Below are positions 1 through 54,510 of a stretch of DNA of 54,510 nucleotides, in pieces; the stretch's first letter is position 1; the number at the start of each line of letters is the position of its first letter. This DNA is from a virus. The position numbers and the translations under genes were made by a program. The stretch is taken from IMG/VR virus record IMGVR_UViG_3300036770_001615, positions 1-54,510 of that record; one strand, given 5' to 3'. The notes beneath the pieces are model-generated. The model ran no database searches, had not been told where the DNA came from, and was given only the letters and a program-made list of their open reading frames with translations.

Positions 1-371
1 AACTCAACGTAATTTTAGAAAATCATAAGTTATCAACTGTTTGGATATTAGATACTCCTGAAGTTAGAGTTATAAAAGAATTTATTTTGTCTAACTTTGT
101 TGATCCATTTGGATTAAGATTGCATGTCTTAGGTGCTAACCGATCTTTGACTGATGATAACCCTCATGCATGGCCTAGAGTATTCATTCCTGCATCAAAT
201 GATGATTGTGAATATACCATTGTAGACAAGCAGGGAGTGAAACATTCAATGTTTTACAAAGTAGGTAAATGTTATATGTGGGATGTTAGAAACCCGCATT
301 ATGTTAAGAATCATAATCTTACCGATGAAAGAGTTATCGCTACGTTTATGATTGACCCAAAAAATTTATAG
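1..371 (+). CDS. Aspartyl/asparaginyl hydroxylase-like protein (5' partial)
   Basis: The reading frame is open from the left edge (codon phase at base 3) to TAG at 369-371, so this is the C-terminal part of a longer gene; a TTG at 87 is only an internal codon. The visible end carries a cupin/double-stranded-beta-helix pattern: RVFIP, then GKCYMWDVRNPHYVKN with a likely iron-ligand His, as in Asp/Asn beta-hydroxylase-like phage proteins. The stop codon overlaps the first two bases of the following Arg-tRNA. Family assignment is by motif only; substrate unknown. Confidence 0.55.
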   Translation, partial: LNVILENHKLSTVWILDTPEVRVIKEFILSNFVDPFGLRLHVLGANRSLTDDNPHAWPRVFIPASNDDCEYTIVDKQGVKHSMFYKVGKCYMWDVRNPHYVKNHNLTDERVIATFMIDPKNL

Positions 372-445
372 GTCGTTAACTCAGTGGACAGAGTGCTTGG
401 CTTCGAACCAAGCGGTCAGGGGTTCGAATCCTCTACGACCTGCCA
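370..445 (+). tRNA. tRNA-Arg(TCG)
   Basis: Cloverleaf with acceptor AGGTCGT/ACGACCT, discriminator G and encoded CCA. The anticodon loop CTTCGAA gives TCG. It begins inside the stop codon of the preceding gene. Confidence 0.9.
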
Positions 446-456
446 AGGAGTATATT

Positions 457-876
457 ATGCCTTTTATTGAGAACGTAGCAGCCGCAGACATTCCTACTCG
501 CTTCCATCACGATGCGGGTGAGAACAGTATGCTAATTCAGATTATGGATACTGGCACCGGTTGGTGGCCTACACCCATACACAAGTTTAAAGAAATTCAT
601 CGTTTTGAATTTTTAGATGTGGAAGAAAATGATCACGTTGATGATGAAGAAATGAAGATTAGCGATGACCAAGCAAAACAACTTGTTGCACTACTGCAAC
701 ATGCACTTGACAACAAAATGAATGTTGTAGTACACTGTTATGCTGGTATATGTCGTAGTGGAGCAGTTTGTGAAGTTGGTGTAATGATGGGCTTCAACGA
801 TTGCGAACGCTTTAGACAACCCAATTTGTTGGTCAAGCATAAGATGATGAAAGTCTTAGGCTGGACTTATGATTAA
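457..876 (+). CDS. Dual-specificity-type protein tyrosine phosphatase
   Basis: This 139-residue protein carries the Cys-based phosphatase signature HCYAGICRSG near residues 93-102, with nucleophile Cys94 and phosphate-binding Arg100 (CX5R). Proteins of this class hydrolyse phosphotyrosine or related phosphoesters in the cytoplasm. The ATG at 457 follows AAGGAG; a longer in-frame ATG at 352 would read through the tRNA and was not used. A conserved Asp general acid probably lies in the acidic stretch around residues 54-70, but I cannot pin it. It sits between two Arg-tRNAs. Target (host protein, RNA or nucleotide) is unknown. Confidence 0.75.
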   Translation: MPFIENVAAADIPTRFHHDAGENSMLIQIMDTGTGWWPTPIHKFKEIHRFEFLDVEENDHVDDEEMKISDDQAKQLVALLQHALDNKMNVVVHCYAGICRSGAVCEVGVMMGFNDCERFRQPNLLVKHKMMKVLGWTYD

Positions 877-877
877 T

Positions 878-954
878 GCGCCCTTAGTTCAGTGGATTAG
901 AATGCAACGCTACGAACGTTGAGGTCGGAGGTTCGATTCCTTCAGGGCGTGCCA
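878..954 (+). tRNA. tRNA-Arg(ACG)
   Basis: Acceptor GCGCCCT/AGGGCGT (G:U at the first pair), anticodon loop CTACGAA giving ACG (A34 probably edited to inosine), T-loop TTCGATT, encoded CCA. Confidence 0.9.
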
Positions 955-956
955 AA

Positions 957-1115
957 GTTTTGAGACTGTAGATGATAACTGCAATTTGATTCTACTGGTT
1001 GCTAGGTGTAATGGCTGGCAAGGCAGAAGGTAGTACCCGAATAAAGGTTTGCAGACTGATTAAGCGGCGAACGCGGACGCAGGGGTAGGTTCGAATCCTA
1101 CAAGCATTTACTCAA
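957..1115 (+). ncRNA. tRNA/tmRNA-like structured RNA, possibly degenerate
   Basis: This non-coding stretch ends in a perfect T-arm (GTAGG TTCGAAT CCTAC, 1086-1102) but lacks CCA and a convincing acceptor stem. Just upstream it contains GGCTGGCAAG, AGACTGATTAAGC and CGGACGC in the same order as similar words in the 3' third of bacterial tmRNA (from memory of E. coli ssrA), and TTGATTCT resembles the tmRNA 5' end. There is no tag reading frame that I recognise. It may be a tmRNA relic, a tRNA-like processing element or a new RNA. Confidence 0.35.
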
Positions 1116-1127
1116 ATTCATTTCTAT

Positions 1128-1203
1128 GGTGGGTATCGCCAAGTGGTAAGGCCTCGGGTTGTGATTCCGATATGCGTGAGTTCGATCCTCACTATCCACC
1201 CCA
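1128..1203 (+). tRNA. tRNA-His(GTG)
   Basis: Anticodon loop TTGTGAT gives GTG. The diagnostic extra G(-1) at 1128 pairs with C73, giving an eight-pair acceptor (GGTGGGTA/TATCCACC) followed by CCA. Confidence 0.92.
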
Positions 1204-1208
1204 AATAT

Positions 1209-1284
1209 GCCGATGTAGCTCAGTTGGTAGAGCAGCGGACTGAAAATCCGTGTGTCACTGGTTCGACCCCGGTCTTCGGTACCA
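1209..1284 (+). tRNA. tRNA-Phe(GAA)
   Basis: D-arm GCTCAGTTGGTAGAGC, anticodon loop CTGAAAA giving GAA, T-loop TTCGACC, ACCA end. Confidence 0.92.
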
Positions 1285-1297
1285 AATACAATTTAAC

Positions 1298-1374
1298 GCC
1301 CCGGTGACGGAATTGGCATACGTGTCGGTCTTAGAAGCCGAATTTTAGGGGTTCGACTCCCCTCTGGGGCACCA
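1298..1374 (+). tRNA. tRNA-Leu(TAG)
   Basis: Acceptor GCCCCGG/CTGGGGC with ACCA, anticodon loop CTTAGAA giving TAG. The variable region is short for a leucine tRNA, so the identity rests on the anticodon. Its CCA is the start of the long helix closing the next ncRNA. Confidence 0.85.
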
Positions 1375-1478
1375 TATTAAAACACATTCAAGGCTAAGTA
1401 CACGCCTTACTGTAGCAGTAGCCCTGCCTTGTGGCAGTGGTGGACGGTGCAACTCCGTTGAGTGTGTTTCAATATGGG
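1372..1478 (+). ncRNA. Inter-tRNA structured RNA 1 (20-bp closing helix)
   Basis: The two ends pair: 1372-1391 with 1458-1477, 20 bp with one A:C mismatch and one G:U. The left arm contains the CCA of tRNA-Leu and the right arm reaches the first two G of tRNA-Ala. The interior folds into further small hairpins and has no credible ORF. The same layout recurs at 4592-4742 and 5884-6127. Function unknown; RNA processing control or an independent ncRNA are both possible. Confidence 0.6.
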
Positions 1479-1550
1479 CTGTTAGTGATAATGGGAGCAC
1501 AGCGGGTTTGCACCTCGCAAGTAAGAGTTCGATTCTCTTACGGTCCACCA
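1476..1550 (+). tRNA. tRNA-Ala(TGC), first copy
   Basis: Acceptor GGGCTGT/ACGGTCC pairs fully if G:U is allowed; anticodon stem GCGGG/CTCGC, loop TTTGCAC giving TGC; T-arm AAGAG TTCGATT CTCTT; ACCA end. It is less canonical than the second Ala copy at 10629. Its first bases lie in the helix of the upstream ncRNA. Confidence 0.78.
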
Positions 1551-1556
1551 AAATTT

Positions 1557-1633
1557 GCCCTGGTGATGGAACAGGTATACGTGTCTGACTCAAAATCAGA
1601 ATTTTGTGGGTTCGAATCCCACCTAGGGCACCA
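1557..1633 (+). tRNA. tRNA-Leu(CAA)
   Basis: Acceptor GCCCTGG/CTAGGGC with ACCA, anticodon loop CTCAAAA giving CAA, T-arm GTGGG TTCGAAT CCCAC. Short variable region like the Leu(TAG) copy, and probably a relative of it. Confidence 0.85.
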
Positions 1634-1634
1634 C

Positions 1635-1663
1635 TTGACATTAATCACGATATCAAGTAGAAT
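1635..1663 (+). promoter_or_regulatory. sigma70-type promoter before tRNA-Gln
   Basis: TTGACA (1635-1640), 17-bp spacer, TAGAAT (1658-1663). It directly follows the CCA of Leu(CAA) and would drive tRNA-Gln and the genes behind it. Confidence 0.65.
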
Positions 1664-1672
1664 ACATTTAAT

Positions 1673-1747
1673 TGGGGATTCGCCAAGCGGTAAGGCATCG
1701 GATTTTGATTCCGACATTCCCAGGTTCGATCCCTGGATCCCCAGCCA
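1673..1747 (+). tRNA. tRNA-Gln(TTG)
   Basis: Acceptor TGGGGAT/ATCCCCA, discriminator G, CCA; anticodon stem TCGGA/TCCGA, loop TTTTGAT giving TTG. Confidence 0.92.
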
Positions 1748-1760
1748 AAGGAGATATATC

Positions 1761-1940
1761 ATGAAAACAGTAACATTTGAAAGTGTATATAATAAAGAGA
1801 AGTTTACCTGTAACGGTAAGTCCTTGCAGGATGTTAGAGTTATTGATGGTATAGAATACCTACGTGTCTTTAAGTTCGGGACACACCGTGAGGTATTAGT
1901 TCGTAAAGATACTCTAAAAAGGGTATCTAACAAACGGTGA
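1761..1940 (+). CDS. Small phage protein of unknown function (59 aa)
   Basis: This ORF has a good ribosome site (AAAGGAGATATATC) ahead of the ATG at 1761; the longer upstream extension of the frame runs through two tRNAs and is not coding. The product is basic and beta-rich by appearance (TVTFESVYNKEKFTCNGKSL), with no motif I recognise. It lies between tRNA-Gln and an HNH nuclease gene and probably shares the promoter at 1635. Confidence 0.6.
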   Translation: MKTVTFESVYNKEKFTCNGKSLQDVRVIDGIEYLRVFKFGTHREVLVRKDTLKRVSNKR

Positions 1941-1966
1941 TTAAATAAAAGAAGATAGGAGTTATC

Positions 1967-2530
1967 ATGGCTGTTTTGGCATTGGACATCTCAGGAATTC
2001 CTAGGCAATGGATTTCCTTTGATGACGCTATTGTGTATCATGCAAAGGAACTTGTTGCATGGAGTCTTGGAGATGTAGTAGCAAGGTATCGTGGTGGAAT
2101 TCAAAACGACGGTACTGAAAGTTATTTAGAAACCCCAAGCATTATTGCAATTAGAGGTCATGGATTTGACCCTGCGCGGCACAATAGAGTTAGTCTAACC
2201 AATCGAACATTGTTCGGTCGAGACAGGCATGTTTGTGCATACTGCGGAGGTCACTTCCCTAACTATCATCACCTAAGTCGAGACCACATCATGCCTAAAA
2301 GCAAGGGTGGTACCGATACTTGGATGAACGTTGTGACCGCTTGTAAGGAATGCAACGGTAAAAAAGGTAATAAGACATTGAAGGAAGCACGTATGGAACT
2401 GATTTACGTACCCTACGTGCCCAATCATTATGAAAATATGATTCTACAAAACCGCACGATTCTTGCGGATCAAATGGAGTACTTGCTAGCAGGTGTTCCA
2501 AAACATAGTAGAATTTTAAAAATGTCTTGA
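1967..2530 (+). CDS. HNH endonuclease (187 aa)
   Basis: The C-terminal half is a zinc-stapled HNH nuclease domain: CAYCGG, then LSRDHIMPKSKGGTDTW with the DH metal/catalytic pair, then NVVTACKECNGKKG supplying the second CxxC and the closing Asn. HNH enzymes cut DNA with one metal ion. The N-terminal half resembles stand-alone HNH proteins common in Betaproteobacteria (DISGIPRQWISFDDA), not homing endonucleases with extra DNA-binding repeats. Start chosen at ATG 1967 after AGATAGGAG. Whether it acts in recombination, packaging or host DNA degradation cannot be told here. Confidence 0.85.
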   Translation: MAVLALDISGIPRQWISFDDAIVYHAKELVAWSLGDVVARYRGGIQNDGTESYLETPSIIAIRGHGFDPARHNRVSLTNRTLFGRDRHVCAYCGGHFPNYHHLSRDHIMPKSKGGTDTWMNVVTACKECNGKKGNKTLKEARMELIYVPYVPNHYENMILQNRTILADQMEYLLAGVPKHSRILKMS

Positions 2531-2555
2531 CAATAAACTATTTATCCTGTATACT
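2527..2555 (+). promoter_or_regulatory. sigma70-type promoter before tRNA-Asn/Thr
   Basis: TTGACA (2527-2532), overlapping the HNH stop codon, 17-bp spacer, TATACT (2550-2555); tRNA-Asn begins 25 bases downstream. Confidence 0.7.
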
Positions 2556-2579
2556 ACGGGGTAAATAGTTATGAATTAT

Positions 2580-2655
<76 letters not shown>

Positions 2656-2666
2656 ATTTAAAATAT

Positions 2667-2742
2667 GCTGGCTTAGCTCAGTTGGTAGAGCATCTGCCTT
2701 GTAAGCAGGAGGTCGTCAGTTCGAATCCGACAGTCAGCACCA
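2667..2742 (+). tRNA. tRNA-Thr(TGT)
   Basis: Acceptor GCTGGCT/AGTCAGC with ACCA; anticodon loop CTTGTAA giving TGT. Confidence 0.93.
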
Positions 2743-2766
2743 TACAACACACAGGAGTTACAGTGT

Positions 2767-3003
2767 ATGAAGAAGTTAGTTATTGTAGGATTGTTTGCCA
2801 TTTCTGCTAATGCAATGGCCGTTGATAGAGTTTTAAAGTTTGATACGGATTTAGATGGCAAAGTTTCATACAAGGAACTTACTTTATCATGCGATGTTTC
2901 AAAAAGTTTATTTGACCGAGCAGATAAAGATGGCGATGGGTATTTGACAAACGTAGAAATGCGTACTGCAAAGAATTACCTATTCGTTACTTGCAGTAAG
3001 TAA
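2767..3003 (+). CDS. Exported small EF-hand protein (78 aa)
   Basis: Residues 1-18 form a classical signal peptide (MKKLVIVGLFAISANAMA, likely cut after AMA). The mature part holds two EF-hand calcium loops: DTDLDGKVSYKE and DKDGDGYLTNVE, with the expected Asp/Asp/Asp/Gly/Glu spacing. The product should bind Ca2+ in the periplasm or outside the cell. Two Cys (LSCDVS and FVTCSK) could form a disulfide. A ribosome site (CAGGAG) precedes ATG 2767. An exported EF-hand protein between phage tRNAs is unusual; a role in lysis, envelope change or superinfection control is speculation. Confidence 0.7.
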   Translation: MKKLVIVGLFAISANAMAVDRVLKFDTDLDGKVSYKELTLSCDVSKSLFDRADKDGDGYLTNVEMRTAKNYLFVTCSK

Positions 3004-3010
3004 GAATTAT

Positions 3011-3087
3011 CTGCCCGTAGCTCAGTTGGATAGAGCAATGGCCTTCTAAGCCATCGGTCGGACGTTCGAATCGTCTCGGGCAGGCCA
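3011..3087 (+). tRNA. tRNA-Arg(TCT)
   Basis: Acceptor CTGCCCG/CGGGCAG, discriminator G, CCA; anticodon loop CTTCTAA giving TCT. Confidence 0.92.
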
Positions 3088-3097
3088 AATTGGAGAT

Positions 3098-3607
3098 ATG
3101 ATGGATATAACTGATTATGTAATTGAATTACCCTTCTTAAAATATGATAAGCAGGCATTAATTGATTACATGAAAGGTAAGGGTCCTTGGGTCAGTGAAG
3201 GATATGCTAATAAGTATCTACGACCTAAAGACAGTATAGACCTATTTTCAGATATCTATAAACAGATCCCTGAATTTGAAATTGACATTGGAAGAGTATT
3301 TTTTGCTGAATTAGAACCGTTTCAGTTTTTGCATCCACATAAGGATTTATATAGAAAAGCATCTATAAACATTCCTTTGATTGGGGATTTCACAAAAACG
3401 CCGGTTACCTTTTATAGTGAGAAATCTACCAAAAAAGAACACATTTTGTATAAACATTGCTATAATGATGTTGCAACAGTAATTAATACTGAAGTATATC
3501 ATGGAGTAGTAAATACAACGAATGAAATTAGATATATATTTTGTTTGAGTGTATATCCTGATTGGAATACAATTAAACAAGTATATGAAAAGTATAACGG
3601 GGTGTAG
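3098..3607 (+). CDS. Asp/Asn-hydroxylase-like cupin-fold dioxygenase
   Basis: This 169-residue protein has the layout of Fe(II)/2-oxoglutarate aspartyl/asparaginyl hydroxylases: FLHPHKDLYRKASINIPL supplies a His and Asp, and INTEVYHGVVNTTNEIRYIF supplies the distal His and the 2OG-binding Arg. Such enzymes hydroxylate protein or small-molecule substrates in the cytoplasm. ATG ATG at 3098/3101 follows GGAGAT; either may be used. The stop codon overlaps tRNA-Pro. It is one of about eleven dioxygenase-like genes in the window; the substrate is unknown. Confidence 0.6.
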   Translation: MMDITDYVIELPFLKYDKQALIDYMKGKGPWVSEGYANKYLRPKDSIDLFSDIYKQIPEFEIDIGRVFFAELEPFQFLHPHKDLYRKASINIPLIGDFTKTPVTFYSEKSTKKEHILYKHCYNDVATVINTEVYHGVVNTTNEIRYIFCLSVYPDWNTIKQVYEKYNGV

Positions 3608-3675
3608 CGCAGTCTGGTTAGCGCATCTGCTTTGGGAGCAGAGGGTCGTGAGTTCGAATCCCACCACCCCGACCA
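3598..3675 (+). tRNA. tRNA-Pro(TGG)
   Basis: Acceptor CGGGGTG/CACCCCG with the C1:G72 pair typical of Pro, ACCA; anticodon loop TTTGGGA giving TGG. It overlaps the last ten bases of the preceding CDS. Confidence 0.93.
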
Positions 3676-3680
3676 TTATT

Positions 3681-3755
3681 GGAAGTTTAGCTCAGCGGTA
3701 GAGCAACGCCCTTACAAGGCGAAGGTCATAGGTTCAATCCCTATAACTTCCACCA
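3681..3755 (+). tRNA. tRNA-Val(TAC)
   Basis: Acceptor GGAAGTT/AACTTCC with ACCA; anticodon loop CTTACAA giving TAC. Confidence 0.93.
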
Positions 3756-3801
3756 ATTCTTTGATTGTCACAAAAATTTAATACAATTTTTTACAGGTAA
3801 T

Positions 3802-3809
3802 AATAAATA
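3802..3809 (+). promoter_or_regulatory. T4-like late promoter box
   Basis: AATAAATA, 30 bases upstream of the GNAT start; leaves a leader with an AAAGG ribosome site. Confidence 0.45.
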
Positions 3810-3839
3810 CGAATATTATAATACATAAAAGGTAGCGAC

Positions 3840-4274
3840 ATGTTAAACATTATCAATAGTATCAATGATCCGCTACTAAGTTACATCAAAGATGATCCAG
3901 TGAGACCCGAAATTCCTGTAGAGTTTCGGGTTTCTAATTTTAGATTTGTTGGCGCCTTAGTAGAGGATAAACCACAAGCAATAGTTTGCGTAAGCCTACA
4001 TGACTTTATACCCGAATCAGTAGAAGATTTATCTAGAGAATCAGTATCTCCTGATACAGCAATCTTCTATACGATTTGGAGTTATAAAGCAGGAGCGGCT
4101 AAAGATTTGCTATTCTCTACAGTTAAAGAGATCCAACGTATGTTTCCTAACATCACACGTTTTGTAACACTAAGTCCTAAGACTGAAATGGCAAAACGAT
4201 TCCATTTGCGTAATGGAGCGTCGGTGTTGAAGGAAAATCTCACAACGGTGAATTACGAATATAAAGTCAGTTGA
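3840..4274 (+). CDS. GNAT-fold acetyltransferase-like protein
   Basis: This 144-residue protein ends in a GNAT-like pattern: TVKEIQRMFPNITRFVTLSP, then MAKRFHLRNGASVLKENLTTVNYEY, the usual helix and last strands where acceptor specificity lies. The classical acetyl-CoA loop (Q/RxxGxG/A) is weak; KAGAAKDLLFSTV may replace it. GNAT proteins move acyl groups from CoA to amines. An AAAGG ribosome site precedes ATG 3840, with a late box upstream. Acceptor unknown; activity not certain. Confidence 0.55.
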   Translation: MLNIINSINDPLLSYIKDDPVRPEIPVEFRVSNFRFVGALVEDKPQAIVCVSLHDFIPESVEDLSRESVSPDTAIFYTIWSYKAGAAKDLLFSTVKEIQRMFPNITRFVTLSPKTEMAKRFHLRNGASVLKENLTTVNYEYKVS

Positions 4275-4299
4275 CAAATATTCCTAGTTCGTATATAAT
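4271..4299 (+). promoter_or_regulatory. sigma70-type promoter before tRNA-Trp
   Basis: TTGACA (4271-4276), 17-bp spacer, TATAAT (4294-4299); tRNA-Trp begins 17 bases later. Confidence 0.8.
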
Positions 4300-4316
4300 A
4301 CATTCTTTCTCGCAGT

Positions 4317-4391
4317 ATCTCGGTGGTGTCAACGGCAGCATGACGGTCTCCAAAACCGCTGGTGGGGGTTCGAATCCCTCCCGGGATGCCA
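4317..4391 (+). tRNA. tRNA-Trp(CCA)
   Basis: Acceptor ATCTCGG/CCGGGAT, discriminator G, CCA; anticodon loop CTCCAAA giving CCA. Confidence 0.9.
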
Positions 4392-4423
4392 AAAACTGAT
4401 TGTAAATCAAGTACTTACGAGGC

Positions 4424-4452
4424 TTGACAAATAATCAGAGTTGTAGTAGAAT
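4424..4452 (+). promoter_or_regulatory. sigma70-type promoter of the boxA-led tRNA/ncRNA unit
   Basis: TTGACA (4424-4429), 17-bp spacer, TAGAAT (4447-4452), preceded by the GGC found in the phage promoter family. It is followed at once by the boxB/boxA-like leader. Confidence 0.75.
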
Positions 4453-4462
4453 GCTTATATTC

Positions 4463-4490
4463 GCTGAGAAATCAGCAACGTTCTTTAAAA
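4463..4490 (+). promoter_or_regulatory. rrn-like antitermination leader (boxB + boxA), copy 1
   Basis: Hairpin GCTGA-GAAA-TCAGC (4463-4476) followed by ACGTTCTTTAAAA (boxA-like, about 4480-4490). Bacterial rRNA leaders use boxA to recruit NusB/S10 and protect untranslated transcripts from Rho. The same sequence recurs at 7655-7682 in front of the giant ncRNA. Confidence 0.65.
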
Positions 4491-4509
4491 ACTGAAGTGA
4501 AAATTTTTT

Positions 4510-4596
4510 GCCCGGGTGGTGAAATAGGTAGACACAAGAGACTTAAAATCTCTCGCCCGAAAGGGCGTGCCGGTTCGATTCCGGCCCCGGGCACCA
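4510..4596 (+). tRNA. tRNA-Leu(TAA)
   Basis: Canonical class II leucine tRNA: acceptor GCCCGGG/CCCGGGC, ACCA, anticodon loop CTTAAAA giving TAA, long variable arm CGCCCGAAAGGGCG. Confidence 0.94.
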
Positions 4597-4742
4597 TATA
4601 AAAGTGTTATCAAGGTATCGTGTATGGACGCATACACTATTCGGGTCCAATCGGCCGGAGACGGATCCTGAGATAACTGCATCGGCTTTGTCAAGTTAGC
4701 TACTTTACGACTAAATTTGCACGATAGCACTTTTATATGGTG
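4592..4742 (+). ncRNA. Inter-tRNA structured RNA 2 (20-bp closing helix)
   Basis: Positions 4592-4611 pair with 4723-4742 over 20 bp (one G:U). The left arm includes the CACCA of tRNA-Leu. Inside is a perfect hairpin GTGTATG-GACG-CATACAC (4619-4636) and a G/C-rich segment. It is transcribed from the boxA-led promoter together with tRNA-Leu. No coding potential. Confidence 0.65.
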
Positions 4743-4750
4743 TTATAAAA

Positions 4751-4847
4751 AAAGGGGGAGTGGCGGCTATGTCTCAACGTCATGGTCATCGCCTTTGTGT
4801 TTACTCTTAAACAACAGCATATCCTCATTCGTAGGTGTGCCCCTTAT
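4751..4847 (+). ncRNA. Possible further structured RNA before tRNA-Met
   Basis: AAGGGG (4752-4757) can pair with CCCCTT (4840-4845), and GGCG with CGCC inside. A 13-codon ORF (4769-4810, MSQRHGHRLCVYS) with an upstream GGGGGAG lies within; I cannot tell whether it is translated. Confidence 0.3.
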
Positions 4848-4852
4848 CAATT

Positions 4853-4929
4853 GCCTCTGTAGCTCAATTGGTTAGAGCAGTGGACTCATAATCCATTGGT
4901 TACAGGTTCGAGTCCTGTCGGAGGCACCA
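4853..4929 (+). tRNA. tRNA-Met(CAT), elongator type
   Basis: Acceptor GCCTCTG/CGGAGGC with ACCA; anticodon loop CTCATAA giving CAT; ordinary G1:C72, so not an initiator. C34 could alternatively be lysidinylated to read Ile AUA. Confidence 0.9.
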
Positions 4930-4934
4930 TTTTT

Positions 4935-5025
4935 GGAAGTGTGGCAGAGTTGGTTTAATGCACTAGTCTTGAAAACTAGCGATTCAGCAATGGGTCCGTG
5001 AGTTCGAATCTCACCGCTTCCACCA
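4935..5025 (+). tRNA. tRNA-Ser(TGA)
   Basis: Class II tRNA of 91 nt: acceptor GGAAGTG/CGCTTCC, long variable arm, anticodon loop CTTGAAA giving TGA, ACCA. Confidence 0.93.
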
Positions 5026-5031
5026 GTATTA

Positions 5032-5123
5032 GGAGAGGTGCCCGAGAGGCCGAAGGGAGCGGTTTGCTAAACCGTCGACTCACGAAAGTGGGTCCGTGGG
5101 TTCGAATCCCACTCTCTCCACCA
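5032..5123 (+). tRNA. tRNA-Ser(GCT)
   Basis: Class II tRNA of 92 nt: acceptor GGAGAGG/CTCTCTCC region, variable arm ACTCACGAAAGTGGGT, anticodon loop TTGCTAA giving GCT, encoded CCA. Confidence 0.92.
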
Positions 5124-5138
5124 GTTTAAGGAAATGTA

Positions 5139-5507
5139 ATGTTAAAACAATTTTACATTGATGACAGTTATATCACTGATGTTACTGTAAGGACTGAACA
5201 TGATTTTATTAAAGATCGTAGTAATCCTACACACGATGACCTAATAAAAATCCTTAAAGGATATGACAGAGGTCTTAGTATTAGTAACAAAGACCATGAT
5301 GAGTTTACAAAATTGCGTAATCAACTTGAAGAATTGGGTTATATTGTAACTCAGCGTGGTTGGTGGAACGGTGATAGAGTATTGAAGTCATTCAAGTTAA
5401 ATGAGTGGACATTTAGAAAGAATCATAAGTTTCCTAGTGCGGCGGCAATGCGTACAAGTATTGACTGTGCTAGGAAGTTTGGATGGAAAAGTATTAGTAA
5501 TTTATAA
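5139..5507 (+). CDS. Conserved-looking phage protein, unknown function (122 aa)
   Basis: ATG 5139 follows AAGGAAATGTA. The product is mixed charged, alpha/beta by appearance, with notable segments THDDLIKILKGYDRG, FTKLRNQLEELGYIVTQRGWW and a basic C-terminus (MRTSIDCARKFGWKSIS). I see no enzyme motif, signal peptide or membrane segment. It lies between Ser- and Cys-tRNAs, and its frame ends two bases before the Cys-tRNA. Confidence 0.6.
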   Translation: MLKQFYIDDSYITDVTVRTEHDFIKDRSNPTHDDLIKILKGYDRGLSISNKDHDEFTKLRNQLEELGYIVTQRGWWNGDRVLKSFKLNEWTFRKNHKFPSAAAMRTSIDCARKFGWKSISNL

Positions 5508-5508
5508 T

Positions 5509-5586
5509 GTATCGGTGGCAGAGTGGTCAAATGCAACGGATTGCAAATCCGTAAAGTCGTCAGTTCGAATCTGACTCGGTACTCCA
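5509..5586 (+). tRNA. tRNA-Cys(GCA)
   Basis: Acceptor GTATCGG/TCGGTAC, discriminator T as expected for Cys, CCA; anticodon loop TTGCAAA giving GCA. Confidence 0.9.
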
Positions 5587-5592
5587 AACATT

Positions 5593-5667
5593 GCCTGTTT
5601 AGCTCAGTGGTAGAGCAACGTCTTGATAAGGCGTAGGTCCGTGGATCGTTCCCACGAACAGGCACCA
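5593..5667 (+). tRNA. tRNA-Ile(GAT) with altered T-loop
   Basis: Acceptor GCCTGTT/AACAGGC, ACCA; anticodon loop TTGATAA giving GAT. The T-stem CGTGG/CCACG encloses ATCGTTC in place of TTCRANN: positions 54 and 58 are swapped to A54 and T58, so the usual T54:A58 reverse-Hoogsteen pair is inverted. Confidence 0.85.
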
Positions 5668-5675
5668 AATAAGGC

Positions 5676-5704
5676 TTGACAAATAAATCAAGTTAGTATA
5701 GAAT
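5676..5704 (+). promoter_or_regulatory. sigma70-type promoter before tRNA-Lys leader
   Basis: GGC-TTGACA (5676-5681), 17-bp spacer, TAGAAT (5699-5704). Confidence 0.75.
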
Positions 5705-5729
5705 ACATGTATTGATTAGGAGATATGAC

Positions 5730-5750
5730 ATGAAACGAGGTAAACGCTAG
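5730..5750 (+). CDS. Six-codon leader ORF (MKRGKR)
   Basis: ATG 5730 lies 9 bases after AGGAG, close to the promoter at 5676. It encodes Met-Lys-Arg-Gly-Lys-Arg and ends with TAG immediately before a 14-bp hairpin. The layout recalls a translated leader acting on RNA structure; it may also be chance. Confidence 0.3.
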   Translation: MKRGKR

Positions 5751-5786
5751 TGTCATCTTAGTTCCAATGTACGAACTAAGGTGGCA
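5751..5786 (+). promoter_or_regulatory. 14-bp hairpin in the tRNA-Lys leader
   Basis: 5751-5764 pairs with 5773-5786 without a mismatch (three G:U), loop CAATGTAC. No T-run follows, so it is unlikely to be an intrinsic terminator; attenuation by the short ORF or an RNase site are options. Confidence 0.5.
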
Positions 5787-5812
5787 CGTTAAACAAACTT
5801 AGTACAAACATT

Positions 5813-5888
5813 GGGACGTTAGCTCAGTTGGTAGAGCAGTAGACTTTTAATCTATTGGTCGTGGGTTCGAACCCCGCACGTCCTACCA
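5813..5888 (+). tRNA. tRNA-Lys(TTT)
   Basis: Acceptor GGGACGT/ACGTCCT (G:U first pair), ACCA; anticodon loop CTTTTAA giving TTT. Confidence 0.92.
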
Positions 5889-6127
5889 TATTAAAGTATA
5901 TTGAAGGTTACTCACACCGTTAGGGGTGAACGAAGGCTGATTACGAGCCGGATACCCATGAAGCAGGAGGGACTTAGAGTATGGCGAGACACCATTGAGC
6001 CAAAGGGTAAAGTCTAATTTAAACTCCAGGGATGCGACGGGTTAAACAGTGGGGAATAATGAGAAAGCAACACGATATGTGGTGTTGAGTGTTAGCGGTA
6101 CTTCCTTTAGTATATTTTAATATGGTA
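5884..6127 (+). ncRNA. Inter-tRNA structured RNA 3 (24-bp closing helix)
   Basis: 5884-5907 pairs with 6104-6127 over 24 continuous pairs (three G:U). The left arm includes the TACCA end of tRNA-Lys. The roughly 200-nt interior is G/A-rich with several small helices (for example CACCGTTAGGGGTG and CAACACGATATGTGGTGTTG) and has no ORF. It shares design with the RNAs at 1372 and 4592. Confidence 0.65.
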
Positions 6128-6131
6128 TAAT

Positions 6132-6206
6132 AGTAGAGTAGCATAACGGTAGTGCAACACCTTCATACGGTGCGCTGTGTGGGTTCGACTCCCTCCTCTA
6201 CTACCA
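6132..6206 (+). tRNA. tRNA with CAT anticodon (Met or Ile2)
   Basis: Acceptor AGTAGAG/CTCTACT with ACCA; anticodon loop TTCATAC giving CAT. It differs strongly from the Met-tRNA at 4853, so this copy may be the lysidine-modified Ile(AUA) tRNA. Confidence 0.85.
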
Positions 6207-6217
6207 AAAGATTTTTT

Positions 6218-6292
6218 GCTCGGTTCGTCTATTGGTTAGGACGCTGGCCTTTCACGCCGGAAAGAGGGGTTCAATTCCCCTACCGAGTACCA
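6218..6292 (+). tRNA. tRNA-Glu(TTC)
   Basis: Acceptor GCTCGGT/ACCGAGT with ACCA; anticodon loop CTTTCAC giving TTC. Confidence 0.92.
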
Positions 6293-6298
6293 AACAAT

Positions 6299-6386
6299 GG
6301 GTGTTGCCCCTGCCGGCGGACTGTAAATCCGTTACTCTGAGAGGTAGGAAGTCGAGTTCGTGGAGCGTTACCATCAACACCCACCA
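6299..6386 (+). tRNA. tRNA-Tyr(GTA) with altered T-loop
   Basis: Class II tRNA: acceptor GGGTGTT/AACACCC, ACCA; anticodon loop CTGTAAA giving GTA; variable arm ACTCTGAGAGGT. Best T-loop is AGCGTTA, again with A54 and T58 in place of T54/A58, as in tRNA-Ile(GAT); the T-stem has only four good pairs. Confidence 0.8.
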
Positions 6387-6392
6387 AACACA

Positions 6393-6418
6393 CAAAAGAG
6401 ATAAATATATCTCTTTTG
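6393..6418 (+). promoter_or_regulatory. 11-bp hairpin downstream of tRNA-Tyr
   Basis: CAAAAGAGATA pairs with TATCTCTTTTG around AATA. The right arm ends in TTTT, so it may be a weak terminator or an RNase processing stem between tRNA-Tyr and the next small ORF. Confidence 0.45.
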
Positions 6419-6438
6419 ACACAGAGAGGAAACAGAGT

Positions 6439-6525
6439 ATGGAATTTGTAGGAATGAACATCCTAGCCGTATTAGTTATGTCACTAGTGATTATCATTAG
6501 TGATATAGTTAACTTGCTAGATTAA
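6439..6525 (+). CDS. 28-residue single-span membrane microprotein
   Basis: ATG 6439 follows AGAGAGGA. The product, beginning MEFVGMNILAVLVMSLVIII and ending SDIVNLLD, is almost entirely one hydrophobic helix with an acidic tail. Such short phage membrane peptides can act in lysis timing or envelope sensing, but nothing here decides that. It lies between Tyr- and Asp-tRNAs. Confidence 0.5.
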   Translation: MEFVGMNILAVLVMSLVIIISDIVNLLD

Positions 6526-6531
6526 GAATAA

Positions 6532-6608
6532 GGCCCGTTAGCGCAGTTGGTTAGCGCACATGCCTGTCACGCATGAGGTCACCGGTTCGAGCCCGGTACG
6601 GGTCGCCA
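6532..6608 (+). tRNA. tRNA-Asp(GTC)
   Basis: Acceptor GGCCCGT/ACGGGTC, discriminator G, CCA; anticodon loop CTGTCAC giving GTC. Confidence 0.93.
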
Positions 6609-6633
6609 ATAAAAACTAGTTCTTTACTGTCTA

Positions 6634-6654
6634 TTAGACACTAAATATTAGTGT
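6634..6654 (+). promoter_or_regulatory. 9-bp hairpin AGACACTAA/TTAGTGTCT
   Basis: Perfect short hairpin with an ATA loop between tRNA-Asp and the 52-residue ORF; no T-run follows. A processing stem is likelier than a terminator. Confidence 0.35.
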
Positions 6655-6681
6655 CTGAAATAAGGCATAAAGGAGAAAACA

Positions 6682-6840
6682 ATGGATATGGACGTTATAG
6701 TTCCCATAGTTATAGTTTTAGTAGTAGCCGGATTCTTCTTTTGGAAGAAAAAAGGCAATAGTGCTGATGCACCAGTTGATGGTGAAAATGTCGGTGGTGG
6801 TGGGAAACCCACTGATACTAAAAATCAGCAATTGAAATAA
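6682..6840 (+). CDS. Small single-span membrane protein (52 aa)
   Basis: ATG 6682 follows AAAGGAGAAAAC, a strong ribosome site. Residues 5-20 (VIVPIVIVLVVAGFFF) form one transmembrane helix, followed by WKKKG and a polar, Gly/Asn-rich tail, so the N-terminus is likely outside and the tail cytoplasmic by the positive-inside rule. No family recognised. It is transcribed with the tRNA region and precedes a structured non-coding stretch. Confidence 0.6.
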   Translation: MDMDVIVPIVIVLVVAGFFFWKKKGNSADAPVDGENVGGGGKPTDTKNQQLK

Positions 6841-7050
6841 GCAGACCCCGGTTTACACTTTTACGTTATATAAAGTGGGCAATTGTCGTAGCCATACGGA
6901 CACGGTAAGATTGTTATAGACCGCAAGGCTCACTATATGGGCGACTTGAGACACACAATCGGGCAGAAGCAAAACTGACCTAGATGCAAATGTTGACGGA
7001 CAGGGTAACAACTCAGTTCGGGGCTAAATGGGATTAGTGGCCGAACATTT
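6841..7050 (+). ncRNA. Structured non-coding RNA candidate upstream of a dioxygenase gene
   Basis: About 210 nt without an ORF. Visible helices: CACTTT/AAAGTG (around 6857-6878), GATTGT (6909-6914) with ACAATC (6955-6960) enclosing a GCAA-capped hairpin, and GTTCGG/CCGAAC (about 7016-7046) enclosing CTAA/TTAG. This multi-helix pattern resembles the other inter-tRNA RNAs in composition, but it lacks their long closing helix. Confidence 0.45.
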
Positions 7051-7061
7051 TAATATTACAC

Positions 7062-7601
7062 ATGAAACTTAACGACTACATTTTTGTTAGCAAACTTTTT
7101 GATTCACAAGAATGCGATGAAATAATAAACAAAACCAATCAGTATAAATGGCGCCAACATAAATGGAATGCCTCTAATACAAAGGTTAAGTCAGTAGAGG
7201 AAATCGATAACATTCTAGTATGTAATATTGATCCTTTACTTGAAAGTAAAATATCTCCTAAGTTATTGAACGTATTTGGAAAATATAGTATCCTATTTGG
7301 ACCACATAGTGTTCCAATTCAGTTGACTAATCAATGGGATAATATTAGAATAAACAAATATACAGAAGGTGTCGGTATGAGAAATCATATTGATCACGGT
7401 ATAGATAGGGAACATCCTGTACTTACAATCATTGCGTTATTGAATGACGAATTCACAGGTGGTAATACTTTTATCTTAAATGAGGAAGTATTGCTTAAGA
7501 AAGGTGACTGTGTTATCTTTCCTAGTAATTTTATGTATCCACATGAAATTAAACCTGTAGTGAATGGTACAAGATATTCACTAACTACTTGGGCTTATTA
7601 A
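7062..7601 (+). CDS. 2OG-Fe(II) oxygenase, prolyl-4-hydroxylase type
   Basis: This 179-residue protein has all core elements of the family: HxD at His109/Asp111 (MRNHIDHG), distal iron ligand His161 (FMYPHEIKPV), and the 2OG-anchoring Arg171 (GTRYSLTTWAY). The N-terminal 100 residues form the usual helical support. These enzymes couple 2-oxoglutarate decarboxylation to hydroxylation, in the cytoplasm. The start lacks a Shine-Dalgarno sequence and follows an AT-rich TTTAATAT-TACAC. Substrate unknown; protein, nucleotide or glycan are possible. Confidence 0.85.
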   Translation: MKLNDYIFVSKLFDSQECDEIINKTNQYKWRQHKWNASNTKVKSVEEIDNILVCNIDPLLESKISPKLLNVFGKYSILFGPHSVPIQLTNQWDNIRINKYTEGVGMRNHIDHGIDREHPVLTIIALLNDEFTGGNTFILNEEVLLKKGDCVIFPSNFMYPHEIKPVVNGTRYSLTTWAY

Positions 7602-7612
7602 CCCAAAACTGT

Positions 7613-7641
7613 TTGACAAAAAATCAAAAGTAATATACAAT
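7613..7641 (+). promoter_or_regulatory. sigma70-type promoter of the giant ncRNA
   Basis: TTGACA (7613-7618), 17-bp spacer, TACAAT (7636-7641), directly followed by the second boxB/boxA leader. Confidence 0.75.
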
Positions 7642-7654
7642 ACGTTGTATTGAC

Positions 7655-7682
7655 GCTGAGAAATCAGCAACGTTCTTTAAAA
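7655..7682 (+). promoter_or_regulatory. rrn-like antitermination leader (boxB + boxA), copy 2
   Basis: Identical to the copy at 4463: GCTGAGAAATCAGC hairpin, then AACGTTCTTTAAAAA. It is placed just after the promoter of a long untranslated RNA, where Rho protection is most needed. Confidence 0.68.
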
Positions 7683-8400
7683 ATTATTAGTATAAAGGGA
7701 AGTCTTTATACACATGACAATTAAATGTCAGCAAATGAAAGTCACTATTGTTAGTAGCCGGCCAGCCAAAGCAATAGTAAGCAGTGGGGGGCGCAAAACC
7801 CTAGCAAAACCTAGACACACTGGATGAGTAACTGAAGTGACGTACCGAGTCCTGCCCGGGTTTAATTACACAGGTGAATGGTGCTAATAACGATGGTAGC
7901 ACATTTTAGTTGTCAGTTGTATAAAGATTTCAAAGATTGGGGGCATAGCCTCGTTAGAATAAGTGTAGCGATACACCCAAAGCAGAATCCGCCTACAGGA
8001 CTGCACCAGCAATGGTTCATCTATGCAAGCCTGCTCACACCCGTGAGGGTGCGATCACTGATAAGACCGGTGGTTGTAACAATGAAGCAAGTGTGTTGGA
8101 AAGAATGTCTGTTTAAGTCCCCGCAAGGGTAAGACAGGCAGACAGAGAGTAACAGGTGGTGCTGACCTCAACACAAAACCAACTTGTCAATTGGTATGAG
8201 AAAGGGTAGTATATATTGTCCGAAGGGTCGCTCCTAAGGGCGTGTATGCAGTATGAGTGGTTAATGGGTATTGATTACGGGTCAATATACATAAATCGCA
8301 AAATACGTCTGAGTAGTCCGCGAGACAAAAGGAACGTGGTGTGTTGTATTATGTAATCCAAAAGATTATGTAGCAACTGAGGCAGCACATCATAGTAGGT

Positions 8401-8474
8401 TCAGTTATAGCACAACGGTAGTGCAACTCCATTTATCCAGGAGTCGGCTGAAGGTTCAAATCCTTCTAACGATT
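8401..8474 (+). ncRNA. tRNA-like domain inside the giant RNA
   Basis: D-arm TAGCAC-AACGGTA-GTGC and T-arm GAAGG TTCAAAT CCTTC are intact, and ACTCC/GGAGT forms an anticodon-like stem. However, the loop has nine bases, only four acceptor pairs form, and there is no CCA. It looks like a structural tRNA mimic, not a translating tRNA. Confidence 0.55.
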
Positions 8475-9170
8475 ATAAAAACGCAAAGTCTGCCTCGGTT
8501 GTATGTGAAAAGCATCTAACTCTCAGGCCGCAAGGTAACTGAGACTGACGTAACTCGCAAGGTGAAATCAGTTTATGCTAGAAGATTCGTAACGGTTTAG
8601 CGACTGTGAATGGCTCGCAAGGTCAACGGGTAATAAAGCGTAGAGTAGCATATAACGTCAAGTCTACTGCATGACTTTAAACTGCGATGCTGGTAATAGA
8701 CGTAGATACCGCAAGGGTTTACGTGGATATCGGAAGAAAGTATTCTCGCAAGGAATACAATAATGTCCGAGGTATTACTGGCTAACGTGTAATCTCAGCG
8801 TTAGCATTATTCTAAAACACATTCGCAACCACAAGGTAGTGAAATGTACGAGGGGAGTGTGTTTTAGAATAAAAAGTTTTGGTAGTAGCCGTAAGGTGAA
8901 CTACCCGGAGACAAGAAAGAGATTAGGACTGACGAAACTTATTATTGGACTTTTTATCCAATAATGATCAATACGGCAATACGTCTTGAAAAACGTATCG
9001 TGCTTATGTGATCTAGTCTAAACGGTTTTATCTAACCTTCTTGTACTTTGCTGACTAGGAATATGTAGGCCTCTGTGCTTTGTTAAATGTCACTTGCAGG
9101 TTGCATATTGTAATGTTGGTTACTTACTTTTTTGGCTCCGTCACTATTCATTAACATAAAAGGTATTAAA

Positions 9171-9734
9171 ATGGAAATCACACTTCGTAAAGCAAATGCA
9201 CTTCAAAACAACATCAACGATATGTTGAAGTCAATTCAGGTTGCTGATTCAGTTAACCTTAACGAGTTCCAAGATGCAGAAGCCGTAATTGGAACTAAAG
9301 CAGTAGAGGCTACAAAACAATTTCAGCGCCAAGTGGCACTCACCAAAGCATTGTACGATATTCGTACAGAAGTGGCTAATGCTAACCACTTCTCACGTAT
9401 CACAACCATGTTGACTCAAGTTGCAGAACTTGAAAAGTTGATTGGTTTCAATCAAAAAATGGCAGAGCGTAAAGTTCGCCTAGAGGCTGGGGTCATTCGT
9501 GGCAAGTTGGACAAAATTCGCACTGAGGGTCGTTCATTGATCTATGATCGTTACAATGAAATAGAAACTGGACTAACCACTGAAGCAGAGGTTCAGTCAT
9601 ACAAGGATACTGTGGCAAAACTTAAGCGTGAGAAGCAGGCTTTGCAGGATCAAATCTTAGAAGCCAACGTTGGCACTAAGGTAAATCTTAGCGAAACTAC
9701 TGCAAATGTATTGCGTACTGAAGGTTTGCTATAA
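9171..9734 (+). CDS. Coiled-coil phage protein, unknown function (187 aa)
   Basis: ATG 9171 follows AAAGGTATTAAA; a longer frame from 9132 adds an improbable N-terminus and was rejected. The protein is mostly helical with heptad-like stretches (MLTQVAELEKLIGFNQKM; SYKDTVAKLKREKQALQDQ), suggesting an oligomeric coiled coil. No enzymatic motif, signal or membrane segment. It follows the giant RNA with no clear terminator between them, so it may be its downstream partner or only a neighbour. Its last codons overlap a late promoter box. Confidence 0.65.
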   Translation: MEITLRKANALQNNINDMLKSIQVADSVNLNEFQDAEAVIGTKAVEATKQFQRQVALTKALYDIRTEVANANHFSRITTMLTQVAELEKLIGFNQKMAERKVRLEAGVIRGKLDKIRTEGRSLIYDRYNEIETGLTTEAEVQSYKDTVAKLKREKQALQDQILEANVGTKVNLSETTANVLRTEGLL

Positions 9735-9737
9735 ATA
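9730..9737 (+). promoter_or_regulatory. T4-like late promoter box before tRNA-fMet
   Basis: TATAAATA, a perfect T4 late consensus, ends 4 bases before the mature 5' end of the initiator-type tRNA, so transcription should start at or next to tRNA position 1. Confidence 0.55.
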
Positions 9738-9741
9738 ATAT

Positions 9742-9816
9742 CGTGGGGTGGAGAAGAGGAAACTCACCAGTCTCATAAGCTGGAGATCGCAGGTTCGAGT
9801 CCTGCCCCCGCAACCA
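9742..9816 (+). tRNA. Initiator-type tRNA-fMet(CAT)
   Basis: The acceptor CGTGGGG/CCCCGCA leaves C1 opposite A72, the hallmark that directs formylation and blocks EF-Tu; the end is ACCA and the 3' part closely matches bacterial tRNA-fMet. D-arm begins TGGAG as in fMet. The anticodon loop is CTCATAA (CAT). The usual three G:C pairs next to the anticodon loop are not complete (CCAGT/GCTGG). Confidence 0.82.
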
Positions 9817-9817
9817 G

Positions 9818-9892
9818 TCCCACGTAGTTCAAAGGATAGAATAAGACACTCCTAAGGTCAAGATATCAGTTCGATTCTGGTCGTGGGAGCCA
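9818..9892 (+). tRNA. tRNA-Arg(CCT), weak anticodon stem
   Basis: Acceptor TCCCACG/CGTGGGA, discriminator G, CCA; loop CTCCTAA gives CCT. The anticodon stem has only three good pairs, so function is less certain. Confidence 0.7.
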
Positions 9893-9900
9893 AAGTATAT

Positions 9901-9978
9901 GCGGGTAGATTGTGGCAAGGGGCGCCCAGCAGTCTTCCAAACTGATAATGCGGAGTTCGACTCTCCCTACCCGCTCCA
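9901..9978 (+). tRNA. tRNA-Gly(TCC)
   Basis: Acceptor GCGGGTA/TACCCGC, discriminator T, CCA; anticodon loop CTTCCAA giving TCC. The D-loop is unusually long. Confidence 0.85.
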
Positions 9979-9987
9979 TTTCATGTT

Positions 9988-9995
9988 GATAAATA
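9988..9995 (+). promoter_or_regulatory. Late promoter box 4 nt before a start codon
   Basis: GATAAATA-AAAC-ATG; predicts a leaderless mRNA for the gene at 10000. Confidence 0.5.
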
Positions 9996-9999
9996 AAAC

Positions 10000-10614
10000 A
10001 TGGTAAATTATTTTCATAAAATCAATAAGTTTTATATTGATCATAAAAAATTATATGATGAATGGTACAGTGTGGCTACTAAACATGATATGTTTGAGAG
10101 GACACACCACTTTGTATCCCGCAGAACGTTAGACTATTCACCTTCTATTCCCGTATATTATAAATTATTGATTAATTACCCTACATCAATGGATCAAAAC
10201 ATTGATCCAGTATGGTTAGATAGATCGGAAGATAACGACACTGGTAATGATACTACTTTTTCAATCGACAACATCAATATAAATTTTAAAAATTCATATA
10301 CTGAAACTGTAGTAAAACATATAGATAAGTTTATAACGTCGAAATACAAATCATATAAAACAACAGTAGTAAAATATGCGGTGTTAAGACCTAATTCACT
10401 TATTAATACTCATGTAGATAAAAGGTCTATACCTAGATTTTTCTTAACCGTAAACGCCCCTCAGGGATGTTTTATGGAAGTATGTGGTGATAGGCATTCA
10501 TTAAGTGATACGGGAGCATTATTTAAAATGATATGTAATGCACCGCATAGTCCTATTAACGAAAGTGATCAATTTCGTGTTATGATAATTTTTGATGTTG
10601 CTCCCGCAACATAA
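10000..10614 (+). CDS. Cupin-fold hydroxylase-like protein (204 aa)
   Basis: The C-terminal half matches the Asp/Asn hydroxylase-like cupin pattern: SLINTHVDKRSIPRFFLTVN gives an HxD pair, and ICNAPHSPINESDQFRVMII gives the distal His and Arg. The N-terminal 110 residues have no recognised domain. No ribosome site precedes ATG 10000; instead a late box lies 4 bases upstream, so it is probably a leaderless late gene. Substrate unknown. Confidence 0.6.
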   Translation: MVNYFHKINKFYIDHKKLYDEWYSVATKHDMFERTHHFVSRRTLDYSPSIPVYYKLLINYPTSMDQNIDPVWLDRSEDNDTGNDTTFSIDNININFKNSYTETVVKHIDKFITSKYKSYKTTVVKYAVLRPNSLINTHVDKRSIPRFFLTVNAPQGCFMEVCGDRHSLSDTGALFKMICNAPHSPINESDQFRVMIIFDVAPAT

Positions 10615-10617
10615 ATA
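10610..10617 (+). promoter_or_regulatory. Late promoter box before tRNA-Ala
   Basis: CATAAATA overlapping the preceding stop codon, 11 bases before tRNA-Ala(TGC). Confidence 0.4.
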
Positions 10618-10628
10618 TTACAGAATAC

Positions 10629-10704
10629 GGGCCTGTAGCTCAGTTGGGAGAGCGCCAGCTTTGCAAGCTGGATGTCGCAAGTTCGATCCTTGTCAGGTCC
10701 ACCA
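10629..10704 (+). tRNA. tRNA-Ala(TGC), second copy
   Basis: Canonical: acceptor GGGCCTG/CAGGTCC, ACCA; anticodon loop TTTGCAA giving TGC. Confidence 0.94.
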
Positions 10705-10710
10705 ATTTTT

Positions 10711-11046
10711 ATGAATATTGAATACAGTATTTTAAATGCTTTGTCATTAGTAGAAATTTATAAACAATATTCTATTCCATGGCTTGATATAACGGATGAT
10801 CCATTATTAAACATAAAATCTTTTCCTAAAGATATAAAGTTTCTAGCAATAGAACAACTGGATAAAGTTCAAATGATATATCAGGATAGATTAGATAAAA
10901 CACAAGAGCAATTAATCACAAACATTAGAAAAGAGTTATGTGAACACATAGATTATTGTGATCCAAGAGCAATAAAGTTTGCGATGTTGTCACTGGATAA
11001 TGATTCCGAGTTATATAATATTTTAGAGCAATACAATACGCTATAA
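10711..11046 (+). CDS. Phage protein of unknown function (111 aa)
   Basis: ATG 10711 is six bases after the CCA of tRNA-Ala; the longer frame from 10672 would be inside the tRNA. The product is helical and acidic, with segments DKVQMIYQDRLDKTQEQLI and YCDPRAIKFAMLSLDNDSEL; no motif recognised. No Shine-Dalgarno is visible. The stop overlaps a late box serving the next genes. Confidence 0.5.
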   Translation: MNIEYSILNALSLVEIYKQYSIPWLDITDDPLLNIKSFPKDIKFLAIEQLDKVQMIYQDRLDKTQEQLITNIRKELCEHIDYCDPRAIKFAMLSLDNDSELYNILEQYNTL

Positions 11047-11049
11047 ATA
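11042..11049 (+). promoter_or_regulatory. Late promoter box before small basic protein
   Basis: Perfect TATAAATA, then a 19-nt leader containing AAAGGAG before ATG 11069. Confidence 0.55.
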
Positions 11050-11068
11050 TTTCTAAAGGAGTTCACAT

Positions 11069-11200
11069 ATGGCAAAAAGCGCAGGATCTAAGATCAATTC
11101 AGTTGTTAAAAGAACAAAGCAAGGCGGCAAAGTAAAGACTAGTAGCCTTAATAAAACTGAAAAACGTAACTTTAAAAAGTATCGAGGTCAAGGTAAGTGA
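11069..11200 (+). CDS. Small basic phage protein (43 aa)
   Basis: ATG 11069 has a strong ribosome site (AAAGGAGTTCACAT). The product starts MAKSAGSKINSVVKRTKQGG and ends KRNFKKYRGQGK, with about a third Lys/Arg, so nucleic-acid or nucleoprotein binding is plausible. I recall similar short proteins in other large tailed phages but know no function. Its stop overlaps the GTG start of the next gene by four bases (GTGA), indicating translational coupling and late expression. Confidence 0.65.
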   Translation: MAKSAGSKINSVVKRTKQGGKVKTSSLNKTEKRNFKKYRGQGK

Positions 11201-11397
11201 GCGACGGTGGTAAGGGTAGCAGTCCTCGCCCATTTAGTGTAGATAGAAAAACTTTTGAAAACAATTGGGATGCTATCTTTGCTAAGAAAAAAGAGGAATC
11301 AACAGAACAAAGCGGGTATAATTCAGGGGTAGAATGTTTGCTTGCCAAGCAAAATGTCGTCGGTTCGAATCCGACTACCCGCTCCAATGATAGATGA
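11197..11397 (+). CDS. Small conserved phage protein overlapping tRNA-Gly (66 aa)
   Basis: GTG 11197 overlaps the preceding stop. Residues 1-38 include GGKGSSPRPFSV and TFENNWDAIFAKKKEE, a pattern I recall from small proteins of many T4-like phages. No stop occurs before tRNA-Gly(GCC), so the last 28 residues are encoded by the tRNA gene on the same strand. Either the frame truly runs through the tRNA or the protein has lost its native end. Function unknown. Confidence 0.55.
   Translation: MSDGGKGSSPRPFSVDRKTFENNWDAIFAKKKEESTEQSGYNSGVECLLAKQNVVGSNPTTRSNDR
11312..11386 (+). tRNA. tRNA-Gly(GCC)
   Basis: Acceptor GCGGGTA/TACCCGC, discriminator T, CCA; anticodon stem TTTGC/GCAAA, loop TTGCCAA giving GCC. 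It overlaps the coding frame at 11197. Confidence 0.9.
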
Positions 11398-11975
11398 ACT
11401 ATCAATCTCTGATTGAAAGAAATGTATTTTCGCTAATGGATCCATTAGCAGTTCAATGGTTAAAGAATCATTGTTCTACACTTTCATCTGGAGATATAGT
11501 AGTTGAGTTAGGCACTTTTTTAGGTGGTACTATAAAAAGTTTAGCCGAATCTAATCCAAATATTATTTTTCATACTATAGACATTAATGATGCTGAATGG
11601 TGGCATGAAAGAAATTATATCTCAAACGTAAGAAAAGTATCTGGTAATAATTTAATAAATTTTAACAAAGAAGATTATTTGAAAATTCAAGATTTGCATC
11701 TTAATCATTTAATCAATGTTGTTAGACATACGGGTTCTAGTTTAACTTTAACTATACCAAACATATCATTATTAATCAGTGATAGTTCGCATAATGAAGA
11801 ACTAACATATCAGGAACTCAATCATTTTTGGCCTCTAATTAAAAAGGGTGGATCAATAATTGGAGATGATTTTAATAATATGCCGGAAGTTAAACGTGCA
11901 TTCATCAGATTTATAAGAGAAAACAATCTATCTTATTCAAGAATTTATAGTAATCAAATAAGAATTGTAAAGTAA
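11394..11975 (+). CDS. Class I SAM-dependent methyltransferase (Methyltransf_24-like)
   Basis: This 193-residue protein has a Rossmann SAM site near residues 35-50 (DIVVELGTFLGGTIKSL), motif II with IIFHTIDIND, and LLISDSSHNEELTYQELNHF followed by KKGGSIIGDDF, as in the Methyltransf_24/cephalosporin-hydroxylase-like group that often modifies sugars or small molecules. It could act on a cell-surface glycan or nucleotide sugar. Start at ATG 11394, eight bases after tRNA-Gly, without a clear ribosome site. Confidence 0.72.
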   Translation: MNYQSLIERNVFSLMDPLAVQWLKNHCSTLSSGDIVVELGTFLGGTIKSLAESNPNIIFHTIDINDAEWWHERNYISNVRKVSGNNLINFNKEDYLKIQDLHLNHLINVVRHTGSSLTLTIPNISLLISDSSHNEELTYQELNHFWPLIKKGGSIIGDDFNNMPEVKRAFIRFIRENNLSYSRIYSNQIRIVK

Positions 11976-11981
11976 TAAATA
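11974..11981 (+). promoter_or_regulatory. Late promoter box 4 nt before a start codon
   Basis: AATAAATA-CTAG-ATG; predicts a leaderless mRNA for 11986. Confidence 0.5.
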
Positions 11982-11985
11982 CTAG

Positions 11986-12471
11986 ATGCTATTCATATCG
12001 TATCGTGGTATTTTTGACGGACAAAACTTCGAAAATGAAAATACAATAAACCAAATAGGCACAGCCTTTAATGCAGGTTATTCCTGCATGGTAGATGTTT
12101 GGCGTATTGACGATAAGATATATTTAGGTAGTCAACAACCTCTAGTAGAAGTTACTGCTAGATATATACAAGGCAATCGGTTTTGGCTTAATGCTAGAAA
12201 CAACGACATGCTAATTTGGTTGCAAGCACAGCCAATCAAACTTTATCCAAATTATTTTTCAGTACCTTATCCAACGCCCGATTATGTAACTACTAGCAGT
12301 GGTCATCAATGGGTGTTTGGTAATGTGCCTACAAACAATAACAGTATTATAGTATTACCTGAGATACCTGACAGAGGGTTATTCAGCACTGTTAAGTTGC
12401 GCAACTACGGTATATGTAGTTCTTATCTTTCTTTCATTAAACGCTGGCGCAACGAAGGCGTTTGGTATTAA
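11986..12471 (+). CDS. Glycerophosphodiester phosphodiesterase-like protein
   Basis: This 161-residue protein resembles a shortened, altered GDPD/PLC-type barrel. SYRGIFDGQNFENENTINQI mirrors the HRG...ENT signature, and AGYSCMVDVWRIDDKIYLGS mirrors the E-x-D strand. The first His is replaced (SYRG), and the later HD motif is not evident (GSQQP), so catalysis is doubtful. Full GDPD enzymes are about 240 residues. No ribosome site; late box 4 nt upstream. It ends facing a GNAT gene on the other strand, overlapping by four bases. Confidence 0.5.
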   Translation: MLFISYRGIFDGQNFENENTINQIGTAFNAGYSCMVDVWRIDDKIYLGSQQPLVEVTARYIQGNRFWLNARNNDMLIWLQAQPIKLYPNYFSVPYPTPDYVTTSSGHQWVFGNVPTNNNSIIVLPEIPDRGLFSTVKLRNYGICSSYLSFIKRWRNEGVWY

Positions 12472-12917
12472 TAATCAAATCGACAGTATGCATTACTGTC
12501 ACTAGTCTCACTTGCTTCCCAATCTGAGACTAAGGTAAATCCCGCACTACGATAAGTTTTCCAACTTGTTTGTCGTGGGTAACTCCAACATAGGCTAGCC
12601 CCTTCACTACGACCCTGTTCGATAGTCGCAAGTAGCAAATCTCTGCCTATAAACAATCCCCTAAAATTTTCTTTTACATATAATCCACGTGAGCGATAAT
12701 GGTTATCTTTACACATATGACCACTGTTCACTCCTACGATATCTCCATCTAATCTATAACCAAAGAATGTAGGTTCAGTGTTCATGTTGTACATATCATA
12801 ACCACCAAGTAAACACATTGCACTATTAGTTTCAATAGCACTTGTTCTATTTGGCCAAAGTAATGTATTCCATATAGGCAATATTTCGTCAAATCTAATC
12901 TTACATATTCGTGTCAT
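12468..12917 (-). CDS. GNAT-family N-acetyltransferase
   Basis: This 149-residue protein contains the GNAT acetyl-CoA site SRGLYVKENFRGLFIGRDLL (the R-G-x-x-I-G loop), followed by helix LATIEQGRSEGASLCWSYPR and the terminal TSWKTYRSAGFTLVSDW strand-helix-strand. It should transfer an acyl group from CoA to an amine; the acceptor is unknown. It overlaps the end of the upstream dioxygenase gene by 17 bases and belongs to a minus-strand group with that enzyme and the subtilase. Confidence 0.8.
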   Translation of the reverse strand: MTRICKIRFDEILPIWNTLLWPNRTSAIETNSAMCLLGGYDMYNMNTEPTFFGYRLDGDIVGVNSGHMCKDNHYRSRGLYVKENFRGLFIGRDLLLATIEQGRSEGASLCWSYPRQTSWKTYRSAGFTLVSDWEASETSDSNAYCRFDY

Positions 12918-13698
12918 TCAAGTCCTCTAGTTTATATAGAAGTTTGCTCGGGTGTCCTGGTAATAGTAAATCATCAATGTGTGCCCATCTAGTAGTAAAT
13001 GCCATTCTTGGTTCTTTCTTTGTGTCATCTAAATCCATATTACAATTTACACCATGATGCACTTCATTACCATTGACACATAACCCTGTGTTTGCTGTAG
13101 GTCTATATACAAATCCACTCTCAGACCAAAATTCGCCACCTGTGTTTTCTTTTTGATTGTCTAGATAAAATGTAACGCTAACCGCCCTAGCATGACATGC
13201 ACTCTTTGTATTAAAATATTGATCATTCATATCATAATGCACACTTAAAAATCTGTCATATGATAGTATATTTGCATGCCAACGAAATGGTATCCAGCAC
13301 TTAGGATTGTCAGCAAAGGGAGGTTGCTTCTCAAAAAATTTTAAATACCTATAAAATATTGGGTTAGTGTTATGTAACAACCAATTATTTGACCAATCAT
13401 AGACTGTATCTTTAGTTTGATAGAACCACTCTGGTTCAAACGTCAAGTCATAAACAACTTGCTGTTCTCTATTATTTTGACTATGAGACACAATGTGTTT
13501 GTTTTGACCTTCAAAAACAAACGTAGTTCTATGTGTCTTGTATGTGGTAGATTTGTTTGTTTTGAATAAAACTGCTATAGCGTTCTTTAATTTATGAAAA
13601 AAAGGTTCATCAAATACATCTTTGTAAATGTATGCATGAACCTTTTTTTCGAACCAATGAACCGATGCAGTATCTTCAATATACTCAGTGACTATCAT
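12901..13698 (-). CDS. 2OG-Fe(II) oxygenase (265 aa)
   Basis: The iron-binding HxD is visible at His154/Asp156 (FLSVHYDMNDQYF). GGEFWSESGFVYRPTANTG and NEVHHGVNCN supply the jellyroll core and distal His, and EPRMAFTTRWAH the 2OG Arg. The 140-residue N-terminal extension is of unknown function. It overlaps the subtilase gene by four bases (ATGA), so the two are translationally coupled. Reaction partner unknown. Confidence 0.75.
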   Translation of the reverse strand: MIVTEYIEDTASVHWFEKKVHAYIYKDVFDEPFFHKLKNAIAVLFKTNKSTTYKTHRTTFVFEGQNKHIVSHSQNNREQQVVYDLTFEPEWFYQTKDTVYDWSNNWLLHNTNPIFYRYLKFFEKQPPFADNPKCWIPFRWHANILSYDRFLSVHYDMNDQYFNTKSACHARAVSVTFYLDNQKENTGGEFWSESGFVYRPTANTGLCVNGNEVHHGVNCNMDLDDTKKEPRMAFTTRWAHIDDLLLPGHPSKLLYKLEDLNDTNM

Positions 13699-15437
13699 TT
13701 AAGCGGATTGTTCCAAGTACCAAAGAAACTGATACTATTAACATCAGTCAATGCAAGAGTAACGTCTGATTGTAATGTATCTTGGTACATTGGGTTATTG
13801 TAGAAGAAAAATATTGTATTTGTTTTAACTTTAATTTTTGGTGTTGATGCAATACCAACAAAACTAATCATTACTAACTTTGTTTCCTCTGGTAAAGCAA
13901 CTGTTGGTTTATCAATAACAACAACACCTGTTACAGGATCTAAATTGACAAATGATCCATATATTTCTTCCTGTGCAGGGTCTGCCCATTCAATAGAATA
14001 TACGATTGGATCATCAGGATATATAGTTTTAAATAATTCAATGTCTAAAGCACTATTCAAGTCTGCAACGATTTTACTATCTGGTTCAGGATTATGAACT
14101 CCTAAATACGAAACCATGTTTGCGTTCTTGTATATTGATAATGGATCACTAGTATATAGGTAAACTAATCTATTTTGATTTTCGCTGAATTTATCATCTT
14201 CAAACAATAATGCATGCTCAGTTGCAGTATTAACTATAGTATTCTTAATAAAATCATAAAAGCAAGGTGTGCTGTTTAGCGCACATATTTCTAATGCAAC
14301 ACCTGCAACCAATGGGCTTGCAAAAGAAGTACCTGATACTACTACGTATTCATTAGTTGAAGAACCTTTGGCTGCTAATACTTCATCACCAGGTGCAAAA
14401 ATATCTAAACTTAAACCCGCTGATGTTACAAGACCTGAATCACTTGGACTAATGTTGTTATAACCTGCAGGAATATCATATTTGTCAATAGCGCCTACAG
14501 TAATAACATTATCCATACCTGCTGGGCTTATATCTTCAACACTAATGCCTTGATTACCGGCTGCACAAACAACAGTTACGCCGGCATCTAATAGACTTTG
14601 AACTTTAGCATCTAACCAACTTGATCTTGCGATACCCCAAGACATGTTAACAACTCTAGACAAGTTAGGATTGGTACTTACTTCTGCTAATATAGCATCA
14701 ATAGCCATACCCACTTCAATCAATGAAGCAGTATGTGCTGAACTACCAATCTTAACGTTCATTAATTTTGCATTACGTGCAACTCCAATGTTCTTACCTA
14801 CTGCCATACTTGCTACAGCAGTACCGTGACCTACGTCATCGGTGAAGTTACCGTTGAACACTGGCAATGAATAAAAGTCTACTTTAGTAAGACCGCTGTA
14901 ATCGAATTCAGCATGGTCAAAATTGATACCCGTATCCATTACATACAACTCTGGAGAACTACCGTGTGTTATTTCATGTACACTAAATGACGTTAATAAT
15001 GGACGATATCTTGAGGCTACACGAATTCTAGCCCATTGCCCTTCAGGAGCCATTGGGTCAAGAGTCTGTGCTCCTGGGTTCATTGCAGTAATCGAACTAA
15101 CTGCTAAAAAATTGATTGGTTGGCTATTGATATCAATAGTCTCTACGTGTTGGCTAAGATTTACACCATCAGTGGTAGCCACTAAAAAGAAACCCATACC
15201 CAAATCTTGTTTAATTGTGCCGTGCTGAGAAATAGTATCACGATCACCTTTAACAATAAATTCATGTTCAGTACTGTCCAATGATTCTACTGAAACCTTA
15301 TTAGTATGATTTTTAATATGGTTTAGTAAGTTCCATGGCACATCTAAATGGTCTACACCGCTAGGTATATCCAATTTGAATCTATCAGCAAAAGCATCCC
15401 TGTGTTCCACACTGCTGAAATTCACTCTAATAGTCAT
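13695..15437 (-). CDS. Subtilisin-like serine protease (S8 family)
   Basis: This 580-residue protein has a complete S8 catalytic set: Asp168 (LYVMDTGIN), His204 (DVGHGTAVAS), oxyanion Asn295 (VCAAGN) and Ser371 (VVSGTSFASPLVAG). About 130 residues precede the domain, possibly an inhibitory propeptide, and about 180 follow with a beta-rich C-terminal part. There is no signal peptide, so it may act inside the cell or in the virion, for example in maturation of structural proteins. A leader of about 26 nt with GGAG follows a late promoter box. It is the first gene of a late operon with a dioxygenase and a GNAT. Confidence 0.9.
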   Translation of the reverse strand: MTIRVNFSSVEHRDAFADRFKLDIPSGVDHLDVPWNLLNHIKNHTNKVSVESLDSTEHEFIVKGDRDTISQHGTIKQDLGMGFFLVATTDGVNLSQHVETIDINSQPINFLAVSSITAMNPGAQTLDPMAPEGQWARIRVASRYRPLLTSFSVHEITHGSSPELYVMDTGINFDHAEFDYSGLTKVDFYSLPVFNGNFTDDVGHGTAVASMAVGKNIGVARNAKLMNVKIGSSAHTASLIEVGMAIDAILAEVSTNPNLSRVVNMSWGIARSSWLDAKVQSLLDAGVTVVCAAGNQGISVEDISPAGMDNVITVGAIDKYDIPAGYNNISPSDSGLVTSAGLSLDIFAPGDEVLAAKGSSTNEYVVVSGTSFASPLVAGVALEICALNSTPCFYDFIKNTIVNTATEHALLFEDDKFSENQNRLVYLYTSDPLSIYKNANMVSYLGVHNPEPDSKIVADLNSALDIELFKTIYPDDPIVYSIEWADPAQEEIYGSFVNLDPVTGVVVIDKPTVALPEETKLVMISFVGIASTPKIKVKTNTIFFFYNNPMYQDTLQSDVTLALTDVNSISFFGTWNNPLK

Positions 15438-15463
15438 GTTTTAAACTCCAGTCGTCTATGATG

Positions 15464-15471
15464 TATTTATC
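15464..15471 (-). promoter_or_regulatory. Late promoter box of the subtilase operon
   Basis: GATAAATA on the minus strand, followed by a leader with GGAG before the subtilase ATG. Confidence 0.55.
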
Positions 15472-15512
15472 TTTTCCCCTAAAATTGAAAAAAAACGCCA
15501 GTATCGACCTCA

Positions 15513-15520
15513 GTTAAATA
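15513..15520 (+). promoter_or_regulatory. Late-box variant 5 nt before a start codon
   Basis: GTTAAATA-TTTGA-ATG (15526); one base off the common box. Confidence 0.35.
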
Positions 15521-15525
15521 TTTGA

Positions 15526-16332
15526 ATGATAAAAGTACATATTGTTAGTGATCTAGACCTAGGATTTAACGAGTTTACAGATCCAATAGATGAGAATATT
15601 CCTGATGTAGATTTGGTTATAATCAATGGTAACATAGGAAATTTGAAAAGAAGTGCGTTATACGCTGAATCACTATGTCTAAAGTATCCTGATATTCAGT
15701 TTATATGGAATTTGGGAGAGTTAGAACGTTACTGGAGAGTGACAGGAAAATTTACAGGAGAAACTGAAGAAAATATTAGGATTAGGAAGTCTGCTAATCC
15801 CAAATGGCCAAAAAATCTAAATTGGTGCAATGATGAAAGCATGCTCATAAAACTTAGAACAGGTCAAACAGTAGATGTATTCTGTACATACGGGTTCCCC
15901 GAAATAGTTAGTTATCAGGGTGATTGGAAGAACACACACTGGTACAAACACTATGTGTCTCATATTACATATGATGTAAGAGAATACGTAGAAAAACCAA
16001 AAAACACATCATTTGTAAGTCATGGATCAATGCCCATATGGGCTACACAAGATTGGATAAATGAAAATCATTATAGGGTTTGGGATATACTACGTAAGTG
16101 GGAACGAGATATAAATCATTTTAAGATATTAGTCACACATATTAATCCCTACAATGATGATAGATTTGCGAATCAAAATGTAAGACCGTATAAAATACAT
16201 CTTCCTAATATGTTATGGGCTACTGCTAAAACTCCAGTAACTAACGTTAATTTTTTAGGGGCTAACTTAACATCAAATCCAGGCCGAGGCTCAGTGGCTA
16301 GATCCAAAATTATTGAAGTAGATACTGTTTAA
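15526..16332 (+). CDS. Metallophosphoesterase-like protein with eroded metal site
   Basis: The 268-residue protein follows the calcineurin-like phosphoesterase plan, but the metal motifs are changed. SDxHxEF is SDLDLGF (His to Asp), the GD motif is IINGNIGN (Asp to Asn), and GNHE is WNLGELE (Asn and His lost). FVSHGSMPIW and LVTHINPYND at the later His positions are partly kept. It resembles a diverged relative of the intact enzyme at 44377-45225. It may be catalytically dead, act as a binding protein, or use a different metal set. Convergent with, and overlapping by 42 bases, the next minus-strand gene. Confidence 0.6.
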   Translation: MIKVHIVSDLDLGFNEFTDPIDENIPDVDLVIINGNIGNLKRSALYAESLCLKYPDIQFIWNLGELERYWRVTGKFTGETEENIRIRKSANPKWPKNLNWCNDESMLIKLRTGQTVDVFCTYGFPEIVSYQGDWKNTHWYKHYVSHITYDVREYVEKPKNTSFVSHGSMPIWATQDWINENHYRVWDILRKWERDINHFKILVTHINPYNDDRFANQNVRPYKIHLPNMLWATAKTPVTNVNFLGANLTSNPGRGSVARSKIIEVDTV

Positions 16333-17319
16333 TATAGCATCTTGCTCAGGTGTTAAGTTAAATTTATATGTGTGAAAATCAGTATTAAACAATTTAGATA
16401 ATGGGTGTCTAAATCGTTTCTCAAACGACCAACCATCACCCGTAATGTTCTCAAAATATTTCTTTACTAATTCGAACCCAGTGTATTTTGTTTTCTGCGC
16501 CATAACATTAAACCCCACGTTTTTATAGCCCTGTACTTTTAAAGGGTAACGTTTATCTATCAATGACAAAAACTCTTGTGCAGTTCTAGAGTTATCTAAC
16601 TCATGTACTTCATCAAAAGACGGTGTTAACAAAGTTGTTGCCCAACTCAATTGTGGGTAAAAACTTAAAAAACTGCCTTGTACGGGTATATCAAATATGT
16701 CTTGTATAGCAGTATAATGAAATGCATTTTTATCGAAGTTCTTGCCCCACTCATTAAAATTTTTTGTAGGAGTTAGTCCACCAAAGCAAACTCCAGTGTG
16801 CCCTTTATATTTTAGAATTTCTACTAGTTTGTAATGTACATTGAAGTGTGGACTACCCGATCTATACTTAATACCTAAATCATAATTGTCCCTAGATAAA
16901 AATGTAACTACATCAAAGTCTATTGTATAATAAGGAACGCTATTTACTTTACAAAAATGAATAGCATGGTCTGTATCTTGCGAATTCAAATCGTTTTTGA
17001 ATTGTAAAATATATGTGTCAAAGTTTAATCCTGCTTCTTTCCAAGCAAGAATCATAGCCTGACTATCTACGCCGCCGCTTAAGCATAATGCAGGTTTTGA
17101 ACCTAGCATCTGACTACATAATTTGGCAGCATCTATTCTATATGACTTTAATGAATCATTGTCAAATTTTAAAGATTCGAAAAAACTAACGTCTAGATTT
17201 ACTTTATGATCTACACCGGACGCATTGACCATACCTGAAATGTCTAGCCAATCGTTGTAAAAAGATTTAAAGGGCAACAATTTTTTTAACCATTTTGGAT
17301 AAGATTTTTTCGTCAACAC
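16291..17319 (-). CDS. PP-loop ATP pyrophosphatase, asparagine-synthetase-like
   Basis: The PP-loop SGGVDSQAMILAW (about residues 80-92) is diagnostic of ATP-adenylating amidotransferase-type enzymes (asparagine synthase C-domain, QueC, tRNA thiolases). YRSGSPHFNVHYKLVEILK and GHTGVCFGG fit the following nucleotide-binding segments. There is no N-terminal glutaminase domain, so ammonia or a partner would have to supply nitrogen. The start used is GTG 17319, overlapping the upstream gene by 53 bases, and is uncertain. The product may amidate or thiolate a small molecule or nucleobase. Confidence 0.65.
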   Translation of the reverse strand: MLTKKSYPKWLKKLLPFKSFYNDWLDISGMVNASGVDHKVNLDVSFFESLKFDNDSLKSYRIDAAKLCSQMLGSKPALCLSGGVDSQAMILAWKEAGLNFDTYILQFKNDLNSQDTDHAIHFCKVNSVPYYTIDFDVVTFLSRDNYDLGIKYRSGSPHFNVHYKLVEILKYKGHTGVCFGGLTPTKNFNEWGKNFDKNAFHYTAIQDIFDIPVQGSFLSFYPQLSWATTLLTPSFDEVHELDNSRTAQEFLSLIDKRYPLKVQGYKNVGFNVMAQKTKYTGFELVKKYFENITGDGWSFEKRFRHPLSKLFNTDFHTYKFNLTPEQDAILNSIYFNNFGSSH

Positions 17320-17902
17320 CTATGTTTAAGACTAACATCACACAATTGTCTACAAAACTGAATAGACTATGTAACCTACTGGTATTGATAAAGTATACTT
17401 GGCCTAATGTTAAATTGAGTATGCGTTCTTCTTGTATCCATTTCATATCATTAATACCAAAATTGTGTATGGGTACTAATATTCTAAACGTTGGCACAGA
17501 TACTAAGGCGCCGTTATCTCTATGAGGTGGAAAGAAGCCTCCTTTATCTAATCTTAAAAAGTGACTACGACCTAAGTTAGGTTCCCAAAAATCTAAGAAT
17601 TCATTTAACTCAGGCAAAAATTGAACGACATTTGTTCGTTTATTAAAACACATTTCGTTATATGATTCATTATACATATTTTGATATTCACGTAAACTAT
17701 ATAGATCGGGCTTACCGCTAAACCCGCCGTCAAGACTAGTCACACTAAGACCATATCTATTGTAGCCTGGCTTATGGGGTTGATATTCTTTCCAACCTGG
17801 ATGCTTATTCAATACGTTCATTACCTTACTTAAATCCCATTTAGGAAAATCAAGTTCGATAACCTCACCCCAGTTAATTATAAAATCAGTAAGAGTATTC
17901 AT
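17267..17902 (-). CDS. Asp/Asn-hydroxylase-like dioxygenase (211 aa)
   Basis: SHFLRLDKGGFFPPHRDNGAL carries the HxD-like His-Arg-Asp, TFRILVPIHNF the jellyroll strand, and FINTSRLHSLFSFVDNCVML the distal His. Such enzymes use Fe(II) and 2OG. It overlaps the upstream DUF6445-like gene by four bases (ATGA) and the downstream PP-loop gene, so the three form one operon read from a late-type box at 18504. Confidence 0.62.
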   Translation of the reverse strand: MNTLTDFIINWGEVIELDFPKWDLSKVMNVLNKHPGWKEYQPHKPGYNRYGLSVTSLDGGFSGKPDLYSLREYQNMYNESYNEMCFNKRTNVVQFLPELNEFLDFWEPNLGRSHFLRLDKGGFFPPHRDNGALVSVPTFRILVPIHNFGINDMKWIQEERILNLTLGQVYFINTSRLHSLFSFVDNCVMLVLNIGVDEKILSKMVKKIVAL

Positions 17903-18498
17903 AGTTCATGAAAAACAAAGTTGTGTGTACATCTAGCAGTTATTATATCTGTCCCAAACAATTCACCATATGAATGAAACAATGATCCATCAAACAATAT
18001 CATTCTATTCCATTTAAGTGATACTGTAAAATCTAATGTCCAAGCATCAGCATTATAAAAGTCATTCTGAACATTAGCATAATTTTCAAATCCTTTTATC
18101 CTGTTAGAATTAGTTCTCTTATGTATATAGAAACTTGTACCGGCTTTTGATTCTATATCATTAAGATAAACGATTCCTTGATATTGCTTCTTGTTAGTTA
18201 ATATTGGCTCACTGTCAGTATGACAAAATTGGTCAATTGTATCTTCTATAGTGGATATTCTAAAGTATCCTCCTACAATTTTGTCACTCAGAAACGGTTT
18301 ACCTAAAACTTTGCTAATTATGCCATCTATTCCTTTTGGTATATGTCTATCTTTACTGACACACCCTGGCCATGGCCCTGTACCATTTGGGTAACTTTCT
18401 GAATGTTTAGGTAGATGATAATTTGAATTCAGTGCTAAATTTCTGATACCATATGGGTCAGCATAAAAGTCATCAATGATTAAAAAAGAAGGGAGCAT
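17899..18498 (-). CDS. DUF6445-like 2OG-oxygenase-fold protein
   Basis: The N-terminus LIIDDFYADPYGIRNLALNS, followed by a Tyr-Pro-Asn-Gly segment, matches the DUF6445-type pattern. FCHTDSEPILTNKKQYQGIV carries HxD and ILFDGSLFHSYGELFG the distal His, as in 2OG-Fe(II) enzymes. 199 residues. No ribosome site; a late-box variant lies 5 nt before the ATG. First gene of the three-gene operon with the dioxygenase and the PP-loop protein. Confidence 0.62.
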   Translation of the reverse strand: MLPSFLIIDDFYADPYGIRNLALNSNYHLPKHSESYPNGTGPWPGCVSKDRHIPKGIDGIISKVLGKPFLSDKIVGGYFRISTIEDTIDQFCHTDSEPILTNKKQYQGIVYLNDIESKAGTSFYIHKRTNSNRIKGFENYANVQNDFYNADAWTLDFTVSLKWNRMILFDGSLFHSYGELFGTDIITARCTHNFVFHEL

Positions 18499-18503
18499 AA
18501 TGA

Positions 18504-18511
18504 TATTTAAT
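18504..18511 (-). promoter_or_regulatory. Late-box variant 5 nt before a start codon
   Basis: ATTAAATA-TCATT-ATG on the minus strand (start 18498). Confidence 0.4.
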
Positions 18512-18514
18512 CAC

Positions 18515-18543
18515 TTGACAGTTAATGGATATTTTGTTATACT
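18515..18543 (+). promoter_or_regulatory. sigma70-type promoter of the metallophosphoesterase gene
   Basis: TTGACA (18515-18520), 17-bp spacer, TATACT (18538-18543). Confidence 0.8.
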
Positions 18544-18565
18544 TGTATATTCTAAGGAGAATTAT

Positions 18566-19147
18566 ATGCCTAGTGTTTTCTTAACTAGCGACACGCACTT
18601 TGGACATTTAGGGGTGTGTAAATTTACAAAGTCCGATGGGGTGACTAAGTTGCGCCCATGGGACACTCCGGAAGAAATGGATGAAGAAATGGTCAAGCGT
18701 TGGAACGAAGTTGTTAAGCCCAACGATAAGGTGTATCATTTGGGTGACGTTGTTATCAACCGCCGAGCATTAAAGACATTGCACCGTCTTAACGGGGACA
18801 AGGTCTTAATTAAAGGTAACCACGATATCTTTAAGTTAACTGATTACACGGAGCACTTTAGAGATATTAGAGGATATCATGTTATGAATGGAATGATTCT
18901 TAGTCATATTCCAATGCATGAAGAATCATTAGGTCGCTTTGGTGTCAACATTCACGGGCATTTACATGCTAACAGGGTTATGCGTGTAAAGCACAAGGGT
19001 GCAACACCTGAGATTGATGTTAGGTACCATTGCGTTTGTGTAGAGCAGACTGATTTTAGACCTATCTTGTTTGAGGATGTGATCAAACGAATTAAAGAAG
19101 AAGGTGGGTTTGTTGGTATGCGAAACGGAAACGGACCTATGATGTAA
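18566..19147 (+). CDS. Calcineurin-like metallophosphoesterase (193 aa)
   Basis: All five metal motifs are present in order: FLTSDTHFGH, VYHLGDVV, IKGNHD, ILSHIPMH and INIHGHLHAN-like (NIHGHLHAN). The enzyme should hydrolyse phosphomonoesters or diesters with two metal ions, in the cytoplasm. ATG 18566 follows AAGGAG downstream of the promoter; the longer frame from 18476 was rejected because it crosses the promoter. Similar small enzymes are common in phages; the substrate (nucleic acid end, cyclic nucleotide or defence signal) is open. Confidence 0.88.
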   Translation: MPSVFLTSDTHFGHLGVCKFTKSDGVTKLRPWDTPEEMDEEMVKRWNEVVKPNDKVYHLGDVVINRRALKTLHRLNGDKVLIKGNHDIFKLTDYTEHFRDIRGYHVMNGMILSHIPMHEESLGRFGVNIHGHLHANRVMRVKHKGATPEIDVRYHCVCVEQTDFRPILFEDVIKRIKEEGGFVGMRNGNGPMM

Positions 19148-19153
19148 TAAATA
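19146..19153 (+). promoter_or_regulatory. Late promoter box 5 nt before a start codon
   Basis: AATAAATA-TTTTG-ATG (19159). Confidence 0.5.
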
Positions 19154-19158
19154 TTTTG

Positions 19159-19569
19159 ATGCAAGTCAAAGTATTTTTTGCAGATAGTAAAAGGCAGAGG
19201 CTAGTCTGTAAGATTGTCGAACAGGCTAGTCTCTATCTTACACTACCTGACATAGTTGAAGTGGAATTTCAAAAACTAGGTCCTAGTGCATACGGAGAAA
19301 CGGATATAGTACGTAAACGCATCACAATCAATCAGGATTTAGAACTGAATGATATAGTATTACCCTTAGTGCATGAGTTGATTCACCTAGAGCAGATAGA
19401 AACCGGTAGACTTGCAAAAAGTAGACAGGGTCAATATGTATGGGATAATGCATCTTATCGTGCTGACCCTAGAACTATGTTGCATAAAGACTACAGTAAA
19501 CTTCCGTGGGAACTAGATGTTGCTAAAAAACAACAGAAAATATTGGATAATATCATTAAAAATCAATGA
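19159..19569 (+). CDS. Putative zinc metallopeptidase-like protein (HExxH)
   Basis: LVHELIHLEQ near residues 75-84 is an HExxH zinc-binding motif; a third ligand could come from the region YRADPRTMLHKDY. The 136-residue size fits minimal phage metallopeptidase-like proteins of the SprT/WLM neighbourhood, but the family is not settled. ATG 19159 was preferred to TTG 19156. No ribosome site is visible; a late box lies 5 nt upstream. Substrate unknown. Confidence 0.6.
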   Translation: MQVKVFFADSKRQRLVCKIVEQASLYLTLPDIVEVEFQKLGPSAYGETDIVRKRITINQDLELNDIVLPLVHELIHLEQIETGRLAKSRQGQYVWDNASYRADPRTMLHKDYSKLPWELDVAKKQQKILDNIIKNQ

Positions 19570-19579
19570 CTTATAAGGC

Positions 19580-19608
19580 TTGACAAATAATCAATTTGGG
19601 CATATAAT
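19580..19608 (+). promoter_or_regulatory. Stamped phage promoter (GGC-TTGACA ... TTTGGG ... TATAAT)
   Basis: TTGACA (19580-19585), spacer with CAATTTGGG, TATAAT (19603-19608). Member of the near-identical promoter family also at 22579, 22818, 23337, 23899 and, on the minus strand, 49093 and 49493. Confidence 0.85.
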
Positions 19609-19614
19609 ACACAT

Positions 19615-19947
19615 ATGCTGAAAACACGTAAACGCAGGTCCGATCGTAATCAGGTCATCTACTACATTGAACATGTAGCGACCGGTAATTACTATATTGG
19701 TCTTACTGCATTGAGTTTTAAAGGTAACGTCAAGCGCACTCTGCATCGCCGTATGCAAAAGCATTTGCAACGGGCTATGGCTGAGAACAAGGATTGGGGC
19801 CTGTCACGTGCATTACGCAAGTTTGGCCCTGAGGCTTTTGTCTATGGTGTTGTTGAGGTTGTGCGTGGCAAGAAGGCTGCTCATGCACGTGAGACTGAAT
19901 TGATTAACACTATGCAACCTGCTCTTAACACTTTTGGAGTCAAGTGA
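19615..19947 (+). CDS. GIY-YIG nuclease domain protein
   Basis: The 110-residue product has a GIY-YIG-like start (QVIYYIEHVATGNYYIGLT), then RTLHRRMQKHLQRAM with the catalytic Arg and His region and ETELINTMQPALN with the closing Glu and Asn. GIY-YIG enzymes cut DNA with one metal ion. It has no separate DNA-binding domain, so it could be a small free-standing nuclease. The ATG follows the promoter by seven bases and no Shine-Dalgarno is visible. Its stop overlaps the next start (TGATG). Confidence 0.75.
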   Translation: MLKTRKRRSDRNQVIYYIEHVATGNYYIGLTALSFKGNVKRTLHRRMQKHLQRAMAENKDWGLSRALRKFGPEAFVYGVVEVVRGKKAAHARETELINTMQPALNTFGVK

Positions 19948-20135
19948 TGAAAAACAAAACTAAATGGTCACCGACTGATCCTAAGCATTTTGAGGGCAAG
20001 ACCCTAAGTGAACTTAAGGATCAGTTAGTCAAAGCAGAAAAATTTGCCCAAGGTCATCCAGAATTTGAACTTGGTTGGCATAATGAATACAGGCAAGAAT
20101 TGCGTAGGCGTATTGCTGAAAGGATTGGACGATGA
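19947..20135 (+). CDS. Small phage protein (62 aa)
   Basis: Starts ATG 19947 by stop-start overlap with the GIY-YIG gene and ends overlapping the next gene by four bases. The product is helical and charged (LSELKDQLVKAEKFAQGHPE, YRQELRRRIAERIGR). No motif recognised. It belongs to an operon of short early-type genes, 19615-22353. Confidence 0.6.
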   Translation: MKNKTKWSPTDPKHFEGKTLSELKDQLVKAEKFAQGHPEFELGWHNEYRQELRRRIAERIGR

Positions 20136-20344
20136 ACGAACGAATTAAAGAACTTGCTGATGAGGCTGCAAAATACAGTGCCGTAATGGCATTACCGACT
20201 GGGCAATCAGGTAATGAATTATTTGTTGAAAAGTTCGCCGAGTTGATTATTCGGGAATGTCAGGATAATTTGGCATGGCATGGACATGATGAAGCGGTTA
20301 GTCAATTAGACTGGCTCAAAGTTAATCGTTTTGGACTCAAGTGA
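20132..20344 (+). CDS. Small conserved phage protein, MNERIKEL family (70 aa)
   Basis: Begins MNERIKELADEAAKYSAV and continues FVEKFAELIIRECQDNLAW, a pattern I know from many tailed-phage proteins of unknown function. The window holds relatives at 46560-46877 and possibly the 23-residue ORF at 47580-47651. ATGA overlap on the upstream side and TGATG on the downstream side tie it into the operon. Confidence 0.65.
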   Translation: MNERIKELADEAAKYSAVMALPTGQSGNELFVEKFAELIIRECQDNLAWHGHDEAVSQLDWLKVNRFGLK

Positions 20345-20475
20345 TGAAAACTGTATTAGCATGGTTTGGGGGTTTTGTGCTTGTACTTACCCTTTTAGGT
20401 ATCTTAGGCATAGGCAATTTTGTTATGATGTACAGTCCACATAAGATTACTTGTACAAAGGAGATTGAACAATGA
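20344..20475 (+). CDS. Small single-span membrane protein (43 aa)
   Basis: The ATG at 20344 shares its A with the previous stop codon (TGATG), and its own TGA overlaps the next ATG (ATGA); both support translation. Residues 5-28 (LAWFGGFVLVLTLLGILGIG) are one membrane helix, followed by a short cytoplasmic or periplasmic tail with one Cys. No family recognised. Confidence 0.6.
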   Translation: MKTVLAWFGGFVLVLTLLGILGIGNFVMMYSPHKITCTKEIEQ

Positions 20476-20693
20476 AGGATCGTTTTGATTTGGAACAGCA
20501 AATTTTGGAATGCTGGAATGTCACCACTGATATTAAACATGTGACAGAATATGTATTGGATGCTCCATTAGAGCCCAATCGTGAGGACAAGATTAGCAAT
20601 ATGCTAATTGGAATGGAAGAATTGTACAATCTTAAGTTCCAAAAACTGTTTGAAACTTTTGAAAAATTGATACATGATAAAAAAATTATATGA
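20472..20693 (+). CDS. Phage protein of unknown function (73 aa)
   Basis: ATG 20472 has AAGGAG upstream and overlaps the previous stop. The acidic, helical product (FDLEQQILECWNVTTDIKHV, KISNMLIGMEELYNLKFQKL) resembles short proteins I have seen in large phages, without known function. The stop overlaps the next start (ATGA). Confidence 0.6.
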   Translation: MKDRFDLEQQILECWNVTTDIKHVTEYVLDAPLEPNREDKISNMLIGMEELYNLKFQKLFETFEKLIHDKKII

Positions 20694-21478
20694 CTAAAAC
20701 ATTAGGTGTGTGCGGAGGCAGTTATTGGACTGCTGTGATTGAAGATGAAAAGATCCCAGACACTATAGGTGCCGAAGGTACACACTTTACAGAAATATTG
20801 GCTAAACGTTTGGGGTACGAATACTATACGTTAGCAAGACCTGGAATGAGTAACTATGGCATTAGATTACAAGTTGACGAAATGATAAAGAAAAGGGTTG
20901 ACTTTGTTATATTTGGTAATGCCACTGCAGGTAGAATTGAAGTTCCTTTTAAAAAATTTAATAGGGAATATGGCATACATAATATTTCTTATATCAATTA
21001 TTGTTCTCTTAGTAGAAATAATGTAGATAATTCTAAAGCCTCAATTGTCAGTGAAACATTAGTTAACCTATCATCATATCATGATCAAAAATCTGATAAT
21101 CGAAATGCCTTTATAAAACCAGAACAGGCTACGACTATCAAAAGTTATCTACTAGATTTACATGATAATGAATATAAAAAGCAATTAGATATTTGGGTTT
21201 TATCTAGTGCAATACAAGCACTTGAGGATGCTAAAATTCCCTATTTGTTTATGCCTAATGATGATTGGGTTTATCAGGATCAATATTTTAAATTAAGGGA
21301 TAATAACAAAAGGCTAGTCAATGACGTTAGAATGCGTCCTTGCTATTATGATGAAAAACATCCTTCACGGGTCCATCATACTTCGGATGAATCTCAAATG
21401 GTATTATCTAGGAAAACATATGGTTACATCATAGAAAACCGTTTGCTAGATTTTAATGACCAAAACAATTGCACTTAA
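20690..21478 (+). CDS. SGNH-hydrolase-like protein (262 aa)
   Basis: The layout follows SGNH/GDSL hydrolases: block I GVCGGSYWTA (Gly-Gly-Ser), block II-like ARPGMSNYGIRLQVDEM, block III-like VIFGNATAGRIE with Asn, and a late SRVHHTSDESQ where block V Asp/His is expected. Such enzymes cleave esters, often on polysaccharides or lipids. Two more SGNH-like genes lie at 31065 and 31796, so this fold is expanded here. Substrate unknown; blocks are diverged. Confidence 0.55.
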   Translation: MTKTLGVCGGSYWTAVIEDEKIPDTIGAEGTHFTEILAKRLGYEYYTLARPGMSNYGIRLQVDEMIKKRVDFVIFGNATAGRIEVPFKKFNREYGIHNISYINYCSLSRNNVDNSKASIVSETLVNLSSYHDQKSDNRNAFIKPEQATTIKSYLLDLHDNEYKKQLDIWVLSSAIQALEDAKIPYLFMPNDDWVYQDQYFKLRDNNKRLVNDVRMRPCYYDEKHPSRVHHTSDESQMVLSRKTYGYIIENRLLDFNDQNNCT

Positions 21479-22037
21479 AAAGGTAATGCAATATACTAAC
21501 AGTATAGATAGGAATATTATTATGCACATGAAAGATATTTGCGAAAGTTTTGAATTTAAAATTGTTGGTGGTAGTGAATATCAGTGGCAATGTTACGGGC
21601 CCGATGCCAGATATTTAGATTTTGAATCTGACTATGCGCATGGATCATGTATCTTTGATACAGTGACACAGGAAATTTTTGAGGCTCAGGTACACAGTAA
21701 AGATGAGGGTGTAAGACCTTATCGATGGTTGAATCCTGATTTTAAAGATGATTATCTTGCAGAGTGTGAGGAAAGGTCTATAGATCATACTCAAGCTTGG
21801 GATAGCGTTAAATGGACTGATTTGGAAGTTGTAGAAGATTTCCTAGAAAAGGCTAATGCTATCTTGAAAGGTGATAGTTTTGATGATCGTGTGCAAGTGC
21901 CGCTTGACTTTAATGATGAGGAAATGTTACAATTAGCATTAGAGGCACATAAGCGAGATATGACCATTAACCAGTTTGTAGAAATGGCATTGCAACAGGC
22001 TATTGATAACGCTAAGGAAAAAAATGGAACGGCTTGA
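21456..22037 (+). CDS. Phage protein with C-terminal ribbon-helix-helix-like segment
   Basis: This 193-residue protein overlaps the upstream gene by 23 bases. The last 45 residues (VPLDFNDEEMLQLALEAHKR, then MTINQFVEMALQQAI) look like the strand-helix-helix of Arc/CopG-type proteins. The first 130 residues are unassigned and rich in Trp/Tyr/Asp. It might be a regulator or a structural adaptor; DNA binding is only suggested by the fold pattern. Confidence 0.55.
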   Translation: MTKTIALKKVMQYTNSIDRNIIMHMKDICESFEFKIVGGSEYQWQCYGPDARYLDFESDYAHGSCIFDTVTQEIFEAQVHSKDEGVRPYRWLNPDFKDDYLAECEERSIDHTQAWDSVKWTDLEVVEDFLEKANAILKGDSFDDRVQVPLDFNDEEMLQLALEAHKRDMTINQFVEMALQQAIDNAKEKNGTA

Positions 22038-22353
22038 CATTTTAGCAGAGAATTATAAACCAACTGAAAATTGGACAGATAAAGAATGGAATACCTTTAC
22101 CACTTGGCTTAAGGGTATGCTACAAGTCAACGATGAGGTTAAGGTCACATTCAATAAAAAAGATGGATCGGAACGTGTTATGCGTTGCACACTAAATCCC
22201 AAACTTCTGCCAAAGGTAGAAGTAAAGGAAGGTACCGAAAAGCCTGAGCGAAAAAAGTCAGAGGCTGTAATTGCAGTTTATGATCTGGACGCACAGGGTT
22301 GGCGTAGTTTCACAATTAAATCTGTTACAAGAGTTAATTTTACAATTCAATAA
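22024..22353 (+). CDS. DUF2693-like SH3-barrel phage protein (109 aa)
   Basis: ATG 22024 follows AAGGAAAAA inside the end of the previous gene. KGMLQVNDEVKVTFNKKDG, then ERVMRCTLNPKLLPKVEV and IAVYDLDAQGWRSFTIKSV, match the small beta-barrel DUF2693 proteins of T4-like phages and plasmids. Function of the family is unknown to me; SH3-like barrels often bind nucleic acid or protein. Confidence 0.7.
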   Translation: MERLDILAENYKPTENWTDKEWNTFTTWLKGMLQVNDEVKVTFNKKDGSERVMRCTLNPKLLPKVEVKEGTEKPERKKSEAVIAVYDLDAQGWRSFTIKSVTRVNFTIQ

Positions 22354-22356
22354 ATA
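22349..22356 (+). promoter_or_regulatory. Late promoter box before a 71-aa gene
   Basis: AATAAATA overlapping the previous stop, 10 bases before ATG 22367. Confidence 0.4.
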
Positions 22357-22366
22357 CATACAGTAT

Positions 22367-22582
22367 ATGAGCAAGTTGCAACTTTATTGTAGGCCCTATG
22401 TAGTTTTCGACCCTACTAATAAGGATCATAGAAAATGGTTTTCATACTTCAATGAACGTAGAAGTTGGGGACATTGCCCGGTTCGGTTCATCATCGAAGA
22501 TGACCATGGTGATTTGATTACAATGATCCAGCGTAAGTTAATCCAATATTACGTGGATAAAGAGTTTAAGAAAAAGGCTTGA
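22367..22582 (+). CDS. Small phage protein (71 aa)
   Basis: ATG 22367 was chosen over an upstream in-frame start that lies inside the DUF2693 gene. The product (LYCRPYVVFDPTNKDHRKWF, then WGHCPVRFIIEDDHGDLITM) is basic with aromatic residues and two Cys; no motif recognised. The stop overlaps the -35 box of the next stamped promoter. Confidence 0.55.
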   Translation: MSKLQLYCRPYVVFDPTNKDHRKWFSYFNERRSWGHCPVRFIIEDDHGDLITMIQRKLIQYYVDKEFKKKA

Positions 22583-22607
22583 CAATAAATCGGTTTGGGT
22601 ATATACT
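22579..22607 (+). promoter_or_regulatory. Stamped phage promoter
   Basis: TTGACA (22579-22584), spacer ATAAATCGGTTTGGGTA, TATACT (22602-22607). Confidence 0.85.
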
Positions 22608-22616
22608 ACTCACATC

Positions 22617-22778
22617 ATGAAAAAAGAAATTCTCTCATTCAAAGTTCCGCGTCCCAAAACACGTGCCCACAAGGCTTTGTTTGACCGCGATCTTCCGTTC
22701 CAGCCCAAGGTTGTGAATCCTAAGAATCAGTATAAGCGCCGGCCCAAGCACCGTAACGGTGACTGGGAGGATGCGTAA
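22617..22778 (+). CDS. Small basic phage protein (53 aa)
   Basis: This short ORF begins ATG 22617 right after the promoter's likely start site, with almost no leader. The product is strongly basic and Pro-rich (FKVPRPKTRAHKALFDRDLP, YKRRPKHRNGDWEDA), suggesting nucleic-acid or ribosome contact, but no family is known to me. Its own promoter and a terminator-like hairpin behind it (about 22797-22818) make it a single-gene unit. Confidence 0.6.
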   Translation: MKKEILSFKVPRPKTRAHKALFDRDLPFQPKVVNPKNQYKRRPKHRNGDWEDA

Positions 22779-22795
22779 GTTATTGATTTGTTTAG

Positions 22796-22817
22796 GCTTT
22801 TTTCTTACGAAAAAGGC
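22796..22817 (+). terminator. Terminator-like hairpin overlapping the next promoter
   Basis: GGCTTTTTTC / GAAAAAGGC around TTAC, with a T-run in the stem. It ends the 53-residue gene and runs into the next stamped promoter. Confidence 0.4.
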
Positions 22818-22846
22818 TTGACAATAAATGGATTTGGGTCTATAAT
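22818..22846 (+). promoter_or_regulatory. Stamped phage promoter
   Basis: TTGACA (22818-22823), spacer ATAAATGGATTTGGGTC, TATAAT (22841-22846). The leader after it is nearly the same as that of the gene at 23962. Confidence 0.85.
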
Positions 22847-22880
22847 ACATAGTATTGAAACTGATAAACAGGACTGACAA

Positions 22881-23333
22881 ATGAATTGCAACCCTACTCT
22901 GACCGCTGACGAATTCAAGACCCTTCACAATGCCCTGTATGCTTTGGATTGCTTGAATAACGACAAGGTTACCGAGCAAGTTGAAATCATCCGTAATGCC
23001 CTTAAGGGTGCATACGATCAGGAAAACGATGCCTTTGACCAAAAGTACTCACACTACAGTAAGGTCCAAAAGGAATTGGGTCTTGATGCAATTTGGTCAA
23101 TCTATGAGGTTGACAATCTTAGTGACCGTCATACGTTTGAAAACGTGACCCGTGTGGTTTATAAGGATCATTTTGGTGACAGCCCAGTATCGTGCGAAAT
23201 CAACGGTTCTACTTGGGCGGCACTGTTTGTTGCGGCTAATGCTTGCATCCGTGACAGCGGTGATGGTCATCATGTGTTTATTGAGAATTTTAGACAATTT
23301 GGTGACACCCTCATTTTGACTACCGGATCCTAA
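22881..23333 (+). CDS. Phage protein of unknown function (150 aa)
   Basis: ATG 22881 is preceded by CAGGA. The protein is acidic and helical at the N-terminus (ADEFKTLHNALYALDCLNND, VEIIRNALKGAYDQENDAF), with a beta-rich end. No motif recognised. It stands alone behind a stamped promoter; the next promoter starts three bases after its stop, so it is an independent early-type unit. Confidence 0.6.
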   Translation: MNCNPTLTADEFKTLHNALYALDCLNNDKVTEQVEIIRNALKGAYDQENDAFDQKYSHYSKVQKELGLDAIWSIYEVDNLSDRHTFENVTRVVYKDHFGDSPVSCEINGSTWAALFVAANACIRDSGDGHHVFIENFRQFGDTLILTTGS

Positions 23334-23336
23334 GGC

Positions 23337-23365
23337 TTGACAATAAATCGGTTTGGGACTATAAT
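23337..23365 (+). promoter_or_regulatory. Stamped phage promoter
   Basis: TTGACA (23337-23342), spacer ATAAATCGGTTTGGGAC, TATAAT (23360-23365). Promoter plus leader (AGCATTATTGACAGTTGATT) nearly equals the minus-strand unit at 49493. Confidence 0.85.
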
Positions 23366-23398
23366 AGCATTATTGACAGTTGATTGACGGAGAACGAA

Positions 23399-23689
23399 AT
23401 GGCTACGATTCAGGAAATTAATTCAGAAATCATGTTTGGTGACTTTACCAATGACCAACTCAATGCGATTATCTCGGCGGTTAAGTTTCGCCGTAGTCAG
23501 TTGACCAAACAAAATGTCCGTTCACTGCGTCTCGGTGAGCAGGTCAAGTTTGTCAATAGCCGCACCGGCGGTGTCGTGATTGGTAATGTGGAAAAGATCA
23601 ACCGCAAGTTTGTGATCGTCCGTGAGGACCGCGGCAGTTATCTGCCCCGTTCATGGCGTGTTCCGGCTGTGATGTTGGAGGCAGTTTAA
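23399..23689 (+). CDS. Small beta-barrel-like phage protein (96 aa)
   Basis: ATG 23399 follows CGGAGAACGAA. The N-terminal half is helical (INSEIMFGDFTNDQLNAI); the C-terminal half LRLGEQVKFVNSRTGGVVIG and VEKINRKFVIVREDRGSYL looks like a KOW/SH3-type barrel as in transcription and ribosomal proteins. Function unknown. Its stop overlaps the start of the next gene (TAATG). Confidence 0.62.
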   Translation: MATIQEINSEIMFGDFTNDQLNAIISAVKFRRSQLTKQNVRSLRLGEQVKFVNSRTGGVVIGNVEKINRKFVIVREDRGSYLPRSWRVPAVMLEAV

Positions 23690-23859
23690 TGTCTAAAATG
23701 AGCGACCTTAGTGTTCAAATCCAAGACTATCTGACCGAGGGTGTACACCCAACTAAGATCGCTAAGATATTGAATATTCCGTTGGCCTGGGTCTATGACA
23801 CCCTAGAGGCTATGGAAGAATCGGATGAGCCGGATTTGACTTACGGCGAGGAACTGTAA
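23689..23859 (+). CDS. Small helix-turn-helix-like protein (56 aa)
   Basis: ATG 23689 overlaps the preceding stop. VQIQDYLTEGVHPTKIAKIL then NIPLAWVYDTLEAMEESDEP has the helix-turn-helix spacing seen in small DNA-binding domains. It could regulate the phage's stamped promoters, but that is inference. A TTGCAAC/GTTGCAA hairpin with an A-rich loop follows. Confidence 0.55.
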   Translation: MSKMSDLSVQIQDYLTEGVHPTKIAKILNIPLAWVYDTLEAMEESDEPDLTYGEEL

Positions 23860-23872
23860 GTTGTTGATTTGC

Positions 23873-23896
23873 AACGGTAAAAAAGTTGCAAAAAAG
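23873..23896 (+). terminator. Terminator-like hairpin before the next promoter
   Basis: TTGCAAC (23873-23879) pairs with GTTGCAA (23886-23892-region); the tract after it is A-rich on the plus strand, so it may be only a spacer hairpin. Confidence 0.35.
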
Positions 23897-23898
23897 GC

Positions 23899-23927
23899 TT
23901 GACAAATAATCGGTTTGGCTGTATAAT
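23899..23927 (+). promoter_or_regulatory. Stamped phage promoter
   Basis: TTGACA (23899-23904), spacer AATAATCGGTTTGGCTG, TATAAT (23922-23927). Confidence 0.85.
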
Positions 23928-23961
23928 ACATAGTATTGAAACTGAGAAAACGGAGTAACAA

Positions 23962-24378
23962 ATGGCTTACATGAATCAGGAACGCAAAGCAAAGATCGCT
24001 CAAGCACTCAAGCCCGTACTCGCTAAATATGGCGTCAAGGGTAGTCTGCGTGTCCGTAATCACATGGCTATCAGCCTGACCCTCAAGAGCGGTCCTATCG
24101 ACTTCATCGCCAACTGTAATGAGGTCTGCGGTCGTGATCACTATCAAGTGTCCCGCGGCTTTCGCCCGATCAAGGAAAGTTACACCGATGTAAACCCCTA
24201 CTGGTTCCAGGATCACTTTGACGGTGTCGCTAAGGAGTTCTTGACCGAGGCTTTCAAGGCCCTAAAGAGTGCCGACTACTACGACAATTCGGATGCGATG
24301 ACCGATTATTTCGACACTGCATATTACTACGACCTAAGCATTGGTCGTTGGGATAAGCCTTACACGGTGACTGCTTAA
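23962..24378 (+). CDS. Conserved phage/plasmid protein of unknown function (138 aa)
   Basis: ATG 23962 follows CGGAGTAAC. The start MAYMNQERKAKIAQALKPVL and the segment GSLRVRNHMAISLTLKSGPI match a family I recall as widespread in phages and plasmids of Proteobacteria, without known function. The end is rich in Tyr/Asp (YYDNSDAMTDYFDTAYYYDL). Single gene behind a stamped promoter. Confidence 0.65.
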   Translation: MAYMNQERKAKIAQALKPVLAKYGVKGSLRVRNHMAISLTLKSGPIDFIANCNEVCGRDHYQVSRGFRPIKESYTDVNPYWFQDHFDGVAKEFLTEAFKALKSADYYDNSDAMTDYFDTAYYYDLSIGRWDKPYTVTA

Positions 24379-24380
24379 TC

Positions 24381-24488
24381 ATGCTTGACAGAATTAAGGA
24401 AATCTTGTATACTTATATTTGGTGGCTAGAGTCTGCTTTTTGGTTGGCTGTGGTTATCATGTGTGTTGTGTTTCTTTGGAGAGCATAA
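24381..24488 (+). CDS. Possible 35-residue membrane peptide overlapping a promoter
   Basis: An ORF of 35 codons, MLDRIKEILYTYIWWLESAF and then a hydrophobic helix (WLAVVIMCVVFLW). Its stop overlaps the next ATG (TAATG). However, it has no ribosome site and its first codons are the -35 and -10 of a good promoter, so only a shorter internal start could be expressed from that promoter. Confidence 0.3.
   Translation: MLDRIKEILYTYIWWLESAFWLAVVIMCVVFLWRA
24385..24413 (+). promoter_or_regulatory. sigma70-type promoter
   Basis: TTGACA (24385-24390), 17-bp spacer, TATACT (24408-24413), upstream of the genes at 24488 and 24659. Confidence 0.75.
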
Positions 24489-24643
24489 TGAATCAGTATT
24501 GGGTAATGGTAAAATATAAAGATGAGCCGGGAGCAGGTTTTGGCCGTGTAGTTCTAAACGCTGATAATCCGTTTCAGGCAATTCAAATGGCAAAGGCGAT
24601 GTACGGGCGTCTGCTCATTTCTGAATCCGCTAACCCCGTATAA
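24488..24643 (+). CDS. Small phage protein (51 aa)
   Basis: ATG 24488 follows TGGAGAGCATA; a GTG 69 bases upstream in frame lies too close to the promoter and gives an unlikely Cys-rich N-terminus. The product MNQYWVMVKYKDEPGAGFGR, then DNPFQAIQMAKAMYG, looks like a small ferredoxin-like alpha/beta fold. Function unknown. Confidence 0.6.
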   Translation: MNQYWVMVKYKDEPGAGFGRVVLNADNPFQAIQMAKAMYGRLLISESANPV

Positions 24644-24658
24644 TTAAGAGGAAATAAA

Positions 24659-24928
24659 ATGTCTAAGGCAAAATATCAACGTAAGTTGGAAACTGCAATT
24701 GTAGAAAATGGTCTGCTATTGATTCAATCTAAATTGGATACAGGCGTCACCAAAACTGTAACCCGTCCGTTCATTGGTAAGTTCCTTGAACCGGCATCTA
24801 ACCGCGATGGTGTTGGACATGATGTGTCTACCATTATCAAGGATGCGATTGCAGGGCATCAGGGTATGAAGTTTGTCCAAAGCAAAGATGGCCGTAAGGA
24901 AGTGTCCGTAGAAGTTACGGGACTGTAA
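24659..24928 (+). CDS. Phage protein of unknown function (89 aa)
   Basis: ATG 24659 follows AAGAGGAAATAAA. Mixed alpha/beta product (AIVENGLLLIQSKLDTGVTK, GHDVSTIIKDAIAGHQGMKF) with no recognised motif. It is co-transcribed with the 51-residue gene. A new promoter begins 17 bases after its stop. Confidence 0.55.
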   Translation: MSKAKYQRKLETAIVENGLLLIQSKLDTGVTKTVTRPFIGKFLEPASNRDGVGHDVSTIIKDAIAGHQGMKFVQSKDGRKEVSVEVTGL

Positions 24929-24945
24929 TTCGGGCAAAATAATGG

Positions 24946-24974
24946 TTGACACAAACCGCGACATGTGTTATCAT
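24946..24974 (+). promoter_or_regulatory. sigma70-type promoter
   Basis: TTGACA (24946-24951), 17-bp spacer, TATCAT (24969-24974). Confidence 0.7.
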
Positions 24975-25021
24975 TATATCTGTGCAATGTCGCACTTTGT
25001 TAATTAAATGAGGTAATGTAT

Positions 25022-25396
25022 ATGTCTAATCAGACTTTTAAGGTTGTTGGTATCACTGTTCACAATGGCAACGCTAAGGTGCGTTTTACTGATGACATGG
25101 TCCGTCGTGTCAAGCAGTTCACTAAGGGTGGAGCCACTCGTTGTGAGTTCATTGAGTTGCCTAGTGAGATGACTAAGATCGAGGCACTTAAGTATATGCT
25201 TACTCGCCCTGAGTATGCTAATGCAAGTGATCAGGCAACTATCAATGATAGTCTTGCTGATCGTGAGAAGGAAGCCCGTAAGGGTGAAGTTAAGGTCAAG
25301 GCTACTAAGGCCAAGCCTAGCATCGATGCTATCAAGAGCCGTGCTAAGAAGTCAGAAGTGTCCGCGGAGGACGTACTGAAGGCAGTTGCTGAGTAA
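25022..25396 (+). CDS. Phage protein with Lys/Ala-rich tail (124 aa)
   Basis: ATG 25022 was preferred to 25016 because GAGG (25010-25013) is then eight bases away. The first 60 residues are beta-rich (TFKVVGITVHNGNAKVRFTD); the rest is a charged, probably flexible helix (ADREKEARKGEVKVKATKAK). No motif recognised. Last gene of the plus-strand early block, followed by a strong terminator. Confidence 0.6.
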   Translation: MSNQTFKVVGITVHNGNAKVRFTDDMVRRVKQFTKGGATRCEFIELPSEMTKIEALKYMLTRPEYANASDQATINDSLADREKEARKGEVKVKATKAKPSIDAIKSRAKKSEVSAEDVLKAVAE

Positions 25397-25416
25397 TTCG
25401 GTCAAGTGTCCAAAAA

Positions 25417-25445
25417 GATAGGCCCCGCAAGGGGCCTATCCTTTT
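25417..25445 (+). terminator. Bidirectional rho-independent terminator
   Basis: Perfect hairpin GATAGGCCCC-GCAA-GGGGCCTATC (25417-25440) followed by CTTTT and preceded by CAAAAA, so it can stop transcripts from both strands at this convergent point. Confidence 0.92.
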
Positions 25446-25453
25446 GTGTTTAA

Positions 25454-27562
25454 TTATGCTACAGGTGCTTTGATCACAATAAACTTAATGACCGGGGCCT
25501 CAGAACTTGTAGTAGATGAATCAAGATTCCTGATAACAAAAGCAACTTGTGTATCAGTTATTGTATAAGCCAAGGGCAAGTATGTGCCAAAACTTCCACC
25601 GCGTGTAGTACACACAATTATATCGTCAGCACTAACCTTGTTGTTTGTCATAGTAAAAGTGTCAACCTGCCCGGCAGTCATTGTTGCTGAAACTAGTGTT
25701 ATTTCTCCGGACAATGCATTTAATGTTACTCCTGTACCTCTTGATGTAGTTTGAGTGACATTTGCACCTGCACTATATCCAATCTTATCTGCCGCTGTAA
25801 CAGCACCCGTTGCAACATTGCCTGTAGTACTGATTGTGTTGCTACCGAAACTACCTAGTAATGTGACAACATTACTATCACCGTAAGTGCTAGATGGTGC
25901 TGCCGCAAATGCGCCGTTACCGTATAATACATTGCTTGAACTACCGTCTAGATTGATACTTGCAATGTTTCCTAATCCGGGAACAGTACCAAATGCACCG
26001 TTGCCTAGTAGAACATTAGAGGCATTACCGTCTAGGTTGATAGTAGCGATGTTGCCCACAGTCGGTACTGTTGGAATAGCAACAAATGTACCATTACCAG
26101 TTAATAAATTACTTACGTTGCCGTCAAGGTTTACTGATGCGATGTTACCTAGTGACGGTGTACCCGTGATGTTAGCATATGGTACATTTGATAAACCGTA
26201 ACCATCACCGGTAATTACACCAGTAGTTGTGATTGTATTAGAACCAAATGCTCCTAAAAGAGAAGTAACATTACTATCTCCATATGAACTATTAGCATCA
26301 GCACCAAATGTACCATCACCTCTAAGTACATTACTTGCGTTACCGTCTAGATTTACAGAAACAATGTTACCAAATGCAGACGAACCATTTAGAAACTTGA
26401 TTGCTACTGCATTGCCTGGAAGCATTAGGTTACCGTCATCATAGAAACGCCAAGTTGCGCTATTTGCAGTAACAACAAGATTGCCTGCAGGGTTTTGAAT
26501 CGTACCGTTTCCGATAAGTTGTAGGGCTGATGATGAACCTAGTTCAATCACTCCACCGTCTACACCATTAGTGAATGTGAAATTGCCGGTTGCAGCGAAT
26601 GCTCCACCGGAGTTGAATTGAACTTCGGCAGTATTGCCAGCAGGCGTGCTACCATCCACTGCCCAAGTACCATCGCCTCTAAGTACATTACTTGAATTGC
26701 CATCTAAGTTGATAGATGCAATATTACCAACTGCTAAATTACTAATGTTACTACCATCACCATACAAGAAGGCAGCGTCTACAATGTTTGCAGTTACATC
26801 ATGTGTAAAGTTTGCATAATCACCTGTTATGTTGCCTGTGTATGTTGGAAGATAGGCTGCAACATTGCTGTTTCCATAATCTGTAACGTCTGCACTCCAA
26901 CTACCGTCGCCATGCAATACGTTACTTGCATTACCGTCATAGTTTGTACCTACAATGTTGCCTAAATTGGTAGCACTAATATTACCTACGCTAACGTTTC
27001 CAGTAGTAGTGATAGTGTTAGATCCAAATGATCCTAATAATGATACTACGTTGCTGTCACCATAACTACTGTTAGCATCTGCTCCCCATGTACCGTCACC
27101 TCTTAGTACACTACTAGAGTTGCCGTTTAGATTAATACTAGAAATGTTACCTAAGTTAGCAACGCTAGCATTAATAGTTACCACACCTGATCCATCACCA
27201 TTTGTTGAAGTGATTGAAACATTGTTACCTGCAATAATTTGAGTTACACCAGCAGCCGGAGCAGTATATGTATATTGATTAACAGTCTCATTGACTGCTG
27301 TAACTGCAATGCCACCTGTAGTTTGATATACAGTGACTACATCACCCGAACTATTTGAAGGAGAAGATGTAACTGTTAATGTACTGTTTTCTCCTACAGT
27401 TGATGTAGTGGCAGTTGCTTGATTGAATAATGTTTCAGAATTGGTTACTACAACAGGAGCACTACTCCCTGATGCTTGTTCTTGTGCTACTGCTCTAGCA
27501 AGTTGTCTTGCTACTGTAGGATCTGCTACAGATACAAGTTGCGGGGTTGAACGTGTTGCCAT
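25454..27562 (-). CDS. Repetitive tail-fibre-like structural protein (702 aa)
   Basis: The protein is built from Asn/Gly/Ser-rich repeats. A unit beginning GNIxSxNLDGNxSNVLxGDG occurs seven times, and YGDSNVVxLLGSFGSNTITT recurs three times beside it. No signal peptide or enzyme motif. Such low-complexity beta-repeat proteins form trimeric fibres or the collar/tail spikes of large phages and recognise hosts; this role is by analogy. It is the last gene before the terminator in a run of three similar proteins. The repeats make copy-number change by recombination likely. Confidence 0.7.
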   Translation of the reverse strand: MATRSTPQLVSVADPTVARQLARAVAQEQASGSSAPVVVTNSETLFNQATATTSTVGENSTLTVTSSPSNSSGDVVTVYQTTGGIAVTAVNETVNQYTYTAPAAGVTQIIAGNNVSITSTNGDGSGVVTINASVANLGNISSINLNGNSSSVLRGDGTWGADANSSYGDSNVVSLLGSFGSNTITTTGNVSVGNISATNLGNIVGTNYDGNASNVLHGDGSWSADVTDYGNSNVAAYLPTYTGNITGDYANFTHDVTANIVDAAFLYGDGSNISNLAVGNIASINLDGNSSNVLRGDGTWAVDGSTPAGNTAEVQFNSGGAFAATGNFTFTNGVDGGVIELGSSSALQLIGNGTIQNPAGNLVVTANSATWRFYDDGNLMLPGNAVAIKFLNGSSAFGNIVSVNLDGNASNVLRGDGTFGADANSSYGDSNVTSLLGAFGSNTITTTGVITGDGYGLSNVPYANITGTPSLGNIASVNLDGNVSNLLTGNGTFVAIPTVPTVGNIATINLDGNASNVLLGNGAFGTVPGLGNIASINLDGSSSNVLYGNGAFAAAPSSTYGDSNVVTLLGSFGSNTISTTGNVATGAVTAADKIGYSAGANVTQTTSRGTGVTLNALSGEITLVSATMTAGQVDTFTMTNNKVSADDIIVCTTRGGSFGTYLPLAYTITDTQVAFVIRNLDSSTTSSEAPVIKFIVIKAPVA

Positions 27563-27591
27563 TTTATTATTTCCTTATTATTATTTTTATA

Positions 27592-29010
27592 TTAACCTAT
27601 AAACCATCCAGTTCCATCACTGAACACTGGCATAGAGTTTGCGGCGCCACCTACTGCAGGTGCACCAAATGTTGCTGAATCAGCATCAGTAACAAATGCT
27701 CTTGCACCTGCACCTACTGTTGCAGCTAAGGGCAATGCACTCACTGTTACTGGAGTAGTTTTAACAATAGTTGCAACTACGGCTGCATTTGCTCTTGCCA
27801 ATTCAAATGCGTTGTTTGCATCTGACATCCTAGCGAATTCTGCATTAGCAGTAAATCCACCTGTACCAAAAATAATATCTTTGGTAGTTCCATTATCACC
27901 GGTTGCAAATACTAGATTACCACCTGTCGTGTTAGCATATGTTTGAACGAAAACATATCCATCTCCTGCTCCAGTTAGTGAATAATTTGCGTCACTGAAA
28001 TTGTCACCATTGAAGCCAAAGTCTGTATATCCCTCATCATTGGTACCGTTAGCACCTTGTGCGATCCAATCAACTGAACCATCACCGTTCTCATTGAACA
28101 TTACTGCTTGTACATAAGTGTTACTATTGCCACCTACAATGATTGTCGGATCAGTTAGATAAGTTGCTGACTCTGCATTTGGACCAATGAATAAGGTTGT
28201 ACCTGATAATACTACATTACTAGGTGCTCTAAAAATACCACTAGTGTCAAATGTAAAATGTGAATTAGCGTTACTAGTATCCGTAGATATGATTACATTA
28301 CTTTCGCTATGAATTTCAAATTCATTGCTTGGATTAGGTTCAATGGCCCATTGATAAGGGCCTGGCCAATACAATGCACCACCTGCACCAAATACCCAAG
28401 TTGCATTTATGTTGCCGGCATCAGCAACGACACTAACATTAGACACGCTACTTATTGTATTAGTTCTTAAGTTTCCTACAAAGTAATCACTAGTAGGTAC
28501 AGAAACGTTTCCTCCTGCGCCAATGTAACCAGTGTTAACTGGCCCTAAGGTTGTTGTACCAGATACGTTTAAATCATTTGTTACAGAGATATTGTTTGCA
28601 CCTACGTTACCAGCATAAGTGGGAAGATAGTTAGCAACATTAGCATTGCTAAATGTTCCTGTAATATTAGATAAGAATCCACCATCACCACTGAAGAAAT
28701 TTGCAACTACTAAGTTACCTAAGTTAGCATTTGCACCTGTTATATTTCCCGATACATCTAAACTTGTTAGTGTACCTACACTTGTTATATTTGGTTGAGC
28801 GGCATTACTTACAGTAGCAGACAACACTGCTTGAGCCGCAGCAGGGAAATAACTTCCACCTGCACCGTTAAGAATTAGATTACCTACAATTTGTAGATTA
28901 GCCTTTTGAGTCTCTGGTGTACCAGACATGTTTACGACTGGTACTAATGAAGTGTACGCAATGTTAGCACCTATATTTGTCAGAGCCGTAATTTTTATAC
29001 TTTGTGTCAT
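27592..29010 (-). CDS. Tail-fibre-like structural protein (472 aa)
   Basis: The N-terminus MTQSIKITALTNIGANIAYT may be the virion-anchoring part. The body contains segments such as DVSGNITGANANLGNLVVAN and NIVISTD-like motifs shared in style with the neighbouring proteins, then a distinct C-terminal domain. Asn/Gly/Ser/Thr-rich beta structure fits a fibre or baseplate decoration protein. No enzyme motif. Co-oriented with the proteins on both sides and probably co-expressed late. Confidence 0.62.
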   Translation of the reverse strand: MTQSIKITALTNIGANIAYTSLVPVVNMSGTPETQKANLQIVGNLILNGAGGSYFPAAAQAVLSATVSNAAQPNITSVGTLTSLDVSGNITGANANLGNLVVANFFSGDGGFLSNITGTFSNANVANYLPTYAGNVGANNISVTNDLNVSGTTTLGPVNTGYIGAGGNVSVPTSDYFVGNLRTNTISSVSNVSVVADAGNINATWVFGAGGALYWPGPYQWAIEPNPSNEFEIHSESNVIISTDTSNANSHFTFDTSGIFRAPSNVVLSGTTLFIGPNAESATYLTDPTIIVGGNSNTYVQAVMFNENGDGSVDWIAQGANGTNDEGYTDFGFNGDNFSDANYSLTGAGDGYVFVQTYANTTGGNLVFATGDNGTTKDIIFGTGGFTANAEFARMSDANNAFELARANAAVVATIVKTTPVTVSALPLAATVGAGARAFVTDADSATFGAPAVGGAANSMPVFSDGTGWFIG

Positions 29011-29024
29011 CTTTGTTTCCCTTG

Positions 29025-30149
29025 TTATGCGAATGTCACGCCATTGTTACCAATACAGAACCATTTATTAGAAATATATTGTAGTGTGCATCCCTGACCA
29101 GCGGCTGTGAAACTCATAGTACCACCTCCACCCCATCCTGCGTTAGTAACAGTTATTACCATTGCACCTGTATATGCCTTCATCATGAATGTTTTAATCT
29201 GCCCATCAGTACCGGCTGCTAATGTTGCAGTTTCAGATAATGATGTTGAAAAATATGTTGCCGTAACGGCTAAGTTTACACTATTACCAGATGCTAAATC
29301 TTCGCTACCATTAAAATAAACGCTACCATTGGCAGTGACATTACTTGTTGTTATGCTATTGGTAATGGTTATACTGCTGGGTAAGTTTATGTTTATCGTG
29401 CCGGCACCAACAATAGGGCTTCCAGTGACCACTAACTGACTACTTGCAACTCCAACGCTAGTAACGGTACCACCCAATGTGGTTGTAGAAATAGTTACGT
29501 TTCCGTTACCACTACTAACACTTATTCCTGATCCTGCGTTAATTCTTGTAACACCTGTATTAGTCACAGTAATGTTACCACTAGATGTAATTGGTCCACC
29601 GTTGATTTGTATTCCGGCGCCAGGGGTTATACCTACGCTAGTTACTGTACCAGATGTTGCCCCATTACTAGCAGAAATAATTCTGCCATAGGCATCAATA
29701 CTTACGTTTGGATTAGTATATGTGCCCGCAGTTACACCTGATATTGCTAAGTCTATACTCATGTTGCCATCAGCAACTAGAGGGGAGCCTGTAACAGTTA
29801 GTCTAGCGTTACTTGCTGGGAGCAGTCCAACGCTAGTTAATGTGCCGCCACCGTTACCATTGCCACCTGTACTTGATATAGTAACATTACCGTTAGATTG
29901 ATTAATAACAATTCCTGTACCGGCTGTAATACTAGTAACACCTGTATTCGTTATACCAATTGTTCCAGTATTAGCATCAGATGTTACCGCAATACCGTTA
30001 CCTGCATTAAATGTATTGTAAGGGCTTGCATTACCAAATAAGGTAGCAAAATTGACGTTTGTTTTTGTAAATGCGGTGTATAGGCTATCGCTACCCGTGC
30101 TTTCGTTGGGCAAGCCTATACTTATGACCTGAATATTTCCAATTGCCAT
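29025..30149 (-). CDS. Tail-fibre-like structural protein (374 aa)
   Basis: N-terminus MAIGNIQVISIGLPNESTGS, then repeated beta motifs such as TSITAGTGIVINQSNGNVTI and TRINAGSGISVSSGNGNVTI, ending in a compact Gly/aromatic domain with one Cys pair region. It is the first gene of the fibre-like trio, with AAGGA before its ATG and a late promoter box 18 bases upstream. Structural role inferred from composition and place. Confidence 0.62.
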   Translation of the reverse strand: MAIGNIQVISIGLPNESTGSDSLYTAFTKTNVNFATLFGNASPYNTFNAGNGIAVTSDANTGTIGITNTGVTSITAGTGIVINQSNGNVTISSTGGNGNGGGTLTSVGLLPASNARLTVTGSPLVADGNMSIDLAISGVTAGTYTNPNVSIDAYGRIISASNGATSGTVTSVGITPGAGIQINGGPITSSGNITVTNTGVTRINAGSGISVSSGNGNVTISTTTLGGTVTSVGVASSQLVVTGSPIVGAGTININLPSSITITNSITTSNVTANGSVYFNGSEDLASGNSVNLAVTATYFSTSLSETATLAAGTDGQIKTFMMKAYTGAMVITVTNAGWGGGGTMSFTAAGQGCTLQYISNKWFCIGNNGVTFA

Positions 30150-30167
30150 CGATTAGTCCTTATCTTG

Positions 30168-30175
30168 TATTTATC
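30168..30175 (-). promoter_or_regulatory. Late promoter box of the fibre-like genes
   Basis: GATAAATA on the minus strand, overlapping the end of the Fe-S carrier gene; the leader carries AAGGA. Confidence 0.6.
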
Positions 30176-30500
30176 AATAAGGACTAAAAGAACTCCCACA
30201 TCCGCATGTACTTTGTGCTTGAGGGTTAATAATAGCGAATCTTGCGCCCTCTAAATCGTCTTTGAAGTCTACTGTAGCGCCCATTAGGTATTGTGCTGAA
30301 ATAGGGTCTACCAGGACACTTGACGAACCTGCAGGGATTTCAAAATCATCCTCTGCTTGGTCTTCATCGATAGTAAAACCATACTGAAATCCGCTACAAC
30401 CGCCACCTTGAACAAACATTCTTAGTTTAGTTTTAGGATTATTTTCTTCTGCTAAGACTTCAGATATTTTACTTTTTGCTGATTCTGTAATTGTGATCAT
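30174..30500 (-). CDS. A-type iron-sulfur carrier (ErpA/IscA/HesB family)
   Basis: This 108-residue, full-length A-type carrier has the three conserved Cys: Cys35 (GGGCSGFQYGF) and Cys99/Cys101 (STCGCGSSF). These proteins hold and pass Fe-S clusters to target enzymes. Related genes occur in some cyanophages and pelagiphages. It lies next to superoxide dismutase and in a genome region with ferredoxin, radical SAM and many Fe(II) dioxygenases, suggesting it supports iron enzymes during infection. Which subtype it belongs to cannot be told by eye. Confidence 0.88.
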   Translation of the reverse strand: MITITESAKSKISEVLAEENNPKTKLRMFVQGGGCSGFQYGFTIDEDQAEDDFEIPAGSSSVLVDPISAQYLMGATVDFKDDLEGARFAIINPQAQSTCGCGSSFSPY

Positions 30501-30501
30501 G

Positions 30502-31056
30502 TTATAAACTCTTTCCCCATCGTGTTGACATTTTATTCCAGTCTATTATTTTCCATAACTGTTTTAGATATTCTTTTTTATTGCTACCATAATCCAATAT
30601 CCAAGCATGTTCCCACCAGTCTACTAGTAATAGTATGTCATCACGAACCTCGTGGTTGACTATCGTTTTTATCAACCCTGAGGTACTAAGGTATATCCAA
30701 CCACTGCCCTGTATAGACATTGCTTCTTCTTGAAATTTATCTTGGAATTCTCCGTAAGTTCCATGATGAGTTTCTATGAAACTGAGTATTGGACCGTTTG
30801 GTTTATTGATAGTTCTAACAGCCCTAAACTGATCGAACCAAATATTATGCAGAAATACCCCTGCATAATTGAATGACCTGTCGCCCTCACGATCATTATA
30901 TCGTTTAGCGTAGCCTTTCGCTAATTTATTGTAGTGTAATTCAAGGGTGTCATCACTCATCACAGGACTTACGTCCTTTCTAGTGAAGTCTAAGGGATTA
31001 ATTTCTATATCATCCCAGTGGGTCTTACCCTCAAGTAATTGAATAAACGGGAGCAT
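30502..31056 (-). CDS. Iron/manganese superoxide dismutase
   Basis: This 184-residue protein shows the Fe/Mn SOD pattern: MSDDTLELHYNKLAKGY (first His ligand), GVFLHNIWFDQF (second His), GSGWIYLS, and LLLVDWWEHAWILDYGSNKK with the Asp and His ligands. The enzyme removes superoxide in the cytoplasm. It is slightly shorter and more diverged than host enzymes (about 190-200 residues), as in other phage SODs. It has no ribosome site; a late box lies exactly 5 nt before the ATG. Neighbour of the Fe-S carrier. Confidence 0.85.
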   Translation of the reverse strand: MLPFIQLLEGKTHWDDIEINPLDFTRKDVSPVMSDDTLELHYNKLAKGYAKRYNDREGDRSFNYAGVFLHNIWFDQFRAVRTINKPNGPILSFIETHHGTYGEFQDKFQEEAMSIQGSGWIYLSTSGLIKTIVNHEVRDDILLLVDWWEHAWILDYGSNKKEYLKQLWKIIDWNKMSTRWGKSL

Positions 31057-31061
31057 GCATA

Positions 31062-31069
31062 TATTTATC
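31062..31069 (-). promoter_or_regulatory. Late promoter box 5 nt before the SOD start
   Basis: GATAAATA-TATGC-ATG on the minus strand; predicts a leaderless SOD mRNA. Confidence 0.55.
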
Positions 31070-31799
31070 GCATGCTAATTGACTGGATAATTTGGTCCGT
31101 TATAATTTGATTTGTTTTTATGCCTGAATGTGCCAAATCTCTGGCTAAATCAATTTTCTTAATTATAAAGTCATATGTTTGAAAAGAACTTAATGCCGAG
31201 TATTGTATATGAAATAAAGGAACATCAATGATGTTTGATAACAAGTTATATGCAATATATTTTCTAGCGTGGAAAAAACCTGTGATTTCCCCAGCAGCCA
31301 TAAAATTTTTGTACTCATGTTCTTTATGCCAAGTTCCCATTAGTATAATGTTTTCATAGTTTGGAAAAACACCGGCATATCTACTATGGTCAGGCCATTG
31401 AATAAAAACATATTTTGGTTTCTTTTTAAACTTCAAAAACCAAGAGATTAAATTATGTTCTAATACATCTAGTCCTGCTCCACCAACGGCTAGATTGTAG
31501 TAGTCTATATTAAAATGTTGCGATACCTTATAAGGATATGTATCTTCTAGTGCAAGTCCTACGCCTTCGGTATGACTACAACCAGTAAAAAGTATATAGT
31601 TGTCAAAATTTAAGTCTTTTATATCTTTGCATCGAAATCCATGCGAGTTATGCTTATAGGTGAATTGTTTAGTCCTATATAACCAATCTTCGGGTTGATT
31701 TAATAAATTGGTTTTGTATAGTTCGATAGAATCCCCGCCGGTAAAGGGGGATTCTATGTTTATAGATTCTGTGCAAATAAAATCATCAAGAAATTTCAT
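31065..31799 (-). CDS. SGNH-hydrolase-like protein (244 aa)
   Basis: Block I is clear (ILFTGCSHTEGVGLALEDTY, Gly-Cys-Ser), followed by NLAVGGAGLDVLEHNLISW (block II Gly and a conserved Asp) and FIQWPDHSRYAG where block III lies. SGNH enzymes cleave esters on sugars or lipids. The catalytic Asp/His pair near the end is not obvious. It overlaps the paralogous gene upstream by four bases; the two are an old tandem duplication. Confidence 0.6.
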   Translation of the reverse strand: MKFLDDFICTESINIESPFTGGDSIELYKTNLLNQPEDWLYRTKQFTYKHNSHGFRCKDIKDLNFDNYILFTGCSHTEGVGLALEDTYPYKVSQHFNIDYYNLAVGGAGLDVLEHNLISWFLKFKKKPKYVFIQWPDHSRYAGVFPNYENIILMGTWHKEHEYKNFMAAGEITGFFHARKYIAYNLLSNIIDVPLFHIQYSALSSFQTYDFIIKKIDLARDLAHSGIKTNQIITDQIIQSISMR

Positions 31800-32413
31800 G
31801 GTCTAATCTTATTGGATACACTCTTTAGTGTGTTTACAATTAAATCTGCTATACCAATTTGATCATATGCATCACCATTAAATTTTAAATCAATAACATT
31901 GTCTGTTTCTATTGTCTTTTCTTTTTCAGAAAATACAATTTGATACATAGGATAGTTTAATTGTTTAACTTGTGTGGATAAAAATGCTCGTCTACTAGAA
32001 TGAAATCCGGCAGTATTTCCAATGGTCATTACTGTCATTACATCCTCATCATTATAATTTGCCGGCTTAACATATGTAAGTGTAGAGTCTGCGACTAGTA
32101 TTGCATTAGCAAACTCTGAAGCAAAAATGATTGCTTTAGGAGGTTGTTTTATTAAGGCGATCCAACTAAATAGATTAAATTTTATAGAGTCAATGCCACC
32201 GTTAAAGATAGATAGGTTGTAGTAATCTAGATTTAGTTTTTTAGAAACTATATAGGGAAAAGTTTCTTCGATAGGCAAATGATAAGATAAGCAAATATTA
32301 TCCCCTACAAATAAAATATAATTGTGTAGGTTTATATCAGATAGTTCTTTGCACCGATGTCCATATGAATTTAAATTAACATTTGATTCCCAATTCTTTA
32401 AGAATTTGCTCAT
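31796..32413 (-). CDS. SGNH-hydrolase-like paralogue, diverged (205 aa)
   Basis: It aligns by eye with the gene at 31065: LSDINLHNYILFVGDNICLS replaces the GCSHT block, so the nucleophile Ser is lost or shifted, while PIEETFPYIVSKKLNLDYYN is well kept. The true start is ATG 32413, overlapping the IF-1 stop (TGATG). Likely a binding or regulatory paralogue of its neighbour, not an active esterase. Confidence 0.55.
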   Translation of the reverse strand: MSKFLKNWESNVNLNSYGHRCKELSDINLHNYILFVGDNICLSYHLPIEETFPYIVSKKLNLDYYNLSIFNGGIDSIKFNLFSWIALIKQPPKAIIFASEFANAILVADSTLTYVKPANYNDEDVMTVMTIGNTAGFHSSRRAFLSTQVKQLNYPMYQIVFSEKEKTIETDNVIDLKFNGDAYDQIGIADLIVNTLKSVSNKIRP

Positions 32414-32628
32414 CAACGACGCCTTACAATTCTTCCTTTTGTTAGGTCGTAAGGACTTAATTCAACCTCGACATTATCACCTAATAAGATTCTAATTTCA
32501 TGTTGACGCATCTTACCTGACACGTAACTTAAAATAGTTGTACCGGTTTCCAACTTTACTTTAAACGTAGCGTTGGGCATAACGTCAACAACTTCACCTT
32601 CAAACTTAATCGTACCTTCTTTAGCCAT
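32413..32628 (-). CDS. infA: Translation initiation factor IF-1
   Basis: This 71-residue protein spans the whole S1/OB fold of bacterial IF-1: [20 protein letters not shown], then [20 protein letters not shown] and the end [17 protein letters not shown]-1 binds the ribosomal A site on the 30S subunit and helps choose initiator tRNA. A strong sigma70 promoter and AAGGAG lead it, so it should be made early. The window also has an initiator-type tRNA. It is diverged from host IF-1 enough to look long resident in the phage. Confidence 0.9.
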
Positions 32629-32666
32629 TGTGTTTACTCAAATCTCCTTAGTTAAAACACATAGAC

Positions 32667-32695
32667 ATTATAACAGAAGGTAATACTAAAGTCAA
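32667..32695 (-). promoter_or_regulatory. sigma70-type promoter of infA
   Basis: Minus strand TTGACT (32690-32695), 17-bp spacer, TATAAT (32667-32672), then AAGGAG before the IF-1 ATG. Confidence 0.8.
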
Positions 32696-32698
32696 CAT

Positions 32699-33286
32699 TC
32701 ATTTCTTTAAGATTGCCCAAACTTTTTCCTTCTCTATAATCTCTTTTTCTAGTTCTTTATAACGTTTACCCAATTCTTTAAGTTCATCCCATTTATCTTC
32801 TAGTTCAGGATTGGGATGTAATATGGCTAAACGTTCTTCTATCTTTTCAAACATTTCATTAATGCTTTTACCCTTGATCTTTACATCACCTTCAAACTCA
32901 GCATCACCGTTTACCTTTAGTCCTGGGTTAGTATTAACACTACCCCACATTATAGTATCACTCATACCTGTAGTCAATACTGTTCCGGCGCCACCGCTAC
33001 CACCAATACCAATAATTGGATTATTATAAACTGGGTTTACAAACGGATTAGTATTACCTGTCGTGTATGTATATTGACCACTACCCATAGCACCTATACT
33101 ATACGAACCCATTCCAGTACTAGATGTACTTGCTGTAATATTACTTTGATACGTTAAATCAGATAAGTTGATACTCATATTATCATCTAGATCAGATATC
33201 TTAAACAAATCTTGTTGTAGATTATCATCACCCAATGATGTAATGGTAATAGTATCGTATGAATAATTTGGATTAGATTGTGACAT
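32699..33286 (-). CDS. Conserved large-phage protein with coiled-coil end (195 aa)
   Basis: The N-terminal 110 residues are Ser/Thr/Gly/Asn-rich; the C-terminal 75 are conserved in style with T4-like phage proteins I recall: GLKVNGDAEFEGDVKIKGKS, then MFEKIEERLAILHPNPELED and a Lys/Glu coiled coil (ELGKRYKELEKEIIEKEKVW). A structural or assembly role is plausible but not shown. It overlaps the AbrB-like gene by one base. Confidence 0.65.
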   Translation of the reverse strand: MSQSNPNYSYDTITITSLGDDNLQQDLFKISDLDDNMSINLSDLTYQSNITASTSSTGMGSYSIGAMGSGQYTYTTGNTNPFVNPVYNNPIIGIGGSGGAGTVLTTGMSDTIMWGSVNTNPGLKVNGDAEFEGDVKIKGKSINEMFEKIEERLAILHPNPELEDKWDELKELGKRYKELEKEIIEKEKVWAILKK

Positions 33287-33465
33287 TATTTGTTAGCCTT
33301 TTTAAGAATTAGTCGGCCTTTGTCATCAACATCAATTTCTACATCATCCCCTTCTTTTAATTTCAATGCTTCTAGTAATGGAGGGGGTAACGGGATAATC
33401 AAATCCCCATTTTCATCTTCCTGTGTGATGACTTCATATCTGCGTTTATCGATTGTTTTGGCCAT
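33286..33465 (-). CDS. AbrB/SpoVT-like small protein (59 aa)
   Basis: This short gene, overlapping the following gene by one base, encodes YEVITQEDENGDLIIPLPPP followed by LLEALKLKEGDDVEIDVDDK, the swapped-hairpin pattern of AbrB/MazE-type DNA-binding proteins. Such proteins act as transcription regulators or antitoxins; no toxin gene is next to it, so regulation is likelier. Its own promoter lies 6 bases before the ATG, so the mRNA has a very short leader. Confidence 0.72.
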   Translation of the reverse strand: MAKTIDKRRYEVITQEDENGDLIIPLPPPLLEALKLKEGDDVEIDVDDKGRLILKKANK

Positions 33466-33470
33466 GTTAT

Positions 33471-33499
33471 ATTATACTGTTGTTAATGTGCTACGTCAA
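33471..33499 (-). promoter_or_regulatory. sigma70-type promoter of the AbrB-like gene
   Basis: Minus strand TTGACG (33494-33499), 17-bp spacer, TATAAT (33471-33476). Confidence 0.7.
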
Positions 33500-34081
33500 C
33501 TATTTAGTTACCCAATGTGATAAGAATAAATCTCTGTCACCTTCGTACCCTAATTTAAGATTGTCTACCCCGTGACCATAATATCCATTGTGACATATGA
33601 TAGAGTTAGATGTTGTTTCAAACTTATACATTGGTTCATTTTCTACTAATGATACATTTAATTGTCCACCATAACTAATGTCCCAATTAGGATGCATATA
33701 GTATATTACTACCCAATGGTTTTTTGGTAATATCCCGGGCAACATCCCATGTTTATGCCAATACGTAACTTGGTTATTTCTATAGCATCGTACCATGTAG
33801 GGTTTTGGATCTGCTAAGTTATTAGATTCTAACCATTGTTTAATATGATACATCAAATTAGTAAATGTATTGCCTATGTATTTCTCGTATGTGTCTATGT
33901 CAAATTTATAATTGACAATGGAACCCATAAACACTTTGTGGTCTGTATTTTCTTGTACTGTTCCATCTTGATTTATTACGATTGATTTATCACGTTTGTT
34001 AACCAAATCATCTTTATAACCAAGTAAATTTTGAAAATCATTTTGGTTTAATAATGATGTATTATGAAATATACCGTTCAT
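33500..34081 (-). CDS. 2OG-Fe(II)-oxygenase-like protein (193 aa)
   Basis: VTYWHKHGMLPGILPKNHW, YGGQLNVSLVENEPMYKFET, ICHNGYYGHGVDNL and GDRDLFLSHWV follow the jellyroll order of phage 2OG oxygenases with a distal His and Arg. The first metal ligand pair is not a clean HxD (HKHG), so activity is less sure. The start at 34081 is set by ATGA overlap with the upstream gene. Function unknown. Confidence 0.55.
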   Translation of the reverse strand: MNGIFHNTSLLNQNDFQNLLGYKDDLVNKRDKSIVINQDGTVQENTDHKVFMGSIVNYKFDIDTYEKYIGNTFTNLMYHIKQWLESNNLADPKPYMVRCYRNNQVTYWHKHGMLPGILPKNHWVVIYYMHPNWDISYGGQLNVSLVENEPMYKFETTSNSIICHNGYYGHGVDNLKLGYEGDRDLFLSHWVTK

Positions 34082-34917
34082 AGTGCCCATGGCATTTTTT
34101 CTTCTAATAGTTTTCTTTGACTATTTAAATAACTTTCATATAAGTTAACAGTTCCTTCGTTTATGTCTTTACCGGTAATAACACTTAAATCATTTAATGT
34201 TTTATCTTTGTTATTCATTATATCGTAGAATTTAAATTCATATATATCCGAATGATAATCGTAGAATTTACCTAAATCTACATATTGAAAGTTTTCTTCA
34301 AAAGAGGATAGGTACTTATCTACTTCTTCAGTAGTAGCATCCATTGGGTGTTTTGATTCAATGTTATGTCGCAAACAAATTTTATTCCATTGATTTAAAT
34401 ATGAAACGCTATTAATGCTAGTTTCGCTTGCAACATGTCTTATAGATTTGTAAAAAAAATTTCCTCTTATTAATTTTTCTTCTTTAGGGGTATGACTAAT
34501 AATTAATATCTTTCCTAAAGGAAATCTAATCTTGTATCTATTAAAACTAATAGGAACATGATTAGTAAAAACTAAAGGTCTAGATTCGTCTAAGGGTTCT
34601 GCTAATTCAAACTCTACTGCACTATGACGTTTATAAAATAAATGATGTTGATATCTAAATCTATAAACAAAATTAGGATCCTCTAATTTCTTTTTATCTA
34701 ATATCTTTTTTGGTATAGACTCTGATACATAATTCCTATCATTTTTTATTTTTAGAGGAACATCGTAATGAGCATTGGCTTTTGAAAAGGAATAATTTAA
34801 TTCATTAGGATAATATAGACTATAAACCAATAATCTTAAAAAACTACCACCTGCTCCGGGAGCATATATGACATAGTATGCAGGCGTCTTGTCAAATGAT
34901 CTTACCAAGCCCTGCAT
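34078..34917 (-). CDS. Sulfotransferase-like P-loop protein (279 aa)
   Basis: Near the N-terminus, YYVIYAPGAGGSFLRLLVYS resembles the PAPS-binding loop of sulfotransferase-like proteins, and later LGKILIISHTPKEEKLIRGN may be the second phosphate-binding strand. These enzymes move sulfate from PAPS to sugars or proteins. ATG 34917 overlaps the previous stop by 16 bases and replaces a TTG at 34959. Placement among surface-modifying enzymes would fit glycan sulfation, but the assignment is tentative. Confidence 0.45.
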   Translation of the reverse strand: MQGLVRSFDKTPAYYVIYAPGAGGSFLRLLVYSLYYPNELNYSFSKANAHYDVPLKIKNDRNYVSESIPKKILDKKKLEDPNFVYRFRYQHHLFYKRHSAVEFELAEPLDESRPLVFTNHVPISFNRYKIRFPLGKILIISHTPKEEKLIRGNFFYKSIRHVASETSINSVSYLNQWNKICLRHNIESKHPMDATTEEVDKYLSSFEENFQYVDLGKFYDYHSDIYEFKFYDIMNNKDKTLNDLSVITGKDINEGTVNLYESYLNSQRKLLEEKMPWAL

Positions 34918-35366
34918 GACCAATAACGTGCTTTCCAACGTGGTCCCGGATTCTTGCAATTATGTCTAGCACGGAAACTCTTGCGGCGTTTTGGATTTGA
35001 CTTTTTAATCTTCATTTTTTTATCGCCGAAGTTGACCTTGACAACTTTGCCATTGGGTTTACGAACATAGACCTTAGATTTCTTAACGTCCCCTGCCATT
35101 GGTTTACCCAATTGGACCTTGCGTCCTTGATACTCTGCTTCACTTATTACTAGTTCTTCAGATTCACATATTATTTGATTAATATCTAGGAAGTCCAAAG
35201 TAGCGTCATCTGCTTCTAATATGATACCATCTTCCATAAATCCTACGATTCCAGTTTCAATAACGAAATCATCACTTAATTCAAAATCGACACTATCATA
35301 TAGTTCAATAACTTCGGTTTCTTGAATATCATCTAAAACTTGTAATAAATTTCTAAAGTCTGACAT
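34902..35366 (-). CDS. Phage protein with conserved basic Cys-containing C-terminus
   Basis: ATG 35366 follows GGAGAACAACT; the upstream in-frame start was rejected. The first 90 residues are very acidic (DIQETEVIELYDSVDFELSD); the last 50 are basic: VYVRKPNGKVVKVNFGDKKM, then RRKSFRARHNCKNPGPRWKA and RYWSCRAW. I recall this Cys/Trp-containing tail on several T4-like phage proteins, function unknown. The charge split suggests a scaffold or assembly role. A late box lies upstream. Confidence 0.6.
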   Translation of the reverse strand: MSDFRNLLQVLDDIQETEVIELYDSVDFELSDDFVIETGIVGFMEDGIILEADDATLDFLDINQIICESEELVISEAEYQGRKVQLGKPMAGDVKKSKVYVRKPNGKVVKVNFGDKKMKIKKSNPKRRKSFRARHNCKNPGPRWKARYWSCRAW

Positions 35367-35389
35367 AGTTGTTCTCCTACTTGTATTTA

Positions 35390-35941
35390 TCAGAATATAT
35401 TCCAAATATTTGGATTTTTATTAACAATCTCATCAAACTCGTAGTCATAACTGATTTGTAGTAGAATCCTAGAAAAACTGTCCTGAAGTACCCGAACATT
35501 ATGTAGATTGTTCACGTTAACTAATGTTGGATAATTACTACTATATACGCTAGTTTGAATAGGTTTATATGGATTGGGTTTACCTCTAGGGGGGATAGTA
35601 ATAGAGTTATCATAAAAGTTGATAGGTTCCTGTAGATTATAGACTATAGGGATAGTCATACAGGTTAGTCTATCATCGTCCCTATGGGTAGTAGTTAAGT
35701 ACCATTTACCGTCTTTTAATGATTTGTCATGACATTGTATAACAATGTTTTTATAGGGTAATCCTATACCGTCTATTATACCAGTTAGTAAATTTTTATA
35801 GTACGGATTGAAAAACTCTAGACCTACATAATTCCTACTGTCCCAAATATGATGTGCATTTGAAACTAAATCATCCCAGTGGTTCTTGATTACGCTAGGG
35901 TCATCTAGTCTGACAGTAAGAAGTTCAGCAAGATTATTCAT
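35390..35941 (-). CDS. Asp/Asn-hydroxylase-like protein (183 aa)
   Basis: WYLTTTHRDDDRLTCMTIPI gives a His-Arg-Asp metal pair, EPINFYDNSITIPPRG the core strands, and NVNNLHNVRVLQDSFSRILL the distal His and Arg. This is the cupin-type hydroxylase pattern seen several times here. It overlaps the upstream oxygenase by eight bases, part of a run of three oxygenases and a nucleotidase. Confidence 0.6.
   Translation of the reverse strand: MNNLAELLTVRLDDPSVIKNHWDDLVSNAHHIWDSRNYVGLEFFNPYYKNLLTGIIDGIGLPYKNIVIQCHDKSLKDGKWYLTTTHRDDDRLTCMTIPIVYNLQEPINFYDNSITIPPRGKPNPYKPIQTSVYSSNYPTLVNVNNLHNVRVLQDSFSRILLQISYDYEFDEIVNKNPNIWNIF
35394..35401 (-). promoter_or_regulatory. Late promoter box
   Basis: GATAAATA on the minus strand inside the end of the upstream gene, about 28 bases before ATG 35366, with GGAG in the leader. 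Confidence 0.5.
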
Positions 35942-36539
35942 ACCAACTCATACCTAAAAACATTCTAAGAGGGCATGCTTGATTTATAGGTGTCATCCAA
36001 TGTGGATGATCTCTAGTCCACATGACCATAGTATTTGGTTTAGGACTAAAGGGTATTTTATCTAACTCTGCTAGTGAAGATAGGTGTAATATACCTCCCC
36101 AACTATCATCCCAGTGTTCGTGACAAAATAGCAGTGAGGTAAAACATTTATCTATAGGTGCTCCCTTTACTGCACCATCGCTATGTCTATGCATCTTTGT
36201 ATCCATATCACCGTATTGCAACCAAATGTTACTAAGTTTTATGTTTGGATAACCCTTGTCAATAATATATTGTCGTAACTTTTGTACTGGTTCTCTAATA
36301 TCATTCCCAAAAAAACCCAATGACTCTTTTTCAACGTCATCAGAGTTACACCAAAATCTAACACGTTTTGCCTCTTGTTCAGATTTGATGGGGTTGTATC
36401 TACCGTATTCTATAGATATGTTGTCATCAACATCAAATGCACCGTATTCTAACTTTGATAACTTGTAAAATTTGCTTACTCTTTTATTAAGTTTGTCAAA
36501 TGAATCAGTATCAATAAAGTTTGATTCAGTGAAGTACAT
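35934..36539 (-). CDS. 2OG-Fe(II) oxygenase (201 aa)
   Basis: The iron site is His119/Asp121 (KMHRHSDGAVKG) with distal His180 (TRDHPHWMTPI) and 2OG Arg192 (PLRMFLGMSW). DDSWGGILHLSSL is the usual core strand. It shares one base with the upstream paralogue at 36539-37168, which has the same design, so the pair arose by tandem duplication. Substrate unknown. Confidence 0.8.
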   Translation of the reverse strand: MYFTESNFIDTDSFDKLNKRVSKFYKLSKLEYGAFDVDDNISIEYGRYNPIKSEQEAKRVRFWCNSDDVEKESLGFFGNDIREPVQKLRQYIIDKGYPNIKLSNIWLQYGDMDTKMHRHSDGAVKGAPIDKCFTSLLFCHEHWDDSWGGILHLSSLAELDKIPFSPKPNTMVMWTRDHPHWMTPINQACPLRMFLGMSWYE

Positions 36540-37168
36540 TAGTGTGCATTCCTATATATGTTAGTGTCATTACTAGTACTCCAACCAGTACCTAAAAATG
36601 CTCTCATATAATTTGAGTCATTTACTGTAACAGTGTTCACTTTGTGCCAAACATCTCGACTCCAAATCAACATTCGATTTGGTATTGGTTGTATTATTTG
36701 TCTTTCTACCAACTCGTTGACACGAACTAATTTACCTTCGCTGTCTTTAGGAGCAATAGGATCACCAACGACAAATTCACCACCATAATGCGGTTCCCAA
36801 TCACTTACATATATTAGTGCGGTATAAGTATTTTCTTGCTTACTATTTCTTAATGCTTGATCTTGGTGTACAGGAATAGACATAGTATCAATAATATACT
36901 GGTACCAAACAGAATAATTATGTATCTCGTCTATTCCTAAAGATTGCATAGTGGATATAATCTTTTCAATAGCAGGAATACACTCTTTACCTAATAAGTT
37001 GCATCCCTCACGCCAATTTCCAGTGGGATCATGATAGGTCAATCGCACCGGCTCATCTGAGTTTTTATCAAATTTTTTCTTGTCGGTAGCAACGAATCGT
37101 TTGGTGATTCGATTTTTTAATGCTTGAAATTGATCTTGTGGTAAAAAGTTGTCTACGTAATGTATCAT
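36539..37168 (-). CDS. 2OG-Fe(II) oxygenase (209 aa)
   Basis: Iron ligands His101/Asp103 (SIPVHQDQAL) and His175 (SRDVWHKVNTV), with Arg189 (YMRAFLGTGWS). PHYGGEFVVGDPIAP is the core strand. It overlaps the upstream nucleotidase by four bases and the downstream paralogue by one, so four genes are translated in series. Confidence 0.82.
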   Translation of the reverse strand: MIHYVDNFLPQDQFQALKNRITKRFVATDKKKFDKNSDEPVRLTYHDPTGNWREGCNLLGKECIPAIEKIISTMQSLGIDEIHNYSVWYQYIIDTMSIPVHQDQALRNSKQENTYTALIYVSDWEPHYGGEFVVGDPIAPKDSEGKLVRVNELVERQIIQPIPNRMLIWSRDVWHKVNTVTVNDSNYMRAFLGTGWSTSNDTNIYRNAH

Positions 37169-37731
37169 TTATCAAAGTAAATTTTTTCTAGTTGCCTAAT
37201 AGTATCTTCAGCAGAATTAGGAACTTCAAATTCATCTTCGTGTTTGACGGCTATACCACCTGCATCACGCCATTTTTGCAGATATGGACCAAAGTCATCT
37301 ACTAATACATTTACTTTGTCACCATCTTTAGCATACTTGTATTTGGCTGATGTAAAGATAGCATTGCCGCTAGTACCGGGATTGTATTGATCTAACCAAT
37401 CTTTCTTAGCCTGTATGCTTGCTTTACTATATGGTCCTCTAAGAGGTGCAGATAATACTGTAAAAGGTATATTATGTTTCTTTAGCCAGGCTATAATCTG
37501 CATTCCGCCTTTTAGTGGTTTTAAGTCTCTAAAGAAATCATAAACTTGTTTTTCAGAACTATTAGCCAATTGATTAATCTCATCTTCTTTATTCTGAATA
37601 GCCTTCCAATGGTTTACATTGTGTCGTTTAGCCCATGCTCCAAAAAAGTCAGCCTGTACCCCGTCCATATCTAGGTATAGATGTGGCTTTTCTGATCCAA
37701 TATTTTCAGTTAATAACTCTACTATTTTCAT
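37165..37731 (-). CDS. HAD-family 5'(3')-nucleotidase-like protein
   Basis: LYLDMDGVQADFFGAW carries the DxDGV nucleophile motif I; FTVLSAPLRG is motif II; KVNVLVDDFGPYLQKWRDAG is the closing acidic motif. The family removes phosphate from deoxynucleotides or other phosphoesters. ATG 37731 was chosen because a late box sits exactly 5 nt upstream; the in-frame ATG at 37764 lacks any signal. It opens a run with two 2OG oxygenases. Confidence 0.75.
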   Translation of the reverse strand: MKIVELLTENIGSEKPHLYLDMDGVQADFFGAWAKRHNVNHWKAIQNKEDEINQLANSSEKQVYDFFRDLKPLKGGMQIIAWLKKHNIPFTVLSAPLRGPYSKASIQAKKDWLDQYNPGTSGNAIFTSAKYKYAKDGDKVNVLVDDFGPYLQKWRDAGGIAVKHEDEFEVPNSAEDTIRQLEKIYFDK

Positions 37732-37736
37732 TGTAG

Positions 37737-37744
37737 TATTTATC
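37737..37744 (-). promoter_or_regulatory. Late promoter box 5 nt before the nucleotidase start
   Basis: GATAAATA-CTACA-ATG on the minus strand (start 37731). Confidence 0.55.
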
Positions 37745-37787
37745 GCTAAATATTTATGTTCCATAATAACAATAATAGGAGAACTAT

Positions 37788-38333
37788 ATGGCAGAAGAAA
37801 AGAAACCTATGTCTCGTAGTGAGCGTGAGGCACAAATTAAAGACAAAGCAGGTTGGGTAGTAGCATTATTTGCGGCTGTATTGGCTATTAGCACACTAGT
37901 TGGTGGTAGTAACAGTAGTAAAATTCTTACTAACACTATAACTGCTAATAATTTATGGGCTTGGTACCAAGCAAAAAATACACGTTTAACTTTAGTCGAA
38001 TTCGAAATTCCACGTGCTATGCGTGATAAAGATGAGGCTAGAGTTGCACAACTAAAAGATTGGGCTGCAAAACTTGAATCTGATCCTGAAAAGGGTGAGG
38101 GTAAAAAAGAGATAGCAGAAAAAGCACGTAAACTTGAAGCAGAACGTGAAGAAGCACGTAAGCGTAGCCCATGGTTTACATATGGCGGAAGTGGATTACA
38201 GATCGCCATTGTGTTATTAACTGCTAGTATATTGGCTGTAAGTATGAACCTATTTTGGGCTAGCCTTGTAGTAGGTGCAATAAGTTCAGTAGCAGTTAGC
38301 CAAGCAATATGGATGTGGATTCCATTTATTTAA
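37788..38333 (+). CDS. DUF4337-like membrane protein (181 aa)
   Basis: The only plus-strand gene in this half. Three membrane helices: about residues 22-42 (GWVVALFAAVLAISTLVGG), 137-155 (LQIAIVLLTASILAVSM) and 158-178. NTITANNLWAWYQAKNTRLT after the first helix is the DUF4337 signature known from cyanobacteria and other bacteria. A charged helical domain lies between helices 1 and 2. ATG 37788 follows AGGAG. The function of the family is unknown. It starts 56 bases from the divergent nucleotidase gene. Confidence 0.75.
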   Translation: MAEEKKPMSRSEREAQIKDKAGWVVALFAAVLAISTLVGGSNSSKILTNTITANNLWAWYQAKNTRLTLVEFEIPRAMRDKDEARVAQLKDWAAKLESDPEKGEGKKEIAEKARKLEAEREEARKRSPWFTYGGSGLQIAIVLLTASILAVSMNLFWASLVVGAISSVAVSQAIWMWIPFI

Positions 38334-38658
38334 AAGTATCTGGCCAATCACGATATAGGGCATGTTGTATATTGCCCTGTACAAACTGATTGAAACTTTG
38401 ATGCTTACTTTCTAATTCGCCTTCTTTAGGGGCAACTCTATTGAAGGCGTCATCCATCTGAGCCATGTTTTTGAATTCCATCATGATATGCCATTCAGGT
38501 ATATCTAAACTACGAAATCCCATCTTACATCTTGTAATACGAAAACTCTCCATCTTACCTTCACTGACAAGATGTTCTAAAAACTTTCGCATGTTTGCTA
38601 CCCAATCAACATCAGATATGCCTTCTGACTTGTCACACCATATATGATAAATGTCCAT
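38326..38658 (-). CDS. DUF6614-like small alpha/beta protein (110 aa)
   Basis: The protein reads like a ferredoxin-like dimeric barrel: MDIYHIWCDKSEGISDVDWV, FRITRCKMGFRSLDIPEWHI and MMEFKNMAQMDDAF. I recall this pattern as DUF6614, without known function. It ends overlapping the plus-strand DUF4337 gene by eight bases (convergent) and lies two bases after the amidinotransferase gene. Confidence 0.6.
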   Translation of the reverse strand: MDIYHIWCDKSEGISDVDWVANMRKFLEHLVSEGKMESFRITRCKMGFRSLDIPEWHIMMEFKNMAQMDDAFNRVAPKEGELESKHQSFNQFVQGNIQHALYRDWPDTFK

Positions 38659-38659
38659 A

Positions 38660-39838
38660 TTATCCTAAATCTTTAGTTTTCTTCCACTGATTAAATTCTT
38701 CTAAGAATAACTTAGTATTGTTTCCAAACACATTACAAGAAATATTCGTAAGACCTGGCTCACCTCTGTCAGGGAAATAATCTTGTATTCCTCCTTGTCT
38801 ACGAACGTCTAATGTTATACAGTGAATACCACCGTCCCAAAAACCTCTAGTACGCCATGGAACAATATGTACCTTTACTCCGTTTCTTTCTAGTTCTTCA
38901 TACAAAGGATCATATGCAGAAACCGTATCAGTACACATTATATTATTTTCATCAAGCATTAATGTATTAACTTCAAAGAATGTTTCTTTATAATTTCCTA
39001 CCCATTCTTTGCAATACTTTTTAACGTATGCATTGAAATGTCTGGGCAAACTATTAATATATCCTACCCAATCATTGCTGCCGTTACGTTGAATACTTGA
39101 TTTTGCCTGCGCTGCTTGTATTTTTTCTGCCACAACCCATGTAGGGTCTTGTATATTGATATGTCTCCAACCTGGTAATATTCTCTCATAGTCTACCCAA
39201 TATCTAGTAGTTAATACTAACCCCGGCTTAACTGGCATAAAGCATGCATCTACATGCCCACCATTGGTACTGTAATGCAGTCTATATTCACTAAAGAATG
39301 GCTGATATACTGTAGAAAACCTATAAAAATCTTTAAAGGCTGCTTCTTTCTTTTGCTGATTAAGAAGATGACTGCGCTCGTTAAAAAGTACTCTATCAAA
39401 AATTAAATCTTTACCAATTTTTACTAATGAGGATCCTTGAACGTCAGGTATAATGTTTTCTCTCCAAACAGGGACAAACACATTTTCTTTAGGATATAAT
39501 TCTTTCAACGGCTCGTATGAGGGATTTGGCGTACCTTGTACAAATAACTTATTACCTACAACTGCATTCTCATCACGTGGACATATAGGAGGTTTTAATA
39601 GAAACTTATTTTTAAAAAGATATTGAGATTTATCTCCGTCAATTTTAGGGCGTCTTACTGTAACACCAAATTCTTCTAATTTCTTTTGTATTGCAGATAA
39701 ATCTTGTTTAGTCCATTCGGTAAGTTCGTAAAAACTATCACGTATATCTGGTTCTAAGTCATCATAGAAATCTTTTGGATATACATCTCCTAACCATACT
39801 TCTTCAAGTTTATCCCAATTGTTGTTTACATTAATCAT
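38660..39838 (-). CDS. Amidinotransferase/arginine-deiminase-fold enzyme (392 aa)
   Basis: A full pentein-fold enzyme. WDKLEEVWLGD opens the fold, PPICPRDENAVVGNKLFVQG is the substrate-binding block, STNGGHVDACFMPVKPG carries the catalytic His/Asp, and FWDGGIHCITLDVRR the nucleophilic Cys. Such enzymes transfer or hydrolyse the guanidine group of arginine (for example glycine amidinotransferase, arginine deiminase). Length fits amidinotransferases. It overlaps the upstream GNAT gene by four bases. It could modify a metabolite or a virion/host target; the acceptor is unknown. Confidence 0.82.
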   Translation of the reverse strand: MINVNNNWDKLEEVWLGDVYPKDFYDDLEPDIRDSFYELTEWTKQDLSAIQKKLEEFGVTVRRPKIDGDKSQYLFKNKFLLKPPICPRDENAVVGNKLFVQGTPNPSYEPLKELYPKENVFVPVWRENIIPDVQGSSLVKIGKDLIFDRVLFNERSHLLNQQKKEAAFKDFYRFSTVYQPFFSEYRLHYSTNGGHVDACFMPVKPGLVLTTRYWVDYERILPGWRHINIQDPTWVVAEKIQAAQAKSSIQRNGSNDWVGYINSLPRHFNAYVKKYCKEWVGNYKETFFEVNTLMLDENNIMCTDTVSAYDPLYEELERNGVKVHIVPWRTRGFWDGGIHCITLDVRRQGGIQDYFPDRGEPGLTNISCNVFGNNTKLFLEEFNQWKKTKDLG

Positions 39839-40260
39839 AGTGGTCCTACTATTTCATATCCATTTATTTCGCTTTTATAATCATCGGCTAACCCTAAGTA
39901 CATATACTTGTAACCATATTTCTTATAATAGGCGCATTCATTCTTTAAACTTTCAATACCTAATCGTAATTTTGGATTTTCATAATCCCATGCAAACTGA
40001 CAGTTTTCAACATTATGATTGTCTAGTCTACGTACTAGTGTAAAGGCTATTAAGTTTTCTCTATCATAATATCCAAAGATATCGGTGTTTACATCCCTAT
40101 ATTGATTTTCAAATATAGGTACTACGCTTTCAAACTTTTTATAATCACAATACTTTTTAAAAATATCATCAAGTAATACTATGTTAGGATACTTGATTAA
40201 ACGATATATAGGTGATAGTACATAATCAGTTTTAGCGAGGTTAACTCTAGCATATTTCAT
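39835..40260 (-). CDS. GNAT/arginyl-transferase-like protein (141 aa)
   Basis: AFTLVRRLDNHNVENCQFAW, then YENPKLRLGIESLKNECAYY and KYGYKYMYLG, matches the GNAT half of leucyl/arginyl-tRNA-protein transferases and related acyltransferases. The product could attach an acyl or aminoacyl group to an amine. No ribosome site; a late box lies 5 nt before the ATG. Partnered by overlap with the amidinotransferase, which hints at joint action on arginine-containing substrates (inference). Confidence 0.6.
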   Translation of the reverse strand: MKYARVNLAKTDYVLSPIYRLIKYPNIVLLDDIFKKYCDYKKFESVVPIFENQYRDVNTDIFGYYDRENLIAFTLVRRLDNHNVENCQFAWDYENPKLRLGIESLKNECAYYKKYGYKYMYLGLADDYKSEINGYEIVGPL

Positions 40261-40264
40261 GCAG

Positions 40265-40762
40265 TTATTTATTTCGCCAATTTACTACGTAATCTAAATT
40301 TTCTTTAGGCCAATGCTTGTAGTATCCATTATCTTCTAACTGCTTACTAGCATCAGTTAATTTAGAAAGTTTCTGAGCAAGAACTAGTGAGCATTCACCA
40401 AAGTTCATTGACACACCGTTTAGTATTTCAGGATTATCTGGATGATCCTCTAACAAAACATAGTCATACTTCTTTAATAATTGATTTAAAATATCAACCT
40501 TTTCGGCAAGCATTGTGGCAGATATTTCTTTTGGATCAATACAAAATATTAATACATCTAATGTACTGAGTCTATATAGATTGGACGTAATAAGACTATC
40601 TAAATCTCTACTAGAATCTTTAAATATTATTTCAACTAAATTGGAAAATAAGGCCTGCCTTGCATAGGGGCAAGGAGGCCAGTTATTCAATAACTTATTT
40701 GGTTTGCCTACAAAGTTATTAATCCAATCGATTAGTTTTTGACGTATTTCCCGTTCTTCCAT
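40265..40762 (-). CDS. Phage protein with NWPPCPYA motif (165 aa)
   Basis: KPNKLLNNWPPCPYARQALF near residues 20-40 is a motif I recall in phage and bacterial hypothetical proteins; the rest is alpha/beta (STLDVLIFCIDPKEISATML, DYVLLEDHPDNPEILNGVSM). The single Cys in CPYA may be functional. Function unknown. It overlaps the end of the upstream gene by 31 bases. Confidence 0.55.
   Translation of the reverse strand: MEEREIRQKLIDWINNFVGKPNKLLNNWPPCPYARQALFSNLVEIIFKDSSRDLDSLITSNLYRLSTLDVLIFCIDPKEISATMLAEKVDILNQLLKKYDYVLLEDHPDNPEILNGVSMNFGECSLVLAQKLSKLTDASKQLEDNGYYKHWPKENLDYVVNWRNK
40266..40273 (-). promoter_or_regulatory. Late promoter box 5 nt before a start codon
   Basis: AATAAATA-ACTGC-ATG on the minus strand (start 40260). 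Confidence 0.5.
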
Positions 40763-41010
40763 ATTTTATCTGGCCTATAGTCTACATTCATAATGGGTTT
40801 TCTACTTTTTATTAACGAACTAGGTTGCTTAATATCGTCACCGTATTTCAATACAAAGTAAGAAATAGTACCCTCATCAATATCATCTGGTACACCAATA
40901 ATCATATGCTGATCCCATATGATTTTAGTATAGATAACCTTCTTCATAATGGGATCTTTTAATATCTCATCGAATTGATTATCTTCTTTGTAAATATAAT
41001 AATGTTTCAT
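40732..41010 (-). CDS. Phage protein of unknown function (92 aa)
   Basis: The start at 41010 is fixed by ATGA overlap with the upstream gene. Product is beta-rich (YYIYKEDNQFDEILKDPIMK, VIYTKIIWDQHMIIGVPDDI). No motif recognised. Member of the operon running from 43951 to 40265. Confidence 0.5.
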   Translation of the reverse strand: MKHYYIYKEDNQFDEILKDPIMKKVIYTKIIWDQHMIIGVPDDIDEGTISYFVLKYGDDIKQPSSLIKSRKPIMNVDYRPDKIWKNGKYVKN

Positions 41011-41210
41011 TTTTTCCAAATAAGAAAGGCTATATAATCTCGCTCAAGTTCAAAGAAGAATACCCAACTGTTATACATTTCTCCATTAGGATCTTCTGTA
41101 TAACGATAGTCACCTTGACAGTTTCTATCACACCATTCAACTATTTCCTTTAATTGCCCATAAGGCATTGAAAGTTTAATCTTGTGTGCTGTCGGTATAC
41201 TGATGGACAT
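41007..41210 (-). CDS. Small phage protein (67 aa)
   Basis: [20 protein letters not shown], then NCQGDYRYTEDPNGEMYNSW and FFFELERDYIAFLIWKK, is a pattern I have seen in large phages, without function. It overlaps the end of the deaminase gene by 35 bases; a GGGG stretch precedes the ATG. Both ends are tied to neighbours by overlap. Confidence 0.55.
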   Translation of the reverse strand: MSISIPTAHKIKLSMPYGQLKEIVEWCDRNCQGDYRYTEDPNGEMYNSWVFFFELERDYIAFLIWKK

Positions 41211-41706
41211 TGACCCCGCCTTGTTTTAAAAACTCCAATCCCGAATCATCGCGGTACTGATTACGGTAGTATAGTGTATTGATACCTGATTGATATATCA
41301 ATTTAGCACATTCAATGCATGGCGCATGTGTACAAAACATTGTAGCATTCTCGCTAGATTCTGTAGACCTGGACACTTTAGCGATTGCGTTGCTTTCAGC
41401 ATGTAGTACCTCTGATTTAGTTTTTAGTCGGTATCTCCCAGTCATCTCATTGCCATCGGCATCTAAGTATGTACCTTCATATGGCCAACGTTCTACAATT
41501 TCTTCAGCGTCAAGCCAACCGCCGGCGCTACACCATTCTTTATCCTCGCAGTTATTTTCCCAACCAGTGGGCATACCATTGTAACCGGTACCAATAATCT
41601 GATTTCCCTTAACAATTACAGCGCCAACTTGTAATCGTTTAGCATAACTTAACGTGCTAGTTAAGTTTGCAATATTCATAAAGTAGTCAATGAATTTCTT
41701 TTTCAT
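41176..41706 (-). CDS. Deoxycytidylate deaminase
   Basis: Zinc-dependent cytidine/deoxycytidylate deaminase of 176 residues: [13 protein letters not shown] carries the His-Ala-Glu site and [19 protein letters not shown] the PCxxC zinc ligands. Early segment [20 protein letters not shown] and NGMPTG are typical of phage dCMP deaminases (T4 gene cd type). The enzyme makes dUMP for thymidylate synthesis. An insertion around residues 65-85 ([20 protein letters not shown]) is also seen in other phage members. It overlaps the ferredoxin gene by four bases. Confidence 0.9.
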
Positions 41707-42029
41707 TCTTCCAGTAGATCAATTTTGTTTGGTTTATCTTTCCACTCTTCAGCATCAGGCAATGCATCCTTTTTCTTTGTGATGTTAGGCCACTTCTTTG
41801 CTAGTCTACCGTTTAGGTCAATCCAAAATTGCATATTACTAATCGACTTATCACCATCTTCTACAATAGCATTAACAGGGCATTCGGGAATGCATACGCC
41901 GCAGTCAATACATTCATCAGGATTAATAGCAAGAAAGTTTGGTCCTTCATAAAAGCAATCTACAGGACAAACTGTAACGCAATCTGTGTGTTTACATTTA
42001 ATACAATTATCAGTTACTACGTGAGTCAT
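41703..42029 (-). CDS. 7Fe ferredoxin (FdxA type)
   Basis: Residues 9-25 [17 protein letters not shown] and 40-50 [12 protein letters not shown] give one 3Fe-4S and one 4Fe-4S site, as in bacterial FdxA; the length (108) and the C-terminal extension fit. It carries electrons at low potential. In this genome it could serve the radical SAM protein, ribonucleotide reduction or Fe-S repair. Overlaps on both sides place it in a translated chain with dCMP deaminase. Confidence 0.92.
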
Positions 42030-42268
42030 TTTTTAATATACCCTAATTTTTGAATATGATCTTTGGCTGTTTCGTCTGATAATCCTTTAAGGAAAATACT
42101 ATTAAAACCAAACTTTTCACAAAAGGATTCTCCGAACTTTTTACCTTTTAATTTGTCGAATACGAATTCTTTACAAAAAATATCGTATTCTGTTTTACTT
42201 ATCTGCTTGTCTTTATTGCCTGTTAATTCTTCAAGTTGTGATAATGCAATTATAAACGATGGTTTCAT
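42026..42268 (-). CDS. Phage protein of unknown function (80 aa)
   Basis: ATG 42268 follows GGGACTAAG right after the upstream stop; a longer frame from 42334 inside that gene was rejected. Helical, basic product ([40 protein letters not shown]). No motif recognised. Overlaps the ferredoxin start by four bases. Confidence 0.5.
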
Positions 42269-42269
42269 C

Positions 42270-42806
42270 TTAGTCCCAAAGAGCCCTGTAATATTTACCA
42301 AACAACTCAAGACCCTCTTGAATTCGATCTTCATGCATTTGATGACCTATATGATCATACCAACGTTGATCAGGATGTTTATCTACCATTTGATATGTGG
42401 CTTCCATCTTACCTGAAATAGGATTAGGATATTGCTTGTCTGTCTTAACCCAATCATACTCCTGTTTACCGTGATGATATTCAGTATCGTATTCTTCAAT
42501 GGCTAGTTGTTGGAAACTCCAAATCATTTTGTCTAAGACCTCATCCCAACGTTTACATCCTTCTTCAAAAGATTCGTTATGTGTCTCTTTATAGAAATCA
42601 AAACTATCTTGTGAATCGTGATTGGCTCCTCCTACATCAGCAAACTCATTGGGTATACCATGTTTAGTTGCTTTAAGTTGCAATAAAGCAGGCAATATAA
42701 TTAATGCGAGGGTATGATCCAAATTCCATGTATCATACCCATCTATCTTAACTGAAATTCTTCTGTTCCCACTACCTTTGGGAAACTTTTTAATATCAAT
42801 TTTCAT
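42270..42806 (-). CDS. Conserved large-phage protein (178 aa)
   Basis: IDGYDTWNLDHTLALIILPA, then LLQLKATKHGIPNEFADVGG, is a strongly patterned block I recall from many large phages. It continues with an acidic helical region and GHQMHEDRIQEGLELFGKYY near the end. Function unknown; its frequency suggests a general late or virion role. Overlaps its upstream neighbour by four bases. Confidence 0.65.
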   Translation of the reverse strand: MKIDIKKFPKGSGNRRISVKIDGYDTWNLDHTLALIILPALLQLKATKHGIPNEFADVGGANHDSQDSFDFYKETHNESFEEGCKRWDEVLDKMIWSFQQLAIEEYDTEYHHGKQEYDWVKTDKQYPNPISGKMEATYQMVDKHPDQRWYDHIGHQMHEDRIQEGLELFGKYYRALWD

Positions 42807-43147
42807 TGAGGAACTGTCTTTACTTTTCCATTAACAAATACTAACATATTTTTGTCATGCAAAACTTTTGCCACTTTGACACTACATCTGGATGCAACTT
42901 CATCTAATGTAGAACCTTGACATATAAATGCATTATTCTTTTTATTATACACGTAAATAACACCATTGTCAAGTTCTGTGAAGAAAGTGGGTACCTCTTC
43001 TTCCTCATCATCTTCTTCTAAAGATTTTAAATCAATTCCTCTACGTTCGGCTTCTGCAAGAAAGGCTCTACGTAGTTTAATCAACAAGAATTGGTTACCA
43101 ATCATCCAACCTAAAGCAAATACTGAGATATAAATTATAATGTCCAT
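42803..43147 (-). CDS. Membrane-anchored phage protein (114 aa)
   Basis: Residues 3-24 (IIIYISVFALGWMIGNQFLL) form one membrane helix, followed by a basic stretch, an acidic hinge (LEEDDEEEEVPTFF) and a soluble beta domain (NGVIYVYNKKNNAFICQGST). The soluble part is probably cytoplasmic. A late box lies exactly 5 nt before the ATG. No family recognised. Confidence 0.58.
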   Translation of the reverse strand: MDIIIYISVFALGWMIGNQFLLIKLRRAFLAEAERRGIDLKSLEEDDEEEEVPTFFTELDNGVIYVYNKKNNAFICQGSTLDEVASRCSVKVAKVLHDKNMLVFVNGKVKTVPQ

Positions 43148-43151
43148 AACC

Positions 43152-43433
43152 TTATTTATTAATGGTAATATTACTCCAGGTCTTCAATTTTTCAAACTTT
43201 TTACGTTTGGCTTTACTGATACCCTTATTACTGACACCAACATTGTGTCCAACAAGTAGTTCAATCATTGCTTGAAGATCGCCCAACTCTTTTTCTAGTT
43301 TTTGAATATTAGTTTCATTTGTACCCTGCATCATTTGATCGGGTCCAAATCGCATACATTTAGATATTTCTACAATGACTTCTGCACATTCTTCCTGTAG
43401 AATAACTAGAGTTTCCCAAACCTCGTCGTTCAT
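43152..43433 (-). CDS. MazG-like nucleotide pyrophosphohydrolase (93 aa)
   Basis: LQEECAEVIVEISKCMRFG gives the ExxE of helix 1, and QKLEKELGDLQAMIELLVGH the ExxxD-type second metal pair of all-alpha NTP pyrophosphatases. The enzyme would hydrolyse (d)NTPs to monophosphates; phage MazG proteins have been linked to nucleotide pools and ppGpp. Short but complete for the phage type. Overlaps the cupin gene by four bases. Confidence 0.75.
   Translation of the reverse strand: MNDEVWETLVILQEECAEVIVEISKCMRFGPDQMMQGTNETNIQKLEKELGDLQAMIELLVGHNVGVSNKGISKAKRKKFEKLKTWSNITINK
43153..43160 (-). promoter_or_regulatory. Late promoter box 5 nt before a start codon
   Basis: AATAAATA-AGGTT-ATG on the minus strand (start 43147); also spans the stop of the MazG-like gene. 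Confidence 0.5.
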
Positions 43434-43951
43434 GCTTTTTTTCTGCTAGCCATTTTAGGCGCAACTTTCTTTTCGTGATAAGACTTCCAATCAGTAAGAT
43501 AATGATCGTTCCTTATCCAACGAAATATATTCTTTTTTGGTTCTACTAAAAATCCCCATTCACGTTGCTGTGGGCCCATAAAAAATAGCGTGGTTGCTGG
43601 ACTCTCATTATCTAATTCTAGCCAATGATATTCCTTAGCACCACGCTTTATAATACTTCCTGGTCCACGCCATTCTCTAAATGATGCAATCATTTTACCG
43701 TCTTTGTCGAACACAGGGGTGTGTTCATAGTAACCACCTTTAAGAACAATGGTCATATAAGGCCATGGGTGGTCATGCATGATAGGATCATCACTACGTA
43801 CAATCTTATGTAGAGTGACATTAAATGGGAACCATTTACGATCCTTGAATAATAGATAATAACGATGCATATAATCTGCACCCGTTCTGCGGTCTGGGAT
43901 CAAACGATATCGTCCCAACTTATCCATTAGTTTATGAAAAATATTTGTCAT
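43430..43951 (-). CDS. Cupin-fold protein (173 aa)
   Basis: DPIMHDHPWPYMTIVLKGGY, then EHTPVF and WRGPGSIIKRGAKEYHWLEL, is a single-domain cupin with possible metal ligands His-x-His and a later His. Cupins include isomerases, oxygenases and sensors. Function unknown. First gene of the operon leading to dCMP deaminase; its ATG is preceded by GCGGAAAT. Confidence 0.65.
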   Translation of the reverse strand: MTNIFHKLMDKLGRYRLIPDRRTGADYMHRYYLLFKDRKWFPFNVTLHKIVRSDDPIMHDHPWPYMTIVLKGGYYEHTPVFDKDGKMIASFREWRGPGSIIKRGAKEYHWLELDNESPATTLFFMGPQQREWGFLVEPKKNIFRWIRNDHYLTDWKSYHEKKVAPKMASRKKA

Positions 43952-44013
43952 TATATTTCCGCAGTTTAGAGAAAGGGGATTTTAAGGATTATCCCGAACC
44001 CTCTAATCAATGA

Positions 44014-44277
44014 TTAGACTGACATACCCTGTGTTGAAAGGGCACGATAACCAGCGGCAACAACCTGACGGCTGGGACGACCAAGACGATACTTGGTATA
44101 AGTCTCTCCGCGGCTATTAGTACGCTTGTTAGCGTAAACTGCAAAACCAGCAAAGCGAAGGCTGCTTACGGTTGCAGTAGGATTGGCAATCTCAAAGCGA
44201 GATGCAATCTGCTTGGCGGTCAATTCTTCACCGCGCTGAAGTGCCTCAAGAAGGCGTGTAGTCTTACTAACTGTCAT
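44014..44277 (-). CDS. Winged-helix DNA-binding protein (87 aa)
   Basis: ATG 44277 follows AGAGGAAA; the longer frame to 44373 crosses the promoter and was rejected. KTTRLLEALQRGEELTAKQI, then ASRFEIANPTATVSSLRFAG with a turn and recognition helix, is a small winged helix as in phage regulators. It has its own promoter. Likely a transcription regulator of phage or host genes; target sites unknown. Confidence 0.72.
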   Translation of the reverse strand: MTVSKTTRLLEALQRGEELTAKQIASRFEIANPTATVSSLRFAGFAVYANKRTNSRGETYTKYRLGRPSRQVVAAGYRALSTQGMSV

Positions 44278-44323
44278 AACATTTTTCCTCTTAGTTAAAT
44301 CGTCATTCTCATGACGTACACAC

Positions 44324-44352
44324 ATTCTAATACAATGTTTAGAAACTATCAA
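44324..44352 (-). promoter_or_regulatory. sigma70-type promoter of the winged-helix gene
   Basis: Minus strand TTGATA (44347-44352), 17-bp spacer, TAGAAT (44324-44329). Confidence 0.7.
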
Positions 44353-44376
44353 TACTGTTTGGTTACCTTGCATTGA

Positions 44377-45225
44377 TTAGATGTCCAAATATTGTAATTC
44401 GAATTTATCTGCACTTTCCTCGTATCCCACATAACCGCGTGGATTACATACGATTCTAGTGTCACCGATCATATAATCAAACTTATCATGGGTATGACCA
44501 TGCGTCCAAAGTTTGATTTGTGGACGATCCAAAATGAATTCGCTAAGGTCACTACTATAAGCCCCATTAGTAAGATGATCATCCTTATATCTTGGATGAG
44601 TACTTTGCTTAGATGGGGCCATATGACCTACCACAACAAACTTTTCATCATGCTTTTCAGCCACGATAGTTTTGATATATTGAACACTAAGGCGATGCTG
44701 GTCAGCAGTATGTGCTGGACGCAATTTAGTATACCCATGTCCACTGTGTCTAATGATTTGGTAATCGTTCATCATAGACTGCACGGCATGAAGAGTTAAT
44801 GGATCACCCTTGTTCATGTCGGTCCACAATGTACAACCAATAAAGGTATAATCGCCGATTCTTTTGCAGTCGTTTTCCATAAAATAAACATTTGGAAACT
44901 TACCGCACTCATTACGCAGGTCATTAATGTTAGCAGGAAACTTACCATGATAGAATTCATGGTTACCTGCAACATAAACAACATGCGGAAACTGGAAACT
45001 GCAACGCTTCAAAAAATTTCTATAGTCAAGGGCTTTGGCTTGCCGATGACCTAGATTCTTGTAGATTTGCTCAGTTATTTGCGACCTGTCCATTTCAGGA
45101 TGATCATGTAAATCCTGAGCAGTCATAATGTCGCCAGAAAGGATGAGGACCTCTGCACCTTGTTCATTAACAAGGTTAATATCCCCGAACTCTAAATGCA
45201 AATCACTGGCTAGTGCAACTTTCAT
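44377..45225 (-). CDS. Calcineurin-like metallophosphoesterase (282 aa)
   Basis: Complete metal site: VALASDLHLEFGDINLV, VLILSGDIMTAQD, VVYVAGNHEFYHGK, VVVGHMAP and KLWTHGHTHDKFDY. Length and motif spacing match bacterial SDLHLEF-type phosphoesterases. Substrate unknown. The gene has its own promoter. The protein at 15526 seems to be a decayed relative with the same opening but lost ligands. Confidence 0.88.
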   Translation of the reverse strand: MKVALASDLHLEFGDINLVNEQGAEVLILSGDIMTAQDLHDHPEMDRSQITEQIYKNLGHRQAKALDYRNFLKRCSFQFPHVVYVAGNHEFYHGKFPANINDLRNECGKFPNVYFMENDCKRIGDYTFIGCTLWTDMNKGDPLTLHAVQSMMNDYQIIRHSGHGYTKLRPAHTADQHRLSVQYIKTIVAEKHDEKFVVVGHMAPSKQSTHPRYKDDHLTNGAYSSDLSEFILDRPQIKLWTHGHTHDKFDYMIGDTRIVCNPRGYVGYEESADKFELQYLDI

Positions 45226-45244
45226 ATATTCCTCACAAAGATAT

Positions 45245-45273
45245 ATTATATCTCATTTTGTAATTTAATGCAA
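45245..45273 (-). promoter_or_regulatory. sigma70-type promoter of the phosphoesterase gene
   Basis: Minus strand TTGCAT (45268-45273), 17-bp spacer, TATAAT (45245-45250). Lies at the end of the PsiE-like gene upstream. Confidence 0.65.
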
Positions 45274-45275
45274 GT

Positions 45276-45692
45276 TTATGACATATCTTCGGACTTGTCG
45301 CTAGGGAATTTTGTGCTTGCCATACGCACAACCAGGACACTCAACGCAAGTACCAATGTTGTAGCACCTATACCCACGATATCCCAAATATTACTGGGAT
45401 GTGTTACCATATCAACAAGATGCCTAGTCAATGCTGTGATAGCGATATAGATTAGAAATCTAACGGGCATGTGATTGGTCTTAAAGTAGATACCAACCAT
45501 TGCACCAATTTCTAGATAGATAAACAATAGCAACAAGTCTTGTATTGTTGCATGATGTTTTTGAAACAATTCGAAAAAGGTATAACCGGCTGCATACACA
45601 GTAGCCGCCCCAATACCAAACAATGCTAGTCTATGGAATAATCCTACTAGAAAATTACCTACATTATCTAAATCATTAAGTTGTTTGTTCAT
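45276..45692 (-). CDS. psiE: PsiE-like phosphate-starvation membrane protein
   Basis: 138 residues with four predicted membrane helices. LLLLFIYLEIGAMVGIYFKT, then NHMPVRFLIYIAITALTRHL, is the conserved PsiE block. PsiE is induced by phosphate starvation in enterobacteria; its mechanism is not known. Phages carry Pho-regulated genes to keep phosphate flowing during infection, so that is the likely context. ATG 45692 replaces a GTG at 45716; both overlap the upstream gene. Confidence 0.78.
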   Translation of the reverse strand: MNKQLNDLDNVGNFLVGLFHRLALFGIGAATVYAAGYTFFELFQKHHATIQDLLLLFIYLEIGAMVGIYFKTNHMPVRFLIYIAITALTRHLVDMVTHPSNIWDIVGIGATTLVLALSVLVVRMASTKFPSDKSEDMS

Positions 45693-46242
45693 TACGTTTT
45701 TCTCTGTGTTTGTCACACAATGTACTTAACCACCCATCTCCGTTGGTCTTACCAATATCACCACAGACCTCGCATGTAACGGCCGACATTGCTTCAGCCA
45801 TACGCACAATACCATCAACAATATCGTCTCCGCCGCTATAATAAAAACGTAGCGTACCAAACTTTTCTTTGATTTGAGTGGCTACAACTTGGGGAACTAC
45901 ATCACGTACTTCTCTATAAGTTTCTTTAGCGATTGATTCTTCAACAGACTTTAATGTCCATTCAGTAATCTTGCCTCTATACGAATGATATTTGATTAGT
46001 GGCTCTTTGTTTCCTTCTAATGCCTTTTTAAGGGCACGATTAAATTTAAGATCGTTAGCACGTTGTTTTCTAGCCCAGTCAATGTGTGATTGAATCAATG
46101 CACATGCATTGTCAATGATATGATACCAACCATCACCACATTCAAATCCCCAGCACATACAGGTTTCCGTCATTGACTTGTTGCGATCTACAAAAATCTT
46201 AGGATACTTCCTACATAGTTCATCATCAAATTGAGTATTCAT
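45676..46242 (-). CDS. Conserved phage protein with C-terminal zinc-binding motif
   Basis: 188 residues. The opening KYPKIFVDRNKSMTETCMCW, then GFECGDGWYHIIDNACALIQ, is a pattern I recall in phages of Proteobacteria. SAVTCEVCGDIGKTNGDGWL, followed by TLCDKH, gives a CxxC...CxxH zinc knuckle. EKFGTLRFYYSGGDD is a further conserved strand. Function unknown. Confidence 0.62.
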   Translation of the reverse strand: MNTQFDDELCRKYPKIFVDRNKSMTETCMCWGFECGDGWYHIIDNACALIQSHIDWARKQRANDLKFNRALKKALEGNKEPLIKYHSYRGKITEWTLKSVEESIAKETYREVRDVVPQVVATQIKEKFGTLRFYYSGGDDIVDGIVRMAEAMSAVTCEVCGDIGKTNGDGWLSTLCDKHREKRNEQTT

Positions 46243-46243
46243 A

Positions 46244-46651
46244 TTACATCTCCTGCAACCACTCTACACGAAAATCATCTGGGTTATCTACCAACATGTG
46301 TGGCTTAACTTCAGTCCATTTTCCATCAACACGTATTTCTAGTTTCGTATTGTAAATCATTTCATGGTCAATTCTACGTTCAATCTCATCCAGTATGCCT
46401 AGTCGTTTCATTGCTTCACGGCGATTCCAGCTTTGGAATTCTTTGCTCTCTGCCATTTTAACAAATGCATCACGTTTGTTATCATGTTGACTACGGCTTG
46501 CTTCACTGTAACCATGTGCACCACTTGGACGATGACTACAATGAACAGCACTAGAGGTCTTATTTCTTTTCTGACCTCCGGCTCCAGTTCCCTTTGTGTA
46601 ACTCCACTCGCAGTCCTTTGCGGTCACGCTGAATAGCAGTTTCTTCTCCAT
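46244..46651 (-). CDS. Release-factor-like GGQ protein (ArfB/PrfH type)
   Basis: KGTGAGGQKRNKTSSAVHCS holds the GGQ tripeptide (residues 25-27) that triggers peptidyl-tRNA hydrolysis in the ribosome. There is no codon-recognition domain, so the 135-residue protein resembles ribosome-rescue hydrolases or RF-like proteins of phages, not RF1/RF2. The basic RSQHDNKRDA segment continues the RF-1 domain. ATG 46651 follows AAGGAAAT. It may rescue stalled ribosomes during takeover. Confidence 0.85.
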   Translation of the reverse strand: MEKKLLFSVTAKDCEWSYTKGTGAGGQKRNKTSSAVHCSHRPSGAHGYSEASRSQHDNKRDAFVKMAESKEFQSWNRREAMKRLGILDEIERRIDHEMIYNTKLEIRVDGKWTEVKPHMLVDNPDDFRVEWLQEM

Positions 46652-46877
46652 TTTTAAATTTCCTTAATTCATCAGTACATTGCCTAATTGCGCATTCCAC
46701 TAATCCTAACTGAAAAGTGGTAGATGCACAATGCGTAGGAGAATGTGCTACAATCTCGATACACTCATCAATAAGCATATCAACAAATTTTTCAAAACTA
46801 TCTGCGGGTAACCATCTCCCGCTAATATCAGGCTTAAATCCTGCTAACTCTGCAAGTTCCCTTGTACGCTCATTCAT
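46560..46877 (-). CDS. MNER-family phage protein overlapping the GGQ gene (105 aa)
   Basis: The start MNERTRELAELAGFKPDISG, then FEKFVDMLIDECIEIVAHSP, relates it to the protein at 20132. The last 30 residues overlap the GGQ gene out of frame by 92 bases and are basic (QRDRKGLRVELHKGNWSRRS). Relatives usually end near the point where the overlap begins, so a lost stop codon is likely. Function unknown. Confidence 0.6.
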   Translation of the reverse strand: MNERTRELAELAGFKPDISGRWLPADSFEKFVDMLIDECIEIVAHSPTHCASTTFQLGLVECAIRQCTDELRKFKNGEETAIQRDRKGLRVELHKGNWSRRSEKK

Positions 46878-46885
46878 CGTGTTCC

Positions 46886-47194
46886 TTAAAGTTTCAACGT
46901 TTCCCAGATAGCAGTCTTTTCTAAATCACTTTGGAAGTCGGGGTAGACACTATCTAATTTATTTTTGTCTACTCTATCATAACCCCTTTTGATCTTTTTG
47001 TTAAACATTTCGGACGCATCATAACTAGAACAAGTTACCAATTTAGTCTGAAGTTTTGCGCCACGCCTGCCCCAAAATGTAAGATACTTGTTATTACGAA
47101 TAGGCCAACCTATATCATATTCTTCTAGTAGAATGATGCCCCAAACCTTGTCATGGATACCTTCTTTGCACCAACCAATGTGTTCAAATTTCAT
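46886..47194 (-). CDS. WGR-domain-like protein (102 aa)
   Basis: NKYLTFWGRRGAKLQTKLVT carries the W-G-R signature, followed by the helix DASEMFNKKIKRGYDRVDKN, as in WGR domains of bacterial and PARP proteins that contact nucleic acid. The domain is stand-alone. Overlaps the L7/L12-like gene by four bases. Confidence 0.68.
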   Translation of the reverse strand: MKFEHIGWCKEGIHDKVWGIILLEEYDIGWPIRNNKYLTFWGRRGAKLQTKLVTCSSYDASEMFNKKIKRGYDRVDKNKLDSVYPDFQSDLEKTAIWETLKL

Positions 47195-47583
47195 ACATTA
47201 AATCCTGCACTACGCAATTCGTTTAATGCCGCATTACGATTTTTTGCATCGATATTGATTTTAATTGACTTGTTATTAGCAATCAAATTGTCCAACAAAT
47301 CTTTTGCTTCTTTGAGCGAAAGGTTGGGTGTGCTGACACTTCGCAATGCCTTGATCTGCCATACTTTGTTGCCATTGGGATTTAGGCTGTGAATATGTAT
47401 GATACCGTTGTATTCACCGGTCAACAATGAAAAGAAAATTTGACCCTTAATATCCTTGTCAAGAGTATTTGCGATTGTATCCCATAATTTCATGCCTTCA
47501 TCAGTGCCATAGGCATCTGTAATACTACGCATGAAATTGATACCACTCTGAATGATATCTTGTTTATATTTGGCAGGAATCAT
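47191..47583 (-). CDS. Protein with ribosomal L7/L12 C-terminal-like domain
   Basis: The last 55 residues, VWQIK-ALRSVSTPNLSLKEAKD followed by LLDNLIANNKS and NAALNELRSAGFNV, follow the bL12 C-terminal domain (K-x-IKxVR...LGLKEAKxLV...AGA.V), which recruits translation GTPases. The first 75 residues are unrelated. Phage bL12-like domains are known from viral metagenomes. It could compete with host L12 for EF-G, EF-Tu or IF2 (inference). Part of a chain of overlapping genes from 48297 down. Confidence 0.68.
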   Translation of the reverse strand: MIPAKYKQDIIQSGINFMRSITDAYGTDEGMKLWDTIANTLDKDIKGQIFFSLLTGEYNGIIHIHSLNPNGNKVWQIKALRSVSTPNLSLKEAKDLLDNLIANNKSIKINIDAKNRNAALNELRSAGFNV

Positions 47584-47651
47584 TTTAGCCTCAGCGCACT
47601 GCGAGAGATTTCCGTAGCATGTTCAGCAAATTCACTGATTCTATCGCTCAT
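47580..47651 (-). CDS. 23-residue microprotein in an ATGA chain
   Basis: MSDRISEFAEHATEISRSAL then RLK. Its ATG overlaps the previous stop and its TGA overlaps the next ATG, both as ATGA, so ribosomes must cross it. The start resembles the MNER family N-terminus. Too short for a fold; possibly a relic kept for coupling or a true peptide. Confidence 0.5.
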   Translation of the reverse strand: MSDRISEFAEHATEISRSALRLK

Positions 47652-47872
47652 TTGATATCTATCCTCTCACCAAGTTGACTGACCATTTCATCAAAAGTAC
47701 CTTCTACCTCAATGCCATTGACCATGAGATAGGTTTGTTCACTGCCTACTTGTGTATAAATTTCTTTGATATCAGTTTCACGAATAGCATACTTGCGTGG
47801 ACGAGTAGCACCGCGAAATGAGTTTCCCGCACTTCGTTGGCTTTCAGTGAACACAAATACTCGTTCGGTCAT
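47648..47872 (-). CDS. Phage protein of unknown function (74 aa)
   Basis: Basic N-terminus with Ser/Arg stretch (FTESQRSAGNSFRGATRPRK), then beta-like segments (YLMVNGIEVEGTFDEMVSQL). No motif recognised. It shares one base with the upstream stop and four with the downstream microprotein. Confidence 0.55.
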   Translation of the reverse strand: MTERVFVFTESQRSAGNSFRGATRPRKYAIRETDIKEIYTQVGSEQTYLMVNGIEVEGTFDEMVSQLGERIDIK

Positions 47873-48297
47873 TATCCACGCCTCATGCGACTAATATCCT
47901 GCATCTGCTCCTCGTTGATGACAGGAACAGCATTGCTCTTGTGCATAGTAGCAATACCCTTGATAAGAGTACCGGTGTACTTGACACTTTCCTTCTTAGC
48001 ACAACTGGTCGGGTCGCCAAAGGTCATGAGACTAGGAATCTTTTGTGTGTCACGGCGATATGGGACATTGTTGTCCGTAGGCAACTTGACACTGGCAGAC
48101 TTAGTGACCTTGGGACCACGACCATGTACATAATCCACAAACTCATCGAACGACACAGGACGCATGCCAATACTTTTGAGGAACTTATTGTGCTTGACAT
48201 GACGTTCCTGTAGGTCAGCAACTTTAGCCTTAGTCATTTTGACAACAGGCTTGCGAGTATTAAGTGTGGAGATACCACGTATAAGATGCATTGTCAT
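47872..48297 (-). CDS. Phage protein of unknown function (141 aa)
   Basis: Basic protein with DLQERHVKHNKFLKSIGMRP, VSFDEFVDYVHGRGPK and YRRDTQKIPSLMTFGDPTSC, a pattern I recall from other large phages without function. A TATAAT lies upstream of its ATG (about 48302-48307), so it may have its own promoter, although no matching -35 is clear. It opens the chain down to the L7/L12-like gene. Confidence 0.55.
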   Translation of the reverse strand: MTMHLIRGISTLNTRKPVVKMTKAKVADLQERHVKHNKFLKSIGMRPVSFDEFVDYVHGRGPKVTKSASVKLPTDNNVPYRRDTQKIPSLMTFGDPTSCAKKESVKYTGTLIKGIATMHKSNAVPVINEEQMQDISRMRRG

Positions 48298-48304
48298 AAT
48301 CGTA

Positions 48305-48634
48305 TTATAACACAGATTTTAAATGTTTGCAAGTACCGCGAAACTGAAAGCCTGAACACGTGCAAGTTTGGGCATCCTTATCAACAAAATACTTGTCGCC
48401 CTTGCTACCAATAACCTCGATAAGGCTACTCTTAACTTCAGTCTTGAACGGGTTGACCTTCAAGACCTCGAACTTGCGACCACGCTTGTCAATACGCAGG
48501 GGATTCTTAAAGTATTCGGGTTCGCCCTTGCCCCACTTGATATAGGCAAGAGCCTTGTCGCCATCCATGAGATAGACATGGTTAGGCTGCTTGTACTCAA
48601 CATCCCAAACTGTAACCTCACGAACGGCTAACAT
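48305..48634 (-). CDS. SWIM zinc-finger protein (109 aa)
   Basis: The end [29 protein letters not shown] is a SWIM finger (CxC...CxH), which binds nucleic acid or protein. The N-terminal part is beta-rich ([20 protein letters not shown]). ATG 48634 follows GAAGAGG and overlaps the upstream stop (TAATG). Function unknown. Confidence 0.75.
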
Positions 48635-49059
48635 TATACAGTCACCTCTTCCCAAAGTGCAACACTAAGTTCCTTAAAGTCGCTACCATGATCAGACACG
48701 AACCAAATAGCAACACCATCAACATTGCGCAAAATGTAATCATACTCTTCACGCTGGGCATTGTCAAGATAGTCCTGATAATTCTTGAAGTATCGGGCAC
48801 TAACACCATCCTCACCACGATCACGACCATAGAAGGTACAGATACCTTCAACTCGGGTATCAAAATCATGCTTGGTGCCAATCATAGGAGCCAAACTAGA
48901 CAGGTCACCGAGGTCAATCAAGTCACGCAGGATGAAAGGGTTGCTATAACTCTCCTGAAGAATCTTACCGTTGTGCTCCAAGTAGCCATCCCAATGACAA
49001 TAAACTTGACCAACAGTACCGTCAGCAAATTCGAGGGCGATAGTAGAACGTGTTGCCAT
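48634..49059 (-). CDS. Conserved phage protein, [11 protein letters not shown] family (141 aa)
   Basis: [20 protein letters not shown], then [14 protein letters not shown], matches a family I recall as widespread in phages and plasmids of Proteobacteria, of unknown function. The rest is acidic ([20 protein letters not shown]). AAAGGA precedes the ATG and a stamped promoter lies upstream. Confidence 0.7.
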
Positions 49060-49092
49060 ATATGAATCCTTTAATTAACTGTCAATAATGCT

Positions 49093-49121
49093 ATTATATA
49101 CCCAAACTGATTATTTGTCAA
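49093..49121 (-). promoter_or_regulatory. Stamped phage promoter
   Basis: Minus strand TTGACA (49116-49121), spacer with AATCAGTTTGGGTA, TATAAT (49093-49098). Confidence 0.85.
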
Positions 49122-49459
49122 GCCTTGAGAGCCTGAAAAGATTGGATAAATTTATAGCCAACATCAAGGCTGACATAGTTATCACCTTGCATACCCTGCT
49201 CGCTATAGCCAACATCATCACCTGCGAGGCGAAGGCTAACCAAAAAGTGCTTGAGTTCATGCAAGAACAATTTGTCGGTGTAAATTAATCCGTCGTGATT
49301 AACATCCCAAACTTTGGTGTCAAAGTAAACACGCAATTCACCAAAGGTGCCGTCCTCATTAACATATCCAAGATCAAGACCAGTAATTGGGACATTTTCA
49401 CGCACATTTGACCAGTAACCCGAACCATCTGTATTAAGAATTTTTGAAACTAGCAACAT
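49118..49459 (-). CDS. Phage protein of unknown function (113 aa)
   Basis: The ATG is preceded by CGGAGCAAAAA. ITGLDLGYVNEDGTFGELRV, YFDTKVWDVNHDGLIYTDKL and FIQSFQALKA show an alpha/beta protein; DVNHDGLIYTD vaguely resembles a Ca2+ loop. The stop overlaps the -35 of the next stamped promoter. Single gene behind its own stamped promoter. Confidence 0.6.
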   Translation of the reverse strand: MLLVSKILNTDGSGYWSNVRENVPITGLDLGYVNEDGTFGELRVYFDTKVWDVNHDGLIYTDKLFLHELKHFLVSLRLAGDDVGYSEQGMQGDNYVSLDVGYKFIQSFQALKA

Positions 49460-49492
49460 TTTTTGCTCCGTTATCTAACTGTCAATAATGCT

Positions 49493-49521
49493 ATTATATA
49501 CCCAAATCCATTTATTGTCAA
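49493..49521 (-). promoter_or_regulatory. Stamped phage promoter
   Basis: Minus strand TTGACA (49516-49521), spacer ATAAATGGATTTGGGTA, TATAAT (49493-49498). Leader nearly identical to the plus-strand unit at 23337. Confidence 0.85.
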
Positions 49522-49525
49522 GCCT

Positions 49526-49550
49526 TTAAAAATGTTGTTTAAAAACAACA
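49526..49550 (-). terminator. Terminator-like hairpin between two minus-strand genes
   Basis: On the minus strand GTTGTTTTTAAACAAC is followed by ATTTTTAAAGG, just before the promoter at 49493; it should stop transcripts from the gene at 49553. Confidence 0.5.
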
Positions 49551-49552
49551 AC

Positions 49553-49951
49553 TTAGTAGAGTATAGGCTCGTTGGTTTCGACACCCTGTAGGGTCATCCA
49601 AATCTCTTTTTCTTCGCTATAGATAAGCCCTATATGTTCTAAATGAGCCCTACGTATACGTTCATCCATAGTTGTCCACTTTCCTACAATTTCATAATCA
49701 CCCCAAAGTATACCGCGGGTGTTAGTATTAACTAACCAAAGTGCAAGATTTTTTAATCCTGCAACCGTATTAGACGGATGACTACGACCCAACGCTCCTA
49801 TAGCATCGTTAGCCAATAATGATGTAAAAAACCCGCCGGGTTGAAATCCATGTACACAATAGTTATAGATCGGACTTGCAAATTCTCTTGGAACTTCGTA
49901 TTCCGCAAAACTATGCATTAAACGGTTTACACTATATTGTGTAAGTTTCAT
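49553..49951 (-). CDS. Phage protein of unknown function (132 aa)
   Basis: Helical N-terminus (YSVNRLMHSFAEYEVPREFA), Gly/Phe loop (CVHGFQPGGFFTSLLANDAI), then GRSHPSNTVAGLKNLALWLV. The first part reads like a conserved phage family I cannot name. It begins at the stop of the zinc protein (one-base overlap). Confidence 0.58.
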   Translation of the reverse strand: MKLTQYSVNRLMHSFAEYEVPREFASPIYNYCVHGFQPGGFFTSLLANDAIGALGRSHPSNTVAGLKNLALWLVNTNTRGILWGDYEIVGKWTTMDERIRRAHLEHIGLIYSEEKEIWMTLQGVETNEPILY

Positions 49952-50247
49952 TAGTCACCTGAATCGATTTCGTAGGAACTGTCACAATGCTTACAAGTAT
50001 AACGGGTCAGACACCGACCAACATTGGCACTTGTGTACTCATGCTTGCAAGGAGTACCATCCTTACGCAACCTTGCTTCACCTGTAGCACGACCATACAT
50101 ATACTGGCCACCGCAGTTATTACATGCGAGGGTATCAGATTCCTTATCATATCCTGCTAGTACATGTTTGTACTTTTGATTATATTCGGGTACAGGCATA
50201 CGACAAGTACCATTGCAAACGGGACACACCCCATAACCTTCACGCAT
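49951..50247 (-). CDS. Zinc-ribbon protein (98 aa)
   Basis: ATG 50247 follows TTTGGAG; a GTG at 50286 would place the start codon inside the promoter and is rejected. Four metal pairs are visible: CPVCNGTC, CNNCGGQY, CKHEY and CKHCDSSY, so it likely binds two zinc ions, in the style of DnaJ-like or transcription zinc ribbons. Nucleic-acid or protein binding is likely; target unknown. Confidence 0.7.
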   Translation of the reverse strand: MREGYGVCPVCNGTCRMPVPEYNQKYKHVLAGYDKESDTLACNNCGGQYMYGRATGEARLRKDGTPCKHEYTSANVGRCLTRYTCKHCDSSYEIDSGD

Positions 50248-50277
50248 ATTAAACTCCAAATCTTCTAGTGTATGTGT

Positions 50278-50306
50278 ATTATACACCCAAATTATGATAT
50301 TGTCAA
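50278..50306 (-). promoter_or_regulatory. sigma70-type promoter
   Basis: Minus strand TTGACA (50301-50306), 17-bp spacer, TATAAT (50278-50283), at the end of the radical SAM gene. Confidence 0.8.
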
Positions 50307-51734
50307 CCGTTTTCTTTTTATATAGTTTTGCTTTAGTTGCGTAGAAACAACAATAGATTGATTCTTTATGGGTTCATATGATAGATTTTTTCTATAGATT
50401 CCTAAAGATTGATAGCCTGCATATTCTAAATGGCCTAACATGTCAATTCTACCCTCATACTCCTTGACTAGTGATTCTACCAATTGACTTGCGCCAATTG
50501 AATCAGTCCAATCACTCTGCCAATGGTATAAGGGTACGTATTTGTTTTCATGGTGAAAGGAATTAATGTTAATAATTTTATAGTTAAACTTTTGAGGTGT
50601 CTTATCTAAATCACTAAGGTAATCTGTTGATGTAATTGTGTTTGCTTTAGATATTAACAATGGATATAATTGAATACTATTCAATAATTTTTCATTTACA
50701 ATTTTCTGAATAGATTCACGTATTGATAATTCTGTATCCTTGTTTAACCCTACAATGATACCACCTACTGTATATGTGTTTGGTGATATTGTTTTAATCT
50801 TTAACAACGTATCATAGTTATTATCTAATCCACTTTTCTTTCTGACTAACTTACTAGCCTCATTATTGAAACTTTCTATTCCAAAAAATAAACTACGAAA
50901 TTGTATTTGTTCTAATAATTTTAACTGTGTTGGTTTTGCATTAATAATATCCAAACGTGCGTATGCTGTTATGTTAGGATGATAATCTAGTTTAGACATT
51001 GCCTCTGCAACAATTTCTAACTTCTCGTCAGATTCATTTAACGTATCATCACTGGCAAAGTAATTTGTTATTCCATATTTCTTATATGCTAAATCAAAAT
51101 ATTGATATAGTTCATATGAATCAATAAGTTTAGTTACCTTAGCATTGCGTAATTCATAATTGCAAAACGTACAATTAAATTTACAACCAACACCTACTTC
51201 AAATCCCAATATATCTTTTGATGTGAGTAAGTCTGTATCTTTTAGTATAGGTAGTACAGGGTTATCAATCTTTTCATCAAAGTTATTATTGACTAGAACT
51301 AGTGGATTAGTTTTTCTTATGTATTGCGTTATATCTTTATTATCTAGCCAAGCATCAAACATTTGCATGCTACGACCTAAAAAGATTACATCAATGATGT
51401 CATCCAATGATTCATCATATGTGCGAGAACCACCGTGTATAATTTTTAAGTTAGGAAACTTTTGTTTTGCCCATGCAAGTACTGACTTTATTTTGTGTAC
51501 ATCAGTAGTGTTAAAGGGTGTAGATATTGCAATTACTGGATTGGACTCATGATTGAAGTACGTTGAGATAACTTCTTTTAAATCATCATGAGTCCAATAT
51601 GTGAACCAGTCTAATATTTCAGCAGTATGACCCTTAAGTTCTATTCTACGGCGTAACTCAAACGCACCCATACTTCTAAAGTAAAGATGGGGCCATCCTC
51701 CGTTACTGTTTTCCGATAGAATTAAAAACTTCAT
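50292..51734 (-). CDS. Radical SAM enzyme with B12-binding-like N-terminus
   Basis: 480 residues. The first 150 form a B12-binding-like Rossmann region (KFLILSENSNGGWPHLYFRS, PVIAISTPFNTTDVHKIKSV). The radical SAM 4Fe-4S motif is CKFNCTFCNYE (CxxxCxxC), followed by FASDDTLNES and GIESFNNEASKLVRKKSGLD, typical of this class. The enzyme could methylate or otherwise modify a metabolite, sugar or protein. ATG 51734 overlaps the ClpP stop by one base. It needs reduced ferredoxin, and one is encoded at 41703. Confidence 0.85.
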   Translation of the reverse strand: MKFLILSENSNGGWPHLYFRSMGAFELRRRIELKGHTAEILDWFTYWTHDDLKEVISTYFNHESNPVIAISTPFNTTDVHKIKSVLAWAKQKFPNLKIIHGGSRTYDESLDDIIDVIFLGRSMQMFDAWLDNKDITQYIRKTNPLVLVNNNFDEKIDNPVLPILKDTDLLTSKDILGFEVGVGCKFNCTFCNYELRNAKVTKLIDSYELYQYFDLAYKKYGITNYFASDDTLNESDEKLEIVAEAMSKLDYHPNITAYARLDIINAKPTQLKLLEQIQFRSLFFGIESFNNEASKLVRKKSGLDNNYDTLLKIKTISPNTYTVGGIIVGLNKDTELSIRESIQKIVNEKLLNSIQLYPLLISKANTITSTDYLSDLDKTPQKFNYKIININSFHHENKYVPLYHWQSDWTDSIGASQLVESLVKEYEGRIDMLGHLEYAGYQSLGIYRKNLSYEPIKNQSIVVSTQLKQNYIKRKRLTIS

Positions 51735-52324
51735 CAATCACGTTTATCGATTACCTTGTCCGCAAGGCCATAGTCTACTGCTTCTTGCGCACTCATAAAG
51801 AAATCACGTTCCATATCAGCCTGTAACTGCGAATAGTTCTTGCCAGTAGTATTGTGCTTGACATAGATTTCTGTCAATGATTTCTTCATAGCAAGAATCT
51901 CACGTACTTGAATTTCCATGTCAGTGGCCTGTCCACGGGCACCACCACTTGGCTGATGAATCATATGTCGTGCATGTGGAAGAATCAATCGCTTACCCTT
52001 AGCACCTGCTTGAGCAAGCAAACTACCCATACTACAAGCCTGACCCATAACAATGGTGCTTACATCGGGCTTGATAAACTGCATGGTATCATAGATTGCC
52101 ATGCCAGCAGTTACACTACCACCTGGGCTATTGATATAGAGACTAATGTCCTTATCTGGGTTTTCACTTTCGAGGAACAATAATTGGGCAACAATTAGAT
52201 TTGCCATTTGGTCATGAACTTCGCCCTCAAGCAAAATCACACGGTCACGCAATAGTCGGCTGTAGATATCATAACTACGCTCACCGCGTGATGTTTGTTC
52301 CAAAACGATAGGTACTAAACTCAT
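51734..52324 (-). CDS. clpP: ATP-dependent Clp protease proteolytic subunit
   Basis: Full-length ClpP of 196 residues: nucleophile Ser98 ([14 protein letters not shown]), His123 ([12 protein letters not shown]) and Asp174 ([16 protein letters not shown]), plus [20 protein letters not shown]. It forms a barrel that degrades proteins delivered by ClpX or ClpA; no unfoldase is in the window, so it probably uses the host's. The high similarity in style to bacterial ClpP suggests host origin. It may redirect host proteolysis or mature phage proteins. AGAGG precedes the ATG. Confidence 0.93.
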
Positions 52325-52349
52325 AAAAATCCTCTATTGGTAAAAACTT

Positions 52350-52378
52350 ATTATATCATTTAAAATCAACAATGTCAC
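52350..52378 (-). promoter_or_regulatory. sigma70-type promoter of clpP
   Basis: Minus strand GTGACA (52373-52378), 17-bp spacer, TATAAT (52350-52355). Confidence 0.6.
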
Positions 52379-53268
52379 TAGATAAGGGTAACTTTTGAAA
52401 CAAATTGTCGTTTTCTTATTTCGGTAACTGGATCAAATGGTCTGGGTATAAGATCGGCTAATGGTATATTACCTGGTCTATTATAGGGGTGAGATAATGG
52501 TAATCCTCTTGAATCAAAAAACTCTTTGTTTGATTCATAATAAGATTTGATTTTCATTCTGTTATTTTTCCAAGTATCTCTATGTGTTTCAAAGAATCTT
52601 ATTACAAAGTCAGCGGTATAATGTCTAAAGGGTTTATATGCATCATCACCTATATATTGATCATTGTCAGTTGCTAAATCTTCAATAGTTTTACCAATCT
52701 CTACGTAGAGTAAGTAAATTGTTCCATATTCGTAGTAATCGCTGAAATGGTTATAATCTTCAGGTTCTAATGTATCATTACGATTCATGCCAAACCATGT
52801 TACAATATGTCTAGGCATTATCTTTCTACCTGATCCTTCTACGAAAGATTCACAACGATGAACTTCTATGTTTAATTGTGCTAATGCTTTTTGAACATAT
52901 TCAGGAGCACCAATATAAAAATCATGAGGTTGATCAATTAAACCATGATATACTTCAAATATATGATGTAGATAGTTTAACGTATCCTGATCAATAGGAT
53001 CACTAACCCTTCTTTTGACTATATGTTGATAATCATCAATTATTTCACAACATCTATTGATTGCTTGTATAGCCTTTTTCTTTTCACTCTCATAATCATT
53101 AAACCCATAGAATCTATCAGGCTGATCTATGTTATATTTCTCTATGCACGTGGCAACTTTATTAGCCCATTTTTGTGCTATGTTAGTAGTTCTAATTTTA
53201 TATTTTAGAACTAGAGGTTCTATATTGGTATGGGGGTTGGTATATTCTATGTGTATTTCTTTATACAT
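52378..53268 (-). CDS. Conserved phage protein of unknown function (296 aa)
   Basis: Helical protein with many Tyr/His/Asp: RFYGFNDYESEKKKAIQAIN, YLHHIFEVYHGLIDQPHDFY, IYLLYVEIGKTIEDLATDND and PFRHYTADFVIRFFETHRDT. The last blocks resemble a family I recall in large marine and freshwater phages; function unknown. The His/Asp-rich centre could bind metal. A TATATA-like box lies just before the ATG. Confidence 0.6.
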   Translation of the reverse strand: MYKEIHIEYTNPHTNIEPLVLKYKIRTTNIAQKWANKVATCIEKYNIDQPDRFYGFNDYESEKKKAIQAINRCCEIIDDYQHIVKRRVSDPIDQDTLNYLHHIFEVYHGLIDQPHDFYIGAPEYVQKALAQLNIEVHRCESFVEGSGRKIMPRHIVTWFGMNRNDTLEPEDYNHFSDYYEYGTIYLLYVEIGKTIEDLATDNDQYIGDDAYKPFRHYTADFVIRFFETHRDTWKNNRMKIKSYYESNKEFFDSRGLPLSHPYNRPGNIPLADLIPRPFDPVTEIRKRQFVSKVTLI

Positions 53269-53290
53269 AGAAATATATAGTGCCTAATTG

Positions 53291-54510
53291 TTATTTGCGC
53301 TTTTTTCTACCAACCTTTAGGTGATCGGTACCTAAATGTTTATTAAAGAAATCCATCGTAGAAGATTTAGGTTCAGTGATTGCCTTAGCAGCCTTCTCTA
53401 AACCTTTTCTATCTGATATAGGACCTAAACTTGGCTTCTCTGCGCCGCCCAATGACTCGTCTGGTTTTGGTAATTCAGTCTTTGGATTCTCATTAGATAG
53501 TTTGAAACTGAAGCCACCCTTAGTTGGGTCTGTTGCGCCACTCTTACTTTCAAGTGTGATCTTACCTTCAAGTTTTGCAGGCCATTGTGTAGCAAAACTC
53601 ATAACACCTGTTTTCTTATCTAAGTCAGCATATTGCTGTACAAAGTTCATATCAAGTATGTTCAATACAACTTTTTGGAAGCCCGGTATAGCCTGCTTTT
53701 CGTTAACGGCTAACATAACTGCTTCTTTAACAACATATACTAACTTACCACCGTCGCTTGCACCCTTGCGTGATTTGACTTTGTTAGTCAACGAATCGTA
53801 TTGTGGTAATGGAATTGGTTTACCCTTTTTATATGCATCAATACTATCAGTAACTTCACGCACTACACTAGCAGGCCATGGTAAAAACTCTTTAAATTCA
53901 TCTGGTATTGCATCAGGTACATATTGATTAATCAAGTTCATCGCTTGAAATACCTGACTAACTGTGCGTGGGCTTGGCAACGGATACTTAGGTGGTATAC
54001 CCTTTTTCTTATCACCCGGATCCGCTAAGTCGATGAATGCTACTGCTACTTTATAATCTGGATTATTTCTAATCTCTTCAGGAATCTTTAATCCACTAAC
54101 GCTTGGTGGAGCACCTCCACCACTGCCTTTACTTGATATGTTTACTTTGTGGTTTGTTTTATCGTTACTAATATTAGCAAAACTATCTGCTAGTTGACTG
54201 TTACTTTCTGCTGGAAAGTATAGTGTTAAATCCATTGGATCAGCACCTAACCACTCAGTAAAACCTTGCTTACGTGGGAAACGTGAACGCCCCATGACCA
54301 TGGCCAATACGCCTAAGTATTCACCTGCATAGTCTAATATACTCTTACCTATACTAGTCTTAACATACTGTTTAGGTATAACTGCAGGTTGCCCTGCCAT
54401 TATCTGCTGAGCCATTTGTATGACAACCTGACCATACTCTGTAGATTGTAGTGTAGGGTTATTGATGATTTCATCACCGAGTTCACTAGCAGGTATATCT
54501 TTATCAGTGA
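53291..54510 (-). CDS. Large phage protein, 5' partial at the right edge
   Basis: The frame is open to the window end, so the true start lies beyond 54510 and the Met at 54415 is only internal. Visible part: QYVKTSIGKSILDYAGEYLG, ADPMDLTLYFPAESNSQLAD, a Gly-rich linker, several alpha/beta blocks, and a basic C-terminus (KVGRKKRK). There is no enzyme motif I recognise. The length (more than 400 residues) and position suggest a virion or replication-associated protein, but neither is shown. Confidence 0.6.
   Translation of the reverse strand, partial: TDKDIPASELGDEIINNPTLQSTEYGQVVIQMAQQIMAGQPAVIPKQYVKTSIGKSILDYAGEYLGVLAMVMGRSRFPRKQGFTEWLGADPMDLTLYFPAESNSQLADSFANISNDKTNHKVNISSKGSGGGAPPSVSGLKIPEEIRNNPDYKVAVAFIDLADPGDKKKGIPPKYPLPSPRTVSQVFQAMNLINQYVPDAIPDEFKEFLPWPASVVREVTDSIDAYKKGKPIPLPQYDSLTNKVKSRKGASDGGKLVYVVKEAVMLAVNEKQAIPGFQKVVLNILDMNFVQQYADLDKKTGVMSFATQWPAKLEGKITLESKSGATDPTKGGFSFKLSNENPKTELPKPDESLGGAEKPSLGPISDRKGLEKAAKAITEPKSSTMDFFNKHLGTDHLKVGRKKRK

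Follow-up and report, generated by a model that had tools for sequence, protein, structure and literature searches.

A tRNA fold without its acceptor end is maintained in the linker of a large clade of phage GOLLD RNAs

Here we report that the linker of a phage GOLLD RNA holds a tRNA-like domain in which the tRNA fold is under selection and the acceptor end and CCA are lost, and that such a linker marks essentially one large GOLLD clade and not this phage alone. The RNA lies in a virus record of 54,510 nt (IMGVR_UViG_3300036770_001615), analysed over its full length and called the window below. The features of the locus are listed in Table 1.

Results

Identity and extent of the GOLLD RNA

It is near certain that the locus encodes a GOLLD RNA. 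The Rfam GOLLD covariance model matches it along its whole length (model positions 1–416 of 416) with 213.6 bits (E 4.3e-59; gathering score 150), the conserved 3' region is preceded by a separate, less conserved 5' region, and the RNA is part of a virus record of 54.5 kb with tRNA genes nearby, 28 of which are called by ARAGORN in the window besides the GOLLD element. A sequence-only reading of this DNA had proposed a GOLLD-like RNA and had called for a search with the GOLLD, ROOL and HEARO models; the first of these matched, ROOL and HEARO gave no Rfam match between 7000 and 9800 at E-values up to 5, and among the Rfam models GOLLD and tRNA were the only significant ones in the intergenic stretch. 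A low E-value for mt-tmRNA at 7294–7360 was discarded, as this match is far under the gathering score and inside the oxygenase gene. The same reading had described a strong promoter, many GNRA-capped hairpins, a long helix and the lack of any credible ORF, and all of these were borne out: the promoter has 11 of 12 matches, the sequence shows many loops of the GNRA type, helices of 18 nt (94%) and 27 nt (85%) flank the GOLLD RNA, and no credible ORF was found within 7602–9131, the sole frame of at least 80 amino acids inside the RNA being an 84-amino-acid ATG frame at 7878–8132.

Table 1. Features of the GOLLD locus and of its leader (positions in the window).
Feature	Position	Strand	Basis or remark
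Second promoter, boxB-like hairpin and boxA-like leader	4424–4490	+	Before tRNA-Leu(TAA) at 4510, inside the tRNA array
Sigma-70-type promoter TTGACA-17-TACAAT	7613–7641	+	11/12 matches; just past the stop codon of the 2OG-Fe(II) oxygenase gene
boxB-like hairpin GCTGA-GAAA-TCAGC	7655–7668	+	Sequence; hairpins of relatives
boxA-like element GTTCTTTAAAA	7672–7682	+	Exact match to GYTCTTTAANA
Variable leader domain, closed by a 27-nt 85% helix (7699–7725/7905–7931)	7699–7931	+	Helix search
GOLLD 5' domain, start approximate	7932–8335	+	Conserved in close relatives; length as in the cryo-EM RNA
GOLLD 3' domain (RF02032)	8336–8801	+	Full-length Rfam match
Linker-closing helix, 5' strand CTGAGGCAG	8377–8385	+	Covariation
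Acceptor-less tRNA-like domain in the GOLLD linker	8401–8474	+	ARAGORN, Rfam tRNA, alignment of relatives
Inner acceptor	8404–8407/8467–8470	+	Part of tRNA-like domain
D arm	8410–8424	+	Part of tRNA-like domain
Anticodon arm	8426–8444	+	Part of tRNA-like domain; 9-nt loop 8431–8439
T arm	8450–8466	+	Part of tRNA-like domain
Linker-closing helix, 3' strand CTGCCTCGG	8490–8498	+	Helix search, covariation
18-nt 94% helix directly 3' of GOLLD (8807–8824/8855–8872)	8807–8872	+	Helix search

The extent first proposed for the RNA, 7648–9130, does contain GOLLD, but GOLLD proper covers about 7932–8801; 7648–7931 is leader, and 8802–9130 is made up of other structured sequence and a separate conserved element. 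Close relatives are 74–87% identical to the window from a point at 7906–7956 up to the 3' domain, so that the 5' domain measures about 404 nt, compared with residues 1–420 (420 nt) in the GOLLD solved by cryo-EM. The core is about 870 nt long and the cryo-EM RNA 833 nt; the core length is thus ordinary for the family, and the surplus is leader and downstream sequence. The suggestion of a long or new variant consequently fails for length and stands for the acceptor-less linker, which is a variant feature, though a clade-wide one.

Two further conserved noncoding elements were seen beside this locus. One of about 205 nt (6845–7050), between tRNA-Asp and the oxygenase gene, recurs at no fewer than 14 related loci, has 26 pairs in RNAalifold, 16 of them with compensatory changes, and no Rfam match; it is possibly a new structured RNA of phages with tRNA arrays. 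The other (8971–9110), of 125–140 nt and with about 20 related loci, has a short covarying stem and repeated TTTG motifs, does not adjoin GOLLD elsewhere, and gave no Rfam match either. The gene that follows GOLLD (9168–9734) is coiled-coil-like and has no Pfam or PHROG match, and its DNA recurs close to GOLLD in several related phages. Terminase (PF03237) is absent from the window record and from most relatives.

A tRNA body without an acceptor end

The tRNA-like domain sits at the unpaired linker of the Rfam GOLLD model, and ARAGORN calls precisely the ends that the sequence-only reading had given. The cloverleaf and the elbow letters of a functional tRNA are present, with the D arm, the anticodon stem, the T arm and four inner acceptor pairs intact; the seven-pair acceptor stem, the 3' CCA and the 7-nt anticodon loop are not. 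The acceptor consists of pairs 4–7, after which comes GATTATAAA; the outer three pairs are unformed, and the Rfam tRNA model matches at its positions 4–67 only. When the true 5-bp stem is drawn the anticodon loop, AUUUAUCCA, has 9 nt (65 of 70 relatives do have 7), and the 'Ile TAT' call of ARAGORN needs a 7-nt loop with a mismatch. Loss of the CCA and of acceptor pairing had been noted before; this is correct for the CCA and the outer three pairs, but the inner four persist and are conserved in relatives.

To collect relatives, IMG/VR was scanned with three DNA patterns and a profile search was added; together these yielded 263 public viral loci, 199 of them GOLLD-bearing. Among these, 78 nonredundant linkers look tRNA-like and 70 could be parsed into tRNA positions. 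The pattern of the first scan does not touch the linker; with it, the tRNA-like form was found in 11 of 56 nonredundant GOLLDs, all 11 with inner acceptor pairs 4–7 and none with seven pairs or a CCA. Three matches of the pattern AAAAGNYGTAATCTCAGC were not GOLLDs. The domain is present in the Caulobacter phage phiCbK and its kin, in Sinorhizobium phage Phosso, Mesorhizobium phage Cp1R7A-A1, Erythrobacter phages L02 and XM05, and phage DSS3_MAL1; in the last of these an annotated tmRNA (ssrA, 3567–3975 of locus L276) lies directly downstream of GOLLD. As for bacterial genomes, the GOLLDs of three Streptococcus prophages are without a tRNA-like linker, and tRNA-like remnants were seen in those of Glaciecola and of a Bacteroidales MAG. 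Blastn matches in Gordonia GMA2, Klebsiella and the like were rejected, being tRNA-sized stretches only and mostly under annotated tRNAs; GMA2 is a plain tRNA array.

Forty tRNA-like linkers (38 distinct) were aligned without gaps. The helices of acceptor positions 4–7 and of the D, anticodon and T arms are 98.4–99.3% paired in this alignment, both partners vary in 16 of the 18 canonical pairs, and positions 1–3 are paired at 50.9%. Covariation in the domain is 0.794, compared with 0.236 in a shuffled control, which ignores relatedness, and at most 0.168 in a slid control, which retains it. The helix that closes the linker also covaries (0.357 vs 0.136 shuffled, with 98% of cells paired), so that the covarying helices asked for by the sequence-only reading were found both in the domain and around it. 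The residues of the tertiary core (U8, A14, G18, G19, U54, U55, C56 and A58) are invariant or nearly so. A second, simple, anchor-based parse of the 70 linkers, independent of this alignment, has positions 4–7 paired at 96–99% and positions 1–3 at 47, 46 and 54%, which is the shuffle level, and a CCA in two linkers (3%); the 586 standalone tRNAs of the same loci, used as control, have positions 1–3 paired at 89–92% and a CCA in 96%. The two CCA-bearing linkers (L144 and L133) look accidental. A complete seven-pair acceptor was observed in the linkers of L147 and L190, where it is perhaps a recent tRNA capture or the ancestral state. Because the outer acceptor pairs are random and the CCA is absent, the domain cannot be a normal charged tRNA.

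One clade of GOLLD RNAs

A maximum-likelihood tree was made from the 3' domains of 120 nonredundant GOLLDs, leaving out the linker; it was quickly built and is rooted by midpoint only. Three changes on it account for the tRNA-like state, compared with 37.9 after shuffling. Of the 48 GOLLDs without a tRNA-like linker, 46 group in a single clade (SH-aLRT 98), and the domain was lost in two lineages (L242 and L247) that lie within the tRNA-like clade. For 61 of the 70 tRNA-like bodies the nearest sequence is another linker domain and not a standalone tRNA. The simplest reading of these sequences would be one old gain followed by two losses.

The anticodon loop

The commonest loop is CUNUUAA, and U36 is present in 80% of linkers compared with 33% of standalone tRNAs; this dominance is partly due to shared descent. 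In 12 independent pairs of close linkers, differences per site amount to 0.238 in the loop and 0.055 in the rest of the domain, a ratio of 4.3, compared with a loop/body ratio of 0.31 in 105 pairs of standalone tRNAs (Fisher 2e-12, a value that is overstated, as contiguous loop changes may be single events). U33 is constant in all 12 linker pairs. Among the phiCbK-like Caulobacter phages only the loop differs and the rest of the domain is identical: the loop is CGTCCTA in phiCbK and Ccr10, CATCCTA in BL57, and CTCTTAA in CcrMagneto, Karma, Swift and RBC57, with U33 missing in phiCbK and BL57. The whole GOLLDs of phiCbK and CcrMagneto show few differences, five of which are in the anticodon loop. 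Since close relatives switch between Lys-like and Asn-like loops, decoding is not what is kept; the kept feature is a loop whose letters can change but which usually retains the U-turn uridine. Two explanations of the loop sequence were discarded: the linker anticodon shows no association, as complement or as copy, with nearby standalone tRNAs, and pairing of the loop elsewhere in the same RNA finds no compensating change in the phiCbK/CcrMagneto pair.

A leader of the rRNA type

Nearly all close relatives examined have a promoter like that of the window upstream of GOLLD, though its distance varies. Directly after the promoter of the window come a hairpin and, 3' of it, an element that matches the published boxA consensus GYTCTTTAANA (PMC5725501), in the order promoter, boxB, boxA known from rRNA operon leaders (PMC10250234). 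Of 58 nonredundant related GOLLDs, 18 have such a boxA-like element upstream, where 0.15 would be expected from shuffles; elsewhere it was seen in 39 of 2044 windows. That the other relatives lack it is perhaps due to boxA sequences that differ from host to host. Most of the 18 relatives with a boxA have a short hairpin of different sequence at the same place, and in most boxA-bearing loci long helices of differing sequence occupy the place of the 27-nt leader helix, for which a processing role is possible. Antitermination and high expression are predicted for this transcript. The leader has the promoter, hairpin and boxA of the boxB–boxA–boxC leader of rRNA operons but, unlike it, drives stable RNAs of another kind, GOLLD and, from a second copy, the tRNA array.

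Discussion

GOLLD RNAs, their cages, tRNAs in their linkers and one pseudo-tRNA are already known. The env-38 GOLLD was solved as an RNA-only nanocage of 14 chains, in which the linker (residues 497–538) is disordered and points into the cage (PMC12286853). It resembles the RNA described here in its full 3' domain, its separate 5' domain of similar length, the variable linker at the same place, the phage origin and the adjacent tRNAs, and its authors noted that phage tRNAs are sometimes present in the linker, covalently linked to it. The difference lies in the linker itself, 42 nt and disordered in env-38, a folded tRNA-like domain without acceptor end in the window; the words acceptor, anticodon and antitermination are absent from the main text of that report. 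In Mycobacterium aubagnense and relatives a GOLLD lies in a cluster of 32 tRNAs, and that of M. aubagnense is reported to contain a pseudo-tRNA that is not expressed as a tRNA (PMC6582537); the window shares the tRNA array and an internal element of this kind. That case was read as a single pseudogene, whereas here the domain is conserved, covaries and belongs to a large phage clade. The literature that the search covered contained nothing on a uniformly missing acceptor end, on the single clade, on the loop behaviour or on the boxA leader. Bacterial Y RNAs (YrlA), which mimic tRNA, likewise carry a tRNA-like domain as part of a longer noncoding RNA; YrlA is an unrelated RNA that binds the Ro protein and forms no cage.

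Several explanations of the domain have to be weighed. GenBank records and ARAGORN call it a tRNA (tRNA-Lys, -Gly, -Leu or -Arg), as if a working tRNA were released from a GOLLD precursor, and the few members with seven acceptor pairs would fit; we rejected this on the evidence of the four-pair acceptor and the missing CCA, to which are added the anticodon identity that shifts between near-identical phages and the 9-nt loop of the window, and regard it as extremely improbable. A functionless pseudo-tRNA decaying in the linker would agree with the location within a tRNA array, with the precedent of M. aubagnense and with the two lineages that have lost the domain. However, neutral decay accounts neither for stems that remain 98–99% paired through compensatory changes next to a random outer acceptor, nor for an acceptor loss that is uniform and old instead of progressive; given this covariation we rejected it too and give it very little credence.

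Two readings in which the domain has a function are less easily dismissed. The linker might recruit ribosomes, or translation or tRNA-modification factors, through the elbow and the anticodon arm, so as to sequester or handle them late in infection. Ribosomes are stated to bind GOLLD in pull-downs (PMC12286853), and the elbow and the U33 turn that such factors read are kept. The U36–A37 of most loops resembles the substrates of t6A-forming enzymes, and U36 is enriched relative to standalone tRNAs as described above. Such a ligand would not need a loop that changes so fast at positions 34–37, though, and most GOLLDs found by the linker-blind pattern have no tRNA-like linker; we hold this reading to be unlikely. 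The domain could also be a structural filler or an assembly element of the cage, for instance by anticodon–anticodon kissing between chains, or a seed for pairing in trans with another RNA. A U-turn loop favours RNA–RNA pairing, and a self-complementary stretch of 4 nt, mostly UUAA, is present in 45 of 70 linker loops compared with 166 of 787 standalone loops. Self-kissing loops elsewhere in the RNA join the GOLLD half-shells (PMC12286853). Yet the palindrome follows from a Lys/Asn-like loop alone, the loops of the window, phiCbK and BL57 are not self-complementary, and the switch between phiCbK and CcrMagneto has no matching change elsewhere in the RNA, which leaves this explanation decidedly doubtful.

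The explanation that we prefer, tentatively and at somewhat less than even chances, is that the tRNA-like domain is an uncharged tRNA decoy borne by the cage. By analogy with the solved relative, the GOLLD of this phage would most likely assemble into an RNA-only nanocage with the linker inside. In this clade the linker has become a tRNA body with elbow and anticodon arm; having no acceptor end, it cannot be charged or matured as a tRNA and remains in the GOLLD chain, which would give up to 14 tRNA-like domains per cage provided that the oligomer is the same as the solved one. The cage would then display many uncharged tRNA bodies with changeable anticodon loops, and these may hold a host factor, most likely a toxin or defence that cleaves tRNAs, which reads tRNAs at the elbow and anticodon loop; the tRNA array of the phage would thereby be protected. 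The uncharged tRNA shape, its place in the linker, the fast loop and the setting in a tRNA array together fit a bait for such a reader, and phages are known to counter tRNA-cleaving defences by tRNAs with altered anticodon loops (PMC10264068; PMC11455837). Since the linker anticodon is independent of nearby standalone tRNAs, the bait would not be a simple copy of the tRNA to be protected. The RNA's own promoter may ensure that it is made in large amount, and the boxB–boxA leader may prevent early termination of this long untranslated transcript. Against a decoy, one Lactobacillus brevis prophage was reported not to need GOLLD for phage production (PMC7567579), and a bait inside the cage could be hidden if the cage does not open. 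The complete scheme, nanocages of this clade with an inner lining of tRNA decoys that lack the acceptor and undergo diversifying selection in their anticodon loops, acting as a sponge against host tRNA-cleaving defences and produced from a borrowed rRNA antitermination leader, is offered with low confidence.

One practical consequence concerns annotation. Databases list the domain as tRNA-Lys, -Gly, -Leu or -Arg (in the phiCbK-like phages as tRNA-Lys or tRNA-Gly), and phage tRNA counts are thereby inflated; GenBank tRNA genes that are in fact GOLLD linkers include those at 3091–3162 of phiCbK (locus L265), 2091–2162 of CcrMagneto (L266), 3098–3169 of Cp1R7A-A1 (L274) and 3079–3154 of DSS3_MAL1. 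An rRNA-like leader would account for the production in quantity of a long RNA that is not translated. The fast change of the anticodon loop suggests that the partner of the domain reads tRNA anticodons, and in the laboratory Caulobacter phages phiCbK and CcrMagneto, whose GOLLDs are nearly identical otherwise, the loop has been exchanged by nature. A conserved, uncharged tRNA-like domain, at a site that lies inside in the solved cage, gives a concrete and testable hint of the cargo that at least one GOLLD lineage may have.
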